From assembly GCA_900299185.1 (NCBI GenBank), contig OMIV01000293.1, positions 1-64,000 on the forward strand: a DNA stretch of 64,000 nt, read 5' to 3'. Under the pieces are notes generated by a model. That model did no database searches and was not told where the DNA came from. It worked only from the letters and a program-made list of their open reading frames with translations. Both the position numbers and the translations under genes were made by a program. This DNA is from Planctomycetaceae bacterium (GTDB lineage: Bacteria; Planctomycetota; Planctomycetia; Planctomycetales; Planctomycetaceae). Positions 1 to 64,000 of the stretch are shown in pieces (within the stretch, counting starts at the first letter, position 1; every line of letters starts with the position of its first letter).

Positions 1-26
1 CCTCTCCCCGGTGTACCGGGGCGAGG
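1..26. repeat. GC-rich hairpin in the cheB linker
   Basis: CCCCGG at 6-11 pairs with CCGGGG at 16-21 around a TGTA loop. CCTC at 1-4 extends the stem with GAGG at 23-26 after one mismatch. In the cheB frame it encodes a proline/glycine stretch between the expected receiver and catalytic domains, so it may be a repeat tolerated in a flexible linker. The left edge may continue outside the window. Confidence 0.4.
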
Positions 27-341
27 GGAGCAGGACTTCGTCGGTGGCGCATCATCGCGGCGACGACCGAGCACGCGCGATGTCGTCGTCATCGGAGCCT
101 CAACCGGCGGGCCGTCGGCATTGCGAGAACTGCTCAGCGAACTCCCCGCCGAATTCCCCTTCCCGATCATCGTTGTGCAGCACTTGCCGCCGACTTTCAC
201 GAAGGCATTGGCACAGCAACTCGATCGACAGCTTGAACTCCGAGTCAAAGAAGCCGAGCACGGCGAGCTGCTTGAATCCGGTGTCGTTTTCATTGCACCC
301 GGCGAGAAGCATTTGCTTGTGAATTACGGTGTCTCAAGTGG

Positions 342-484
342 CGTAGGGTGGGACCAGCAGCCGACCGACCGACTGGTGGGCCGGCGCTAGCCGAATCCGT
401 TCGACCATCAACAAGACGTTCGCAACCGTTTGATGTCGGCGGCGCCGGCCCACCAATCGAGCGTCGAGCTTGTCCCCCCCTACG
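342..484. mobile_element. MITE-like palindromic insertion in cheB
   Basis: The ends are imperfect inverted repeats: CGTAGGGTGGGACCA at 342-356 against TGTCCCCCCCTACG at 471-484. Inside them lies a perfect 14-bp inverted pair, TGGTGGGCCGGCGC at 374-387 and GCGCCGGCCCACCA at 442-455. The element encodes no protein of its own and sits where CheB should have a short surface loop. It keeps the reading frame but carries a TAG stop. No clear target-site duplication is visible. It resembles non-autonomous elements or REP-like repeats moved by an enzyme encoded elsewhere; that origin is inferred. Confidence 0.65.
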
Positions 485-920
485 TGTGCCTCACGATCGA
501 ACTCAGCGACGGCCCGAAGATCGACGGCAACCGACCAGCGATCGACGTGACGTTGCAATCGGTGACTCAAACCTGCGGAGCCCGAGCGACTGGAATTCTT
601 CTCACAGGCATGGGCGAGGACGGAGCCGAGGGCCTCAGTCTGCTGAGGAAGAAAGGCGGGACGACGTTTGCTCAAAGCGAAGAGTCGTGCATCGTCTTCG
701 GCATGCCGAAACGAGCGATTGAACTCGACGCCGCCCAGCACATCGGCAGCCCGCAGGAGATTGGGCGGCAGCTTGCAATGCAGGTCGACGAGCGCAGTTC
801 GTTTAACCGCTACGTCAACGGTGTGCGCGCGAATGCGGGAGCGAACGCCGTTGTCGCGACCGCGATCACGCCGTCGGCATAGAGGCTAAATCGACTACGG
901 TCATTCAATTCACAAAACAC

Positions 921-997
921 ATTCGTCGCATAAGTCCTATTCGTCCCATCGGTCCTCTGAAGGCATCCATGGGACTTATGGGAGGCATGCGACGAAT
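921..997. repeat. Inverted repeat (ATTCGTCGCAT / ATGCGACGAAT)
   Basis: ATTCGTCGCAT at 921-931 is the exact reverse complement of ATGCGACGAAT at 987-997. The DNA between them is rich in further partial complements built on CATAAGTCC/GGACTTATG. It occupies the space between cheB and the CheW-like gene and looks like a small dispersed palindromic repeat. It contains an in-frame ATG at 969 that should not be taken as the gene start. Confidence 0.55.
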
Positions 998-1049
998 GGG
1001 AAATGAAACCAAGAGCCCCATCGTCGCAGCCCTGAAGAGAGCCAACATC

Positions 1050-2120
1050 ATGCGAAAGCAAACTGCGATCGAACTCGTGCGCATCATTCGATGTGCCATT
1101 GGCTCGGAGACGTACTGCCTTGAAATGTCGTCGGTCGACAGCGTGGCGGAAGCCTCATTGATCCAACGCTTCAATCAGACGACCAAGAACGAGCAAGTCG
1201 GAATCATCTCGATCGAGACTGGCGATGTTCCCGTCTATCGGCTCTGTGATCGACTTGATCGGCAAGTCGTCGAGACGGCTGATCGGCAGCACGTTGTCAT
1301 ACTGAAATCGAGCTTTGGTCGTTGGGCCATTCAAGTCGACTCCGTGTCGCGCGTGACTCAGGTACGAGTCGACCAAATTGTGCGTGTGCCCGAAGTGGTG
1401 ATGGACCCCACACGCAACGTCTTCAAAGGCGTGGTGGTGTTCTCGGGAGGATCGCATTCGGACATCGCGACTGAGACTTCGCGGTTTCTGATCGACCGAG
1501 AATCCGACAAGACTGCAACTGAAGCTGCCGAAGAATCCGCCAGTATCTCGCTGTTACTTTCATCCGAGCGGCTGCATCCAGATGCGAAGCCGCTGCAAGT
1601 TGAGGACTCAGATGAAACACATCATCGAACGCATCCACTCCTGACCGCTGAGTCACAAAATGAGCCCGCAACAAAGTCCACGCGGAAGGGACAAGTGGTG
1701 GTGCTCTCTGTCACCGATGCCGTCGAACTCAATCAACACTGCTGCGTGGGTCTCAGCATGGCTCAGGTTCTGGAAGTCGTCGCCACGTTGCCGACAATCC
1801 CCGTGCCCACTGCTCCCAGCTTTGTGTTGGGTCTTGCGTTCTGGCGCAATCAGCCCGTTCCGTTGCTGAATTTGGCCGAGCGATTTGGCTTGAACGGCGA
1901 CATCAAGAATCGCCGACTCGTGATCGCACGCGGCACGGAATCCAGCGACCTCATCGCCTTCCCCGTGGAGAGTTCCATCCGCGCACTGAAGCTACCACTC
2001 GAAGCCAAGCCCTGCCTCGTTCCGGTAGGAGTCCGCCCTGATCTCGTGCGAGGCGCGTATGAGTTGCAGCAAGAAACTCTCGTCGTGCCTGATCTGCATC
2101 GAGTGCTGGCTTCGGTCTAG
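1050..2120 (+). CDS. CheW-like scaffold protein with two CheW domains
   Basis: Predicted chemosensory coupling protein, 356 residues, linking receptors to a CheA kinase in the cytoplasm. The first CheW-like domain covers about residues 6-150 and the second about 218-355 (ending AYELQQETLVVPDLHRVL), joined by an acidic, poorly conserved linker. The start at 1050 is preferred because the earlier in-frame ATG at 969 lies in a palindromic repeat. Typical CheW proteins have one domain of about 150 residues; tandem forms occur in large chemosensory clusters. It follows the damaged cheB. Its stop codon shares the CTAG at 2117-2120 with the stop of the convergent phosphatase gene. The family is fairly sure; the pathway is inferred from context. 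Confidence 0.8.
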   Translation: MRKQTAIELVRIIRCAIGSETYCLEMSSVDSVAEASLIQRFNQTTKNEQVGIISIETGDVPVYRLCDRLDRQVVETADRQHVVILKSSFGRWAIQVDSVSRVTQVRVDQIVRVPEVVMDPTRNVFKGVVVFSGGSHSDIATETSRFLIDRESDKTATEAAEESASISLLLSSERLHPDAKPLQVEDSDETHHRTHPLLTAESQNEPATKSTRKGQVVVLSVTDAVELNQHCCVGLSMAQVLEVVATLPTIPVPTAPSFVLGLAFWRNQPVPLLNLAERFGLNGDIKNRRLVIARGTESSDLIAFPVESSIRALKLPLEAKPCLVPVGVRPDLVRGAYELQQETLVVPDLHRVLASV

Positions 2121-2536
2121 GTCTTGCGCAGCGCCGTCAGCAGTTCGGACCAGAAGCCAGGCGAGACGTTGCAGTGGTGGCGTTCGGCGACCTCTTTCAG
2201 GACTGACTCGGGAGAGGTATTGCGAACTCGAGCGACGGCTGCCGAGACGATGCACGGCGAGCGACTTAGTCCGGCGCCGCAGACGACCATTGTCGGACGA
2301 CCGGCGCGAATGAGTTGCTCAACGGTCAGCACTGCGAGCTTCAGAAGTTCGTAGGGATTGCCCACTCCGTCCGAGATTGGAATGCGGCAGTAAACCATGT
2401 CGCGTCCCAAAGTCGCGGGCGGTTCAGAAGCTGCGAAGTCCACGACTGCTTCGACACCAAGGTCATACAACCGCCGCAAATCACGAGACTCGTGGACGAC
2501 TCCCACCCACAACTTCTCTGGCAGCACCTCGGTCAT
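2117..2536 (-). CDS. Dual-specificity protein phosphatase-like protein
   Basis: A 139-residue cysteine-based phosphatase. The P-loop is CGAGLSRSP with Cys86 and Arg92 in exact CX5R spacing. Asp56 in ISDGVGN is a candidate general acid. The usual histidine before the catalytic cysteine is valine here (VVCGAG), a mild departure from the classical HCX5R motif. It would hydrolyse phosphate esters on proteins or small molecules in the cytoplasm. The ATG at 2536 starts just before the conserved LWVGVVHESRDL segment. It is convergent with, and overlaps by four bases, the CheW-like gene. A role in chemosensory dephosphorylation is possible but not shown. Confidence 0.75.
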   Translation of the reverse strand: MTEVLPEKLWVGVVHESRDLRRLYDLGVEAVVDFAASEPPATLGRDMVYCRIPISDGVGNPYELLKLAVLTVEQLIRAGRPTMVVCGAGLSRSPCIVSAAVARVRNTSPESVLKEVAERHHCNVSPGFWSELLTALRKT

Positions 2537-2746
2537 GTCAGCTCTTTCGGAAGTGGTTTCGCTCTGGAACTCAATCAGTCCGACAGATGGCTGCTGACGA
2601 TTCTCCCTCGTCAGCCATCGTTGGCCTGATGAAATCGAGCGGCAGGTTAGACGAGCGATCCGTTGAAGATCACTCGTCCGAACCTGCGACACTTCGATGT
2701 AGCGAATCTTCCAAATGTGGATGCCATCTCAGAGCGACCAATCGAT

Positions 2747-5302
2747 TCACTCCGCTGGAAACGGCACGGCGATGTCTTTCATCTCGAAGGGGAACGCCTT
2801 CGGTTCACCCGTTCGATCGGTCATCTTGATGCGAATCGATTTGATCGATCGACCGTTCGGCAACGCTGCGAAGCCAAAGGTCTGGCTCGAACTGCTCGAC
2901 TGATTGCGATTCGCTTTGCCTTGAGGTGCGTTGCCAAAGCCAGCTCCACCACCAAAACCACTGCCACTGGAACTACCACCTGCCGAGCCGCCGCCGACGG
3001 AAGGATGAATGCCACCGGCATCGTCTTCGATCGTGACGTCAAACGCGCCGAAGGAGTCGGTCAGCACTTTGAATTGTTCTTCAAACGTGCGTGCTCGCTT
3101 CTGTCGAGTCGTCTGCGGCAAGCTCACCGCGACCTGAATGCCGTTGGGACCTTGAGTCACAGACTCGATGCCGAACGACTCGCCGTCGACCTTTTGGCTT
3201 TGCTTCTGAGTCCCTTGGAACTCAGCCACCAACATACGACCTGGCGTCACGAGGAGCTCGCCTTTGAGCGACGCCAACTTCGCGACCTGTTGCAATTCTT
3301 CCAGGTAGACCGTCGACGTTCCGGGTGTTGAGGCTTCAAATTCAAGACACCGAAGATTGATCGGGTTATCGGCCTGATGTTCGATCTGCTGGCCGTTCTC
3401 GCCAGTGGCGATGAGCTTCGGACTGATCTCCACGATGCCACTCACGGCACTCCCGTTGACTCGATTGGTCGATGACTTGCCTTTGCCAACTGAGGCCACG
3501 CGACCGCCCGTTGGTTCGATGTCGAAGGCCAAAGCCAGAGTCGGATTGAAAGCTCGACCGCCCGTTGAAGTACCGCCGCTGGTGAATGTGCCCCCGCCAG
3601 AGTTGCTGAAGCCACCGGCGTTGCCGAAGCCATTTGCCAAGCCTCCACCAATTCCATTTCCGAACGGCGTGACCTGGGTCGTGACTTGAGGTTGCCCGTT
3701 GCTGCCGGAGCGCGACGACTGCGTCACCATCTGGCCGTTGCCTTTGGCGAACAGCCGACCGGGGTCCATCTTGATCGACTTCTCCATGCGAGCGACGCCG
3801 TCCGCCTTCCTGAGCGTGATCGTGTAATCGCCCGCCGTTGCTACATACGGAGAAGTCTTGGCCGCAGCGGGTTTGCCAGCTTTGGCATCATCAGCCTGCA
3901 CCGCCGGGACAGCCTCTTCGGGCTTCGCAACGGGATCAGGCTTGGCGTTCTTGGCTTCAACGCTCGGACGTTTGGTCGGACGACGATTGTCGGCAACGAG
4001 CACTTCACTCGAAGCCTTCACAACGGGATGCTCGGGTGCGGACTCTGAGTTTTGAGTCTGTCCCAATTGAGCCATCAACAACGAACTGCCTGCCAGCGCG
4101 GCGACGATTAGAGACGCGGACATGACGAACCTCCGAGAGAAGTGAAAGCGCGAACGCGCAGACGGACGAACGATGAACTCGGGCAGCGCGGCCAATCGCG
4201 GCTGCTCGACATGAGCCAAACATTGCTGCAACACCACGGCGACTTCCGCCGCCGATTGAAACCGTGCGACTGGCTGCTTCGCGAGCAGTCGTGACAGCAC
4301 GACTTCCAGCCACGAGGGCATCTCGGGATTGAGATCTCTGAGCGGTGGCGGCGAGTGATCAATGACTTTGCGAATGGCTCCGTAACCCGTCGCGGCGCGG
4401 AACGGAGATCGGCCCGTGCAAGCTTCGTAAAGCACACTGCCCAAGCTGAAGAGGTCCGTGCGATAGTCAAGCGGCTCATCACGCGCTTGCTCGGGCGACA
4501 TGTATTCGGGAGTGCCCAGCAACGTGTCCGAACCAGTGAGCCGAATGTCGTCGACAGCGCGAGCCAAACCGAAGTCAGTGATCTTCACGCGTTCGACTTC
4601 AGACTCGAGCAAGATGTTGGCAGGCTTGATGTCGCGATGCATCAGGCCCTGCGCGTGAGCGGCCGCCAAGCCTTGAGCGACTTGCAGACCGATCCGCAAA
4701 ACTTCGCGCAGTGACAACGCCCCGCGTTGAGCGATCCGCTTCTGCAAAGACTCGCCACGCACAAAGGTCATCACCAGGTACGGCATGCCCTGCCATTCCG
4801 AGATCGCATGAATGCCCACCACGTTTTCGTGCAGAACTGCGGCAGAGGATCGAGCTTCGCGGACGAACCGCTGCTTCGCCGCACCCGAGGCCAAATACAG
4901 CGGCGCGAGCAGCTTGATTGCGACGTACCGATTGAGCGGTGCGTCGAACCCCTTGAAGACGATCCCCATGCCGCCGCGTCCCAACAGACCGACGATCTCG
5001 TAAGTCCCAATTCGACCCAACATGCGCGGGTCATCACTGGGCCCCAGCAACTTTTGATAGCACTCCAAATCATGCCGCATCGAAGCTCGCGCAGGACTCA
5101 CTTCGAGCTCATCACCGTTGCTCAATGACGACTGCAACTCGCTCCACTCATCAGGACTAGCCGCTTGCCGATCCAGCTCCGCTCGGCATCGAGCGCACTC
5201 ATCCAAATGAGACTCGAACGCATGACATTCAAAGTCGCCCAACGTGCCTGCGATGAAGTCGGCGACGCGTTGCGGATCACACGCAGTCGTTCGCGCGGTC
5301 AT
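2747..5302 (-). CDS. Membrane serine/threonine protein kinase with N-terminal zinc finger
   Basis: An 851-residue Hanks-type kinase. Residues 1-45 hold an anti-sigma-like zinc-binding segment with His32, Cys36 and Cys39 in HX3CX2C spacing, plus Cys26. The kinase domain runs from about 98 to 365: glycine loop GLLGRGGMG, Lys130 in VAIK, HRDIKPAN at 222-229, DFG at 243-245 and GTPEYMSPEQ. One membrane helix lies at about 392-412. A glycine-rich segment and an unrecognised C-terminal region, presumably extracytoplasmic, follow. The start codon overlaps the stop of the upstream ECF sigma gene (ATGA), implying co-translation. The likely role is control of that sigma factor, with the zinc finger as sigma-binding module and the kinase as signal relay. 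The kinase call is certain; the sigma target is inferred. Confidence 0.9.
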   Translation of the reverse strand: MTARTTACDPQRVADFIAGTLGDFECHAFESHLDECARCRAELDRQAASPDEWSELQSSLSNGDELEVSPARASMRHDLECYQKLLGPSDDPRMLGRIGTYEIVGLLGRGGMGIVFKGFDAPLNRYVAIKLLAPLYLASGAAKQRFVREARSSAAVLHENVVGIHAISEWQGMPYLVMTFVRGESLQKRIAQRGALSLREVLRIGLQVAQGLAAAHAQGLMHRDIKPANILLESEVERVKITDFGLARAVDDIRLTGSDTLLGTPEYMSPEQARDEPLDYRTDLFSLGSVLYEACTGRSPFRAATGYGAIRKVIDHSPPPLRDLNPEMPSWLEVVLSRLLAKQPVARFQSAAEVAVVLQQCLAHVEQPRLAALPEFIVRPSARSRFHFSRRFVMSASLIVAALAGSSLLMAQLGQTQNSESAPEHPVVKASSEVLVADNRRPTKRPSVEAKNAKPDPVAKPEEAVPAVQADDAKAGKPAAAKTSPYVATAGDYTITLRKADGVARMEKSIKMDPGRLFAKGNGQMVTQSSRSGSNGQPQVTTQVTPFGNGIGGGLANGFGNAGGFSNSGGGTFTSGGTSTGGRAFNPTLALAFDIEPTGGRVASVGKGKSSTNRVNGSAVSGIVEISPKLIATGENGQQIEHQADNPINLRCLEFEASTPGTSTVYLEELQQVAKLASLKGELLVTPGRMLVAEFQGTQKQSQKVDGESFGIESVTQGPNGIQVAVSLPQTTRQKRARTFEEQFKVLTDSFGAFDVTIEDDAGGIHPSVGGGSAGGSSSGSGFGGGAGFGNAPQGKANRNQSSSSSQTFGFAALPNGRSIKSIRIKMTDRTGEPKAFPFEMKDIAVPFPAE

Positions 5303-5889
5303 GACTCGTCCTCCAACAATTCTTCCACCTTCGCACGAATGCGCTGCATGACTCTCGTGCGAGCAATGTAGACCGCACCGATGCTTTTGCCCGTTCGAGC
5401 CGCCGCAACTTCGGGCGATTGACCTTCCACTGCTGTCAGCCAAAACGCATCCCACGTGGCCGGTTGAAACTCATCGCGAACTTGTTGAGCAGCCCAGTGC
5501 AACGTCTCGCGCCGCCACTCGCGATCGAAGGCTTCCGAGTCTCTCTGCGGTAACTCGGAAAGCACTTCGAACGCGGCAGTGCCACCAACGGCAGCATCTC
5601 TCGGAGTACGAGTCAGAGCATTCAGAGTCGCATTACGAACGACTCGCTGCAGCCACGTGCGAAACCGAGCTCGCTTCTCATCCTGCTGCCAGCGCTTGAT
5701 GTTCTTAGCCACGGACATCAGCACCTTCTGAGCAAGATCTTCAGCATCTTCAGCCTGTAATCCTTTTGCCACCGCCAACCGCACGATGACCGGCCGGTAG
5801 ATGGCCGAGAACTCGTCCCACGCCTCCGCATCCGTCCCGGCCTGCACTCGCCGAATCAAACTCGGTCGTGTCTCCGGGTTGATGGACAT
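5299..5889 (-). CDS. ECF-type RNA polymerase sigma factor (planctomycete type)
   Basis: A 196-residue sigma-70 family factor with region 2 at about 20-90 (EDAEDLAQKVLMSVAKN) and a region 4-like helix-turn-helix at about 140-185 (SPEVAAARTGKSIGAVYIARTR). It directs RNA polymerase to specific promoters. Its last codons overlap the start of the zinc-finger kinase gene by four bases, so both come from one transcript. Sigma factors paired with membrane kinases instead of classical anti-sigma factors are frequent in planctomycetes. No target promoter was identified. The long upstream region shared with a divergent DUF1501 gene could hold its own promoter. Confidence 0.88.
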   Translation of the reverse strand: MSINPETRPSLIRRVQAGTDAEAWDEFSAIYRPVIVRLAVAKGLQAEDAEDLAQKVLMSVAKNIKRWQQDEKRARFRTWLQRVVRNATLNALTRTPRDAAVGGTAAFEVLSELPQRDSEAFDREWRRETLHWAAQQVRDEFQPATWDAFWLTAVEGQSPEVAAARTGKSIGAVYIARTRVMQRIRAKVEELLEDES

Positions 5890-6285
5890 TGCAAGCCGCT
5901 CCGAATTCTGAAGGCAAACAACACGCTTAGCAGTCGTACCAACAAGATTGATCGAGACAAGCTCACGTCGTTGATCGCACGACTCGAAAATAGAGTCGAA
6001 CCAGACCGCCGACGCGGGAAGCTCGCATCTGATTGAAGATTGCTCGGGAGATCCACACGCCGCGAGCCGATTTCTTTCACGACTTTCTGAGAGTTGTGAC
6101 CATGACTCGCAAATCTGCCTTCGCCGCTTGCTCGCTCGTTGCAGGACAACCTAAGAATTCCGAAGCTTTCGAAACTGCCATTGGCCGCCACATTCCTCTC
6201 GGGAACTCAAATCCATCAGTGCTCGCTCAAGCCGTAGCACTCCCCGACCCTTCGCCGACTTTTGACTCTCACTAAGAGCACTCCC
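5890..6285. other. Intergenic region between divergent sigma and DUF1501 genes
   Basis: 396 bases without a convincing gene. It must carry promoters for both flanking genes, but no clear -35/-10 pair or inverted repeat stands out. A possible short plus-strand reading frame ending at 6275 has no recognisable features. Confidence 0.4.
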
Positions 6286-7740
6286 ATGAATCATCCCGAG
6301 CAATCTTTGATCGACGCGACACGGCGACAGTTCTTTGCGAACGCCGGCTTTTCGATTGGTTCGATCGGGCTCGCGTCGATGCTCGCGCGAGGTTCGGCCA
6401 ACGCTGCAACGACGGATGCCAATCCTCGCGCGACGAATCCGTTAGCCCCGCTCAAAGGACATCACACTCCCAAAGCCAAGCAAGCGGTCTTCCTGTTTAT
6501 GGCCGGAGGACCATCTCATTTGGAGCTATTCGATGAAAAGCCCAAGCTGAAGGAACTCGACGGCCAAGTCATTCCCAAGTCCTATGTCGAAGGCAAGCGG
6601 TTCGCCTTCATCAAGCAAGACGCGAAGCTGTTGGGATCGAGGCGAAAGTTCTTCCGCTGTGGTCAATCCGGCGCCGCAATTTCCGAATGCTTGCCCGCGT
6701 TGCAGAAGATCGCCGACGACATCTGCATCATCCGCAGCATGAAGACCGAGGTCTTTAATCACGGCCCAGCCAAGCTCTACATGAACACGGGCTTTGAACG
6801 ATTCATGGGGCGACCATCAATGGGCTCATGGATCACTTATGGCATCGGCAGCGAAGCTGATGACCTGCCCGGTTTCGTGGTGTTGCACTCGGGTCCGCGC
6901 GGACCGCGCGGAGGCACACCGTTGTGGGCCAGCGGCTTCCTCCCAACGACTTATCAAGGTGTACCACTTCTTCCAGGAGCGGACCCCATTCTCAATCTCT
7001 CCACCCCGCCCGGCATCAGCGCCGAGCAACAGACAGACTTCGTCAGCACGATTAAGGACCTCAACGCTTTGAGGCTGCAACAAGTCGGAGATCCTGAAAT
7101 CGCCACTCGCATTGCAAGTTACGAGATGGCTTATCGCATGCAGTCGAGTGCTCCCGAGCTCATGGATCTATCGGGCGAGACCAAAGAAACGTTAGCGATG
7201 TATGGCATTCAAGATGTGTCCAAACCGAGCTTCGCGCGGAACTGTCTGTTGGCTCGACGATTGATCGAACGAGGTTGCCGCTTCGTGCAGCTCTATCACA
7301 CGGACTGGGATCATCACGGCAATCCCGGCACGGAACTCGGCAAGTCGCTCGACAAGATCTGCGGTGAAGTCGACCAACCCTCGGCAGCACTGGTGCAAGA
7401 CCTCAAAGCTCGCGGTCTGCTCGACGAAACGATGGTCGTCTGGGGTGGAGAATTCGGACGCACGCCTCAAGGCGAACCGCGCGATTTGATTGGTCGCGAT
7501 CATCACATCGATGCGTTCTCAATGTGGGTGGCTGGCGGCGGATTTAAAGTCGGCCAAACGATCGGGCAAACCGACGAGCTCGGTTACTACACCGTCGAAG
7601 ATCAAGTCCACGTCCACGACTTGCAGGCCACTGTGCTGCATCAATTAGGACTCGATCACCTCAAGCTGACCTTCCGCTTCCAAGGCCGCGACTACCGCCT
7701 AACGGACGTCGGAGGCAACGTCGTAGCGAAGCTGATCTGA
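6286..7740 (+). CDS. DUF1501 family protein, Tat-exported
   Basis: A 484-residue member of the DUF1501 family, related in fold to sulfatase/alkaline phosphatase-type hydrolases and expanded in planctomycetes. A twin-arginine signal (TRRQFF then a hydrophobic stretch, ending near ANAA) points to export of a folded protein. Conserved blocks include FLFMAGGPSHLELFD, NCLLARRLIERGCRFVQLYH, VWGGEFGRTP and the C-terminal HVHDLQATVLHQLGLDH. The ATG at 6286 is preferred over a TTG at 6262 because AAGAG lies upstream and the Tat motif falls at the usual distance. The usual DUF1549/DUF1553 partner gene is absent here. Catalytic role and substrate are unknown. Confidence 0.88.
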   Translation: MNHPEQSLIDATRRQFFANAGFSIGSIGLASMLARGSANAATTDANPRATNPLAPLKGHHTPKAKQAVFLFMAGGPSHLELFDEKPKLKELDGQVIPKSYVEGKRFAFIKQDAKLLGSRRKFFRCGQSGAAISECLPALQKIADDICIIRSMKTEVFNHGPAKLYMNTGFERFMGRPSMGSWITYGIGSEADDLPGFVVLHSGPRGPRGGTPLWASGFLPTTYQGVPLLPGADPILNLSTPPGISAEQQTDFVSTIKDLNALRLQQVGDPEIATRIASYEMAYRMQSSAPELMDLSGETKETLAMYGIQDVSKPSFARNCLLARRLIERGCRFVQLYHTDWDHHGNPGTELGKSLDKICGEVDQPSAALVQDLKARGLLDETMVVWGGEFGRTPQGEPRDLIGRDHHIDAFSMWVAGGGFKVGQTIGQTDELGYYTVEDQVHVHDLQATVLHQLGLDHLKLTFRFQGRDYRLTDVGGNVVAKLI

Positions 7741-7775
7741 GTGCGAGTAGCGTCTCATGCACTTTCTGAAATGAG

Positions 7776-7852
7776 CTCACGCAGAGGCGCGGGGATCGCA
7801 GTGGTAAATCGAGAGTTGGCTCTTCTCCGCGACCTCTGCGCCTCTGCGTGAG
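7776..7852. repeat. Palindromic dispersed repeat, copy 1 (CTCACGCAGAGGCGC)
   Basis: CTCACGCAGAGGCGC at 7776-7790 is the exact reverse complement of GCGCCTCTGCGTGAG at 7838-7852. Related copies lie at 56333-56413 and about 63141-63210, always between genes. Here it separates the convergent DUF1501 and ligase genes, so it might also act as a transcription end structure. Confidence 0.7.
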
Positions 7853-7866
7853 AATGTCTTCCCGCG

Positions 7867-9186
7867 TTACTCCGCAACCCGCACAAAGCGACGGCCTTTG
7901 AGTTCGAAGCGCGGCAACGTGCCCGGAGCAACAAGCTCGACGTCAGGCACGAAGTTCAGTCGATCTTTGATGGTCTGAGTGATCCTCGTTCGCAGTGCCG
8001 CAGCATCGTCGCCGACAAGCTCTGACTGCGGCTCGATCACGAGCTTCATCTGCGACATCGCTCGCTCAGTTCGCACTTCAATGCGGTACTCGACGATGTC
8101 ATCAAACCCGCGCAGCACCGCCTCGACGCTGGCAGGAAAAACGTTGTTGCCACGAATGATGACCATGTCGTCCACACGACTGAGAATGCCACCCTTCAAT
8201 CTCATCAGCGAACGACCGCACGAGCACTGCTCGGCATCCGTCGTCACGAGGTCTCCAGTTCGATAACGAATCAACGGCGAGCCCACGCGACCAAGGTTTG
8301 TGATCACCAGCTCGCCATGCCGAACTCCGGCCACATCTGGAACAACCGGCTGCAACGAAATCGGGTCAATGATTTCGGCGATACACTCGGTCTCCAGCAC
8401 ATGCATGCCACCGGGATTGTGCTCGCATTCGATCGCGAGTGGCCCAAGTTCCGTCATGCCCCAATGGTCACAGACTCGAGCCCCCCACGCTGCTTCAATG
8501 CGACGTCGAGTCTCCTCCACACTGCCACCAGGCTCACCCGCAGTCAGGATCATGCGCACGGAACTCGCCGCGAGATCGATGCCGTCGCTTATGGCCGTCT
8601 CCGCCAAACGCAGTGCATAAGTCGGAGTCGCACAGACGATGGTGATGTCGTTATCGAGCATCATTCGCAGCCGCGCTTGCGACGTCATCCCGCCACCCGC
8701 CAAGCAGAAATTGCCGAGTCGATTGGCGCCTTCAAACCCGGCCCAGAAGCCCAGAAATGGACCGAACGAAAACGGGAAAAACAGACGGTCGTCCGGCTTT
8801 AATCCAGCAATGCGAAAGAGCTGCTCCCAACAGCTCATGATCCATTTCCAACTGGCTGGAGTATCGAGCCAGCGCATCGGCATCCCCGTCGTCGTGCCTG
8901 ATGTTTGGTGTAATCGCGAGTACTTCGAGCGGTCTTCGGTCAGGTTCGATCCATAGGGTGGATGCGCCGCTTGATCGGTCACCAAATCGGACTTGGTCGT
9001 AAACGGCAGAGCCGCCAAGAGCGTTTCAAAATCCAGTTGCTCCAGTCGCTCAAGACTCAACCCAGCCGACTCCAAGCGCCCGGTCACGAAGGCGTTGCGA
9101 CCGATCGTTGATCGCAACAAGTCCAGCAGCGATCGATGTTGGCGATCGCGGATGTTTGCTCGGTCGGAGTTCTCGATGAAGTGCAT
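7867..9186 (-). CDS. PaaK-like acyl-CoA ligase (phenylacetate-CoA ligase family)
   Basis: A 439-residue adenylate-forming enzyme of the phenylacetate-CoA ligase group, which would activate a carboxylic acid with ATP and join it to CoA in the cytoplasm. The nucleotide-binding loop is HQTSGTTTGMP. The later adenylation motifs CDHWGMTELGP and YRTGDLV are present, as is the C-terminal RGNNVFPASVE region typical of PaaK. The length fits the family (about 430). A GTG at 9201 would add five residues; the ATG at 9186 is preferred. There are no adjacent ring-degradation genes, so the acid substrate cannot be named. Confidence 0.82.
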   Translation of the reverse strand: MHFIENSDRANIRDRQHRSLLDLLRSTIGRNAFVTGRLESAGLSLERLEQLDFETLLAALPFTTKSDLVTDQAAHPPYGSNLTEDRSKYSRLHQTSGTTTGMPMRWLDTPASWKWIMSCWEQLFRIAGLKPDDRLFFPFSFGPFLGFWAGFEGANRLGNFCLAGGGMTSQARLRMMLDNDITIVCATPTYALRLAETAISDGIDLAASSVRMILTAGEPGGSVEETRRRIEAAWGARVCDHWGMTELGPLAIECEHNPGGMHVLETECIAEIIDPISLQPVVPDVAGVRHGELVITNLGRVGSPLIRYRTGDLVTTDAEQCSCGRSLMRLKGGILSRVDDMVIIRGNNVFPASVEAVLRGFDDIVEYRIEVRTERAMSQMKLVIEPQSELVGDDAAALRTRITQTIKDRLNFVPDVELVAPGTLPRFELKGRRFVRVAE

Positions 9187-9650
9187 GACTTGAAGGATCA
9201 CGAGTGATTCTGTTCGCAGGCCGACTCACACGAGCCGCAACCTTGGTGGTTGCCATGTAGCTCGAACGACTCATCGCGAAAACCCAACGCGGACCGTCTT
9301 AGTAGTCGACATCGGCAATTGAACCTTCAATCAAAGAACCGATCTGCGACACGTTGCCCTTTCGCCACATCGTGGTGCGGAAGCATCGTCAACGTTGCCT
9401 TCTCACCACAAAACGCAGGCCATCGCTAAGGCTGCCGCTCAAAGATTGAAGCAGTCGTTTTGATTCTGAATGAGCAGCGCAAGCCTATGAAACATTGAGT
9501 TCCATTCGCTCAACCCACGCTGCGATCAGGCTGACATCGTTAGCCGTTCGAGAAGCGCGCATCGATCAGAAGCGCTCTCGGCATGGTGATTGCGATTCGG
9601 TGCTCTCGGGCTGTTTCCGAGTTCCGCATCCCGACTGCTAAGGAATCTTC
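9187..9650. other. Intergenic region before the acetyltransferase pseudogene
   Basis: About 460 bases between divergent genes. No RNA gene, repeat or convincing open frame is seen. An AAGGAA ribosome-binding sequence sits just before the ATG at 9651. Confidence 0.4.
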
Positions 9651-10799
9651 ATGCTCTCTGTCGCCGAATTCCGATCGCTCGACGAGCTGGCCAATGTACG
9701 TCTCACTTGGAAGTCACTCTGGGAACAAACTCCCGATGCCAACTACTTCCAATCCTATGACTGGCTCCGCAGCTTCTGGCGGTTTTATGGAGAAGGCTTG
9801 AAGCTGAAGGTCTTGTTGGTATCGATGGCGGCCAAGCCCATTGGCCTAGTGCCACTTGTCATCAAGCACTAACGCACGCAGATCGGTGTCGCCAGCGTCT
9901 TGACGTTTCCCGTGGGTGAATGGGGTGCCTTCTACGGCCAAGTTGGCCCCAATCCTGTCGCCACCTTTCAAGGCGCGATGCCACACATCTTCCGCAAGCG
10001 AGCTGACTGGAACGTCATCGAACTGCCCTGCGTCGAAAACACAGAAGAGAATCGCCGACTGAAAGAGGCGATGAACGAGTGCGGGCTGCAAACGAGCCTC
10101 TCGGGAGCAATTCGGCATCCCAAGATCCGACTACAAGAAGGCTGGGATGAGTACCTCGCCGATCTCGCTCCACCGATGCGTCTCAAGCTCTCTCAAGCCG
10201 AACATGCTTTGCGTCGAGTCGGCCCGTTGTCCTTCCATCGCTGGCGACCAACCGGAGCATCCGACGGCAAGACCGTCCGACGTTGGGATCTCTTGCAACA
10301 TGTCGCCGAGCTAAAGCGAGCTTCTGACCAATATTCGAGCCGTGCCGATATTGAATTGGCATTTATCCGCGACGCACATCCCGGAGCAGTTGATCTCGCC
10401 GCAGTTGATCTCTGCACGCTCAATATCGGCCGCCGGACAATTGCTGCAGCGTACTCGTACGTTTCGAACGGGATCTTGACCCCGGTGCTTTTTGTCACCG
10501 ACCCCCAATATGCCGCTCATGCCAGCGACGTCTTGATGGGCTATCTGGTACGTGACGGATTCATGCGACAAGACTCAGAAATCGTCTTCCGCTCCGAGCA
10601 TCAAGACCTCGCCGCCGGTTGGACGAACGACGCCGCGACCGCGCTGACTTACGGCTACTACGCCTGGATGTCACCGCAGGCTCAGATGCTGCGGCTCAAG
10701 CAAAACCGGAAGAAGAAACTCAACACGGCTCGCGGATCAATTCCCACCAGCGGAGTCAGTGATACCGCCACAACGATCCAACTCTTCTCGCCGTCGTAG
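9651..10799 (+). pseudogene. GNAT acetyltransferase (BioF2/CelD-like) with one internal stop codon
   Basis: The frame runs for 383 codons and is interrupted only by TAA at 9870-9872. Upstream it reads ...IGLVPLVIKH and downstream RTQIGVASVLTFPVGEWG... in the same frame. The first part matches the N-terminal acetyltransferase-like domain (NYFQSYDWLRSFW). The second has the remaining half, including AAAYSYVSNGILTPVLFVTDPQYA. Such proteins transfer acyl groups in polysaccharide or cell-envelope synthesis. A good AAGGAA ribosome-binding site precedes the start, so the loss looks recent, or it may be a sequencing error. The family assignment is moderate and the substrate unknown. Confidence 0.7.
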
Positions 10800-10866
10800 T
10801 TGCGGAACCGCTTTGAAAGCCATCTCTGGCACCCCAATCCCGAGCTGCGACTGCGGAAGCGCCGAT

Positions 10867-11904
10867 CTACAACGTCGCGCCCAGTTTCGCAGCCAGCTCA
10901 TTGATCTGCCGCCAGGTCTCATCAGGAATCGCAACACCTTCCGAACGTCGCTGACGTTCGCGCCGCAATTCGATCTCGCCCGGCATCAAGATCTCAGTGA
11001 CGCCCGGAGCCTTTTTCGAAGTCTTGAGAGACTCGACATATCGAGCCAACAACTCGTCGAACTCAGCCCGCGTGGTGAACTGCTCGATGTCGACGAAGTA
11101 CATCCAGACGCCATTGCTCCCTCGCGGCAGATCCGTCCGACAAACGCCGCTGCCCGACAACATTCCGCCGAAGACATCGATCATCACGCTAAGCCCAAAT
11201 CCCTTGAAGCCCATCAAGCCACCCAAAGGCAGGATCGCACCGCCGGGCTCGCCGTAGAACTTCGCTGGGTCGGTCGTCGGATTGCCAGCCGAGTCGATGA
11301 TGAGACCCTCTGGCACTTGCTCGCCCTTCTGAAACGCAACTCGCAACTTGCCTTCCGCCGTCGCACTGGTCGTCATGTCGAGCACCAAAGCCGACTGCCC
11401 CCAAGGAGCTGACATCGAAATGGGGTTTGTCCCCAACTTCTTCTCAATACCACCATAGGGAGCAACGCCACCGGGCCCCGGAGCATTCACCGACATCATG
11501 CTCGCAAAGCCCCGCTCGGCTGCCTTCTGGGAGTAAGACCCCAAACGTCCGACGTGATTGCAATTACGAATCATCACAGTCGCCGTGCCCATCGCCTTTG
11601 CTTGAGCAAGACCGCATTCCAACCCCTTCATCGCCGCGACCTGACCGAAGTTGAAATTGGCGTCGAGGACCGTGAATGACCCACCTTGCTTCACGATCTC
11701 AATGGGAGTCCCCAGCTTGAAGAAGCCCTTCTGAATGCCGTCAACATACTGCATCAGGCGCATGACTCCGTGGCTGTCATGTCCCACGGCATTGGCATCG
11801 GCAAGTTCTTGTGCCACTACCGCCGCATCGGCAGCCGGAACTCCCGCTGCAGTTAAGACTTTGGTGGCGATTCCACGCAGTTGATCGATCGTGAAAGTCG
11901 GCAT
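10867..11904 (-). CDS. Ldh family malate/L-lactate/ureidoglycolate-type dehydrogenase
   Basis: A 345-residue NAD(P)-dependent 2-hydroxyacid dehydrogenase of the YlbC/ComC family, which oxidises a 2-hydroxyacid to a 2-oxoacid. Family signatures are GHDSHGVMRL near residue 45, MIRNCNHVGRLGSYSQKA, LGTNPISMSAP and the glycine-rich GLMGFKGFGLSVMIDVFGG near the C-terminal third. It lies downstream of a dihydrodipicolinate synthase-family gene on the same strand, 63 bases apart, so the two probably form an operon. Together they suggest breakdown of a sugar acid or hydroxyamino acid: the lyase/dehydratase and the dehydrogenase would act on successive intermediates. The exact substrate is not deducible. 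Confidence 0.85.
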   Translation of the reverse strand: MPTFTIDQLRGIATKVLTAAGVPAADAAVVAQELADANAVGHDSHGVMRLMQYVDGIQKGFFKLGTPIEIVKQGGSFTVLDANFNFGQVAAMKGLECGLAQAKAMGTATVMIRNCNHVGRLGSYSQKAAERGFASMMSVNAPGPGGVAPYGGIEKKLGTNPISMSAPWGQSALVLDMTTSATAEGKLRVAFQKGEQVPEGLIIDSAGNPTTDPAKFYGEPGGAILPLGGLMGFKGFGLSVMIDVFGGMLSGSGVCRTDLPRGSNGVWMYFVDIEQFTTRAEFDELLARYVESLKTSKKAPGVTEILMPGEIELRRERQRRSEGVAIPDETWRQINELAAKLGATL

Positions 11905-11967
11905 CAGCTAATTCCTCTCAGTTCAAAGTGCTGCTCTCGAACTCGTCGCGTTTGCTTGATGACGCTT

Positions 11968-12912
11968 TCAATGGCCAGAAAGCCCCAACGCAGCGCTCTC
12001 TCCGGACAGTTCTGCTTCAGCCGCGAGAATCGGTTTTAGAAGCGTCTCAATTTCCGTCATCTCTGCAGCCGTGAGTTGTCGCTGTGGGGCTCGAGCTGGT
12101 CCGAAATCAAGTCCCGTGATTTTGACAGCATGCTTGAGCATCGAAATATTTAAACTGTCGCCTTGCCGAGCGCGATAATCCTCAATCGGAATTATCAACT
12201 GCTGGTAGCGCATCCCTTCCGAGTATTCACCAGCAGCCAAAGCCGTGTGCATGGCCATCGTCAAGTGCGGACAGACATTACCAGCGCCGCTCGTGTATCC
12301 CCGAGATCCTGCCAGCATGTAGTACGGAGCGAACCGTTCTGCAGACCCACAGAGCCACTCAATTCCCTCTCGATCTGCTAAGACAGTCGAACGAAACTCG
12401 TGCATTTGGTTCCAAGCGTACTTCACCCCAACAACCGACGGATGCTTTGCCAACTCCAGCAGTAAGGCGTTACTCGGCAAAGGGTCTTTCTTATAGACCA
12501 AAGCCGGCGCCTTAACGGCATCCAAAACAGTCATGTAATAATCGCGCATTCCCACATCGCACAGATAAGGATGTGATAACGGCATAAACATGATTCCGTC
12601 TGCCCCTGCAGCTATCGAGCGACGGCCTGATTCGATGGCATGCGCCAACTGCAATCCCACTGGCGAGAAAATCACGGCATCCGACCCAGATGCTTCACGC
12701 GTAACTCGCACGAGCGCGACAATCTCGTCTGCTGAGAGCGAATGAAACTCGCTTGTCCCAGCTGCCGGAAGAAAACAACGAATCCCGGCAGCATAAAGTC
12801 GCCGCGTCAAAGCCGCTTGAGCTTCCAGATTCAACGTCCCGTCGGCCTTGAATGCAGTTAGCGGTACGAGATGGACTGTATGCAGCGACGCTAAATCGAA
12901 CTCTCTTGCCAC
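11968..12912 (-). CDS. Dihydrodipicolinate synthase/N-acetylneuraminate lyase family protein
   Basis: A 314-residue class I aldolase-fold enzyme forming a Schiff base through the lysine of VVGVKYAW. The catalytic tyrosine is in ALVYKKDP. CFLPAAGTSEFHSLS near the N-terminus replaces the usual GTTGE motif, as in dehydratases of the 5-dehydro-4-deoxyglucarate type, so sugar-acid catabolism is more likely than lysine synthesis. The GTG at 12912 is preferred: GGAGAAG lies eight bases upstream and the length then fits the family. A TTG at 12960 would add 16 unconserved residues. It is followed by an Ldh-family dehydrogenase in the same direction. Confidence 0.8.
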   Translation of the reverse strand: MAREFDLASLHTVHLVPLTAFKADGTLNLEAQAALTRRLYAAGIRCFLPAAGTSEFHSLSADEIVALVRVTREASGSDAVIFSPVGLQLAHAIESGRRSIAAGADGIMFMPLSHPYLCDVGMRDYYMTVLDAVKAPALVYKKDPLPSNALLLELAKHPSVVGVKYAWNQMHEFRSTVLADREGIEWLCGSAERFAPYYMLAGSRGYTSGAGNVCPHLTMAMHTALAAGEYSEGMRYQQLIIPIEDYRARQGDSLNISMLKHAVKITGLDFGPARAPQRQLTAAEMTEIETLLKPILAAEAELSGESAALGLSGH

Positions 12913-13113
12913 AATTGCTTCTCCAGTTTGCCCCGAATCCAAAACAACCAGCGAATTCAACTGGGATCATTAACTCGCCGCAATCGACTCTCCTTTTGTC
13001 GTTAGCGGTAAGAGAGCGCCCATCGACCGCACCAGACTCGCAATCTTCACTCGCAAGCTTCAGAACTCCCGATCTCAATCTGTGGTCTCCCTCTCCAGAA
13101 ACCAGAGCTGATC

Positions 13114-13422
13114 ATGCCCTCGAATCGCCCCGAGACACTTCCGTTCCGTCTCATCATCGCGTCAAGCATTCTCTTTTCGCTGACGGTCCTCGGCATGGTT
13201 GCCGCAGCATTTGCTCCACCGGAATCTGAACTCACCAACTTCTTTGATCGGTATGCCCTAAAGCTGTTGGGTGGTGAAGTCTTGGCGATTGTCGGTTTCG
13301 TGATTCTGGCCATGGTCTCGGACCGGCCGAGCGAACCAACTGATGGATCGCGATCGCCAGACAATCGAACCCCGGACTCCTCGGATCCTGAGTCCCTCAC
13401 CCAATTTGGCTCAAATGATTGA
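13114..13422 (+). CDS. Small two-helix membrane protein
   Basis: A 102-residue protein with two clear hydrophobic helices, about residues 13-34 and 50-68, followed by a hydrophilic tail rich in Asp, Ser and Pro. It lies 196 bases before nuoA on the same strand. There is no recognisable family. The helices and consistent coding pattern favour a real gene. It could be co-transcribed with the complex I genes, but nothing in it shows a link to respiration. Confidence 0.55.
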   Translation: MPSNRPETLPFRLIIASSILFSLTVLGMVAAAFAPPESELTNFFDRYALKLLGGEVLAIVGFVILAMVSDRPSEPTDGSRSPDNRTPDSSDPESLTQFGSND

Positions 13423-13618
13423 TCACGTAACCCAAAACAGCATCAACAACTGCAAACCCGACAAGTGCTTCGGCCTAAGACAACCCCACTCTCAGAGGAG
13501 CGACTTGGCGCCGTCAGCCGCCTTGACCTAGCATCCTCCCCAACCACTCACAATGGACTTGCGGCAGACGTGAGTCTGCTTCGCGCAGTAGGACTTTCTG
13601 GCTCTGGGGCCGCTTCGA

Positions 13619-13993
13619 ATGAGTTATCACCCCGTCGTCATTTACGTGTTGGTGCTGTTGGGATTCGTCGTCACGAATCTCATCCTCGCCCATGTCATCG
13701 GACCGAAGAAGAAGACCGCCGTCAAACAGATGCCTTACGAATCTGGAATGGATCCGGTCGGAGATGCTCGGCAGCCATTCGACGTTAAGTTCTACTTGGT
13801 TGCAATTCTGTTTCTGGTCTTCGACGTTGAACTGCTATTCCTATATCCGTGGTCGGTCAGTGCTTACACCGACCAACATATTATTCCGGCGGAGCTGAGC
13901 GATACCGTTTTCGGTGTCATGCTGGTCTTCATGACCACATTGGCCATCGCCTTTGTTTACGCCTGGAGAAAAGGAGTGTTTCGATGGCGGTAG
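13619..13993 (+). CDS. nuoA: NADH-quinone oxidoreductase subunit A
   Basis: A 124-residue membrane subunit of complex I, with three hydrophobic helices in the order expected for NuoA. The conserved loop [11 protein letters not shown] and the [18 protein letters not shown] segment identify it. NuoA helps form the interface between the peripheral and membrane arms near the quinone site. It is the first gene of a complete nuo cluster in the standard order. Its last 10 bases overlap the start of nuoB in another frame, so the two are probably translationally coupled. Confidence 0.95.
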
Positions 13994-14580
13994 GTCTGCC
14001 AGAGAACGTCTTCCTGACGAAACTCGACGTAGCCGCGAATTGGGTGCGCTCTAACAGCTTGTGGCCTATGCCCTTCGCAACTGCATGCTGCGGCATCGAG
14101 TTGATGGCTACTGCATCTTCGCGGTTTGACTTGGCTCGTTTCGGCGCTGAAGTCATGCGATTTAGCCCGCGACAGTGTGACCTGCTGATTGTCGCTGGCC
14201 GCGTTGTGATGAAAATGCTCCCAGTACTTCAAAGAATCTGGCTCCAAATGCCAGAACCGAAGTGGTGCATTTCGATGGGCGCTTGCGCCTGTTCTGGCGG
14301 AGTCTTTGATACTTACGCCGTCGTTCAAGGCATCGATCGCTTCATTCCGGTAGATCTCTATGTTCCTGGATGCCCACCGAGGCCCGAACAATTGATTGCC
14401 GGGATCATTGAGCTTCAAGATCGCATCAAGAAAACTGGCACTCTGGACGGTCGAGAATTCGTAACACGCACAGCCGCGACGGGACCGCAACCTCTTGAAC
14501 TCGATGAGATCCGACGACTCAGGGAAGCAACTCCTGTTGCGGGTTTGGAAATTTTTAGCACACCAGACATTAAGACCTAG
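13984..14580 (+). CDS. nuoB: NADH-quinone oxidoreductase subunit B
   Basis: A 198-residue peripheral-arm subunit carrying iron-sulfur cluster N2, the last electron donor to quinone. The cluster ligands are visible in [11 protein letters not shown], the [11 protein letters not shown] motif and [11 protein letters not shown]. The start is the ATG at 13984, inside the end of nuoA. The open frame extends further upstream, but that part has no NuoB similarity. A tail of about 40 residues after the conserved core is slightly longer than in short homologues. Confidence 0.95.
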
Positions 14581-14653
14581 TCAGCGAACTCCAAAAAACT
14601 GCGGACTTCAAATCTCAATCGATCAGCTCCTCTAGCACATATTGCTGACCAAA

Positions 14654-15145
14654 ATGATTGAAGAATCAACTCTTAAACAACAATTCGGCGATGGAATCTG
14701 GATCAGCGAATTCCGTGATAATCGTCGGGTCGTTGTCAGCGCCGAGCAAGTTCACCATCTGTTGGCACACCTCAAGAATCAACTTGGTTTCGACTTCTTG
14801 GTTGATATCACAGCTGTGGATTACCTCGAATACGAGAATTCCACTGACCGATTCGGAGTCGTCTATTGCCTCCTCAACATGCAAACTGGCGAGCGGCTCG
14901 TTGTTAAGACCTTCGTGAACGACCCGAACCCCTCGCTGCCGACCGTGTATAGCCTTTGGCGAGGATCTGACTGGATGGAACGCGAAGTCTACGACATGTT
15001 TGGGATTACATTTACCGGTCATCCAGATCTTCGGCGGATCCTCTCTCCGGATGAGTTTAGTTCTTATCCACTACGCAAAGATTATCCCCTGAAAGGTCGT
15101 GGCGAGCGTCACAACTTCCCAGTCATAACCAGAGCAGAGAGCTAG
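14654..15145 (+). CDS. nuoC: NADH-quinone oxidoreductase subunit C (30 kDa)
   Basis: A 163-residue peripheral-arm subunit. The family signature WMEREVYDMFGITFTGHPDL, followed by RRIL and PLRKDYPLKG, is complete. NuoC contacts NuoD and is not fused to it here, unlike in Escherichia coli. The ATG at 14654 is preferred to an upstream TTG at 14642. It lies 73 bases after nuoB. Confidence 0.95.
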   Translation: MIEESTLKQQFGDGIWISEFRDNRRVVVSAEQVHHLLAHLKNQLGFDFLVDITAVDYLEYENSTDRFGVVYCLLNMQTGERLVVKTFVNDPNPSLPTVYSLWRGSDWMEREVYDMFGITFTGHPDLRRILSPDEFSSYPLRKDYPLKGRGERHNFPVITRAES

Positions 15146-15217
15146 AAAACGATCTCCGACGAAGTCACTTCCCCATCCGACTACAAGAGCAACAAGCTCT
15201 CTCACACGTAATAACCT

Positions 15218-16438
15218 ATGCCTCTTCAAGTAGCTGATACACTCGCTCCTGATACTCCAGACAAAGAGTACCTCTGGACGTTGAACTTCGGTCCGCAGCA
15301 TCCAGCGACCCACACAACGTTGCGTCTCGTGCTCACGCTCGACGGCGAAAAGGTTGTCAACGCGGTGCCGCATATCGGCTACCTTCATAGCGGCTTTGAG
15401 AAGCTCGGCGAACATCTTGATTTCAATCAGTATGTGACCATCGTCGACCGCATGAATTACCTCTCACCGCTCGCCAATGAAATTGCGTGGCATCACGCGG
15501 TCGAGAAGCTCCTGGGGATTGAACTCACCCCACGCTGCAAATACATCCGGACAATCTTCTCCGAACTCCTGCGCATCCAAGATCACCTGCTCAATGTGGG
15601 CACATCAGCGCTCGACCTCGGGGCCTTCACCGCGTTCCTCTACTGCTTCACTCAACGGGAGAAGATTTACGACATCATCGAATTGGCCTCGGGGCAACGC
15701 TTCCACTCCAGCTACACCCGAGTCGGTGGAGTGATGTTCGATGTCAACGACTTATGGGTTCGCAAGGTGCGTGACTTCATCGACGGGCTCCCCAAAACTC
15801 ACGATGAAGTCCATCGACTCCTCACTCGCAATCGCATTTTTATCGACCGTATCAAAGGTGTCGGCGTCCTCACTAAGGAAGACGCGATCAACTTCAGCGT
15901 ATCAGGCCCAGTTGCTAGAGCTAGCGGAGTTGTTCGCGACATACGCAAGGACGAGCCGTATCTGTGCTACAAAGATTTCGACTTCAAAGTCATCTGTTCG
16001 CAGAATGGCGATTGCTATGCCCGTTATCTCGTCCGCATGGGTGAGATCATCGAGAGCTTGAAGATCATTCAACAGGCCCTGGAAAACATTCCAACCGGTC
16101 CCATCAACGTTGATGTGGATAGTCGCGTTGTGCTTCCTGCTAAGCCAGCCGTATACCGAAGTATTGAAGGTCTGATTCAACACTTCGAAGTCATTATGCC
16201 GAATCGGGGCTACTCCGCTCCGAAAGATGAAGTTTACGCAGCGGTCGAAGCTCCGAATGGAGAGTTGGGCTTCTACTTGGTATCAGACGGTACGAATCGG
16301 GCATACCGAGCCCGCACTCGCCCACCATCGTTTATTCACTTCTCCGTGTTTCCGCACATGATCAAAGGCCACATGCTCAGCGACGTAGTCGCAGTGCTTG
16401 GCAGCCTTAATATTATTGCTGCGGAGTTGGATCGCTAA
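15218..16438 (+). CDS. nuoD: NADH-quinone oxidoreductase subunit D (49 kDa)
   Basis: A 406-residue subunit forming most of the quinone-binding cavity with NuoB. It has the family motif FGPQHPATHTTLRLVL with the conserved quinone-site histidine, then GYLHSGFEKLGEH, RMNYLSPLANEIA and, at the end, a DVVAVLGSLNIIAAELDR tail with the conserved terminal arginine. The length is typical. It is separate from nuoC by 72 bases. Confidence 0.96.
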   Translation: MPLQVADTLAPDTPDKEYLWTLNFGPQHPATHTTLRLVLTLDGEKVVNAVPHIGYLHSGFEKLGEHLDFNQYVTIVDRMNYLSPLANEIAWHHAVEKLLGIELTPRCKYIRTIFSELLRIQDHLLNVGTSALDLGAFTAFLYCFTQREKIYDIIELASGQRFHSSYTRVGGVMFDVNDLWVRKVRDFIDGLPKTHDEVHRLLTRNRIFIDRIKGVGVLTKEDAINFSVSGPVARASGVVRDIRKDEPYLCYKDFDFKVICSQNGDCYARYLVRMGEIIESLKIIQQALENIPTGPINVDVDSRVVLPAKPAVYRSIEGLIQHFEVIMPNRGYSAPKDEVYAAVEAPNGELGFYLVSDGTNRAYRARTRPPSFIHFSVFPHMIKGHMLSDVVAVLGSLNIIAAELDR

Positions 16439-16466
16439 TTGTATTTGTTACCCGGTGGTAATACCG

Positions 16467-16949
16467 ATGTCCGCCTTATCCGAAGTCATTCGCGACAAGA
16501 TCCGCGAGCAGTTTCCAAAGTATCCCAATAAGCGAGCTGTCACTCTGCCCGCTCTGCACATCGTGCATGACGAGTACCGACAAGTTTCGATTGAGGCGAT
16601 CAAGGAAATCGCAGAACTCCTCGAACTGCATCCCTCAGAGGTGCATGACACGATGAGATTCTATCAGTTCTTTCGCACTGAACAGAACCCACTCGGAAAG
16701 CAGCGAGTATGGGTCTGTCGCTCAATCGCGTGCATGCTGCGTGGCGGCGAAGAGTTACTCGGGGAACTGTGCCATCGCCTGCACCTGAAGCCTGGCGAGA
16801 CTACACCCGACGGGAAAATCACATTGGAATTCGCCGAGTGCCTTGGCGGCTGTGATGGTGCACCATGCATGCTGATAAACGATGAGTGTGAAATGAATAT
16901 GACGCCGGACTCGGCGATAAAACTGATAGATGAATTGAAGGCAAAATAA
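16467..16949 (+). CDS. nuoE: NADH-quinone oxidoreductase subunit E (24 kDa)
   Basis: A 160-residue subunit of the NADH dehydrogenase module, binding the [2Fe-2S] cluster N1a. Ligands are the CRSIAC pair (CX4C) and the later CLGGC pair in AECLGGCDGAPCM. The start is the ATG at 16467; the open frame extends into the end of nuoD without family similarity. The stop codon is followed after one base by the GTG start of nuoF. Confidence 0.94.
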   Translation: MSALSEVIRDKIREQFPKYPNKRAVTLPALHIVHDEYRQVSIEAIKEIAELLELHPSEVHDTMRFYQFFRTEQNPLGKQRVWVCRSIACMLRGGEELLGELCHRLHLKPGETTPDGKITLEFAECLGGCDGAPCMLINDECEMNMTPDSAIKLIDELKAK

Positions 16950-16950
16950 C

Positions 16951-18279
16951 GTGGCTCAGTTCGAACCAACATTACTCGCTCGCATCCACAAGGCAGATAG
17001 CGCGACACTCGCCAGCTATCGCGCCGATGGTGGCTATCAAGCGCTGCAGAAGGCGCTTGGGATGGCCCCAGTAGATGTCATCAACGAAGTGAAGAACTCT
17101 GGGCTCCGCGGTCGCGGCGGCGCAGGCTTTCCAACTGGGCTCAAATGGACTTTCTTGCCGAAAGACCACCCCGGGCCGATTTATCTCGCAGTGAATGCAG
17201 ATGAGTCCGAACCGGCTACCTTCAACAATCGAATCCTGATGGAAAAGGATCCGCATCAGCTTCTCGAAGGTATCGCCATTGCTTGTCACGCCATTAAGTC
17301 GAACGCAGCTTACATCTACGTCCGTTATGAATATGGTCGCAGTTATCGAGCACTCCAAAGCGCAATCGATGAGTGTTATGCGAATGGGATACTTGGCAAG
17401 AACGTTCTAGGCTCCGATTTATCACTCGATATTCGCTTACACCGAGGCGCTGCGGCATATATCTGCGGTGAAGAAACTGGACTCATCGAAAGCCTTGAGG
17501 GTAAGCGAGCCTGGCCGCGAATTAAGCCACCATTCCCAGCAATTGAAGGACTCTTCCGGAAACCGACGATTGTCAACAACGTCGAAACTTTGTGTTGCGT
17601 CAAGCAGATACTTCAGCGGGGGGGTGAGTGGTTTAAGTCAGTCGGCGTCCCGCCTGACCCGAATAATCCCCGCGATGCCGGAAGCTATGGTCCGAAGCTA
17701 TATTGCATTAGCGGTCACGTAACTAAGCCGTGCTGCGTCGAACTACCGATGGGGATCACCGCACGCCAGTTGATCGACCAGCACGGTGGCGGCGTATGGA
17801 AGGGGCGACAAGCAAAGGCAGTCGTACCGGGCGGCATCAGCATGGGATTTATGTCCGCCGCTGAAATGGATACTCCCCTCGACTTCAACGGCCCTGGCAA
17901 GGTCGGTTGTTTGGGCCTTGGCACAGCTGCCGTCACAGTGATCGACGATCAAACCAGTATGGTTGATGTCCTCTTCAACTGTGCTCGTTTCTTCGCCCAT
18001 GAATCATGTGGACAATGCACTCCTTGCCGCGAAGGCACCGCTTGGATGCACAAAATTCTTAATCGAATTCGTGCCGGACACGGCGAGATCCGCGACCTAG
18101 ATCTCTTAGCTGAAGTGGCCGGTTCGATGGGTATCATTCCTGGAACTACGATCTGCGGATTGTCAGACGGAGCCGCATGGCCGATCAAGAACGCGATCAA
18201 GAAGTTCCGTCCTGAGTTTGAAGAATACATCAAGAGCGGCCGCAAATCGGTTGACCCGATCCCTGCGGGGGCTCACTAG
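16951..18279 (+). CDS. nuoF: NADH-quinone oxidoreductase subunit F (51 kDa)
   Basis: A 442-residue subunit that binds NADH, FMN and the [4Fe-4S] cluster N3, and is the entry point for electrons. The glycine-rich GLRGRGGAGFPTGLKW and NADESEPATFNNR motifs make the nucleotide and flavin site. ESCGQCTPCREGT supplies cluster cysteines. The start is GTG, one base after the nuoE stop. The length is normal. Confidence 0.96.
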   Translation: MAQFEPTLLARIHKADSATLASYRADGGYQALQKALGMAPVDVINEVKNSGLRGRGGAGFPTGLKWTFLPKDHPGPIYLAVNADESEPATFNNRILMEKDPHQLLEGIAIACHAIKSNAAYIYVRYEYGRSYRALQSAIDECYANGILGKNVLGSDLSLDIRLHRGAAAYICGEETGLIESLEGKRAWPRIKPPFPAIEGLFRKPTIVNNVETLCCVKQILQRGGEWFKSVGVPPDPNNPRDAGSYGPKLYCISGHVTKPCCVELPMGITARQLIDQHGGGVWKGRQAKAVVPGGISMGFMSAAEMDTPLDFNGPGKVGCLGLGTAAVTVIDDQTSMVDVLFNCARFFAHESCGQCTPCREGTAWMHKILNRIRAGHGEIRDLDLLAEVAGSMGIIPGTTICGLSDGAAWPIKNAIKKFRPEFEEYIKSGRKSVDPIPAGAH

Positions 18280-18343
18280 CGTGATTTTATACTGTCCTCG
18301 CTTTGAATTGGCGGTTCGACCGCATCGACAATAAAGCAAGCCT

Positions 18344-20008
18344 ATGGCCACAGTTTACGTTAACGACCAACCCGTAACGATCGGCGACAGCGAGCGTCTG
18401 AATTGCATTCAGGCCGCCGCTCGGTCAAAGGTTGATATTCCCCACTATTGCTGGCACCCACAATTGTCGGTCGTCGCCAGTTGCCGCATGTGCCTAGTTG
18501 AAGTCGGCGACAAAAAGCCTGATGGCACAGTTGCCATGCAGCCAAAGGTGGTGCCAGGCTGTCAGACCCCGGTCAAAGATGGGACTGTAATCGTCACGAG
18601 CAGCCAAAAGGTACGAGACGCCCAGAAGGCGACCCTCGAATACCTACTGCTTAATCACCCCCTCGACTGCCCAGTCTGTGACCAAGCTGGTGAATGCGGA
18701 TTGCAGGATTACAGCTACAAATATGGACGTGGCTATAGCCGACTTCAAGAACCTAAGAACATTAAGCCGGATAAAGATCACATCGGCGACCAGATCACGC
18801 TCTTCACCGACCGATGCATAATGTGTACTCGCTGTGTTCGCTTCACGCGCGAGGTTAGTGGCACGGCTGAAATGCAAGTAGTGAGTCGCGGCAGTATTGA
18901 AGAGATCGACATTTTCCCGGGTATTCCTTGTAACAACAAGTTGGCCGGAAATGTTGTAGACCTCTGCCCCGTCGGCGCCCTCTGTAGCAAAGACTTCTTG
19001 TACGAGCAACGCGTTTGGTTCCTGCAGAACACAAAATCTGTCTGCCCGGGATGCAACACGGGTTGTAGTATTAATGTCGACCAAAACAAAGACGTGCTCT
19101 ATCGCCTAAAACCACGTGTAAATGAGCAGGCTCAAGGGCATTTCATGTGCGACGAAGGTCGGTTTGGTTGGAAATACATCCACGCCGAAAATCGTCTGAC
19201 GACTCCCGAGTTACGACAGAACGGTGTCCCGACATCCCGCAATTGGGATGTCGTACTACCAACCCTCCGGAAATCGCTCGAAGAGAAAGTCGCAACTAAT
19301 CCAAAGGGCGTGGCCGCCGTGATTTCACCGTGGGCCACCGTTGAAGAAGCATACTTACTAGCGAGCTTTCTCAAGAGTCTTTCTGCCGACATCACATTAG
19401 CAATCGGGCCGGTAAGGACCGTCGGGGAAGATGATCATTATCCGAAGGACGTCCATGGCCAGCCGGCTTCGAAAGTCCGTTTCACAATTCGAGCGGAAAA
19501 GGCTCCTAACCGAGCTGGTGTCTCAAAGATTCTAGAGCACTTCCAAGGCTCCGTAGTTCCGCATTCCGATGTCATCTCCAAAGCAAAAAGTGGGTCAGTT
19601 GAGACCATATACGTTCTAGGTGGGGACCCTGAGCCCTCTTGGACTAACGACGATATTTCCGCACTCAAGACTGTCAAACTCTTAGTCGCTCAGGACTTGC
19701 TTGCTTCGCACCTCACGCAAGCAGCATCAGTCGTCCTCGCCGGGTCTTCCTTTGCGGAAAAGGATGGCACCTACATCAATCATGCTGGTTTGGCCCAAGG
19801 AATCCGTCGAGCAATCCATGGACCTGATGACGCACGTCCCGACGGACGAATCCTTTGGGATCTCGCAGGCCGGAAGGGGCTGTTTCATGCTGGCAATCTC
19901 CGAAAGGAAATCGCCCAAAAGATCCCGACGTTGTCGTCACTGATTTGCGGTGACATCGGCGATCTTGGTGTAATGACCAATCAACCTGACGGTGTTGCAG
20001 CCACTTAG
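18344..20008 (+). CDS. nuoG: NADH-quinone oxidoreductase subunit G (75 kDa), short form
   Basis: A 554-residue electron-transfer subunit. The N-terminal [2Fe-2S] domain has HYCWHPQLSVVASCRMC, followed by the HX3C-type motif HPLDCPVCDQAGEC and the ferredoxin-like CIMCTRCVRF ... DLCPVGAL. CPGCNTGC followed 27 residues later by another cysteine is the CX2CX3CX27C site of cluster N7, which only some bacteria keep. The molybdopterin-like C-terminal part is shortened against the roughly 900 residues in E. coli but looks intact. Confidence 0.94.
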   Translation: MATVYVNDQPVTIGDSERLNCIQAAARSKVDIPHYCWHPQLSVVASCRMCLVEVGDKKPDGTVAMQPKVVPGCQTPVKDGTVIVTSSQKVRDAQKATLEYLLLNHPLDCPVCDQAGECGLQDYSYKYGRGYSRLQEPKNIKPDKDHIGDQITLFTDRCIMCTRCVRFTREVSGTAEMQVVSRGSIEEIDIFPGIPCNNKLAGNVVDLCPVGALCSKDFLYEQRVWFLQNTKSVCPGCNTGCSINVDQNKDVLYRLKPRVNEQAQGHFMCDEGRFGWKYIHAENRLTTPELRQNGVPTSRNWDVVLPTLRKSLEEKVATNPKGVAAVISPWATVEEAYLLASFLKSLSADITLAIGPVRTVGEDDHYPKDVHGQPASKVRFTIRAEKAPNRAGVSKILEHFQGSVVPHSDVISKAKSGSVETIYVLGGDPEPSWTNDDISALKTVKLLVAQDLLASHLTQAASVVLAGSSFAEKDGTYINHAGLAQGIRRAIHGPDDARPDGRILWDLAGRKGLFHAGNLRKEIAQKIPTLSSLICGDIGDLGVMTNQPDGVAAT

Positions 20009-20104
20009 ACTTTCGAGCCTTGCTAAAATCACTTTATCGAAGACACGAATAGCACAACCTACCCAACGTCCGGTTGAAACAATCAGCGAACCAAACCTGA
20101 TAAT

Positions 20105-21307
20105 ATGATTGAATTAATTACCACACTCATCACCATCGGAGCCGTTCTGGGGGGAACTCTAGGCACTTGCTCGTATCTTATTTACGTCGAACGCAAGCTA
20201 TCAGCGTTTATGCAAGACCGCGTCGGTCCCAATCGAGTTGGCCCATACGGCTTGTTTCAGCCACTGGCTGATGGTCTCAAGTTCCTGCTCAAAGAAGACA
20301 TCATTCCCGATCACGTCAACAAGGTGATGTTTCTCATTGCCCCGACGATCTCGGTCTTCACAACGCTGCTCGCGTTCTCAGTCGTGCCGTTTGGAGACGT
20401 TAATACTTCGTTCAAATGGCAAGATCTCCCAATCATCAGCTCATTTGTGCCGGAGTCTTGGCAGACGGCGGACGTTCTAAGATTCTTGGTCGCTCCAAAC
20501 GTCGACATCGGAATTGTCTTCATATTCGCCATCACGAGCTTAGCAGTGTATGGCATAATCCTCGGTGGATGGGCTTCGAATAATAAGTATTCCGCTCTGG
20601 GATCGTTGCGGGCAAGTGCTCAAGTTGTGAGCTACGAAATCCCGCTCGGTATGTCCGTACTCGGCATTGCGTTGATGGCAGGCACGCTCAACCTGGAGTC
20701 TGTCATGGGCAAGCAGACAAGCAGCATATTTGCATGGAATATCTGGTATCAGCCGCTTGCTTGTTTGATTTTCTTTACTGCGGCTTTGGCGGAATCAAAC
20801 CGGATGCCATTTGACTTGCCGGAGTGCGAGCAGGAGCTCGTCGGTGGATATCACACCGAATACTCAGCGTTGAAGTTCGCTCTGTTCTTCCTGGGCGAAT
20901 ACACACACGTGGTGACTGTGAGTTTCCTGACGGTGATCCTGTTCTTTGGCGGGTGGCACCTGCCATTTATCGCTGAAGCTAATCTTGACGCCAATTCGAC
21001 TTCAATCTTGATGATTCTTGTGAAGCTCGGCGTGCTGATGTTGAAGGTGTTCCTGGTCATCGTCTTTATCATGTTGTTGCGATGGACGATCCCGCGATTT
21101 CGCTTTGACCAACTGATGGGATTGGCTTGGAAGGTGATGATCCCTCTCTCGATGGCAAATGTTGTCGTTGTCATGACTATCAAACAGTTTGGAATCAGCC
21201 AATGGTGGTTGCTACCGATCTCCCTCGCACTCTTCGGTGCAGCTGGAGCAATAGGTGTTGCGACTAAACAGGCTGAGTTAAATCAGCGATCGGTAACCAC
21301 GCACTAA
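20105..21307 (+). CDS. nuoH: NADH-quinone oxidoreductase subunit H
   Basis: A 400-residue membrane subunit with about eight hydrophobic helices, linking the quinone cavity to the proton channels. The diagnostic stretch YVERKLSAFMQDRVGPNRVG is at residues 27-46, with LPECEQELVGGYHTEYS in the conserved cytoplasmic loop with several acidic residues. It lies 96 bases after nuoG. Confidence 0.95.
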   Translation: MIELITTLITIGAVLGGTLGTCSYLIYVERKLSAFMQDRVGPNRVGPYGLFQPLADGLKFLLKEDIIPDHVNKVMFLIAPTISVFTTLLAFSVVPFGDVNTSFKWQDLPIISSFVPESWQTADVLRFLVAPNVDIGIVFIFAITSLAVYGIILGGWASNNKYSALGSLRASAQVVSYEIPLGMSVLGIALMAGTLNLESVMGKQTSSIFAWNIWYQPLACLIFFTAALAESNRMPFDLPECEQELVGGYHTEYSALKFALFFLGEYTHVVTVSFLTVILFFGGWHLPFIAEANLDANSTSILMILVKLGVLMLKVFLVIVFIMLLRWTIPRFRFDQLMGLAWKVMIPLSMANVVVVMTIKQFGISQWWLLPISLALFGAAGAIGVATKQAELNQRSVTTH

Positions 21308-21396
21308 CCATCTTAGAAACGGTAGTGATACAACGCATCCGCTAGCAGAAAACTGGACATCGGGCGTTTACCCGTTTGATCCATTTCGAGGTCCAA

Positions 21397-22038
21397 ATGC
21401 CTATTGAATCTAAAGACGTCGTTTGGGTTGAAGAGCCTACGATCGGCTTTTGGGAAGCCAGCTTCCTTCCTGCCATCGTTGCCGGCCTAAAAACGACCAT
21501 CAGTCACGTTACTAATTACAAATCCGTCACCCAACAGTATCCCGAAGAACAACCCGAACTCCCGTTGCACTATCGAGGACTACATAGGCTCAACAAGGAC
21601 GATCAAGGACGAGTGAAGTGCGTTGCGTGCTTCATGTGTTCGACAGCATGTCCGGCACATTGCATTGATATTGTCGCCCAGGATACCCCGGCCGAATGGT
21701 CGGATCGGGACAAGATGCCAAATACGTTCGTCATCGACGAACTCCGGTGTATCTACTGTGGAATGTGCGAGGAAGCCTGTCCGTGTGATGCCATCGAATT
21801 AACGCATATCTACGACCATACTGGGTTAACTCGCGACGACATGCGTTTCGACAAAGAGAAACTATTGGACGTCTTTGAGAAAACCAAGAACGATCCGAAG
21901 GATCCTGTGCGAACTCATCGTGGTCGTCTAGGCGTAGCATCGGACTTCATTGAGTTACCAACGTTGGCCCCCGCCACCTCAGTGGCTAACAACGACCGTG
22001 CAGCGCAAGCTGTCACAGCCGGTGTGATAAAGAGGTAA
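21397..22038 (+). CDS. nuoI: NADH-quinone oxidoreductase subunit I (23 kDa ferredoxin)
   Basis: A 213-residue subunit with two [4Fe-4S] sites, N6a and N6b, seen as CVACFMCSTACP and CIYCGMCEEACP. It passes electrons toward NuoB. GAGG lies eight bases before the ATG at 21397, which favours it over a TTG at 21376. The C-terminal 40 residues, rich in Ala and Thr, extend beyond the usual core and have no known function. Confidence 0.94.
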   Translation: MPIESKDVVWVEEPTIGFWEASFLPAIVAGLKTTISHVTNYKSVTQQYPEEQPELPLHYRGLHRLNKDDQGRVKCVACFMCSTACPAHCIDIVAQDTPAEWSDRDKMPNTFVIDELRCIYCGMCEEACPCDAIELTHIYDHTGLTRDDMRFDKEKLLDVFEKTKNDPKDPVRTHRGRLGVASDFIELPTLAPATSVANNDRAAQAVTAGVIKR

Positions 22039-22044
22039 TTAAGA

Positions 22045-22776
22045 ATGGGCACTCCGTTACTTGAGATTCTTTTGCCGCTACCGGTGGGCGCCGCAGCCGT
22101 TATCTGGTTGCTCCCATCGGCTCGCCGAAAACCAAAAATAGTTGCAGGGATTCTCGGCGTCATTTCATTGTTTCTACTAGGCCGAGTGACGCACTCATCC
22201 GGAAGCATCGAACGAGACGTGATGTTCGATGTGTTTGCTGCAGTGGCGTTGGTTTCTGGTGCGATGATGGTAACTGATAAGAGCCCCGCTTATTCGGCCT
22301 TATGGTTCGCATTAGTGACGTTGGCCGTGTGTGGCTTATTCTTCCTACAGTCAGCCCCGTTCCTCGCTGCCGCCAGCGTGATTGTCTACGCCGGGGCGAT
22401 CATCGTAACGTTCTTGTTTGTATTAATGCTCGCATCTCAATCTGGCGGCTCGAACTACGACCAGTTTCCAAGTCACGGTGTTTATGCCACGGTCGCAGCA
22501 TTTACTCTCTTGGGAATTATGACCTGCTCAATTCATCGATGGAGCCCCGATACGAAAACTGATGCTATACCGGGGCAACTCCAGACTAAAGCTATGGTTG
22601 GCACGGCTAATCCACTGAGCCGCGCGAACGACACACCAACCGGGTCACTGCATGAGCTCGGCAGATCGTTGTTTGGTGATTATCTCTATGCAGTTGAATT
22701 GGCCGGTACGCTGTTGCTCGTTGCTACAATTGGAGCAATTGGCATAGCACCCCGGAGGTCACAAGGAACGCTATGA
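22045..22776 (+). CDS. nuoJ: NADH-quinone oxidoreductase subunit J
   Basis: A 243-residue membrane subunit with five main helices. The family segment SVIVYAGAIIVTFLFVLMLA contains the pi-bulge region of helix 3. A hydrophilic loop of about 45 residues before the last helix is longer than in many homologues. The last four bases, ATGA, also start nuoK, indicating coupled translation. Confidence 0.92.
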   Translation: MGTPLLEILLPLPVGAAAVIWLLPSARRKPKIVAGILGVISLFLLGRVTHSSGSIERDVMFDVFAAVALVSGAMMVTDKSPAYSALWFALVTLAVCGLFFLQSAPFLAAASVIVYAGAIIVTFLFVLMLASQSGGSNYDQFPSHGVYATVAAFTLLGIMTCSIHRWSPDTKTDAIPGQLQTKAMVGTANPLSRANDTPTGSLHELGRSLFGDYLYAVELAGTLLLVATIGAIGIAPRRSQGTL

Positions 22777-23240
22777 GTCCTGATTACGAACGGTTTCTTG
22801 TCGTGGGAGCAGCTCTCTTCGCACTAGGTGCGATTGGGTTTCTCTCGCGCCGAAATCTTATTTTAATGGTACTGTCCGCAGAAATGATGCTGCACGGGGT
22901 CGGTCTGTCGCTAGTCACTTTTTCGCGGCTTCATCAGAGTCTCGAAGGCCAGGCATTCACGGTCTTCGTGCTAACAGTCGCCGCGTGTGAAGCAGGTTTG
23001 GCGCTATCATTGATTCTCTTGCTTTACCAATCCAAGAAGTCTTTGGATATCAACGTGTGGACCGAAGCTCGGGAAGCGGACTTACCACCACCCGTCGAGG
23101 TTAGTGGAGTGCCTTCCAAGGATGAGCCGCAAGTCTTTCCGAAACTTACACCGGCAGGTTTGCCACCAGATCCATCGCGTTTTAGCTCGCAGCCTACTCG
23201 CGACATCAACGCCTCCCCGAAGAAGGGAGGGCAGTCATGA
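22773..23240 (+). CDS. nuoK: NADH-quinone oxidoreductase subunit K with C-terminal extension
   Basis: A 155-residue subunit. The first 100 residues are a normal three-helix NuoK with the conserved RRNLILMVLSAEMMLHGVGL segment, including the proton-path glutamate, and a second glutamate in AACEAGLALSL. A proline-rich hydrophilic tail of about 55 residues follows, which most NuoK proteins lack. The gene overlaps nuoJ and nuoL by four bases each (ATGA). Confidence 0.93.
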   Translation: MSPDYERFLVVGAALFALGAIGFLSRRNLILMVLSAEMMLHGVGLSLVTFSRLHQSLEGQAFTVFVLTVAACEAGLALSLILLLYQSKKSLDINVWTEAREADLPPPVEVSGVPSKDEPQVFPKLTPAGLPPDPSRFSSQPTRDINASPKKGGQS

Positions 23241-25309
23241 ACTTGATCCCAAACTTAGTAGCTAATGCAGCGACACCGGCGGCAGAAGGATTCCTGACTC
23301 CCGAAGTAGTGCTTACGTTAATACCGGCAGCTCCGCTTTTGGCGGCGGCTGTTATTGCCGTCTTGGGTAAGCCATTACTCAAGGAACGAAGTCACCTGGT
23401 GACAGTCGCGGCGTTTCTGGTCTCCTTTGCGATGTCGCTCGTCCTGATGTTTCAGGACTTACCAGCGGTTGCCACTCAGACCGCACCAGACGTTGTCACA
23501 TCAGCGATCGACCACGACCATCAGCTGACTTACGGTCCAGCGGTTGTTGCACCGATTTTCCAGTGGGTTGATATCGGCAACGTCAATGTCCGCGTCGACC
23601 TTCGAGCCGATGCGATCAGTGCCATGATGCTTGTCATGGTTACTGGAGTGAGCTTGCTCGTAGCGCTCTTCGCCAGTGGCTACATGCACGGAGATCCGGG
23701 ATATCCTCGTTTCTTCGGTGCAGTATCCCTATTCGTGTTTTCCATGACGATGTTGGTGCTGGCACCAAGCTTCCTAATGCTTTTTGTGTTCTGGGAAGCC
23801 GTTGGACTATGCAGCTATCTGTTGATTGGATTCTGGTTCAAGAAGCCAAGTGCTGCTGCTGCTGCCAAGAAAGCCTTCGTTGTTAATCGCATTGGTGACT
23901 TCGGTTTCATTTTAGGAATCTTCCTGATTTGGAAGAACATCGGATCGCTGACCTTTGCAGATGTGTTAGGTCGTCCCGACAAGCTCGAAGCACTGGCAAC
24001 TCAAAGCCCAGAATTGGTGACAGCGATCTGCTTGTTGCTGTTCCTGGGAGCCATGGGCAAGTCCGCTCAGTTCCCGCTACACGTGTGGTTGCCTGACGCG
24101 ATGGAAGGTCCTACCCCTGTCAGCGCGTTGATTCACGCGGCGACGATGGTCACCGCCGGTGTCTACATGGTGGCTCGATGCACGCCACTCTTTGTACTGG
24201 CCCCACAAGCTCAAGTCGTTGTGAGTTCGATCGGCGCGATCACCGCCCTAGTCGCCGCACTTACGGCATTAACACAATACGACTTGAAGCGAGTTATGGC
24301 TTATTCCACCGTCAGCCAACTCGGGTATATGTTTATGGCCCTGGGTGCAGCTGGCGCCGGTAAAGACCACGCCACGTTCGCCGTCACTGCCGCGATGTTT
24401 CATCTTTTCACACACGCCTACTTCAAAGCTTTGCTGTTCCTCGCTTCTGGCAGTGTGATGCACGCCATGGGTGATGTAATTGATATGCGACGCTTCAGCG
24501 GTCTGAAGCACGCACTGCCAATCACCCACTGGACCTTCCTATGCGGCGCCGGAGCATTGGCTGGTCTACCGCTGCTAGCAGGGTTTTGGAGCAAGGACGA
24601 CATCCTAGCCGCCCTTCAAACAGCCGCTGAGCACAGCCCTTACCCACAAGTCTACAAGCTCATTTTCGTGGTCGCCGCAGTGACCGCGCTGCTCACAGCC
24701 TTCTACACCTTCCGAGCCTACTTCCTGACTTTTCATGGACCAGAGAAGTTTCCGGAAGAAGCTGGCCATCATCCGCATGAAGCCACCCCAGTCATGGCGT
24801 GGCCACTACGAATTCTTGCGGTGTGTGCTCTTGGCATCGGGTTATTAGTTGGGCCATTAACGCATTGGTTCCCCGACAACTTGGCACAAACTCCTGGGCT
24901 ACCCCATCACGAAGCGCATGGGATGCACTTTGGGTTGATGGCAATCAGTGCGATTATCGCTCTCGTTGGAGTCGGTGTTGCATTCGCCGTCTACGTCAAA
25001 GGACGCAGTTCAATCGATGGGCTACCTGGCAAGTTTGGACCATTGCACAAGCTGTCGCTCAATAAATTCTATTTCGATGAAATCTTCACCGGCGCCATCG
25101 TGCTGCCGTTGAGAGGTCTTGCGAAGTTGTCTTTCGCCTTTGATCAACTCTTGATTGATCCCATCGTGGATTTGTTCGGAGCCATTCCGCGATGGTTCAG
25201 TTCAATTCCGCGGGTGCTCCATAACGGCCTGGTATCATCGTATGCGATCGTGATGTTTACCGGATTGTTGGTGATCGTGTTGTTCGCGTTGCAGGTGCTG
25301 GCAGGATAG
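23237..25309 (+). CDS. nuoL: NADH-quinone oxidoreductase subunit L, proton-pumping
   Basis: A 690-residue antiporter-like subunit with about 16 helices. Typical motifs are WEAVGLCSYLLIGFW, the long GAMGKSAQFPLHVWLPDAM segment with the channel lysine, ALIHAATMVTAGVYM and the HLFTHAYFKALLFLASG histidine/lysine region. The C-terminal part should contain the lateral helix that spans the membrane arm. Start and stop are well defined; it overlaps nuoK and is four bases before nuoM. Confidence 0.96.
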   Translation: MNLIPNLVANAATPAAEGFLTPEVVLTLIPAAPLLAAAVIAVLGKPLLKERSHLVTVAAFLVSFAMSLVLMFQDLPAVATQTAPDVVTSAIDHDHQLTYGPAVVAPIFQWVDIGNVNVRVDLRADAISAMMLVMVTGVSLLVALFASGYMHGDPGYPRFFGAVSLFVFSMTMLVLAPSFLMLFVFWEAVGLCSYLLIGFWFKKPSAAAAAKKAFVVNRIGDFGFILGIFLIWKNIGSLTFADVLGRPDKLEALATQSPELVTAICLLLFLGAMGKSAQFPLHVWLPDAMEGPTPVSALIHAATMVTAGVYMVARCTPLFVLAPQAQVVVSSIGAITALVAALTALTQYDLKRVMAYSTVSQLGYMFMALGAAGAGKDHATFAVTAAMFHLFTHAYFKALLFLASGSVMHAMGDVIDMRRFSGLKHALPITHWTFLCGAGALAGLPLLAGFWSKDDILAALQTAAEHSPYPQVYKLIFVVAAVTALLTAFYTFRAYFLTFHGPEKFPEEAGHHPHEATPVMAWPLRILAVCALGIGLLVGPLTHWFPDNLAQTPGLPHHEAHGMHFGLMAISAIIALVGVGVAFAVYVKGRSSIDGLPGKFGPLHKLSLNKFYFDEIFTGAIVLPLRGLAKLSFAFDQLLIDPIVDLFGAIPRWFSSIPRVLHNGLVSSYAIVMFTGLLVIVLFALQVLAG

Positions 25310-25313
25310 ATCC

Positions 25314-26993
25314 ATGACCGTCGAGTTATTGCTGCTGTTGGCTTGCCCCGTCGCGACTGCGGTCATCGTGTTGATGTTCCGGTCGAGTTCAGAGCATACC
25401 GTGTCTCGTTGGATCGCCCTTATGGGCGCGATCCTGACATTGCTGCTGTCGCTGAAAGTCGCTGGAGACTTCGGACCTGCTTCAGAAGTGTCACGGTTCA
25501 ACGAAAATTCGAGCCTTGAAGCTCCCGTCAATCCTGTCGTGATCCTAAGACAAGAATGGATGACGTTTGGGAGGAATGACACTGGTAATGTGAGCTTGGA
25601 ATTCTTCCTCGGCTTGGACGGTATCAGCGTCGCCTTGATTTTGCTGACGACTGTCCTGACTGTGTCTGCAGTGTTGGTGTCTTGGGAGTCTGTGAAGGAC
25701 CGAGCTGCCGAGTTCTACGCCTGCGTCCTCTTCTTGGAGGCGGCACTGATCGGCGTCTTTTGTGCGTTTGACCTGCTGCTGTTTTATGTGTTCTTTGAAT
25801 TCACCCTGCTTCCGCTGTTCTTCATTGTCGGTATCTGGGGTGGGCCTCAGCGGAAGTACGCCGCGGTCAAGTTCTTCCTCTACACACTCGCAGGCGGATT
25901 GATCTCGCTGCTCGGAATCGTTGCTCTCGTTCAAAACCTTGGGGGATTGAATCCAGCAATTTTGAACGGCCACTGGTTCTCAATCCCGGACGTTGCGCGC
26001 TTCTTGACTCAGCATCCACTCGACCTGCATCTGCAGTTTTGGCTGTTCTTGGCGATCTCGGCTGGGTTCATGGTCAAAGTCCCGCTGTTTCCATTCCACA
26101 CATGGCTACCGCTCGCCCACGTTGAAGCCCCGACGGCTGGTAGCGTGTTGTTGGCCGGTGTGTTGCTGAAGCTCGGTACGTATGGGTTCTTACGACTCTG
26201 CTTGCCACTCGTCCCAGCAGCATGTCTTGATTACGGCGTGCCACTCATCGCTCTCTTGTCGGTCATCGGCATTGTCTACGGATCTCTGTGTGCCTTGGCT
26301 CAACGCGATATCAAGAAGCTCGTGGCTTATAGCTCTGTCGCTCACTTGGGCTTCTGCATGTTGGGATTGTTCGCCCTGAACGTCGAAGGAATCACGGGCG
26401 GTGTGTTGCAAATGATTAATCACGGTCTTTCAACAGGCGCTTTGTTCTTAATTGTTGGCATGATCTACGAGCGATACCACACTCGGCAGTTGGACGACTT
26501 AGGCGGCTTGGCGAATCGGTTGCCACTCTTCGGCGTCGTAATGGTCTTTGTGGCGATGTCGAGCATTGGTCTGCCGGGTTTGAACGGCTTCGTCGGAGAA
26601 GCCCTCGCTCTCGTGGGAATGTTCAAAGCTCAGCCGATCTACGCGGTAATTGGAGCGACCGGAGTTGTGCTGGGTGCTTGGTACTTGTTGACGATGGTGC
26701 AACACGGTTTCTTCGGCCCATTGCGTGAGCCGAAGCAACACGGACACGGCCATGATCATCATCCCATCACAGACATGACAGCTCGAGAGTTCTGTGCCTT
26801 AGCACCTCTCGCTGCGTTGTGCTTGTGGATTGGTGTTACTCCCCAGCCCACGATTGACCTGATGAGACCAGATATCGAAGCCATCGCCAAGCTCTACGAC
26901 AACGACGGACCGCCACGACCTAAGGGCAAGCAAATCCCAGTTGCTGGAGCAACAGCAGCTGCGAGTTCTGTTGAGCCAACCGAAGACAAATAA
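25314..26993 (+). CDS. nuoM: NADH-quinone oxidoreductase subunit M, proton-pumping
   Basis: A 559-residue antiporter-like membrane subunit. FEFTLLPLFFIVGIWGG contains the conserved glutamate, and VKVPLFPFHTWLPLAHVEAPTAG is the characteristic channel motif with a key lysine. A histidine-rich loop (HGHGHDHH) before the last helix and a Pro/Ala-rich tail are local variations. Four bases separate it from nuoL. Confidence 0.95.
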   Translation: MTVELLLLLACPVATAVIVLMFRSSSEHTVSRWIALMGAILTLLLSLKVAGDFGPASEVSRFNENSSLEAPVNPVVILRQEWMTFGRNDTGNVSLEFFLGLDGISVALILLTTVLTVSAVLVSWESVKDRAAEFYACVLFLEAALIGVFCAFDLLLFYVFFEFTLLPLFFIVGIWGGPQRKYAAVKFFLYTLAGGLISLLGIVALVQNLGGLNPAILNGHWFSIPDVARFLTQHPLDLHLQFWLFLAISAGFMVKVPLFPFHTWLPLAHVEAPTAGSVLLAGVLLKLGTYGFLRLCLPLVPAACLDYGVPLIALLSVIGIVYGSLCALAQRDIKKLVAYSSVAHLGFCMLGLFALNVEGITGGVLQMINHGLSTGALFLIVGMIYERYHTRQLDDLGGLANRLPLFGVVMVFVAMSSIGLPGLNGFVGEALALVGMFKAQPIYAVIGATGVVLGAWYLLTMVQHGFFGPLREPKQHGHGHDHHPITDMTAREFCALAPLAALCLWIGVTPQPTIDLMRPDIEAIAKLYDNDGPPRPKGKQIPVAGATAAASSVEPTEDK

Positions 26994-27082
26994 TTCTTCG
27001 TAATCAACTGCGAGCCCGTAAAAGACGGCAGTAACAATTCACCGTATTACCTTATGAATATGAAGAAACTCGGAGTCTGAAC

Positions 27083-28579
27083 TTGGACGCCGCCTTACAA
27101 GCTATCAATGGAGCGATTCAGTTAATCGTTCCCGAAGTCATCCTGATTGCCACCGTTTGCGTGGCGTTTGCAATCAGTCCGTTCCTTGTGAATGACCGAG
27201 GGCAATCTAACCCTGGCTTGCGAAATCGTTGGGGAGTGATCGCGCTCTTTGGTGTTCTGTCGGCAGCCTTAGTGTGGTGGAATACTCCCCACACGACTGT
27301 GACCAACGGGCCATTTCGAATCGATGAGCTTGTCTGGTACACCCGCCTGCTTACATTCGGCATCGGTACCGTTCTCGTGCTTGTGCTCTGGGGACAAGTT
27401 GAAGACAGCGTCTCAGGCGAGTGCATGGCTTGCTTGTTATCGATTCTGGCCGGTGCCAATTTGGTCGCGGCGGCCAATGACTTGATTAGCCTGTTTCTCG
27501 CTTTGGAGTTGGTCAGCATTCCAACTTACGTGTTGCTGTATCTGCCCCGACGCGACAACGCGAGCCGTGAAGCCACCATCAAGTACTTCCTGTTGAGCAT
27601 CTTCTCATCAGGTCTGATGTTGTTTGGAATGGCGTACCTGTTCGGTGTCGGCGGCACGACCAACTTGGTCGGCATTCAGGCAAAGTTGGCTTCGGGACTC
27701 GGTGATGCCGCTCCACTTGTGATCGTGGCTCTGGGAATGATCATCGCTGGTCTTGGCTTCCGAATTACGGCAGTCCCCTTCCACTTCTACGCACCGGACG
27801 TATTTCAGGGCACTGCACCGGCAGCAGCAGGAATGCTGTCAATCATGCCGAAGATTGTCGGATTGGTGGCGTTGTTCCGAATCGCTCAAACCGTCTCTTG
27901 GTTCACATCATCGATCGGATCTACGTCGATTGCCACAGTTGCAGGTTTAGCCGTTATCACGATGTTTGTTGGCAATCTGCTCGCGCTGCGACAACGCAAC
28001 ATTGCTCGCATGATGGCGTATTCGAGCATCGCTCACGCTGGCTACATGCTCGCAGGGTTTGCGGTGATTGTTCCCGGAGCCTTAGCCAACGGCTGGGGAG
28101 CTGTTCTCTTCTATTTGACGACTTATGGATTCGCGACGGTTGGCGTGTTTGGAATCTTGGTGGCTGTGAGTGACTCTCGTAAGCCGAGCATGACCATTGA
28201 TGACTTTGCTGGCCTCAGCAAGTCGCATCCCGTGGCAGCATTGTTGATGGCCATCGTGCTGTTTGGCCTGACGGGCCTGCCGCCGACAGCCGGATTCTTG
28301 GGCAAGCTGAGCTTGTTCATCGCGGCTTGGTCGCAAGGAACCGAGCTTGGTCCATGGTTGGCAATCCTCATGGCCCTCAATGCCGCGATCTCTGCTTGGT
28401 ACTACTTGCGACTCATCGCGACGATGTACCTGCAACCAAACAGCCAACTCGGAAGCAGCCAACTGCAAGTGCCCGCGCTAGTGGGTTCGGCTCTTTGTGC
28501 CGTTGTGACGTTGGCTACCTTCGTAGCTCCTCAATGGATTTGGCGTATGGCAGAGAGCGTTGGAAAGCTCGTTGGATAG
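27083..28579 (+). CDS. nuoN: NADH-quinone oxidoreductase subunit N, proton-pumping
   Basis: A 498-residue antiporter-like subunit that ends the cluster. LFLALELVSIPTYVLLYL and FRITAVPFHFYAPDVFQG carry the expected acidic and lysine/histidine channel residues. The start appears to be TTG at 27083. An eight-codon frame with sequence MNMKKLGV (27054-27080) stops two bases before it and might feed ribosomes to the weak start. The 89-base gap to nuoM is one of the larger ones in the cluster. Confidence 0.95.
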   Translation: MDAALQAINGAIQLIVPEVILIATVCVAFAISPFLVNDRGQSNPGLRNRWGVIALFGVLSAALVWWNTPHTTVTNGPFRIDELVWYTRLLTFGIGTVLVLVLWGQVEDSVSGECMACLLSILAGANLVAAANDLISLFLALELVSIPTYVLLYLPRRDNASREATIKYFLLSIFSSGLMLFGMAYLFGVGGTTNLVGIQAKLASGLGDAAPLVIVALGMIIAGLGFRITAVPFHFYAPDVFQGTAPAAAGMLSIMPKIVGLVALFRIAQTVSWFTSSIGSTSIATVAGLAVITMFVGNLLALRQRNIARMMAYSSIAHAGYMLAGFAVIVPGALANGWGAVLFYLTTYGFATVGVFGILVAVSDSRKPSMTIDDFAGLSKSHPVAALLMAIVLFGLTGLPPTAGFLGKLSLFIAAWSQGTELGPWLAILMALNAAISAWYYLRLIATMYLQPNSQLGSSQLQVPALVGSALCAVVTLATFVAPQWIWRMAESVGKLVG

Positions 28580-29075
28580 AGCATGCAGGTATCCGATTCG
28601 AAGCTTGCAACTTTCAAGAAGCCTACGGTCGGCAAGCTTATGCCACACTGATGTGCTCACGGCTGTCGTTTCCGTCAGTGAGAATACGGATTGAAATCCT
28701 CACGGTGCAGCGCCTGTCGTGAACTCACCATGTGACCCGACGGAATGGTATATGGCGCGGCTTCGCAGCTCATTCTTTGTCGCTCTCACTTGTGGTCACG
28801 ACGAGTGAGGAGTCTCAGCGGTTAGCCATTTAGAGCCTCTTGAGTAAGTCATTTTCTGCTGACTAAGAGTGGGTCGCTGTTGTTGTCCCCTGCTTGAAGT
28901 ATCGGGCGAGTTTGCCGATGTTGTATTCAAGTTCTATGAAGCGCGAATCGCGACAACCGCACTCTGTGTCCAAAGACCCCATGGAACTCTTTCGGTGCTG
29001 TAACATGCCCTGTCATCCGCGACCAAATTGAAGTCGACTAGCAAAAGCAGACACCACTCCGTCGAGGTGAACGTG
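28580..29075. other. Intergenic region after the nuo cluster
   Basis: About 500 bases without a recognisable gene. A weak inverted pair (CACTGA...TCAGTG, near 28648-28682) might end nuo transcripts, but no strong T-run follows. No tRNA or repeat was recognised. Confidence 0.35.
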
Positions 29076-29618
29076 ATGCCGCTTCCCGTGATGCAACGCT
29101 GTAAAGACCTGATGAGAGTGTCGTTTCTCGTTACGTTGATCCCCGTCTTCATGCATCTGTCGATTGGTTTCGCGGAAGACTCCGAATCCAAGACCCACAA
29201 AGAGAGTGAACCGAAACGCGAGATCTACTCAGGCAAGGTCGTGCTTGCTCAAGAGGCCCTCAAGAAGCGCGGGATTAAGGTTGCGGATGAGATGAAGTCG
29301 CAGGCGGTGCTTGAGCTGGAGTCGGGTGAGCTGCTGCCGATCGCGGCGGACTGGCGCGGCCGAGCGTTCTATCAAGACGAGAGATTGCGTCATCGCAAAG
29401 TTGAACTCGTGGGCTATCGACGACCCGGCATCCCTTACCTGCAAGTGCTCAACGTCTTCACGTTCAACGATAAGAACGAGCGACAAGATACCGACTACTG
29501 GTGCGACATCTGCTCCATCCCGATGTACGAGATCAAGGAGTGCGAGTGCTGTCAGGGACCAATCCGCTTAAGGTTCCGACCGGGTAAGTTGCCAAGCTAC
29601 GCGGTGCCATCCAAATAG
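29076..29618 (+). CDS. Secreted protein with cysteine cluster, unknown function
   Basis: A 180-residue protein with a long signal peptide: a hydrophobic core at about residues 14-30, with likely cleavage after GFA. AGGTGA stands just before the ATG at 29076. The mature part is charged and includes the motif CDIC, then about ten residues later CECC, a likely metal-binding or disulfide cluster (WCDICSIPMYEIKECECC). The PGIPYLQVLNVFTFND segment before it looks structured. I do not recognise the family. Confidence 0.65.
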   Translation: MPLPVMQRCKDLMRVSFLVTLIPVFMHLSIGFAEDSESKTHKESEPKREIYSGKVVLAQEALKKRGIKVADEMKSQAVLELESGELLPIAADWRGRAFYQDERLRHRKVELVGYRRPGIPYLQVLNVFTFNDKNERQDTDYWCDICSIPMYEIKECECCQGPIRLRFRPGKLPSYAVPSK

Positions 29619-29686
29619 AACCACTGCTTGTCGTGGCTGCTAGCGCCTGGAACGACCAAGACCGAATGGACTAACGGAACCGCAGC

Positions 29687-30646
29687 ATGAGTGTCGCTAA
29701 TCGTGAGCCTTACCTAATGCGATTGGCGCAACGGCTTACGACCGGACTTACTCGCATGGAGGCTGCGCGGCGCGAGCGACACCAGCAATTCATCCGCAGC
29801 AAGCAACAAAGAGATGGCGGGTTCGGCGGGCGAGATGGCGACTCGGACCTGTACTACACCAGCTTTGCAGTTCGCGGCTTAGCCATGCTCGGCGGACTGA
29901 CTCTCGCAGAATGCGAGTCCGTTGGCGGCTTCCTTAAGACGTACGATTGGCGGAAGCTTGGCGTGATCGACCTCATGAATTGGCTTTATTCCGTACTTGC
30001 TGTGCAAGCGTTCGGAGGAGCTGATCTCCTTGCCGAGGCCGAACCCGACTGGCCTGATCGAATCGCGACGAAACTCGAAGCCGTGCGTACCAAGGACGGC
30101 GGCTATGCAAAGTCCACTGAGGGAGCAGCCGGAAGCACCTACCACTCCTTCTTGGTAACGCTGACTTACGAACTGCTCGGAAAGCTGCCGCCCAACCCAC
30201 GATCACTCATTCAATTCATCTATGACCGACAACGTGACGATGGCGGCTTTGTCGAAATTGCGCCAATGAAGAACAGTGGCACCAATCCTACTGCTGCGGC
30301 TGTAGGAGTTCTGTCAGTCATCGGTGGCATTGATGACGAACTTCGAAGTGACGTCGGCGACTTCCTCAAAAACACTTGGACGGCAGAAGGCGGCTTCCAG
30401 GCCAACACTCGCATTCCGTTTCCAGATGCGCTTTCAACCTTCACCGGTTTGCTGACCGTTCAAGATCTGAAGATCGACAACCTTATCAGCGAACGTGCGA
30501 TTGAAAGGTTGTTGGTCGAGTGGCTCGAATTCCCGACCGGAGGTTTTCGAGCTGCCAGTTGGGATAGCGAAGCGGATGTCGAATATACGTTTTATGGACT
30601 CGGCTGCTTAGCCTTGCTGTGGTCGGCGAAAGAGGCAGCAACGTGA
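29687..30646 (+). CDS. Prenyltransferase/squalene-cyclase repeat protein (GGTase beta-like)
   Basis: A 319-residue alpha/alpha-barrel protein with the QRDGGF-type repeats of protein prenyltransferase beta subunits and terpene cyclases: RDGGFGGRDG, TKDGGYAK, DDGGFVEIA, EGGFQANT, TGGFRAAS. By comparison with Rab geranylgeranyltransferase beta, the zinc aspartate may remain (FPDALST), but the cysteine position is leucine and the later histidine position (EADVEYTFYG) is not histidine. The DXDD motif of squalene-hopene cyclases is not seen either. It may bind a lipid or peptide rather than catalyse prenylation. It overlaps hemW by GTGA, so the two are translated together. Confidence 0.75.
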   Translation: MSVANREPYLMRLAQRLTTGLTRMEAARRERHQQFIRSKQQRDGGFGGRDGDSDLYYTSFAVRGLAMLGGLTLAECESVGGFLKTYDWRKLGVIDLMNWLYSVLAVQAFGGADLLAEAEPDWPDRIATKLEAVRTKDGGYAKSTEGAAGSTYHSFLVTLTYELLGKLPPNPRSLIQFIYDRQRDDGGFVEIAPMKNSGTNPTAAAVGVLSVIGGIDDELRSDVGDFLKNTWTAEGGFQANTRIPFPDALSTFTGLLTVQDLKIDNLISERAIERLLVEWLEFPTGGFRAASWDSEADVEYTFYGLGCLALLWSAKEAAT

Positions 30647-31788
30647 CGATTGCCGCCCTTCGAACTCCGCGTTCGGTCTACGTGCATGTGCCCTTTTGCG
30701 TGCATCGCTGCGGATACTGCGACTTCACGCTCGTCGCTGGTCGAGATGATTTGCAAGACGCTTACCTACAAGCGCTCGAATGCGAGTTAGCAGCAGTTGC
30801 TGACTGCCCCGCCGTCGACACCGTGTTCTTGGGCGGCGGCACTCCAACTCAACTTACAGCTCCGCGATTGGAGCGGCTTCTCAAGCTGTTGCATGACCGC
30901 TTTGATTGGCAAGACGGCGGTGAATTCAGCGTCGAATGCAATCCCATCGGGCTGACCAATGACAAGCTCGAGGTCATGCACAATCTCGGCATCAATCGAT
31001 TGAGCTTGGGAATTCAATCTTTCGATGCAGAGGTTCTTACGACGTTGGAACGCGACCATCGTGAAGCCGACATCGTTGATTGCGTCGAGCGTTGCCGACG
31101 TCTGTTTGACAACATCGCACTGGATCTGATTTTCGCGGTGCCCGGCCAATCACTCGAACTGTGGCGACAGACGCTGCAGCGAGCAGTCGCTCTCGAAACG
31201 AAGCATCTTTCGACTTACGGCCTGACGTTCGAAAAGGGGACGTCGTTTTGGACGCGACGTTCAAAAGGCCAACTGATCGAAGCTGACAACGAGCTGGAAC
31301 TTTCGATGTACGAAGCCTCGATGCAGCAGCTTGCCGAAGCTGGGTTCGAGCAATACGAGATCTCGAACTTCGCGCGGTCTGGTTACGCGAGTCGCCATAA
31401 CCAAGTCTATTGGTCTGGTTTGCCATATTGGGGTTTCGGCCCGGGCGCCGCTAGTTATCTCGATGGGGAACGGCGACTGAATCACCGCAGCACAACAACA
31501 TGGATTCAACGTGTCCTCGGGGGTGGATCATTCATTTACGAAACCGAACGACTGGATCCCGAAGATCGAGCGCGCGAGTTGATCGTTCTGCGACTTCGCA
31601 CAACCGCCGGGGTGAATCGCGCCGAGTTTCGAACGGACTCAGGCTTCGAACTCGATGAGCTGGTTGAGAGCGAGTTGCTGCAGCTAGTGAAACGTAATCT
31701 GGTGACCGATGACGGAGACGTCGTGAAGTTGACGCATGATGGCAAATGCTTGGCAGACTCGGTCGCCGGTGAGTTGCTACGAGTGTGA
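30643..31788 (+). CDS. hemW: HemW-like radical SAM protein (heme chaperone family)
   Basis: A 381-residue radical S-adenosylmethionine protein of the HemW/oxygen-independent coproporphyrinogen oxidase-like group. The cluster motif is CVHRCGYCDF (CX3CX2C) at about residues 19-28, after YVHVPF. Other family segments are DTVFLGGGTPTQL, RLSLGIQSF, ALDLIFAVPGQ and LSTYGLTFEKGT. HemW proteins are thought to deliver heme to respiratory enzymes. GTG at 30643 overlaps the preceding stop. The extra cysteine typical of true HemN (CX3CX2CXC) is absent, which favours HemW. Confidence 0.88.
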   Translation: MTIAALRTPRSVYVHVPFCVHRCGYCDFTLVAGRDDLQDAYLQALECELAAVADCPAVDTVFLGGGTPTQLTAPRLERLLKLLHDRFDWQDGGEFSVECNPIGLTNDKLEVMHNLGINRLSLGIQSFDAEVLTTLERDHREADIVDCVERCRRLFDNIALDLIFAVPGQSLELWRQTLQRAVALETKHLSTYGLTFEKGTSFWTRRSKGQLIEADNELELSMYEASMQQLAEAGFEQYEISNFARSGYASRHNQVYWSGLPYWGFGPGAASYLDGERRLNHRSTTTWIQRVLGGGSFIYETERLDPEDRARELIVLRLRTTAGVNRAEFRTDSGFELDELVESELLQLVKRNLVTDDGDVVKLTHDGKCLADSVAGELLRV

Positions 31789-31860
31789 CGTCTGCCAATC
31801 ACGAATTTCCTCGCTAGATTTCGGCATGACTTCTTTCGACTCATCCTCATGGAGCATGTG

Positions 31861-33000
31861 ATGGCCGACATCAACTTCGTGGCACCAGAAGCAATCGGAC
31901 TCGACCTCGAACGTTGGTCGCGAGCATGCGGCTTGATGACACGTTGGTGCGAGAAGGGACTCATCCCGTCGGCAGGCATCTGCGTTGGTCGCGATGGTCA
32001 AGTTGTTGCACCCAAACTCTTCGGTCATCAACGACTCGATGGCAGTCAATCGATTCGACAAGACGCCGTCTTTCTCATTGCCTCGATCACGAAACCGATT
32101 GTGTGTGCGGCAGTCTTGCAGCTGATTGAGCGCGGTGAGTTCTCCTTGTCTGATCGAGTCATCGACATCGTTCCAGAGTTCGGCAAACACGGGAAAAACG
32201 GCGTCACGATCAGGAACTTGATGACGCATTCATCGGGCTTGCCGGACATGGTTGCCAACAATGTCGAGCTGCGTACGAAGCATGCGACGATGTCTGAATT
32301 CGTCGCTGCGATCTACGAGGAATCCTTGGCATTTGGCCCCGGCAAGGGCGTTAGTTATCAAAGCACCGGCATCGCCATCTTGGGCGAGATCATCCTGCGC
32401 GTGACGGGCCAAAGCTGTCAGGCGTATTGCCGCAAAGAGATCTTTGAACCACTCGGCATGCAGGATAGTTGGCTGGGCGTTCCGAGCCATTGGTTTGAAG
32501 GTGCTGACCCGGCTGCGAATCGCATCGCCGAATTACGAGTCCCCGAGGCGCAAGCGAAGGACGACTGGAACTGGAATAGTCGTTACTGGCGAATGCTCGG
32601 TGCGCCGTGGGGTGGATTACTTACCACACCCGCCGACCTCGCACGCTTCTGCTTGATGATGCTCAACGCAGGACGAGGCAACGATCGGCAGATCCTCTCT
32701 CCGGCAGCTGTAGAAGCCGCGACGCGAAACCAATTGGAGTTCATGCCGGATGTCCTGGAGACCGATCGTCGTTGCAAGCCGTGGGGACTTGGATGGCGAC
32801 TGAATTGGCCGGCTCACAGTGCGAACTTCGGTGACTTCTTGGGTGCTCGCACCTACGGACATTGGGGGGCGACGGGCACCGTGATGTGGATTGATCCCGA
32901 CAAGAAATCATTCTGCATCTTGTTGACGACTCAGCCGCAAGAACCCAACGGTTCGTACTTGTCGCAGTTGTCGAACGCGATCGCGGCGAGTTGGAAGTGA
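31861..33000 (+). CDS. Beta-lactamase-family serine hydrolase
   Basis: A 379-residue protein with the penicillin-binding/class C beta-lactamase fold. The nucleophile motif is SITK, Ser75 and Lys78. YQST serves as the YXN-type motif, with Ser in place of Asn. HWGATG near the C-terminus is the third motif. Proteins of this type often act as esterases or peptidases rather than antibiotic-degrading enzymes. No signal peptide is visible, so a cytoplasmic esterase-like role is plausible. GGAG precedes the ATG at 31861, preferred to the ATG at 31849. Confidence 0.85.
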   Translation: MADINFVAPEAIGLDLERWSRACGLMTRWCEKGLIPSAGICVGRDGQVVAPKLFGHQRLDGSQSIRQDAVFLIASITKPIVCAAVLQLIERGEFSLSDRVIDIVPEFGKHGKNGVTIRNLMTHSSGLPDMVANNVELRTKHATMSEFVAAIYEESLAFGPGKGVSYQSTGIAILGEIILRVTGQSCQAYCRKEIFEPLGMQDSWLGVPSHWFEGADPAANRIAELRVPEAQAKDDWNWNSRYWRMLGAPWGGLLTTPADLARFCLMMLNAGRGNDRQILSPAAVEAATRNQLEFMPDVLETDRRCKPWGLGWRLNWPAHSANFGDFLGARTYGHWGATGTVMWIDPDKKSFCILLTTQPQEPNGSYLSQLSNAIAASWK

Positions 33001-33265
33001 GCTACATCAGCCGCCCGGAACATGAGCTAGTACATTGGTCGTGAATTTGATCGCTGCTCGGTTCTTACTACGTTCGCTTAGTGGCCTTCTGTTCGAAGCG
33101 TCTTCAACAAGACTTGGAACAGGAGAGAACTGAGGAAACAGAGACAGACAAACATAGCGTTCGAAGTCTCGTTCAAGTAAGTGCTTACCGTTGACTCAAA
33201 TGGTTCCGGAGGACGGACGGCTCATGGCTACGGCCATTGTCCCTCTTGGGACGATGCAAACTCGC

Positions 33266-35338
33266 CTACGCACGTCGTTCGATTGTCGCCGCGAATTGCT
33301 TGATGGCTTCGACTCCGACCAGAGGCTGTTGGCACGCTCCGAGTTGGCAGGGATAGACCGTCGGCTCGTTGTTGATCGCGACCTTACCAGCAGTAACTTC
33401 GGCGATGTTCCTACGCGCGGTCGCAGCATGAATCAGCAGCTTGTTGGGAATGAAGCTCGCTTGCAGTGCATTCAACGCCGACGTGTTCGCGTCGATGTTG
33501 GAACCTTCCGCGAAGACGAACTCGAAGGTCGGACCGATCATGAAATCGAGTGCCATCAAACCCTGACCGCTAGCCATCGCCGAGCGTGCTAGTTGCCCAG
33601 ATATAGCTCGCAAGGTTCGTTCGCCGTACGTCGCGAGATCCGTTCGACCGGTCAGCCGACCAAGCCTCAAGAACGCACAGGCGGCCATGCCGTTGCCTGA
33701 CGGAGTTGCGTTGTCTTGAGCGTCCTTGGTTCGCGCAATGAGCTGCTCGTGGTCGTCCGAGGTGTAATAAAAACCGCCTTCATCACCGTCGTGAAACTGA
33801 TCGACTAACCGTGAAGCCAGCTCGATAGCAAAGTCCACAAATCGCTCATCAGCAGTCGCTTGGTAGAGATCAATCAAGCCATCGATCAAGCACGCGTAAT
33901 CGTCCAAGTAGGCGTTGAACCTCGCGCGGCCGTCCTTGTACGCGTGCAGCAACCGACCCTCGTCATCGCGCATGTGAGTCAGAATGAAGTTCGCGGCGTC
34001 TGCTGCTGCGGAAACATATCTGGGCTCATTAAGTAACGAGCCCGCTTGAGACATGGCTGAGATCATCATGCCGTTCCATGAGACCAGCACTTTGTCATCG
34101 CGCCCAGGAGCAACTCGTTTCGCTCGCTCGGAAAAGAGAGTCTGTCGACATCGAGCGAGCAATTCGGCCAGTTGATCAGCCGACATTCCCAACATCCCCG
34201 CTGCTTGAGCGAGAGACTTTGGTCGATTGAGGATGTTGTGACCTTCCCAATTGCCAGTCATTGAGACGTCGTAGCAGTACGAAAAGATGCGCGCGTCGTC
34301 CTTCCCTAAGAGCTTTTGGATTTCCTCTTCAGTCCAGACGAAGAACTTGCCCTCTTCGCCTTCACTGTCGGCATCTTGAGTGCTGTAGAAGCCACCTTGC
34401 GGCTGAGTCATCTCGCGAAGCACATAGTCCAGCGTCTCGCGAACAACTCGGATGTAGTCCACGTTACAGGTTGCCTGAAATGCTTCGAGGTAACAGGGCA
34501 CGAGCAATGCATTGTCGTAAAGCATCTTCTCGAAGTGCGGGACCAACCACGTCGAATCTGTGGCATAGCGATGAAAGCCGCCGCCTAAATGGTCATAGAT
34601 CCCGCCGTGCGACATCTTGTCGAGCGTCAGGGTCACAACGCTGAGAGCTTCTGCATTTCCAAAGCGCTGCCAGGTGCGAAGCAACACTCGCAGATCCATC
34701 GGATGCGGAAACTTCGGCGAGCCTCCGAATCCACCGTTCGTTCGATCGGCTGCTCGTAGCAAACTTCGCTCGGCTTGACGCAGCAAGGAATCGTTCAACG
34801 GAGCGAGTTCATTGAGCATGCCGCTGTAGTCACGAATGCGGTCTGTAAGCTCGGTCGCGTTTTCTTCCAACCCTGCTCGCCGATCACGCCAAGCTTCTTG
34901 AATCGCCATCAACACTTGTCTGAAACCTGGCATCCTCATCCGAGGCTCTGGCGGCCAATACGTTCCTCCGTAGAACGGCTTTAGGTCAGGAGTCAGAAAC
35001 ACGGACATTGGCCAGCCACCATGACCCGTCATGATTTGCACCGAGGTCATGTAGATCTGATCGAGATCAGGACGTTCTTCACGATCCACTTTGATGCACA
35101 CGAAGTGCTCGTTCATGACGGCTGCGATGTCGGGGTTCTCGAAGCTCTCATGCTCCATCACGTGACACCAATGACATGCGCTGTAACCAATCGAAAGAAA
35201 GATCGGTCGATCAAGTTCGCGAGCACGTGCCAACGCTTCCTCTCCCCAGGGATACCAATCAACTGGGTTGAAGGCATGCTGCTGGAGATACGGGCTCGTC
35301 TCTTCGAGCAATCGATTGGGCTGGCCGGCGTGAGTCAC
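33266..35338 (-). CDS. DUF255 thioredoxin-like protein (YyaL/SPATA20 family)
   Basis: A 690-residue protein with an N-terminal thioredoxin-fold domain and an alpha/alpha-barrel resembling sugar-binding epimerases. The redox motif is ACHWCHVM with Cys55 and Cys58. Flanking LSIGYS, CIKVDREERPDLDQIYM and GGWPMSVFLTPD are highly conserved from bacteria to mammals. The role of the family is not established. It is divergent from dnaN with 400 bases between. Confidence 0.92.
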   Translation of the reverse strand: MTHAGQPNRLLEETSPYLQQHAFNPVDWYPWGEEALARARELDRPIFLSIGYSACHWCHVMEHESFENPDIAAVMNEHFVCIKVDREERPDLDQIYMTSVQIMTGHGGWPMSVFLTPDLKPFYGGTYWPPEPRMRMPGFRQVLMAIQEAWRDRRAGLEENATELTDRIRDYSGMLNELAPLNDSLLRQAERSLLRAADRTNGGFGGSPKFPHPMDLRVLLRTWQRFGNAEALSVVTLTLDKMSHGGIYDHLGGGFHRYATDSTWLVPHFEKMLYDNALLVPCYLEAFQATCNVDYIRVVRETLDYVLREMTQPQGGFYSTQDADSEGEEGKFFVWTEEEIQKLLGKDDARIFSYCYDVSMTGNWEGHNILNRPKSLAQAAGMLGMSADQLAELLARCRQTLFSERAKRVAPGRDDKVLVSWNGMMISAMSQAGSLLNEPRYVSAAADAANFILTHMRDDEGRLLHAYKDGRARFNAYLDDYACLIDGLIDLYQATADERFVDFAIELASRLVDQFHDGDEGGFYYTSDDHEQLIARTKDAQDNATPSGNGMAACAFLRLGRLTGRTDLATYGERTLRAISGQLARSAMASGQGLMALDFMIGPTFEFVFAEGSNIDANTSALNALQASFIPNKLLIHAATARRNIAEVTAGKVAINNEPTVYPCQLGACQQPLVGVEAIKQFAATIERRA

Positions 35339-35738
35339 AGGAGACTTTCTTTGTCTGTCGAAGACGGATCGCTAACAGCCCGCTGAGCAAGCTGCCGTCA
35401 CGTCTTACCTCACCTGTTTCAACGGCCGAGCGTCGATTCAAATCGCTCTGTCGAAAACTCGTTGGAACTTGGTGGGATCCTGATGATGGCTCGATCGGTT
35501 AGTAACACAACCTCTCGACTCGCCGATTTAGACCACATTCACCAACGCTCTACGAACGACCCATCAACGAGCCATCAACAGCTTTTAAACAGCGGTTCGA
35601 GTCGTTTGTTTGGCCCTAAGTTCTGGCCTATTATTCGCTTCCAAAAAACGCTCGACGACAATCGACAGCACGCGGCCGCGCCCAACTAATACTGCTGTCT
35701 TTTATTTTCTTTATCTCAGTTTCACGGATGACGACTCC
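35339..35738. other. Intergenic region upstream of dnaN
   Basis: 400 bases between divergent DUF255 and dnaN genes. It is AT-richer near dnaN. One promoter candidate is listed separately. DnaA boxes of the TTATCCACA type were looked for and not seen, so the region is not clearly an origin. Confidence 0.45.
35606..35634 (+). promoter_or_regulatory. Candidate sigma-70-type promoter for dnaN
   Basis: TTGTTT at 35606-35611 and TATTAT at 35629-35634 are separated by 17 bases, about 105 bases before the dnaN ATG. The -35 match is weak (TTG only); the -10 is good. Prediction only. Confidence 0.3.
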
Positions 35739-36851
35739 ATGTTGCTTAAGTGCCATCGCCCCACTTTGACAGCCGCATTACTCACCGTGAGTGGTGTTGT
35801 GCCTTCTCGTACTCCCAAAGACATCCTCAAGAACATCAAGCTGACGGTGAATGCTGGGAAGACGGTGCTCATCGGCACTGACCAAGAGATTGGCATCCGG
35901 CAAGACGTCGTGAATGTTGAAACTGAATCGACTGGAGAAGTTTTACTGCCTGCCGCTCGTGTTGTGTCGATCCTTCGCGAGATGCCAGATGAGCATGTCG
36001 AGTTGCATGCCACAGAACGAGCACTCGTCTTGAAGGGTGCTCACAGCGATTTCAACCTCTCCACCGAAGACCCTACCGAGTTCCCGTCGGTCGCTGCGTT
36101 TGAAGACGCCAGTTACTTCACCATCGCAGCCAACACGCTCAAGACGATGATTCGTCGCACGATCTTCGCGACGGACACTGAGAGTGCTCGTTACGCACTG
36201 GGCGGCATTCTGGTTGAAGCAGGACCAGATCGAATGACTTTGGCTGCCACAGACAGCCGACGCCTCTCTGTGATGAGCGGAGTGTGTCAGGCGATTGGCG
36301 ATGCCAAGTCCGAGAACGCGATGCCGGTCGTGCCATCTAAGGCCATGGGACTCATCGAGCGCTCGTTGCCCGACAGTGAAGAACCGGTGCTGCTTTCAAT
36401 CCATGCCAATCATGTGCTGGTGAAGTGCGGCGGCACGACGATCTACAGCCGCTTGGTTGAAGGTCGCTTCCCACGTTATGCCGACGTGATTCCATCGAGC
36501 TTCAATTCATCGGTCGACATGGTTGTCGGTCCGTTCTATGCCGCCGTGCGACAGTCTCAGATCGTCACCAACGAAGAGAGTCGCGGCGTCGACTTCATCT
36601 TCGAAGATGGCAAGTTGATGCTCAGCAGCCGAGCCGCTGACATTGGCCAGTCGCGCATCGAACTTCCGATCTCGTATGACGGCCCGCACTTGTCGATCAC
36701 GTTCGATCCCAAGTTCGTCGCAGACTTCTTGCGGATTCTCGACAACGGTTCGGCGATGAAGCTCAATTTGATCGACGGCGAAAGCCCAGCCGTGCTCACA
36801 ACGGAAGACGGTTACAAGTACGTCGTCATGCCGTTGAGTCGGGATCAATAA
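35739..36851 (+). CDS. dnaN: DNA polymerase III beta sliding clamp
   Basis: A 370-residue clamp that encircles DNA and tethers the replicative polymerase. It has the three-domain DnaN layout: LTVSGVVPSRTPKDILKNIKL near residue 17, FATDTESARYALGGILVE with the conserved second-domain start, RLVEGRFPRYADVIP, and the C-terminal hydrophobic pocket with YKYVVMPLSRDQ (MPL motif). The ATG at 35739 matches the family start; the open frame extends upstream without similarity. A small membrane-protein gene, a dciA-like gene and gyrB follow. Confidence 0.95.
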   Translation: MLLKCHRPTLTAALLTVSGVVPSRTPKDILKNIKLTVNAGKTVLIGTDQEIGIRQDVVNVETESTGEVLLPAARVVSILREMPDEHVELHATERALVLKGAHSDFNLSTEDPTEFPSVAAFEDASYFTIAANTLKTMIRRTIFATDTESARYALGGILVEAGPDRMTLAATDSRRLSVMSGVCQAIGDAKSENAMPVVPSKAMGLIERSLPDSEEPVLLSIHANHVLVKCGGTTIYSRLVEGRFPRYADVIPSSFNSSVDMVVGPFYAAVRQSQIVTNEESRGVDFIFEDGKLMLSSRAADIGQSRIELPISYDGPHLSITFDPKFVADFLRILDNGSAMKLNLIDGESPAVLTTEDGYKYVVMPLSRDQ

Positions 36852-36905
36852 GCGATCTCCGCGATTCTCTTTGGAAGCAAGCCGTCGTTTTAGGGGTCGA
36901 ACGTC

Positions 36906-37076
36906 ATGCAGCAGACCACTCGACCCGCAGCAGCCATCGTAGGCTTGGGGATCGCGGGAATAGGGCTTTTTGGGGCGATTGTTGGCATCGGCAGATGGCG
37001 TTTAGAAATCTTTATGGCAGTCGTTGGTCTGGCGAGTTGTGGATATCAACTCATGCAACACCGCCGGGGCTGTTAG
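36906..37076 (+). CDS. Small membrane protein of 56 residues
   Basis: An uncatalogued short frame between dnaN and the dciA-like gene. It starts ATG and encodes MQQTTRPAAAIVGLGI..., with one hydrophobic glycine-rich helix at about residues 9-29 and a second at about 35-49, ending in a basic tail (QHRRGC). The length and two-helix pattern look purposeful. The ribosome-binding site is weak. Function unknown; it could be an unused frame. Confidence 0.45.
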   Translation: MQQTTRPAAAIVGLGIAGIGLFGAIVGIGRWRLEIFMAVVGLASCGYQLMQHRRGC

Positions 37077-37135
37077 GTCGCTGCCAGCAGATACGTTTTT
37101 CCGACGGGATGAACCCGACGGAGCAGAGGCAATCA

Positions 37136-37450
37136 ATGTCCGACCCCACTCCGTTGTCTGCTGTGCTCGCTGAGCTGATCGCGCGGCGCGGATTTGCTCG
37201 GACTCAAGGGGTCGCTCAGTTGGCTGTCGCTTGGCGAGAAGTCGCAGGTGAGAAGATTGCGTCGATGACCAAAGTCATCTGTTTGCAACGCGGAGTCTTC
37301 GAAGTCGGTGTGGCGAATTCAGCTCTATTGAGTGAGCTAACGACGTTTCATCGAGCGACGCTGTTGCCGAAGCTGCAGGCCAAGTATCCCGAGCAGAAGA
37401 TTCGAGATCTGAAGTTCAAACTTCGGAGCGATCTGCAGAAGAAAGAATGA
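37136..37450 (+). CDS. DciA-like DUF721 protein
   Basis: A 104-residue protein with the DUF721 core: LAVAWREVAGEKIASMTKVICLQRGVFEVGVANSALLSELT, then KFKLR. DUF721 includes DciA, the ancestral loader of the DnaB helicase in bacteria lacking DnaC. AGAGG precedes the ATG at 37136. Its place between dnaN and gyrB is a familiar replication context and supports that role. The N-terminal part is short. Confidence 0.75.
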   Translation: MSDPTPLSAVLAELIARRGFARTQGVAQLAVAWREVAGEKIASMTKVICLQRGVFEVGVANSALLSELTTFHRATLLPKLQAKYPEQKIRDLKFKLRSDLQKKE

Positions 37451-37555
37451 CCGAAATCAGCAACCCCCACTGACCTTGTGTCGGTGGTGATCTGCCTGGT
37501 GGCTACTGATAGCTCAAAGGCATGGAACCATCGGGGTACGCTCGATGGGGACTAA

Positions 37556-40063
<2,508 letters not shown>

Positions 40064-40098
40064 CCGCAGTGGCTTAGGACCGTGAAAGGGACGTTGCC

Positions 40099-40749
40099 AT
40101 GTCTTTGATCTCAACGAGAAATCTCAGTCCCTTTTCGAATCCTGCAGCACTCCGAGAGCTGCTGCGTTCGATGGCAATGTTGGATGCGATTCTCTGCCCA
40201 GAGTGGGAGTATCGGTATTACTCGTTCGATGCAGCTTGGAGTGACGGCGAACAGATGGCATCGATGCGCGACGGCGAAGGAGATGACTTCTTCGCCGTGT
40301 TCAACGCTCAAGGTTGCTTCTTTAAGGGCTTCGTTCACGACTGCCCTGTTGCCGCAGCCGACGTTGATCCGGCCAAACACTATGACGCTCTTCCGCCCGA
40401 GTACTCCTATTGCATCCTCGAACCAGCCATCTCGCCCGCAGATGTCACGTTCTGTCTGTGGCGAGGATTCAAAGATTCGGCATGGCATCACAACTCGGTG
40501 CGAGTACCTAACGAAGACGATGATCCCGATGGTTCCGAGTACCTGCTTTCGGCACTCGATGGAAACCCAGAGACCTATCGCGAGTGGGCCGAGGAGTACT
40601 ACGAAGTGTCAGTTTCCTTGCAGGCTGTCAAAGCGATCTTCGATCAGCAGCCTCTGACCGACGAACTCATCAGCGCTTTGAATCCCGAGCTACGACTGAA
40701 GCTTTTGAGAGACGAGATTCGCGAGATCAAGTACCCGACTCAAAGTTAA
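40099..40749 (+). CDS. Conserved hypothetical protein
   Basis: A 216-residue, acidic, soluble protein without signal peptide. It is rich in aromatic and acidic residues ([20 protein letters not shown]). The C-terminus has [21 protein letters not shown], likely helical. It lies 35 bases after gyrB and 74 bases before uvrB on the same strand, so it may be co-transcribed. The family was not recognised. Confidence 0.7.
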
Positions 40750-40823
40750 GAACTCAAATCGACTTCGGTACTTTGGCGAGCTTGTTGTGCGATGACTTGG
40801 ATTTCATTTCGAAGAGTTTCTCG

Positions 40824-42872
40824 ATGTCGTCTTTTCAACTTGTCACTGAATTCGCAATTGGTGGTGACCAGCCAGCTGCAATTCAAAAACTTGTGAAGGG
40901 CGTCAGAGACAACAAACGCAGCCCAGTGTTGTTGGGCGTTACTGGCTCCGGAAAAACCTTCACGATGGCCAACGTCATCGCTCAGGTTCAACGGCCGACG
41001 TTGGTTTTGTCGCACAACAAGACGTTGGCGGCTCAGCTCTATGGTGAGTTCAAAGAGTTCTTCCCGAACAACCAAGTTGCGTACTTCGTCAGCTATTACG
41101 ACTACTACCAACCTGAGGCGTACATCCCGGCGCGCGATATCTACATCGAGAAGGACTCTTCGATTAACGAAGAGATCGACCGCTTGAGACTGCTCGCAAC
41201 CAGTGCCCTAGCGACTCGGCGGGATGTAATCGTGGTTGCCAGTGTGAGCTGCATCTATGGCCTCGGTTCGCCGAAGGACTACTACGAGATGGTGGTCGCT
41301 TTGGAAGTCGGCGAAGAGGTATTTCGCGACAAAGTGCTCTTGAAGCTGATCGATATCCAATACGACCGGAACGATTTCGAATTAGCTCGGGCAAAGTTCC
41401 GTGCTCGTGGCGACGTAATCGAAGTGTGGCCAGCGTATGAAGAGTTCGCTTATCGCATCGAACTGTGGGGTGATGAAGTCGAGAAGATCTCGGTCATCAA
41501 TCCGTTGACGGGTGAGGAACTTCGCAAGGTCAGCAACATCTACATCTATCCGGCGAAGCACTTTGTGATGCCTCAAAATCGCATCGAGGCTGCTGCTCTC
41601 GAAATTGAAAAAGAGCTTCATGCTCGACTCGAAGAGTTCAAAAGAGCCGGGAAGCTTTTGGAGGCTCAGCGCCTTCAAGCACGGACTCGGTATGACATCG
41701 AGTTGCTTCGAGAAACCGGATTCTGTCCCGGTATTGAAAACTACAGTCGAGCCCTTGCTGGCCGACCGCCAGGTTCTCCGCCGGACACGTTATTCAACTT
41801 CTTTCCTGAAGACAGCATGTTGATTGTCGACGAGTCCCATGTGACTGTCCCACAAATCAAAGCCATGTGGGCCGGGGACAATTCGCGTAAGACGACCCTC
41901 GTGGAGCATGGCTTTCGGTTGCCAATGGCTCTGGATAATCGGCCCCTCAAGTTTGACGAGTGGAACGAACGACGCGGGCAAACCATCTTCGTCAGTGCGA
42001 CTCCGGCGGATTGGGAACTGGAGCAAGCCGAAGGCGAGATCGTTGAGCAGATCATTCGTCCGACGGGACTGGTCGATCCGCAGATTGAAGTCGTACCGGC
42101 TCGGGGTCAGGTTCAGCATTTGATGACCGAGATCCGCAAGCGAACGGCTGCCGGCGAACGTTCGCTCGTGACGACTCTGACCAAGCGCTTGGCCGAGGAC
42201 TTATCGACTTACTTCACTGAGGAAGGCATTAAGTGCAAGTGGTTGCACTCGGAGTTGGATGCCATCGAACGAGTGGAGATTCTTCGAGAACTGCGCGAAG
42301 GCAAGTTCGATGTGGTCGTTGGCGTCAACCTACTTCGTGAAGGGCTCGATCTGCCGGAAGTGTCTTTGGTGGCGATCATGGATGCCGACAAGGAAGGCTT
42401 CCTTCGCAGTGCAACGAGTCTCATTCAGACGATTGGTCGATCTGCTCGAAACGTCAACGCGATGGTCATTCTGTATGCAGACTCGATGACCGATTCGATG
42501 AATACAGCCATCGAAGAAACGCGTCGTCGTCGGTCGATTCAAATGGCCTACAACGCCGAGCATGGGATTACTCCCGAGACCATCAAGAAGGCGATTCGAC
42601 GAGGCATTGAAGAAGAGATTGCTGCTCGGCACGTCGTGCAAAACGCGGCTGGCATAAAGGACGATAGGACTTACATCACTCAAGAGTTCATCGCGGAGTT
42701 AGAAACAGAAATGTTGGCCGCTGCCGAACAACTGGAATTCGAACGAGCAGCACAACTTCGAGATCGCATCGTCCAACTGAAGAAGCAGGTCGGAAACGAG
42801 GTTTCCTTGAGCGATCACGAACCCGCGAAGCAGCAGAAGAAAAAGCAGCGCGGTCGGAAGGGACGGCGATAA
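40824..42872 (+). CDS. uvrB: Excinuclease ABC subunit B
   Basis: A 682-residue helicase-like damage verifier of nucleotide excision repair. Walker A is GVTGSGKTF, the DNA-inserting beta-hairpin includes [12 protein letters not shown], the DEAD-type box is VDESH, and later motifs include IGRSARN. The UvrC-interacting UVR motif is near residue 620-655 ([21 protein letters not shown]), before a basic tail. The ATG at 40824 is chosen because similarity begins at SSFQLVTEF. uvrA and uvrC are not in the window. Confidence 0.96.
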
Positions 42873-42899
42873 GGCGCAGCCGCCTTCATGGAGTTTTAG

Positions 42900-43898
42900 C
42901 TACTCAGCCAAGCCCGCGAGTTTCATGAGCAGCAACTCAACTTGAACTCGTTCATTCAGCGAGCTGGCTCCCTTCAATCCCGCGTCCGTATCAATGAGTC
43001 GACGCGTTAACTGAGACGCCTTGGCGTAGCCCAATCGCTTGAGATAGCTCTGAGCGGCTTGAACTTCATTGGCCCAACAACCGGCTTGAGTCAGCGCTTC
43101 TCCCAATGGCGTGCCTTGCTTGGCTAGCTCGGTTCCAGTGGCGTATTTCTTGAACGTGTAAGTCAATCCGCCGAGCAACATGACGGGATGACTTCCAGAG
43201 TTCAGAAGCTTGTCGAGTGCATGCAGGGCATCGCCCATTCGAGCATCGCGCGTGGCGTCGTTCATTTGCCACGTCGTCTCGGTCTTCCAATCGCCGACGA
43301 GCTTCCGCACCGATTCCGCGTCGATCGTTTGAGTCTCTCCGGCATACGAAGCGAGCTTGCCAATCTCTTGTTCGAGATGCCCGAGATGCTCGCCCACCAG
43401 TTCCACGAGTAACGCGGACGCATTTGGTGCGATCGACTTCCCGTACTCGTTCTTGACGAACTCTTGCAGCCACTTGGTCAAAGCCGCGCCCTTCAACGGG
43501 CTGCAATCAACGACCGCTCCGTTCTTGTTAATGATCTTGTAGATCTTCTGATTCGCAGGCAGCGACTTCAGGTCAAGAATCAGAACGGACTTCTTGGAAG
43601 GCTTCTCACAATAGGCTTCTAAGGCAGCGCGGTTGTCGGTCAGAAACTCGTTCGCGTCCTCAATGACGATGACTCGTTTTCCCCCCCACATCGGCACCGT
43701 CAGCAACTCGGATTTAACAGTCTGCCATTCGGTGTCTTTGCTCGGATACTTGGTTGGAGTCTCTCCATCCGAGAGCGCTGCTTTTCCAATCGCTTCGATC
43801 ACCGACAACTTCAGCGAGCGTTCTTCACCTGTCAGCGCAGCAACCACTGGAGCGTTGATGGCAACATCTTTCGCTTTGAGGAATTCGGTGGCGTGCAT
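42900..43898 (-). CDS. holA: DNA polymerase III delta subunit
   Basis: A 332-residue clamp-loader subunit that opens the beta ring. It matches the HolA fold: an N-terminal AAA+-like domain with GGKRVIVIEDANEFL, a middle part including LVGEHLGHLEQEIGKLASYAG, and a C-terminal helical collar (LNERVQVELLLMKLAG). As in other delta subunits, no functional Walker A is needed. It is convergent with uvrB, 27 bases away. Confidence 0.88.
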   Translation of the reverse strand: MHATEFLKAKDVAINAPVVAALTGEERSLKLSVIEAIGKAALSDGETPTKYPSKDTEWQTVKSELLTVPMWGGKRVIVIEDANEFLTDNRAALEAYCEKPSKKSVLILDLKSLPANQKIYKIINKNGAVVDCSPLKGAALTKWLQEFVKNEYGKSIAPNASALLVELVGEHLGHLEQEIGKLASYAGETQTIDAESVRKLVGDWKTETTWQMNDATRDARMGDALHALDKLLNSGSHPVMLLGGLTYTFKKYATGTELAKQGTPLGEALTQAGCWANEVQAAQSYLKRLGYAKASQLTRRLIDTDAGLKGASSLNERVQVELLLMKLAGLAE

Positions 43899-44038
43899 CT
43901 GCTTTAGTGCCCGTATTGACCGTCATTTTTTGAGCGGAATAGAGTCCCGCCGTCCGTGAGCCCGGATCGTGACCGGGGCTTAGAAGTGCGTCAAACGGCT
44001 CGTGCGTTGCTCTCAAATTCCCACGAAAGTCACTCGGC

Positions 44039-45370
44039 ATGGAAGCCGTTTTCACACAACCGTTGCCTGTCTTGCTTCCGCCAGAGGCTCAATTTCGCTG
44101 CCCGGACGAGCCGCACACGATCACTCGATCGGTGCATCTGGCTCGGTTAGCTGCCTTCTATCCCAAGTGCCGACATTGCCAACATCGACATGACACCGGT
44201 CACTTGCCACCAACAGTCGTTGAGCAAATTCAAGACGTCGAGCGGCAGCGAGCTCCCCAACGTTCCTTGTTCCAAACCGATGGGGTGCGAGGTGTCTTTC
44301 ACAACGAACTGACTCCTGCCATCGCAGGCCGCATGGCCGGAGCATTGGCGAGTCTCTTGTGGGAAGCCGTTCCGCTAACGGCTCGACGGTCATCGTCAGG
44401 CTCAGTCGTGAAACGGTCTGGTCCAATGGTGGGGATTGGCTACGACGAACGACCTGCTTCTCCCGTGTTGTTCGCAATGGTGGCGGACTCGTTGAGAATG
44501 ATGGGTTGCGAAGTCGTCGATCTTGGGCAGTTGTCTCGAGCGTGCTTCATCTTTGCTGTCGATCATTTGCAAGCCGCCGGTGGAGTGCTTGTTACAGGTG
44601 CAGGTTGCGACGCCTCTTGGAATGGTCTTGACCTTGTGAGTGACGGTGCCATGCCGTTGTCGTTTGGCACCGGGTTAGAAGAGGGCGAAAGACGACTTCA
44701 AGACGGGTACTCGCGACCGACTCGACGAGCTGGATTTCAACGAGCGTATCAACCACTTGTGCCTTACGAGCCAAGTCTGTGGAAGCACTTTCATGCGTTG
44801 CGGCCACTCAAGATCGTCGCTGCGATTCGGCCTCGGACTACTCGCGAAACTCTTCGACGACTGGCCTCAAAACTACCGTGCGAGTTCACCGAAATTGAAA
44901 CGATGGCCGGAAGCCATGCACCGATTAGACATTCGGCTCTCTTAGCCAGCATCACTCAGCGGGTCTCCCGAAGCGCCGCGCACCTGGGCGTCCTCATCGA
45001 CGACGATGGCTGTCGTTGTCAGTTCCTAGATGAGAAAGGTCGATTGATCGAGGCAGCTCGCCTGGGCGCCTTCTTGGCGAGTTCGCTCATCGCTGGTAAC
45101 CCACATGCGACGATCGCCGTGAAGTCAGCCGACCTGGAAGACCAAATGCGGCGGTTGAAATCCGGCAATCTGATTGATGCTGGTGAGACAACTGGAAGCC
45201 TTGCTCAAGCAATGAGAAACAGTGGCGCGGTCCTAGGCATCGCTAGCAACGACACGTGCTGGTGGCGGGAATCCTGTCCGACACCGGACGCTATTCTGAC
45301 TCTCGCGCGAGTGCTCCAAGCTTTGAGTCGCAGCGACGCTCCATTTTCGGCTGTCCTGCCCAAACACTAA
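44039..45370 (+). CDS. Degenerate phosphohexomutase with N-terminal zinc ribbon
   Basis: A 443-residue protein. Residues 21-56 contain Cys21, Cys44 and Cys47 plus several histidines (CRHCQHRHDTG), a probable zinc site. From about residue 76 it matches phosphoglucomutase/phosphomannomutase proteins (FQTDGVRGVFHNELTP). The loop with the catalytic phosphoserine, TASHN in active enzymes, reads VTGAGCDASWNG, so the serine position is Ala188. The metal loop DXDXDR reads DDDGCR at 321-326, losing one aspartate. The C-terminal phosphate-binding domain (RXSGTEP) is missing. It therefore looks like a pseudo-enzyme, perhaps a sugar-phosphate sensor or partner of the GlnE just downstream. Confidence 0.7.
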   Translation: MEAVFTQPLPVLLPPEAQFRCPDEPHTITRSVHLARLAAFYPKCRHCQHRHDTGHLPPTVVEQIQDVERQRAPQRSLFQTDGVRGVFHNELTPAIAGRMAGALASLLWEAVPLTARRSSSGSVVKRSGPMVGIGYDERPASPVLFAMVADSLRMMGCEVVDLGQLSRACFIFAVDHLQAAGGVLVTGAGCDASWNGLDLVSDGAMPLSFGTGLEEGERRLQDGYSRPTRRAGFQRAYQPLVPYEPSLWKHFHALRPLKIVAAIRPRTTRETLRRLASKLPCEFTEIETMAGSHAPIRHSALLASITQRVSRSAAHLGVLIDDDGCRCQFLDEKGRLIEAARLGAFLASSLIAGNPHATIAVKSADLEDQMRRLKSGNLIDAGETTGSLAQAMRNSGAVLGIASNDTCWWRESCPTPDAILTLARVLQALSRSDAPFSAVLPKH

Positions 45371-45496
45371 GACCAACACTTTCAAGTCGTGTTTCCACAT
45401 GAGTCAGGGAAGATGCTGGAAGGGAGACAGAATCCCCGTTCTTTCTTTGCTCAGACGATTGAAGGCTGCCAGGCGGCGCAGCACATCAGGAACGTC

Positions 45497-48400
45497 ATGC
45501 CTCGTAACTACTTCGATTTGCTCAAGACCAATTTGACGGACGACATCGACGCTCGCGCGGTGTTTGAACCTATTGGCTTTGGCGATTGGGAAAAGGCTCG
45601 GGAGCGGCTGGTTGGACTGGCGAAGGATGGTCGATGTCGCGACGCGTTGGCTGAATGCATGCCGATGCTGTTGAGTGTCCTGAGCAATGTCGCGGCCCCT
45701 GATAGCTCGCTGCTGAACTTCGAACGCTTCGTGCAGAGTGTGTCCGATCCGTTGTCGCTGTTGCTGTTCCTGCGGGACAACCCGCGCGCGGTTGAGGTGC
45801 TGATAAAGCTATTCACGGGGAGCCAGTTTCTCACCGACATCCTGCTGCGGAATCCCGGTTATCTTCGCCAACTGACGGAGCATAAGCGGCTGGCAGAATT
45901 CAAAGCTCGGGAAGAGTTTGTTGATGAAGCGTTGAGCGGTTTGATCCGGGAAGAATCCTTACATGGAAAGCTGGACGCGTTGCGTCGGTTCCAACATTGG
46001 GAGCTTCTGAGGATTGGGGCCTGCGACACTTTCGGACTGATGGACTTCAAGTCGGTTACGTTGCAGTTATCGCTGTTAGCAGATGGAGTGACTCAGACTG
46101 CATTATATGTCGTGGCAGAAGAGTTACATGTTTCGACAGACGAATTCTGCGTGCTGGCGTTTGGCAAACTCGGTGGCGAGGAGCTCAATTACAGCTCGGA
46201 CATCGATCTAGTTTTTGTGTGCCGAGACAACGCCGCGAAGTACTGGGGACTCGGACAAAAGCTGATTCGAGCTCTCATGGATACGACCGCCGAAGGCTTC
46301 TTGTATCGAGTCGATATGCGGCTGCGTCCGTGGGGAAAATCTGGAGCGTTGGTTTGCACCGTCGACTCGTATCTCGAGTACCTCAGAAGCAGTGGCCAAC
46401 TTTGGGAGAAGCAAGCACTGCTTAAGGCTCGACCAATTGCAGGCACGCTGTCCTTGGGATTGGAGTTGCTGAAGCGAGTTGAGCCGTTTGTCTTTGAGAC
46501 CAGCGAAGAAGACGCGCGGCTGAATGTCCGCTCGATGAAGAACAAGATCGAAGCGGAACTCGCGAAGAAAGGCCGACTGTTTGGCGATGTGAAGTCTGGT
46601 CGAGGGTCGATTCGCGACATCGAGTTTCTGACACAGTTCTTACAGCTCAAATACGGTCGCTCACAACGAGCGGTTCGCAGTGCTAACACTCTCGATGGTT
46701 TGATTCGATTGGCAGACTTCGACTGCATCTTGCCGGGCGAGTACCGACGACTGACCGCTGCCTATGTCTTGTTTCGGACGATCGAGCACTCGCTGCAATT
46801 GCTACATTACGAGCAGGAGCATTCGCTGCCGACCGACGAGCGCGAGTTGGCATTCCTCGCGGGTCGACTGGACTTCCCGAGCGCGACGGCATTTCTGGAG
46901 GCTTATCAACAGCACCGTGATGACGTTCGTCGGATCTATGAGCGCTACATTGAAGTCGTTGAAGTTGAGCCGGAGGTCGATCAGGCGGCGTCCAAACTTC
47001 CGCCTCACGCCGAGTTGATGGAGCCGTCTTACGCCAAGGTCTTTTTACCCGAGCAGATTGAACGGCACGCCGTGCTGCTCTCGCGGTTAAGCCCTGATAA
47101 TCCTATTGAGATCGACATCGTGCCGACGCTTGGAGACCGCGTGCAGCTAACGGTCTGCGGCTTCGATCAAAAGGGCGACCTCTCGATGATGTGCGGTCTG
47201 TTGTTTGCCTATGGCTTCAACATTGTGCTCGCGAATGTCTTCACTGCAGAGCAAGTACGCGAGGCCGATTTGATGACGAGCGGCTCATCAAAACGCCGCG
47301 CGACTAATCAAGATGCTCGACGATTCGTAAATGTGTTCGTGCTGAAGCCAACGCTGTTCAACCCGCAACCGGGCCAGCCCGCCGAAGAGGTGTGGCCTCG
47401 GTATCAGGCAGAACTAGCGGACGTCTTGCGATTGGCTGCAGGTGGTCAAATGCGTGAAGCCCAAGGCCGCGTTGCCAGTCGCGTTGCGTCTGTCATGCGC
47501 GGGCTGACAACCAGCTCAACAGCCGCGTTGCCGCCTATCAACATCGACATCAACAACGAGCAGTCTGAGCGATACACCGTTCTGCACATCAGCGCTGAGG
47601 ACACTCCAGGGTTCTTGTACGAGCTGACGAATGCGCTCTCGTTGGTTGGGTTCGATATTCAGCGTGTCATCGCGGCGTCACTGGGTAGTCGAGCATTCGA
47701 TACAATCTACATCCTCGATCCGCATGGCGAGCGCGTCACCAAATCGGCTGAGCAGGCGCGGTTACGAGCCGCGATTGCGTTCGTCAAACACTTCACACAC
47801 TTGCTTCCGCGATCGCCCAATCCGGAAGCGGCGCTGCTGCACTTTGGCCGGTTCGTCGAGCGACTTTTCGACCAACCTGATTGGGCTTCTCAATTGGCGT
47901 CATTGGATCACAGTGATGTGTTGGATGCTCTCGCGCGGCTCTTGGGATTCAGCGACTTCTTGTGGGAAGACTTCTTACGGCTGCAGTACGACAACTTGAT
48001 TCCGGTGCTGCGAGACGTATCAGGTTTGGAAGTTCGCAAGTCCCGAGCGGAGTTGGTGGAAGAACTCTCTCCCCTGCTGGTCAACTCAAAGGGCGCGTTG
48101 AATCCGAACATGGAAGCTCGATCCATCATCAATGCGTTCAAAGATCGCGAGATGTTCCGTGTCGATATGCGACACATCATTGGGCACTGCCCCGAGTTCA
48201 ATGACTTCTCGTCAGAGCTTTCGGACGTGGCCGAGACTGTGGTCGCTGCAATGTTCGAGCATTGCTTCGCTCAATTGTCAGCCAAGCATGGTGTGCCTCT
48301 GGCCGATGGGGATGCTGACTCTCGGCCCGTTCGAGTGACGGTGCTCGCACTGGGAAAGGCGGGTGGTCGCGAGTTGGGGTTTGCTTCCGACATCGAACTG

Positions 48401-49192
48401 ATGTTTGTCTATGAGCAAGCCGGTCGAACGAGTGGGCCTGACGTGATTGGTGCCGCTGAGTTCTTTGTGCGATTGGTGGAAGACTTCGCCAACTCGATTG
48501 AGGCGCGACGGCAAGGCATCTTCCAGATTGATTTGCGTCTGCGGCCGTATGGCAATGCCGGTTCGCTGGCGGTGTCGCTGGATGCGTTTGAGAGTTACTT
48601 CGGTCCGACGGGACCAGCGTGGCCGTATGAGCGACAAGCTTTGGTGAAGCTGCGGCCAATTGCCGGTGACGAGCAGCTGGGGCAACGGGTCAGCGAGTTA
48701 CGTGATCGCTTCGTCTATACCGGCCAACGATTTGATTTGGCTGCGATGCGAGCAATGCGTGAGCGGCAGTTGCGGCAACTTGTTGAGCGTGATTCGCTGA
48801 ATGCCAAACTGAGTGCGGGAGGCTTGGTCGATTGCGAGTATCTCGTTCAAGGCTTGCAGATCACCTTTGGTCTCGAACATCCCGAGTTGCGAACACCGAA
48901 TACTTGCCGCGCGATTGATGCTCTGTATGCGGCCCAGTTGCTGTCTGAAGACGAGCATCAGGCGTTACTGCGAGCTTACGGTCTGTTGCGACGGGTCATT
49001 GATGCGCTACGCATGGTGCGCGGCGATGCTCGTGACTTAACTCTTCCATCACCGGAGTCTCAGGAGTTCCGTTCGTTGGCCCTGCGATTGGGATACGGCT
49101 CGAATTGGCAGTCGTTCCAAAGTGATGTCGATGCGACGACGAGCAGCGTGTTGGCGTTGTCTCGCGTTCTCAGCGAACGAGTCTGGGCCTGA
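45497..49192 (+). CDS. glnE: Glutamine synthetase adenylyltransferase with internal ACT-like domains
   Basis: A 1231-residue protein. The N-terminal half matches GlnE, including FLTDILLRNPGYL and the nucleotidyltransferase signature FGKLGGEELNYSSDIDLVFV (about residue 221). The C-terminal half has the second signature, LGKAGGRELGFASDIELMFV (about residue 952). GlnE normally has about 950 residues. The extra middle region has two ACT-like segments near 536-600 and 691-745 (RYTVLHISAEDTPGFLYELT). GlnE adenylylates and de-adenylylates glutamine synthetase; ACT domains bind amino acids. Direct sensing, for example of glutamine, is plausible. The start at 45497 is preferred for its AGGA site; in-frame starts lie up to 45389. 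Confidence 0.85.
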   Translation: MPRNYFDLLKTNLTDDIDARAVFEPIGFGDWEKARERLVGLAKDGRCRDALAECMPMLLSVLSNVAAPDSSLLNFERFVQSVSDPLSLLLFLRDNPRAVEVLIKLFTGSQFLTDILLRNPGYLRQLTEHKRLAEFKAREEFVDEALSGLIREESLHGKLDALRRFQHWELLRIGACDTFGLMDFKSVTLQLSLLADGVTQTALYVVAEELHVSTDEFCVLAFGKLGGEELNYSSDIDLVFVCRDNAAKYWGLGQKLIRALMDTTAEGFLYRVDMRLRPWGKSGALVCTVDSYLEYLRSSGQLWEKQALLKARPIAGTLSLGLELLKRVEPFVFETSEEDARLNVRSMKNKIEAELAKKGRLFGDVKSGRGSIRDIEFLTQFLQLKYGRSQRAVRSANTLDGLIRLADFDCILPGEYRRLTAAYVLFRTIEHSLQLLHYEQEHSLPTDERELAFLAGRLDFPSATAFLEAYQQHRDDVRRIYERYIEVVEVEPEVDQAASKLPPHAELMEPSYAKVFLPEQIERHAVLLSRLSPDNPIEIDIVPTLGDRVQLTVCGFDQKGDLSMMCGLLFAYGFNIVLANVFTAEQVREADLMTSGSSKRRATNQDARRFVNVFVLKPTLFNPQPGQPAEEVWPRYQAELADVLRLAAGGQMREAQGRVASRVASVMRGLTTSSTAALPPINIDINNEQSERYTVLHISAEDTPGFLYELTNALSLVGFDIQRVIAASLGSRAFDTIYILDPHGERVTKSAEQARLRAAIAFVKHFTHLLPRSPNPEAALLHFGRFVERLFDQPDWASQLASLDHSDVLDALARLLGFSDFLWEDFLRLQYDNLIPVLRDVSGLEVRKSRAELVEELSPLLVNSKGALNPNMEARSIINAFKDREMFRVDMRHIIGHCPEFNDFSSELSDVAETVVAAMFEHCFAQLSAKHGVPLADGDADSRPVRVTVLALGKAGGRELGFASDIELMFVYEQAGRTSGPDVIGAAEFFVRLVEDFANSIEARRQGIFQIDLRLRPYGNAGSLAVSLDAFESYFGPTGPAWPYERQALVKLRPIAGDEQLGQRVSELRDRFVYTGQRFDLAAMRAMRERQLRQLVERDSLNAKLSAGGLVDCEYLVQGLQITFGLEHPELRTPNTCRAIDALYAAQLLSEDEHQALLRAYGLLRRVIDALRMVRGDARDLTLPSPESQEFRSLALRLGYGSNWQSFQSDVDATTSSVLALSRVLSERVWA

Positions 49193-49250
49193 TTTCGAGC
49201 GGCTCTGTTGGACGCGCTGAAAGAGACTGGTGAGGTCTCGTAAAACGAAA

Positions 49251-49286
49251 AAGTCCGTAGTCAGACAGATTGCTGACTACGGACTT
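49251..49286 (-). terminator. Rho-independent terminator, convergent glnE/YTV
   Basis: AAGTCCGTAGTCAG at 49251-49264 pairs perfectly with CTGACTACGGACTT at 49273-49286 around an 8-base loop. On the minus strand a T-rich run follows (TTTCGTTTT), so it should end the YTV gene. It could also slow glnE transcripts. Confidence 0.7.
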
Positions 49287-49305
49287 AGATTTCAGACAAC
49301 AGAAC

Positions 49306-50670
49306 TTAATTGCCGCAGCTCGTGCATCCGGGCATTGGAGCTGGTCCACATGTCGGAGTTGGGCAGCAGGTTTGAACTGGGACGCAGCGAGTCACGCAAC
49401 GTGGCACGCAGACGGTCTCGCAGTACGGAACCTGACGTGGCACGCAGCGAGTGTTGTTGACGTACTTGGTCTCACAGACTTGCTTGGTGACCGTGTAAGG
49501 CACTTTGCGAGTGTGGCATTCTTTGATCATCGTGCAGGTGGTGTAAGGCACCTTCACCGAGACTTGCTGAGGCTCGTACGAGCAGACCGTGTATGGCACT
49601 TGGCGAGTACGAACTTCGCAGCGAGTCTGGCAGACGTTGTAAGGAATCCGACGATGTCGGACTTCTTGTTGAGTCGTGCAGACCGTGTAAGGCACCTTCT
49701 TCGTGCGGCACTCTTTCACGACGTGGCAAGTGGTGTATGGCACACGGCGAGTCTGAGTGATCGGAACCGTCTTGCAGACTTGGTATGGCACTCGGCAGGT
49801 CTTGACTTCTTGGACCATACGAGTCGTCATGACAGTCTTCTTCTCGTTGCGTGGCACCCACACTTGCTTACAAGAGATGGGTCCGGGGCAAGAGACTTGT
49901 TCGTTACGAGTGCAGCCGGGTCGATAGACCTGAGTGCAACGATTGCAATCCCACTCCCAGCGGCCAGGCGTCTGAACGCAGCGGTTGCAGCAAGAAGCCG
50001 GACCTTGTTGGACGACGGTCTTCCACTCGCCGCCGCAGCAATCAACTTGCTGGCATTCCACGACTGGGCGGCAAACCGTGTAGCAGACATCTTTGTAATG
50101 CGTCTCGTTGCATTGCTTGTAAGTGGTGTAGCACTCGTCGCGATAGCACGTCTGATAGACCGGCTTGCAGACGGTGTAGCACTCGTCGCGATAGCACGTC
50201 TGATAGACCGGCTTGCAAACGGTGTAGCACTCGTCGCGATAGCACGTCTGCGTGTAAGGCACTTGCACGGTGTATTGCTCACATCGCCAAGCGGTCTTTT
50301 GAACCGGCTTGCAGACGGTGTGGCAAACATCGCGATAGCAGGTCTGATAGACCGGCTTGCAAGTCTCGTAAGCCTCGTCGCGGAAGTGAGTCTCGCAGAC
50401 GTTGCGAGTGCATTGGACCGGAGTTTGTTCGCAGACGGTGTCATAGACCGTGCGATACTTGGTCACAGTGCATTTGTCGTAAACGACATCCTGTACCATC
50501 TTGTAAGAGGTGCAACAGGACCGGGCCGAGCAGAAATCTCCGCTCGGAGAACACGCTGGTGTGGGGCAGCATGAATAGCTTCCCGCACCGCAATAGCTGG
50601 CGAACGCTGATTGTCCCAGTCCTGCAATCAGGAAGGCCGCCAGGACCGCAATCCATGGTGCCGGTTTCAT
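49306..50670 (-). CDS. Cysteine-rich YTV-repeat surface protein
   Basis: A 454-residue exported protein with a signal peptide (hydrophobic residues about 5-22, cleavage near AFAS) and very high cysteine content. The rest is built from short repeats of the type RXVPYTVC and CYRDECYTVCKPVYQT. YTV-type repeats mark planctomycete cell-wall/surface proteins, where disulfides are thought to stiffen the envelope. GAGGAG stands seven bases before the ATG at 50670. Tandem 48-bp DNA units lie inside the gene. It is much smaller than the giant YTV proteins known from Rhodopirellula. Confidence 0.85.
   Translation of the reverse strand: MKPAPWIAVLAAFLIAGLGQSAFASYCGAGSYSCCPTPACSPSGDFCSARSCCTSYKMVQDVVYDKCTVTKYRTVYDTVCEQTPVQCTRNVCETHFRDEAYETCKPVYQTCYRDVCHTVCKPVQKTAWRCEQYTVQVPYTQTCYRDECYTVCKPVYQTCYRDECYTVCKPVYQTCYRDECYTTYKQCNETHYKDVCYTVCRPVVECQQVDCCGGEWKTVVQQGPASCCNRCVQTPGRWEWDCNRCTQVYRPGCTRNEQVSCPGPISCKQVWVPRNEKKTVMTTRMVQEVKTCRVPYQVCKTVPITQTRRVPYTTCHVVKECRTKKVPYTVCTTQQEVRHRRIPYNVCQTRCEVRTRQVPYTVCSYEPQQVSVKVPYTTCTMIKECHTRKVPYTVTKQVCETKYVNNTRCVPRQVPYCETVCVPRCVTRCVPVQTCCPTPTCGPAPMPGCTSCGN
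50125..50250. repeat. 48-bp in-frame tandem repeats inside the YTV gene
   Basis: Units at 50125-50172 and 50173-50220 differ by one base, and a third partial unit continues from 50221 to about 50250. Each encodes 16 residues of the CYRDECYTVCKPVYQT type. The near-identity suggests recent duplication, and the repeat number may vary among strains. Confidence 0.8.
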
Positions 50671-51194
50671 CGGACGACTCCTCGCAATCCAATTGGTCCC
50701 AAAGGGCCGCCTCCTGCGGTTGATGAGGTCTCGTACCTCAAACAAAGGCAATCGTTGCCTTGTGCCCACTCTCCAGAGTGAGGCGCTTTGTGAGTTGCAA
50801 CGGCCGATCAATGATCGACCGATCGAAAGCCCTCGCTGTCGGCAGAATCTGCTCAGCACGAAAACTCTTCGCTTTTTGTTCGTCATTCGCGATTCGCCGC
50901 TTGAAACAACGTCGAAATGTGCCTGGTCGGAATGACTGAAAGTCCTCACGCGGATTACGCCATCGGCCTGTTCGCTACAGGTTGCCCATTCGGAGTGGGC
51001 TGCTTTGGACGCGATAAGGAAACTTGAGCAGAAGACTTCCCGCTGCGGGATTTTTCGGGAGCGGCGAAGACCATCCATGCTCAGCGGATCGAGGCTTGCT
51101 AGAGTGGCGTCGTCGGTCGAAGCACAGAGGCAGAGGTTTGTTCTCTAGTTTTGGCTGACACTCTTTAGTTCTTGTTCTTGAGTGAGTCCGCATC
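50671..51194. other. Intergenic region between YTV and DUF1501 genes
   Basis: 524 bases between divergent genes. It contains two small palindromes, CACTCTCCAGAGTG at 50767-50780 and GCCCATTCGGAGTGGGC at 50984-51000, plus CCCGCTGCGGG followed by T-rich sequence near 51039-51055. None is a clear operator. Short frames here have no recognisable features. Confidence 0.4.
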
Positions 51195-52649
51195 ATGTTC
51201 GCAGCGCAATCTTCGTCCGCGTTTCATCCGTCGAGTGGCGATCGTTTTCCTTCGCGGCGAGACATGCTGGCTCAGAGTGGGACGGGCTTTGGCGCGCTAG
51301 CTTTGGCGGCTCTTATGGATCGCGAGTCACAGGGCGCAGAGAGCAATTCGAACAAAGGTTTTAAGGCTCTATTGGGACATCGCATCGCGACGGCTAAGTC
51401 AATTTTGTTCCTCTTTATGGAAGGAGGACCGTCGCACTTGGACCTATTCGACAAAAAAACGGAGCTTGATCGACTGGCCGGCAAATCGCTGCCTGCGTCG
51501 TTCAAACCGGTCATCACTCCGATGGGCGAATACAACTCGCCATTGCTGCCGACACGCAAGAAGTTCCGGCAGTACGGCGACAGCGGGACGTGGGTTTCGG
51601 ACTGGTTGCCCCATACCGCTCAATGCGTGGACGACCTTTGCATCCTGCGTGGCTGCTGGACCAATGGCATCAATCACTCTGGCGGCGTCTGCCAGATGAA
51701 TACCGGAGTCTTCACTGCCGGTCGGCCTTCACTGGGTGCTTGGGTGAGTTACGGACTGGGGACCGAAAACGATGACCTGCCATCGTTCGTGGTGATTCCC
51801 GACAGTCCGTCGGATCCGGTCAATGGGCCTCGCAACTGGGGTTCCGGGTTCATGTCGGCGTTGTATCAAGGGACTCGCTTTCAATCGGGGTCAGATCCGA
51901 TTGCGAACTTGTCACTGCCGAAGGGGATGTCGGAAGACCGACAACGTCACAAGTTGAGCTTCCTTGATGAGCTGAATCGCCGACATGCAGCATCGCGGCC
52001 AGAGCAGTCGGAACTCGAAGCCCGCATTGCGAGTTACGAACTCGCCTTCCGGATGCAGGCCGCGGCTCCGGCGGCGGTCGATCTCTCGCAGGAGACAGCC
52101 GAAACTCAGGCGCTATATGGCATCGGTGACAAGCAGACTGACACGTTCGGCAAGAATTGTTTGTTGGCTCGGCGGTTGATCGAGCGAGGTGTGAGGTTCG
52201 TGCAGCTTTATCACGGCACGGGCAGCAAGTGGGACGCTCACGCCAACATCGACAAGAACCACACCGACATGTGTGGGCAAAGCGACAAGCCAATTGCTGG
52301 CTTGTTGCAGGACTTGAAGCGGCGCGGGCTGCTTGATTCAACACTGGTGGTCTGGGGCGGCGAGTTCGGTCGCACTCCCATGAGCGAGAAGGGAGATGGC
52401 CGCGACCACAACGCCACTGGCTTCACGATGTGGCTAGCAGGTGGAGGCGTCAAAGGCGGACAAGTGATCGGAGCAACGGACGAAGTCGGACTGCACGCCG
52501 TGGAAGATCGCATGCACGTACACGACATCCACGCGACGCTGCTCTATCTCATGGGCCTCGATCACCTGAAGTTGACCTATCGCTACAAAGGCCGTCCCGA
52601 GCGCCCGACGCTCAACGAAGGCGAGCCCTGCCTCAAGGTGCTTGGCTAG
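51195..52649 (+). CDS. DUF1501 family protein, Tat-exported (second paralog)
   Basis: A 484-residue paralog of the protein at 6286-7740. The Tat-type signal has SRRDML before a hydrophobic stretch. Conserved blocks are FLFMEGGPSHLDLFD, NCLLARRLIERGVRFVQLYH, VVWGGEFGRTP and MHVHDIHATLLYLMGLDH. It is probably an exported hydrolase-fold protein. No DUF1549/1553 partner gene is adjacent. It is followed by an alpha/beta-hydrolase gene after a small hairpin. Substrate unknown. Confidence 0.88.
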   Translation: MFAAQSSSAFHPSSGDRFPSRRDMLAQSGTGFGALALAALMDRESQGAESNSNKGFKALLGHRIATAKSILFLFMEGGPSHLDLFDKKTELDRLAGKSLPASFKPVITPMGEYNSPLLPTRKKFRQYGDSGTWVSDWLPHTAQCVDDLCILRGCWTNGINHSGGVCQMNTGVFTAGRPSLGAWVSYGLGTENDDLPSFVVIPDSPSDPVNGPRNWGSGFMSALYQGTRFQSGSDPIANLSLPKGMSEDRQRHKLSFLDELNRRHAASRPEQSELEARIASYELAFRMQAAAPAAVDLSQETAETQALYGIGDKQTDTFGKNCLLARRLIERGVRFVQLYHGTGSKWDAHANIDKNHTDMCGQSDKPIAGLLQDLKRRGLLDSTLVVWGGEFGRTPMSEKGDGRDHNATGFTMWLAGGGVKGGQVIGATDEVGLHAVEDRMHVHDIHATLLYLMGLDHLKLTYRYKGRPERPTLNEGEPCLKVLG

Positions 52650-52669
52650 TCACCGATCAAACTTCGTGG

Positions 52670-52688
52670 GGCACGTTTTCAACGTGCC
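52670..52688. repeat. GGCACGTT/AACGTGCC hairpin
   Basis: GGCACGTT at 52670-52677 pairs with AACGTGCC at 52681-52688. The same core occurs in the ndk terminator near 63381-63403, so it may belong to a dispersed palindrome family. It sits between two genes and has no T-run for classical termination. Confidence 0.5.
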
Positions 52689-52700
52689 AGTTACTTAGTT

Positions 52701-53375
52701 ATGTCGTACGAGACCATTGTGAAATCTGATGCACCCCTCTACTTGTTGCCCGGCATGACACCCGACGACCACGTTTTCTCGCGACTTCTACCGTTGTTGC
52801 CAAATTGCACTGTCATAAATTGGCTTGATCCCAATCCCAACGAGCCGATTACCGCATATGCTCAACGGCTCGCCCAGACAATTCCCACATCCGAGTGCTT
52901 CATTGGTGGTGTCTCGTTTGGCGGCATTGTTGCGATTGAATTGTCGCGAATCATTCAGCCTCACGGTTGCTTCCTCATATCCAGCATCCGTGATCAAGAT
53001 CAATTGCCGCCCTGGTTTCGAATATGGCGATTCATTGCCGGAAACCATTGCCAACAAATCCTCAATGCGATTGGCCATTTCGCTATCGCTGTTCCGAAAC
53101 GGGTTCGCACGAGGTCAACAACTCGAATCACAAAGCTTGCAGGCCCTGCAGGAGCCTGGCATCGATGGGCGACATCTGCCGTACTGCAATGGAAACCAGA
53201 TCGAGTGCCACTTTCAGTCCCTGTCTGTCACATTCACGGCGATCGAGACACAACATTTCCTGTTCGCTACACGGATCCCGATGTCATTATTCGTGACGGC
53301 GGGCATGTGTTGCCGCTCACGCATCCGACTGAAGTTGCAAATGTGATGTTGGCTGTAATGAATAGGAGCACATGA
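52701..53375 (+). CDS. Alpha/beta-hydrolase
   Basis: A 224-residue serine hydrolase-type protein without a signal peptide. The nucleophile elbow is GVSFGG with the serine near residue 73. HGDRDTTFP suggests the acid residue and DGGHVLPLTHP the catalytic histidine. LYLLPGMTPDDHVF near the start fits the oxyanion region. It would hydrolyse an ester or thioester; the substrate is unknown. It follows a DUF1501 gene by 51 bases. Confidence 0.8.
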   Translation: MSYETIVKSDAPLYLLPGMTPDDHVFSRLLPLLPNCTVINWLDPNPNEPITAYAQRLAQTIPTSECFIGGVSFGGIVAIELSRIIQPHGCFLISSIRDQDQLPPWFRIWRFIAGNHCQQILNAIGHFAIAVPKRVRTRSTTRITKLAGPAGAWHRWATSAVLQWKPDRVPLSVPVCHIHGDRDTTFPVRYTDPDVIIRDGGHVLPLTHPTEVANVMLAVMNRST

Positions 53376-53482
53376 CTTCGTCATCTCGAGCACGGATCCA
53401 TCGTGTTTCGAGCATTATGGCTGGTGCTTTACGTACCCCCCCAGGCTGGATGTTCTATTTCATTTGGTTCGAACGGCAACAT

Positions 53483-53896
53483 TCAATCAGCCGGAACAGC
53501 ATTACCGATCTTCCATTCTTCGAGTGATATGAAATACCCACGGTAGCTTTCACCGGGTAGTTTGATGTCGATCACAATTTCGACTGAGTCCTCAGCATGC
53601 TCGCCGATATGAACAGAAAGTCGTTCGGACATTGCCGCTCCAACATCGTTGGTTGTTCGAAGGCGCTCGTGAACAGTGATGATTCGGGAGGCAATCTCAG
53701 GCCAAAGAGATTCATACCGATTCTTCAATCCCCTTAATCGCAGTCGCTGTTTTTCAGTCGGACCATTTTCTCGTGCCCATAAATGGATTGCGAAGAATTG
53801 TGTGTTCTTATGTGGGAAGCTGAATTGCACTCGGCAATCCCAAGCGTCGATTCCGTTGTATTCCATTACTCCGAAGTCGAGATCTGGTCTTTTCAT
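53483..53896 (-). CDS. Hypothetical soluble protein
   Basis: A 137-residue protein without signal peptide or membrane helix. It contains LDFGVMEYNGIDAWDCRV near the N-terminus and ESYRGYFISLEEWKIGNA at the C-terminus, suggesting a small mixed alpha/beta fold. The start at 53896 is chosen because the more upstream part (to 54058) is proline- and cysteine-rich and looks non-coding. The family was not recognised. Confidence 0.55.
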   Translation of the reverse strand: MKRPDLDFGVMEYNGIDAWDCRVQFSFPHKNTQFFAIHLWARENGPTEKQRLRLRGLKNRYESLWPEIASRIITVHERLRTTNDVGAAMSERLSVHIGEHAEDSVEIVIDIKLPGESYRGYFISLEEWKIGNAVPAD

Positions 53897-54199
53897 AAGA
53901 GGCACGTCTTCGTAGTTGCGGCAGGGGAGAGGAACACGTTGATTAGGACGGCTTGAATACAGCACGGGCGAACCACCGAACCACCTTGAATGGCAGACGC
54001 CGAGCAATACGGAAGCTCTACCGTGCTCGGGACTGCAGCAAAGAGGGGACAGAGCCATTCGAAAGGATGCGCCTACCAGTTTGAATTGTTCTGCTTTTGG
54101 TCCTGCTGCATGGAAACCAACTTCAGGTTGAACCGGCGCGACGGATCGAGCGGATCTATTGGCTAATGGCGATTGGGCGTCGCTGGGTTAGCCTTGGTC

Positions 54200-54565
54200 T
54201 TATACCGTTCGCAGCTCGATGGGGAGTTGGTCGATCTTGGCGGCGCAGATGAAGTCATTCTCGGACAGGCCGCCGATGGCGTGGGTCCAGAGTTCGATGG
54301 TCACGTGGCGGTAGCGCTCAAGGTGCAGGTCCGGGTGATGAGCTTCGTCTTCGCTGACTTTGGCAACCAGTTCGAAGAAGCGCATCGCGGCCGTGAAGTT
54401 CTTCACGACCCAAGTCTTGCGGATGCGATCGCTGTTGGCGGTTAGCTCCCAGCCATGAAGTTGTTGAAGCTGCTGTTGCGCTTCCTCGCGAGAGAACTTG
54501 GCCACTCCGCCTTCGCAGGGCAGGCACTTTTTCTGTGTCAGTTGGTCGCACGATTGGATTTGCAT
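54200..54565 (-). CDS. phhB: Pterin-4a-carbinolamine dehydratase
   Basis: A 121-residue member of the DCoH/PhhB family, which removes water from 4a-hydroxytetrahydrobiopterin during aromatic amino-acid hydroxylation. The catalytic motif is EDEAHHPDLHLERYRHVTIEL, with adjacent histidines at about residues 76-77 and a third histidine later. The terminal AAKID is typical. No phenylalanine hydroxylase gene is nearby, so the biological partner is unknown; some such proteins serve other pterin enzymes. Confidence 0.9.
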   Translation of the reverse strand: MQIQSCDQLTQKKCLPCEGGVAKFSREEAQQQLQQLHGWELTANSDRIRKTWVVKNFTAAMRFFELVAKVSEDEAHHPDLHLERYRHVTIELWTHAIGGLSENDFICAAKIDQLPIELRTV

Positions 54566-54820
54566 GAGGGGGCTTTCTGCGAGTTGAGAATGTGGGATTC
54601 AGCGAGTGCTTGACGCATCGGGCTTCGCTTTCGCGAGTAGGTTGATGAGCCTACCTTCCACCGCGTCGTCGCTCGATTGCTGTCGTGATTCGCGCGACAA
54701 GCTGATTCACTCGGGGCAGCTCTATTTAAGAGGGCTCAATCGCGATCGACGACCCCGAGACGCATCGCTCTTCGCGTCGCGTGTCGGCTCACTTTTAATT
54801 CTCTCTCTCGGAGTGCTTTC

Positions 54821-56155
54821 ATGAAGCGATGGTTGGCAGGTTTGTCGGCGGCGTTGGTGGGAACTGCCCTGCTTGGCAGTGCGACCGCTGCGGAAAAGTA
54901 TGCAGGTGATCGTGACAACGTTCCGCCGGAAGGCTTCACGGCGTTGTTCAATGGCAAGGACATCAACGGCTGGCGCGCGCTGCCTCACTTCGATCCTCGC
55001 AAGATCAAGGAGATGAAGCAGGAAGAAGCGGATGCCATGTGGGCCAAGAATTGGGAAGACGCCGTCAAGCACTGGACCGTGCAAGAAGGAGATCTCGTCA
55101 ATGACGGCTTCGGCACGTACCTGACCACGGGCAAGGACTACGGCAGCTACGAGTTCATGATCGACTACAAGACGGTCGCCAAGGCCGATAGCGGCATCTA
55201 TCTGAAGGCCACTCCTCAGGTGCAAATCTGGGACTTCACCAAAGAAGGCGGCAAGTGGAACCTCGGTGCCGACAAGGGGTCGGGCGGCTTGTGGAATAAT
55301 TCTGCCGGTGCCAAAGGCAAAGATCCTCTGGTGTTGGCCGACAAGCCGTTCGGCGAATGGAACAAGTTCAAGATCAAGCAAATCGGAGCCCGCACCTGGG
55401 TGTGGTTGAACGACAAGCTCGTCGTGGATGACGCCGTGTTGGATAACTTCTGGGACCGCAAGGCTCCACTGTTTGCGACGGGTCCGATCCAACTGCAAAC
55501 GCATGGTGGCGAGATCCGCTGGCGCAACATCTTCATTCGTGAAATCGGAGCAGAAGAAGCTGCGAAGACTTTGAGCGGCAGCGACGAAGGCTTCACGTCG
55601 GTCTTCAATGGCAAGGACTTCACGGGCTGGGGCGGTCCGGTTGATCAATACGACGTGGTTGACGGCGCCGTGCGTTGCAAGAAGGGCAAGGGCGGAACGA
55701 TCTACTTCAACGAGACTCTGAGCGACTTCCAGGTGAAGCTCGAGATCAGGATTCCTGAAGGTGGCAACAACGGTCTTGCCATTCGTTACCCCGGCCAGGG
55801 CGATACGGCTTATGTCGGCATGTGCGAGCTGCAAGTGCTCGACAACGAATCTCCGAAGTACGCGAAGCTCGATACTCGGCAGTATCACGGCTCTGCTTAC
55901 GGCATGGCCGCTGCGGCTCGTGGCTATCACCGACCAACTGGTGAGTGGAACTATCAGGAAGTCACGGTGAAGGGTTCGACGATCAAGGTCGAACTCAACG
56001 GCTCGACGATTCTGGATACGGACCTCAGCAAGATCACCGAGTACATGGCCAAGAGTCCGCATCCCGGCAAAGAGCGAACAGAAGGCTTCTTCGGATTTGC
56101 CGGACACGGTGACGCCGTTGAGTTCCGCAATATCCGCATCAAGAAGTTGAAGTAG
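54821..56155 (+). CDS. Exported protein with two DUF1080 domains
   Basis: A 444-residue protein with a signal peptide (hydrophobic residues about 5-22, ending near ATAAEK). It contains two jelly-roll DUF1080 domains, at about 36-245 and 255-443. Both begin with FXXLFNGKD-type motifs (GFTALFNGKDINGW and GFTSVFNGKDFTGW) and end with EIRWRNIFIR- and VEFRNIRIK-type strands. DUF1080 proteins include 3-keto-disaccharide hydrolases and related glycan-binding enzymes common in planctomycetes. Two domains suggest cooperative binding of a polysaccharide. A strong terminator follows. Confidence 0.88.
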   Translation: MKRWLAGLSAALVGTALLGSATAAEKYAGDRDNVPPEGFTALFNGKDINGWRALPHFDPRKIKEMKQEEADAMWAKNWEDAVKHWTVQEGDLVNDGFGTYLTTGKDYGSYEFMIDYKTVAKADSGIYLKATPQVQIWDFTKEGGKWNLGADKGSGGLWNNSAGAKGKDPLVLADKPFGEWNKFKIKQIGARTWVWLNDKLVVDDAVLDNFWDRKAPLFATGPIQLQTHGGEIRWRNIFIREIGAEEAAKTLSGSDEGFTSVFNGKDFTGWGGPVDQYDVVDGAVRCKKGKGGTIYFNETLSDFQVKLEIRIPEGGNNGLAIRYPGQGDTAYVGMCELQVLDNESPKYAKLDTRQYHGSAYGMAAAARGYHRPTGEWNYQEVTVKGSTIKVELNGSTILDTDLSKITEYMAKSPHPGKERTEGFFGFAGHGDAVEFRNIRIKKLK

Positions 56156-56210
56156 CGGAATGTCGGTCTTCAGAGAATCGCGACCTTAAGCGAGACTGAA
56201 AGACGGTCGA

Positions 56211-56269
56211 AGGGACCATCGCCTGACGTGATGAAGAAACTCGTCACGCCGGGCGATCGGTCCCTTTTT
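56211..56269 (+). terminator. Rho-independent terminator of the DUF1080 gene
   Basis: AGGGACCATCGCC at 56211-56223 pairs, with one mismatch, with GGCGATCGGTCCCT at 56252-56265. TTTTT follows at 56265-56269. The interior has a further small stem (TGACG/CGTCA). Confidence 0.85.
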
Positions 56270-56332
56270 GTTGGATATGTTGGTGCCCGCTGTATTCCAA
56301 ATCACATACTCAATCGAACTCGAACGATGTTG

Positions 56333-56413
56333 CTCACGCAGAGGTACAGAGAACGCGGAGAAGACCAAGTTGCTTAAGTTTGAATCTCTGCGACCCCTGC
56401 GCCTCTGCGTGAG
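56333..56413. repeat. Palindromic dispersed repeat, copy 2 (CTCACGCAGAGG)
   Basis: CTCACGCAGAGG at 56333-56344 is the reverse complement of CCTCTGCGTGAG at 56402-56413. The outer stem and spacing resemble copy 1 at 7776-7852 and copy 3 near 63141-63210. Confidence 0.65.
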
Positions 56414-56503
56414 ACTGATCTCTGACTGGCGTTTCTAGTTCGTCAGTGGAACTGCCATTCAACGACCAAGGACGACTGACTACGGACCAAGGACTTCGCT
56501 TCC

Positions 56504-57448
56504 ATGCCCCTTCGCAAAAGACCGCCGGTTAAGTCTGCCAATGCTCCGCGTCGCAATTGGGTCGTGGCTCAAGTCGTTCCGTTCTTGCAGTACCTCGAAG
56601 CGGAATGCGGTCTCGCGAAGAACAGCATCAAGGCGTACGGCTCGGACTTAGAACAGTTCGCGGTGTGGTATCAGGACAAAGGCCCGGCCAACCCGAACGA
56701 GGTCACACTGGGCACATTGAGCGAATATCTCCAGAACCTGCATGACCGGAACCTCGCAGCGACGACGATCGCTCGGCACATGGTCGCGATCAAAATGCTG
56801 TTTCGGTACCTCGTGCTGGAGAGCATCCTCGAACAGTCGGTCGCCGACTTGATGAATTCACCGAAGTTGTGGGAGTACTTGCCGAAGGTTTTAAGCCCCG
56901 ATGCGGTTGATCGATTGCTGCTTGCTCCCACTGTCGGTGATCGTCGACCGTTGCGAGATCGAGCGGTGTTGTGCCTGCTGTATGCAACGGGTTGTCGCGC
57001 TTCCGAAGTTTGCAACTTGAAGCTGAATGGCGTGTTTCTCAAAGAGCGTTACGCGCGGTGCATCGGCAAGGGAAGCAAAGAACGAATTGTGGGGCTTAAC
57101 CCTGTCGCCGTGTCGGCGGTCGAGGCTTACATCGATCACGAACGTCGCAAGCTGGTGGGTGATGGCGACTCACCGTGGTTGTTCGTGAATGCGCGAGGCA
57201 AGCAGCTTGATCGCATCGGCGTGTGGAAGATCGTGAAGAAATACGCTTCTCGAACAGGTTGCGCCAAAGAGGTCAGCCCCCATACCTTGAGGCATAGCTT
57301 TGCCACTCACATGTTGGCTGGCGGTGCTGAAATTCGAGCTTTGCAAGAGATGTTGGGCCACGCGAGCATTCAAACAACTCAGATCTACACTCACGTAGAA
57401 CATAGCCGTCTAAAGGCCATCCACTCCCGCTGCCATCCGCGCGGGTAA
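56504..57448 (+). CDS. XerC/XerD-type tyrosine recombinase
   Basis: A 314-residue site-specific recombinase. The N-terminal SAM-like DNA-binding domain lies at about 22-110. The catalytic residues are Arg165 (ATGCRASEV), Lys near 189-192 (GKGSKER), His260 and Arg263 (HTLRHSFATH), His286 (LGHASIQTTQ) and nucleophile Tyr295 (YTHV). It matches the chromosome-dimer resolvases XerC/XerD in length. No attachment sites or integrative element borders are seen, so a housekeeping role is more likely than an integron. A toxin-antitoxin pair follows 25 bases later. Confidence 0.9.
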   Translation: MPLRKRPPVKSANAPRRNWVVAQVVPFLQYLEAECGLAKNSIKAYGSDLEQFAVWYQDKGPANPNEVTLGTLSEYLQNLHDRNLAATTIARHMVAIKMLFRYLVLESILEQSVADLMNSPKLWEYLPKVLSPDAVDRLLLAPTVGDRRPLRDRAVLCLLYATGCRASEVCNLKLNGVFLKERYARCIGKGSKERIVGLNPVAVSAVEAYIDHERRKLVGDGDSPWLFVNARGKQLDRIGVWKIVKKYASRTGCAKEVSPHTLRHSFATHMLAGGAEIRALQEMLGHASIQTTQIYTHVEHSRLKAIHSRCHPRG

Positions 57449-57472
57449 GTCAGCTTCTTGGGAGCACTTACT

Positions 57473-57748
57473 ATGTCAGTAGCATCGGCTGTTCGAACCT
57501 TGGACTCCGTGTGCGATGAGGCAATTGAAAGTCGAGCCCCTGTCGTCATCGAACGAGACGGTTATCCGGATGTGGTTGTTGTCCGCGCTGATGAATGGCG
57601 CAGTCTGCAAGAGACTGCATACCTCATGAGTTCCCCTGCTAACGCCCGTCGGTTGCTGTCGGCTTTGGAGATGAGCCATCGGAATGAGGGTGATTCGTGC
57701 TCGGTTGATGAACTTCGCCGGGAGTTAGATCTTGCCTCCAATTCCTGA
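57473..57748 (+). CDS. yefM: YefM/Phd-family antitoxin
   Basis: A 91-residue antitoxin. The DNA-binding N-terminus matches Phd/YefM (LDSVCDEAIESRAPVVIERDGYPDVVVVRADEW) and the C-terminus should wrap the toxin. It binds the operon promoter and neutralises the YoeB-like toxin that overlaps its 3' end by 17 bases. GGGAG lies upstream of the ATG at 57473. Confidence 0.85.
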   Translation: MSVASAVRTLDSVCDEAIESRAPVVIERDGYPDVVVVRADEWRSLQETAYLMSSPANARRLLSALEMSHRNEGDSCSVDELRRELDLASNS

Positions 57749-58013
57749 GCGGCAGCGTGAGTCCGTTTTTCAAGCAACGTTTCGCGAGGATTTAGAGCAC
57801 TGGGTTAAAACCGATCGCCGGACTGCATTGAAGATTCTGGAGTTGGTGGAAGCGGTGATGCGCGATCCATTTGGAGGCATCGGAAAACCAGAGCCACTGT
57901 CGAACAATCTCGCAGGTTGTAGGTCTCGCAGAATTAACTCTGAGCACCGGTTGGTCTACCGCGTAGAGGCGACACGCATCGACTTTCTTCAGGCGCGGTT
58001 TCATTACGAATGA
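57732..58013 (+). CDS. yoeB: YoeB-like mRNA-cleaving toxin
   Basis: A 93-residue RelE-superfamily toxin that cuts mRNA on the ribosome. The family signature is GKPEPLSNNL, RRINSEHRLVYRV and the C-terminal HYE. Glu54, an arginine at 66-67 and His91 match the catalytic set. The TTG start overlaps the antitoxin, giving the usual coupled expression. It appears intact. Confidence 0.85.
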   Translation: MPPIPERQRESVFQATFREDLEHWVKTDRRTALKILELVEAVMRDPFGGIGKPEPLSNNLAGCRSRRINSEHRLVYRVEATRIDFLQARFHYE

Positions 58014-58028
58014 ATCCGGCGAACTCAC

Positions 58029-58898
58029 TTACTCATCAACCGCGATGCGAAAGAGGTCAAATCGGCCGGCGTGCTCGCTGACGACGATCAATGACTTCCC
58101 GTCAGGAGCCCAGCAAGCGCAGTCATCTTGCTCGGGTCGATTGGTCAATCGCTTTTGGTCTGTGCCATCTGCCTTCATCAGGTAGATCTCGTAATTGCCA
58201 TCCCGGTTGCTCGTAAACGCGATGCGTTTGCCGTCGGGAGAAAACCTTGGTCGCAAGTCTTGCTTCGAGCTGTCTGTCAGTCGCTTCTGTCCGGTGCCGT
58301 CAGCGTTCATGACATAGATCTCGAAGTCATCATCGCGCGACGAACCAAAGACCACGCGCTGACCGTCAGGCGAAAAGTCCGGCCAATTGTTGATGCCTTC
58401 GGAATCGACGAGTCGCTTCTTGTTCTCGGCGAGAACAGAACACTCAAAGAGATGCTGTCGGCCTTCCTCGGGATAGCTGTAAAGCACGCGCGAGCTATTC
58501 GGCGAGATCGCCGGTGAGTGCATCCCTGAAAAGCCGCCGCCGGGGGGAATCTCGGTTTGCTTGTTCTCGACAAGATCCTGAATGACGAGCGCAAGACTTA
58601 GGTTGCCTCGGTTCTGCACGAAGGCCAGAAACCGGCCGTCTCGGGAGACAGCGGGTTCAAACTCCGATCGAGTTTCATCGGGATGCACTGTCGAAACAGA
58701 ACCGTCCTTGAGCGACAGCTTCATCAGTCGTAGTTGGTTGGGCTTTTCCAGCAGCACGTAGATCAGTTCCGAACCATCTGGCTTGGAGATAACAGGATCT
58801 CGCTTCAGTCGTCCGTCAGTGGTTAATTGCTGTGGAGGTGCTGCTAACGCAACGTGGCATAGGCATATCGCCAACAAACTCGCGGCGAGAGACTTCAT
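58029..58898 (-). CDS. TolB-like beta-propeller protein, exported
   Basis: A 289-residue protein with a signal peptide (hydrophobic core to about residue 19, ending LAAPP). It has repeated blades with FSPDGQRVVFGSSRDDDFEIYVM, RFSPDGKRIAFTSNRDGNYEIYLM and similar motifs (PD40/WD40-like, as in TolB). These are probably periplasmic protein-interaction surfaces. It is not linked to a tol-pal cluster here, so its partner is unknown. It is convergent with the toxin gene. Confidence 0.85.
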   Translation of the reverse strand: MKSLAASLLAICLCHVALAAPPQQLTTDGRLKRDPVISKPDGSELIYVLLEKPNQLRLMKLSLKDGSVSTVHPDETRSEFEPAVSRDGRFLAFVQNRGNLSLALVIQDLVENKQTEIPPGGGFSGMHSPAISPNSSRVLYSYPEEGRQHLFECSVLAENKKRLVDSEGINNWPDFSPDGQRVVFGSSRDDDFEIYVMNADGTGQKRLTDSSKQDLRPRFSPDGKRIAFTSNRDGNYEIYLMKADGTDQKRLTNRPEQDDCACWAPDGKSLIVVSEHAGRFDLFRIAVDE

Positions 58899-58982
58899 GT
58901 AACGATCCTTTTTGGCGGTCGTTCTTATTGAGTCATTCAGACTTGTGATTGATGCCCAACTAAAGCATGCGGTGTGTTCGAA

Positions 58983-59747
58983 CTATTCCACAATCGGCAA
59001 CGCGATCGAGAAGCGGGTGCCTTTCCCGAGTTCGCTTTCACACGTGATTGTCCCGCCGTGGGCTTCGACGATTTTGCGAACGGTCGGCAAGCCGAGTCCG
59101 CTGCCGTTGGGTTTGGTGGAATAGAAGACGTGGAACAGCTTCGATCGAGTCTTCTCCTCCATGCCGGTACCGGTATCGATGAATTCCAAACGGACCTTGG
59201 AATCTCGCGAGAACGTTTGCAGTTCGAGAAGTCCTCCCGAAGGCATGGCTTGCAGTGCGTTCTGAGCGAGGTTCTGTAAGACCTGGCGCATCAATGACCG
59301 ATCGAGTCGCACGGGCGGTAAGTTCGCTTCCAGATGAGGGCTGATATCGATGCGGTGTTCGGCGGCCGTCGGGCGATAGAAGTCGACGAAGTCTCGCACG
59401 ACAGAGTTCAGGTCGGCATCAACGAGCTGAATCTCACCCGCTCGCGCGAACTGCAAGAACGCATTGACGATGTCGTTGAGATGCCCGCATTCGGCTTGCA
59501 CCTTGCGAAGCTTCCCCAGCATTCGACGATCGCGGGGCGTCTCACTCGCTTCGACGTCCTCAATCAGTAGTTCGAGATTGAGCGTGATGGTCGAGAGCGG
59601 ATTGCGAATTTCGTGGGCCAACCCACCGGCTAGAGATGCGATCTCGGCATACTGAGCCAAGAGTCGTTGTCGTTCTTGATCTTCCACAAACTCACCGGTG
59701 CTGGAGTGATGAAAACAAACGGAATGGGCCGTACTCGCAATGGTCAT
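58983..59747 (-). CDS. Soluble sensor histidine kinase (NtrB-like core)
   Basis: A 254-residue kinase lacking membrane helices and a clear sensory domain. The phospho-accepting histidine is in [14 protein letters not shown]. The ATPase part has N-box [11 protein letters not shown]1 DTGTGM and [16 protein letters not shown]. It may receive signals through protein contacts. No cognate regulator is adjacent on the same strand. The ATG at 59747 is preferred to a TTG two codons upstream. Confidence 0.88.
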
Positions 59748-59934
59748 CTTCAACGATCTGCGAGTTCAATTGACGGTTGGAATTCTCCGTCGCTGTGCAT
59801 GATGACGTTTCCGATTCCGTCGCTGTAGCAGGTGGGTGCTGGATGCTTGCGAGTCTGGGTTGCCAGGCCATCTTCAACGGACCAAAGTCACCTCAGTAGC
59901 GCTACCTGGTTGCGATGACTTTGGAACCAAACGC

Positions 59935-61359
59935 ATGTCGCTGTTTTCATTTGGTGCTGGCGATTCAACGATTGATCCGACCGACTCAGAGGAGACGTAT
60001 TTCAAACGTCTGCAAGTTCGGAAAGTCTTTCCATATACCAGCATTGCTGAAGTCATCATGTTGATTTCAGGCCCGGCTGCGATCTTTTCTTATGGTGATC
60101 TTCAAAGCCATGAGTTGGGGTATGTCTTCTTCGCGACTGCTGTCGCATCGATGAATTTGAAGCTGCTCTGCCAGTCTTGGCTTGAGCAACGTCGTCATGT
60201 CGACGCCATCACGTCGTTGTTTTCGATGCTCTATTTGATTCCCGCAGCAGCCAGCACAATGGTGCGACCCGACGAAGAAGCGGGGCGAGCCATCGTCGTT
60301 GTGGGAGTGGCATGCAGTTCGTACTGCTTCACCTTATCGGCAGTCATCGTCTTGCAAGTCGCTCAAGCAATCGCTTCGGTCGTGGCATGGTCGTTGGCTG
60401 ATAGGCCATATGGAGTGGACGAGTTTTTAATCTTCTTTGTCGCTGTGCCAGCTGTAGGCTTCATCGTTTACGAGAGCCAACTGATGAGCTTGCGTCGTGC
60501 GTTTCGGTCTCAACGGGAGTCTTTTCAACGGCAACGTGAACTCGAAGTTGCTCTTCAACAGCTCACGACAGAGACCGAGTGGCGGCTTGAAGAAGAACGA
60601 TTGCGGCGCGAGAGCGAAGCCAGCTTGAAGGAGCAGCAGGACCAACTAGTACATGTCAGCCGACTAACAACGATGGGTGAGCTAGTTGCCGGAATCGCTC
60701 ATGAGCTGCATCAACCTCTGCATGCGACTTCCATGTATGCCGGAGTCTTGGATGCTCTGACCGAATCGAATGAGCCCGTGGTTTGTGGTCGATTGCACGA
60801 GCTAACAGGCAAGATCGTGGGACTCACTCAACAGAGTGCAGCCACCGTTCGTCGGTTGCAGAACTTTGTTCGGCGCGGTCCGCGCGTCAGAGTGCAGTCG
60901 GATCTGAAGGAACTCATCCGAGATGCCTTGGAACTGATGACAACAGATGTCAGACACATGGCCGTTCGAGTGACTTTGAAGCTGCCCGAGACCGGTTGCT
61001 TCATTTGTGTTGACCCCGTGCAGATTCAACAAGTGATCGTGAACTTGGTCCGCAATGCGTGCGAAGCGATGGCTAATGTTCCACAAAATCAGCGAGAGAT
61101 TGAGATCACGATTACCGCGAGTCCCGACGGTTACGAGATGCGGCTATCAGATACTGGAATTGGAATTGCACCTGAGAAGCTCTCGAAGGTGTTTGCTCCG
61201 TTTGAATCGACGAAGAGTGAAGGAATGGGGATGGGCCTAGCGATCAGCCGGTCAATCTTGGAGGACCACGGGGGTCTCATTGAGGTCTCGCAGACCGGTC
61301 AGACAGGAACAACCTTTCGACTCTGGCTGCCGATGGCTGAAGCGAGGACGTCGGTATGA
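59935..61359 (+). CDS. Membrane sensor histidine kinase
   Basis: A 474-residue kinase. About five or six hydrophobic helices occupy the first 190 residues. A coiled-coil-like glutamate/arginine-rich segment follows (EVALQQLTTETEWRLEEERLRRESE). The histidine domain has GIAHELHQPLHATSM; the ATPase domain has LVRNACEAM, SDTGIGI and GMGMGLAISRSILEDHGG. The core resembles FixL-type kinases. It overlaps the response regulator gene by ATGA, so the two form a pair. The start at 59935 is chosen because the frame upstream has no conserved features. Confidence 0.9.
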   Translation: MSLFSFGAGDSTIDPTDSEETYFKRLQVRKVFPYTSIAEVIMLISGPAAIFSYGDLQSHELGYVFFATAVASMNLKLLCQSWLEQRRHVDAITSLFSMLYLIPAAASTMVRPDEEAGRAIVVVGVACSSYCFTLSAVIVLQVAQAIASVVAWSLADRPYGVDEFLIFFVAVPAVGFIVYESQLMSLRRAFRSQRESFQRQRELEVALQQLTTETEWRLEEERLRRESEASLKEQQDQLVHVSRLTTMGELVAGIAHELHQPLHATSMYAGVLDALTESNEPVVCGRLHELTGKIVGLTQQSAATVRRLQNFVRRGPRVRVQSDLKELIRDALELMTTDVRHMAVRVTLKLPETGCFICVDPVQIQQVIVNLVRNACEAMANVPQNQREIEITITASPDGYEMRLSDTGIGIAPEKLSKVFAPFESTKSEGMGMGLAISRSILEDHGGLIEVSQTGQTGTTFRLWLPMAEARTSV

Positions 61360-61751
61360 CGACGACTTCAAACATCGTCTACATCATCGAAGACGATGCC
61401 GACGGCCGCCTGGCGACTCAGATGCTGCTGGAGTTGAGTGGTTGGAAAGTAACCGCATTCGTCAGCGCCGAAGAGTTCCTAGCGGCGTTTGCAGACCTGC
61501 AGCCGGGATGTTTGCTGATCGACTATCGGATGCCGGGAATGTCCGGGATGCAACTCGTGCAGTTGTTGCGCGAGCGTGGAGTCCACTGGCCAGTGGTCAT
61601 GTTGAGCGGTCATGCCGAACCACCAACGATCGAAGCCGCGCTCGCTGCTGGCGTGTCGGAGTTCTTACTCAAGCCCGTTATCTCCGCAGACCTTCGCAAC
61701 AGCGTCCGACGGCAGTTCGATGCTCACTTCGCGAAAGCATCGCGCGATTGA
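61356..61751 (+). CDS. Single-domain response regulator (FixJ-like receiver)
   Basis: A 131-residue receiver domain. Aspartates in IEDDADG and the phosphorylated aspartate in LLIDYRMPGMSG are present, with MLSGH and LLKPV as switch residues. No DNA-binding output domain is present; FixJ normally has one of about 70 residues. It would work by protein-protein contact or as a phosphate relay with the overlapping kinase. Confidence 0.9.
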   Translation: MTTTSNIVYIIEDDADGRLATQMLLELSGWKVTAFVSAEEFLAAFADLQPGCLLIDYRMPGMSGMQLVQLLRERGVHWPVVMLSGHAEPPTIEAALAAGVSEFLLKPVISADLRNSVRRQFDAHFAKASRD

Positions 61752-61838
61752 ATCTCGTTCCCACGCTCTGCCTCGGAACGAGTTGGAGTCGTCAAACGTC
61801 TCGTCAAACCAGTGTCACTCTTCAAAGAAATCTCCTTC

Positions 61839-63128
61839 ATGACAGCTCTCGAACATCCACGTGACGAACTCCTTCGCTTCATGGACCGCATCTATCGATT
61901 GAGGATGACGACCACCTCTGGCGGCAACTTGTCGATTCGTGAAGACAACGGCGATGTGTGGATCACTCCGGCTCGGCTCGATAAGGGAGCGTTGCGTCGA
62001 GACGATGTCGTGTTGGTCAAAGCGGATGGCACGATTGAAGGTCGACATCGGCCTTCGTCCGAGTTGCCGTTTCATCAAGCGATCTATGCGGCTCGACCGG
62101 ATATTCGGTCGATCGTGCATGCGCATCCGGTCGCGCTGGTGGCCTTCAGCATTTGCCGACAAGTGCCTGATGTCCGAGTTCTCAATCAGTCGGCTCGTAT
62201 CTGCGGTGAGGTTGGGTTTGCTCCGTACGCGTTGCCGGGTAGCAGTGCGTTAGGACGCAACATCGCCGAGACATTTGCCAAGGGGCATCACTGCGTGGTG
62301 CTTGAGAATCATGGAGTCGTAACCGGCGGCGATTGTTTGCAGTCTGCCTTTGACCGCTTTGAGACGTTGGAGTTCGCCGCCAAGACGGTGATCAAGGCAT
62401 CGCATTTAGGAGCCGTTCGCTACTTGGGCGACTCGCAGATCGGTGCTCCGGCGTCGGTTGGTCGGAGAGGTTCGTTTGGTGGAGCGCCGACGACTCGGGC
62501 GGTCGGCAGTCGCGAGAAAGAATTGCGACGTCAGATCGTCGACTTTGTTCGTCGTAGCTACCAACAGCGTTTGATGATTAGCACTCAAGGTGCGCTGTCC
62601 GCGCGACTCAGCGAAACGGAGTTCCTCATCACTCCACATCGAGTCGACCGCAATCACTTGGCCGCCGAGGACATTGTGCTGATTACCAACGGGGAGCCTG
62701 AATCAGGTCAGACTCCAAGCAGTTCCACGGCCAGTCATCGAGCGATCTATCAGCAACAGCCGGGAGTTGAAGCGGTCATCAATGCGTATCCCGTTAACGC
62801 GACGGCCTTCAGTGTGACGGATTCGGATCTCGATACGCGGACCATTCCCGAGAGCTACATCTTCTTGCGGGACGTGCAACGTTCGCCGTTTGGATCGCGA
62901 GTGGGCGACGGACGCGAACTGGCCGATCGCATGCGGATCGATCAGCCCATCATGCTGCTCGACAACGATGGAGTGATGGTGGTTGGCACGAGCGTGTTGG
63001 ATGCTTTCGATCGCTTGGAAGTTTTGGAATCAACCGCCGAGGCAATGATCAACAGCCGCGCGTTGGGACCTTTGGTGCCAATGTCTGATGCGGTCATCGA
63101 CGAACTCAAGGCCGCGTTCTTCAAGTAA
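61839..63128 (+). CDS. Class II aldolase/adducin family protein with degenerate second domain
   Basis: A 429-residue protein with two tandem class II aldolase-fold domains. The first (about 1-200) has the metal ligands Glu75, His94, His96 (HAHP) and His158 (ENHG), as in fuculose-phosphate aldolase. In the second (about 225-428) the corresponding positions are Thr297, Asn315, Tyr317 and Asp377 (NAYP, DNDG), so zinc binding is lost. The first half likely catalyses retro-aldol cleavage of a sugar phosphate and the second may be structural. The ATG at 61839 is chosen; a GTG at 61812 would add nine residues. Confidence 0.82.
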   Translation: MTALEHPRDELLRFMDRIYRLRMTTTSGGNLSIREDNGDVWITPARLDKGALRRDDVVLVKADGTIEGRHRPSSELPFHQAIYAARPDIRSIVHAHPVALVAFSICRQVPDVRVLNQSARICGEVGFAPYALPGSSALGRNIAETFAKGHHCVVLENHGVVTGGDCLQSAFDRFETLEFAAKTVIKASHLGAVRYLGDSQIGAPASVGRRGSFGGAPTTRAVGSREKELRRQIVDFVRRSYQQRLMISTQGALSARLSETEFLITPHRVDRNHLAAEDIVLITNGEPESGQTPSSSTASHRAIYQQQPGVEAVINAYPVNATAFSVTDSDLDTRTIPESYIFLRDVQRSPFGSRVGDGRELADRMRIDQPIMLLDNDGVMVVGTSVLDAFDRLEVLESTAEAMINSRALGPLVPMSDAVIDELKAAFFK

Positions 63129-63140
63129 CACCTGAGTCAT

Positions 63141-63210
63141 CACGCAGTGGTCGCAGAGAAGACTGTGTTCTGTGCTATTCAAACTCTGTGATCCCCGCCT
63201 CCGCGTGAGA
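63141..63210. repeat. Palindromic dispersed repeat, copy 3 (divergent)
   Basis: CACGCAG at the left and CCTCCGCGTGAG at the right, with CGCAGAGAAGA- and ATCCCCG-like interior matching copies 1 and 2, but with more substitutions. It lies between the aldolase and ndk genes. Confidence 0.5.
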
Positions 63211-63373
63211 CTTCTTTGCTGGATTCCGTCGATCTCGTGTGTGTTGAGTCCTACACGACGCGCTGGGGATTTGGTCTTATCAGTGTTTCATTCGTGGCGA
63301 CGGAGCTTTCACGACTTCACAACGTTGTGGTTACTGACGCTCGATCAATGTCGCGAGTCTGCGAAGACCAAAC

Positions 63374-63403
63374 AAAAAAAGGGGCACGTCAAAAACGTGC
63401 CCC
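63374..63403 (-). terminator. Rho-independent terminator of ndk
   Basis: GGGGCACGT at 63381-63389 pairs exactly with ACGTGCCCC at 63395-63403. Read on the minus strand a run of T follows (63374-63380), right after the ndk stop. Confidence 0.88.
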
Positions 63404-63434
63404 TCGATTGGCCGATGATCGGACCAGCGAAGCC

Positions 63435-63902
63435 TTACTTCTCGTCGGATGCGCAAACCCAACCGCTGAGAGTTGGCTCGTAAGAGACCAACTCTTCGGG
63501 CTTGAAGTAGATCGCGATTTCGCGAGCTGAAGCGTCGGTGCTGTCGCTGCCATGTACGAGATTCATCTGACGGCTGACTCCGAAGTCGCCGCGAATGGTG
63601 CCCGGAGCAGCGGCGCGACCGTTCGTCGGTCCCATCATGCCGCGCACGACCGAGACTGCTTCTGGTCCTTCCAGACACAAAGCGACGATCGGGCCGGATG
63701 TGATGAATTCTTCCAGCATGGGATAGAACGGCTTCGAGACGTGCTCGGCGTAATGCTGCTTCGACAGTTCGGGAGTGACCTTCAACAGCTTGAGGCCAAC
63801 AACCTTGAGCCCCTTGCGCTCAAAGCGCGAGTAAAGCTCGCCGACCAATCGACGTTGAACGGCATCGGGCTTGAAGAGGACGAGAGTGCGTTCCGTGGCC
63901 AT
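63435..63902 (-). CDS. ndk: Nucleoside diphosphate kinase
   Basis: A 155-residue housekeeping kinase that equalises nucleoside triphosphate pools through a phosphohistidine. The N-terminus [20 protein letters not shown] and the catalytic [12 protein letters not shown] with its histidine are canonical. The length fits the family. A strong terminator follows; the promoter is near the right edge of the window. Confidence 0.96.
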
Positions 63903-64000
63903 GACTTAAACTTGCTCCTGAAGAGATAACGTGACGGTAGCTGTGGCATTGTGATTGAGCCTTCTCATGCTGAGCCGCTACCAAAAACTGCGGAAAAGGG

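Follow-up and report, generated by a model that had tools for sequence, protein, structure and literature searches.

A GlnE protein with a GlnD-type pair of ACT domains between its two catalytic halves in a Planctomycetaceae bacterium and its relatives

The window analyzed here, a stretch of 64,000 nucleotides from a Planctomycetaceae bacterium (draft assembly of 383 contigs), carries on its forward strand the gene glnE at positions 45497–49192, which encodes a protein of 1231 aa with the order adenylyl-removing (AR) half, GlnD-type ACT1-ACT2 and adenylylating (AT) half. The open reading frame begins with an ATG at 45497, runs as one uninterrupted frame and closes with the stop codon ending at 49192, and an alternative in-frame GTG start at 45389, upstream of this ATG, would add 36 aa. 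Directly 5' of glnE, a phosphoglucomutase/phosphomannomutase-like protein is encoded at 44039–45370 (+), of which domain I is clear and domains II and III are weakly matched. On the opposite strand, positions 49306–51078 encode a Cys/Tyr-rich protein of 590 aa with YTV repeats (PF07639); two long forward-strand ORFs antisense to it (49270–50574 and 49851–50723) are probably spurious mirror frames.

According to Pfam, the whole glnE product contains two stretches each of GlnE (PF03710, 337 bits) and GlnD_UR_UTase (PF08335, 132.7 bits). The best NCBIfam models, PRK14109 (517.9 against a cut-off of 625) and PRK11072 (484.7 against 487 bits), both stay below their equivalog cut-offs, which are curation thresholds rather than defining biological features, because of the extra module and the divergence of the protein. 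No Pfam match to an HD domain was obtained in the 1231 aa even at E 1; therefore, the protein is not a GlnD, and what it has in common with GlnD is the C-terminal module only.

The AR (deadenylylating) half (45692–46939, +; residues 66–481) comprises a nucleotidyltransferase (NTase) and a GlnD_UR_UTase helical domain, and carries the catalytic motif GKLGGEELNYSSDIDL (46163–46210, +; residues 223–238) with D235/D237, followed by a third Asp, D273. The AT half (47780–49171, +; residues 762–1225) carries the motif GKAGGRELGFASDIELMF (48353–48406, +) with D965 and E967, a DxE variant, and the third Asp D1012. The catalytic acidic residues are accordingly found in both halves, as SDID and VDMRLRP in AR and as SDIE and IDLRLRP in AT. 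The solved structures closest in sequence to the AR half are the two E. coli GlnE domains 1V4A and 3K7D (phmmer E 1.3e-49 to 1V4A across residues 105–484), and the N-terminal half of our full model reached fold Z 38.0 to 1V4A and 34.6 to 3K7D. The protein thus resembles E. coli GlnE (GS-ATase) in its homologous halves of NTase plus helical domain, with AR N-terminal and AT C-terminal, in its catalytic motifs and, as predicted here, in having a Tyr of glutamine synthetase (GS) as its substrate. Unlike E. coli and ordinary planctomycete GlnE, which have SDxD wherever the motif of the AT half is readable, the window's GlnE and all 70 two-motif members of the contig set (relatives L074–L153) have SDxE in this half. 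SDxD is retained in the ACT-bearing GlnEs (ACT-GlnEs) of the f78 lineage (L020, L025), and SDxE would therefore be a near-general signature of the ACT-GlnE subfamily. The nucleotidyltransferase motifs are thus intact in both halves, although activity of an AT half with DxE should not be assumed.

The region between the halves, which in E. coli is a short R linker, is the post-HD C-terminus of GlnD. This module (47006–47779, +; residues 504–761, delimited by TIGR01693 and hhalign) is made up of a linker helix, ACT1 (47105–47440, +; about residues 537–648; loop motif D557..G560), delimited by AlphaFold2 strands and helices, and an ACT2 core (47540–47731, +; about residues 682–745; loop motif D702..G705), delimited by Pfam ACT and AlphaFold2. 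Positions 623–846 of the GlnD profile TIGR01693, which cover both ACTs, aligned to GlnE residues 504–761. Moreover, hhalign matched 76 GlnE middles to 29 GlnD C-termini with probability 99.6 and E 3.3e-24, against a probability of 0.4 in the reversed control, over the pre-ACT linker helix, ACT1 and ACT2 at about 19% identity. The Pfam ACT model hit residues 695–744 (ACT2) with 23.5 bits in the whole protein, below the 27-bit cut-off, and with 27.5–28.1 bits, just above it, when the middle region was searched alone. ACT1 was not detected by Pfam alone, and its backing comes from TIGR01693, hhalign and AlphaFold2; among the 76 relatives, Pfam at E 0.01 found ACT in 60 and ACT_ACR9_3rd in 75. Sequence searches found no solved structure for the module and no solved GlnD ACT structure.

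The AlphaFold2 model of residues 496–860, built with the 76 relatives (mean pLDDT 86.7, pTM 0.85), contains two ACT-type units with a helical spacer between them, and in both copies the beta-alpha-beta-beta-alpha order with a Gly at the beta1-alpha1 turn is present. The middle region is thus predicted to adopt an ACT-like fold twice. The top VIA-align match of this model was aspartate kinase (Z 10.7, 164 residues, 4.1 A), followed by large glutamate dehydrogenase (Z 8.5) and the regulatory region of threonine deaminase (Z 8.3), all at a low sequence identity of 12–16%; BirA-type proteins were also among the structural matches. Foldseek alone gave poor TM-scores for the whole middle model, probably because the two ACT domains shift relative to each other, and VIA-align was clearer. 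The ACT-like middle was retained in the full-length model (residues 42–1231; pLDDT 84.7), of which the pTM of 0.60 means that the relative placement of domains is not secure. In AlphaFold2, a continuous helix that contains LRAAIAFVKHFTHLLP (47744–47812, +; residues 750–772) connects the end of ACT2 with the beginning of the AT half, and it recurs in both models (255–277 of the middle model and 709–731 of the long one).

These results bear out the earlier note in placing two ACT-like segments between the catalytic halves of a GlnE: ACT2 is seen by Pfam and ACT1 by TIGR01693, hhalign and AlphaFold2, the profile search of the middle returned homology to the GlnD C-terminus, and the misfolding of this region that could have undone the claim was not borne out by the model. 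The extra region is real, although its length, given there as about 280 residues, needs correction. The halves lie 309 aa apart here, with two ACTs between them, against 92 in E. coli and 85–111 in ordinary planctomycete GlnEs, so that the net excess is about 200–220 aa, and the GlnD-derived module itself measures about 258 aa.

ACT-GlnE and GlnD (PII uridylyltransferase/UR) share the order linker helix-ACT1-ACT2, clear profile homology and a conserved ACT2 loop, and in both the ACT module comes after an NTase-GlnD_UR_UTase unit. They differ in that GlnD has an HD domain, which was not found in ACT-GlnE, whereas the latter holds its module in mid-protein, ahead of a second NTase half, has a longer ACT1 hairpin and a helical spacer, and forms an ancient separate lineage. 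The ACT tree separates GlnE-ACTs from GlnD-ACTs (support 75–91, not strong), and this split, together with the presence of the layout across phyla, disfavors a recent fusion with this genome's own glnD.

Relatives are encoded at no fewer than 300 loci in our scan of genome contigs, and the best 80 of these come from Planctomycetota, many Chloroflexota, and single Spirochaetota, Acidobacteriota and Nitrospinota bins. Every full-length member checked among these 80, including one from a complete genome (L151), has the order AR-ACT-ACT-AT. Of 294 genomes sampled from the phylum, 17 belong to the window's family, and each of these matched over the full length. In the tree of halves, a single branch (SH-aLRT 100) sets all 27 ACT-bearing AT halves apart from the others, and the ACT-bearing AR halves form nearly one group, which points to one origin of the layout. 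On these sequences, ACT-GlnE is an old, widespread and deep GlnE subfamily rather than a one-genome oddity. The layout, which the earlier note called unfamiliar from well-studied GlnE, is itself common, and a search of open-licence (CC0/CC BY/CC BY-SA) PubMed Central papers, with subscription literature and database annotations outside its scope, found no description of a GlnE with ACT domains. The parts are known and their combination is conserved, and the layout is apparently uncharacterized.

Forms other than AR-ACT-ACT-AT are rarer. In one permuted form (L023, genome G290), a single ORF adjoining glnA has the order ACT-ACT-AT followed by AR; L022 and L024 are ACT-ACT-AT proteins whose genomes showed no AR half, and L031 has an AR remnant, as judged on draft assemblies of an estimated completeness of 95–99%. 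The genomes of L022, L024 and L031 still have an adenylylatable GSI despite the missing or remnant AR half. For the permuted and AR-less (L022/L024) forms, the joining of an ACT-ACT-AT unit to AR is a better account than a simple insertion of ACTs, whichever the direction of change. ACT-ACT precedes AT in every form seen, and this constant joining points to control of AT and hence of adenylylation.

The loop motifs are strongly conserved in the 76-member alignment, with D557 and G560 of ACT1 each kept in 75 of 76 and D702 and G705 of ACT2 in all 76; this set was picked by similarity to the window's GlnE via a junction-helix pattern, so that the conservation is inflated and that of the junction is partly built in. 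In a wider set of 17 members, the ACT1 motif is degenerate in the close relatives L016 and L019, and the ACT2 Gly is replaced in the distant L021–L024 and L031, with the ACT2 Asp invariant. From the D..G loop and the likeness to GlnD, glutamine binding by the ACT pair is plausible. However, neither an ACT fold nor a D..G motif determines which ligand is bound, and there are ACT domains that serve for dimerization only.

In the textbook bicyclic control of GS adenylylation, the signal runs from glutamine through GlnD, PII and GlnE to GS. The earlier note had proposed that the window's GlnE bypasses the PII/GlnD part of this cascade, and the gene content of its own genome speaks against it. GlnD is encoded in full (541 bits), with its NTase, HD and ACT parts, separately from glnE, along with PII proteins bearing a GAEY T-loop (Tyr51) beside ammonium transporters, and bypass is therefore not indicated in this organism, which also has one GSI (L041) with the adenylylation-site Tyr (DKDIYDLEPAE). 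GlnD was present in 20 of 24 ACT-GlnE planctomycetes (11 of 12 in another count); the four without it (G037, G077, G111, G290) are those whose ACT-GlnE is permuted or has lost AR, and PII is likewise missing from two of them. All 35 Chloroflexota with ACT-GlnE lack GlnD, including the complete genome of Leptolinea sp. HRD-7 (L151), and PII in these 35 was clear (88–103 bits) in 6, weaker in 11 and without a match in 18. Of 24 GlnD-less genomes, 22 had any GS match, and each of these 22 has a GSI that carries the Tyr site; glnA lies within a flank of about 4.5 kb at 19 of 46 Chloroflexota ACT-GlnE loci. With GlnD in none, clear PII in few and glnA often nearby, a bypass is plausible in these Chloroflexota relatives.

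As a general rule, compensation of GlnD loss by the ACTs was rejected, since ordinary GlnE occurs without GlnD in 39 of 77 planctomycetes and ACT-GlnE planctomycetes mostly retain GlnD. The module is therefore not simply a GlnD substitute, and the absence of GlnD follows lineage. In a smaller set of ordinary-GlnE genomes, GlnD was present in 8 of 8. The planctomycete families f16, f18, f25 and f42 often have ordinary GlnE and no GlnD.

The reading that we favor, and hold to be rather probable, is a bifunctional GS adenylyltransferase/adenylyl-removing enzyme of a deep ACT-GlnE subfamily, in which the ACT pair gives AT a direct amino-acid input, likely glutamine. Glutamine or a related amino acid would bind the ACT1-ACT2 pair, the ligand-induced change would pass via the helix 750–772 into the AT half, and high glutamine would shift the enzyme toward adenylylating, that is inactivating, GS. 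In E. coli, PII drives GlnE toward adenylylation and PII-UMP toward deadenylylation; in the window's organism, the ACT input would add to that of PII/PII-UMP from the complete GlnD/PII system. Where GlnD is lacking and a clear PII mostly so, as in the Chloroflexota relatives, GlnE may depend chiefly on the ACT input, and in many of them possibly on nothing else. That E. coli GlnE reportedly responds to glutamine without ACT domains counts against this reading. We tentatively suggest, at somewhat less than even chances, that the ACT-GlnE of Anaerolineae-type Chloroflexota is a one-protein nitrogen switch, which senses glutamine with its own ACT pair and adenylylates GS without GlnD or, mostly, PII, in place of the textbook cascade of two tiers, and that the planctomycete version, that of the window included, integrates direct glutamine sensing with PII.

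The ACT pair might instead bind no small ligand and organize the two halves by dimerization or by docking a partner such as PII or GS, with regulation left to PII/PII-UMP. We regard this as unlikely, though it would suit the retention of GlnD and PII here and in the majority of the planctomycete members, the degenerate ACT1 motif of L016 and L019, and the BirA-type matches, by which the fold alone gives no function; it sits poorly with a D..G ligand loop kept in 75–76 of 76 relatives and, where docking is concerned, with 29 of 35 GlnD-less Chloroflexota having no clear PII to dock. Quite improbable, in our estimate, is a signal other than glutamine, such as glutamate, another GS feedback amino acid or, indirectly, 2-oxoglutarate. 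The divergence of GlnE and GlnD ACTs (about 19% identity), their separation on the ACT tree (support 75) and best structural neighbors that are regulatory domains of enzymes under other amino acids would allow for it, but glutamine belongs to the product pathway of the enzyme, and the GlnD ACT pair is regarded as the glutamine sensor of GlnD in PMC3173338, which cites Zhang et al. 2010. An artefact of annotation or assembly that wrongly joined glnD and glnE, for which nothing but the draft state (383 contigs) was found, is refuted by the uninterrupted frame, the separate full glnD and the recurrence of the layout in all full-length members among the 80 best loci, including the complete genome.

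Beyond the GlnD likeness on which the direct-input reading draws, the plant proteins ACR11 and ACR12 possess two GlnD-like ACT domains near GS2 and were proposed to sense glutamine in a GS context (PMC3173338). They share the GlnD-like ACT pair with ACT-GlnE and differ in being free-standing, without a nucleotidyltransferase. Aspartate kinase, threonine deaminase and large glutamate dehydrogenase are alike in having ACT or ACT-like domains that regulate an enzyme, although with other catalytic partners and other ligands.

If this holds, the Chloroflexota in which ACT-GlnE occurs with no GlnD and mostly no clear PII would control GS adenylylation through a shorter circuit. ACT-GlnE also gives direct experimental access to two questions, the way in which the ACT pair of GlnD reads glutamine and the coordination between the opposing halves of GlnE. 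As well, the E. coli scheme is not a safe default for the annotation of nitrogen control in Planctomycetota and Chloroflexota.
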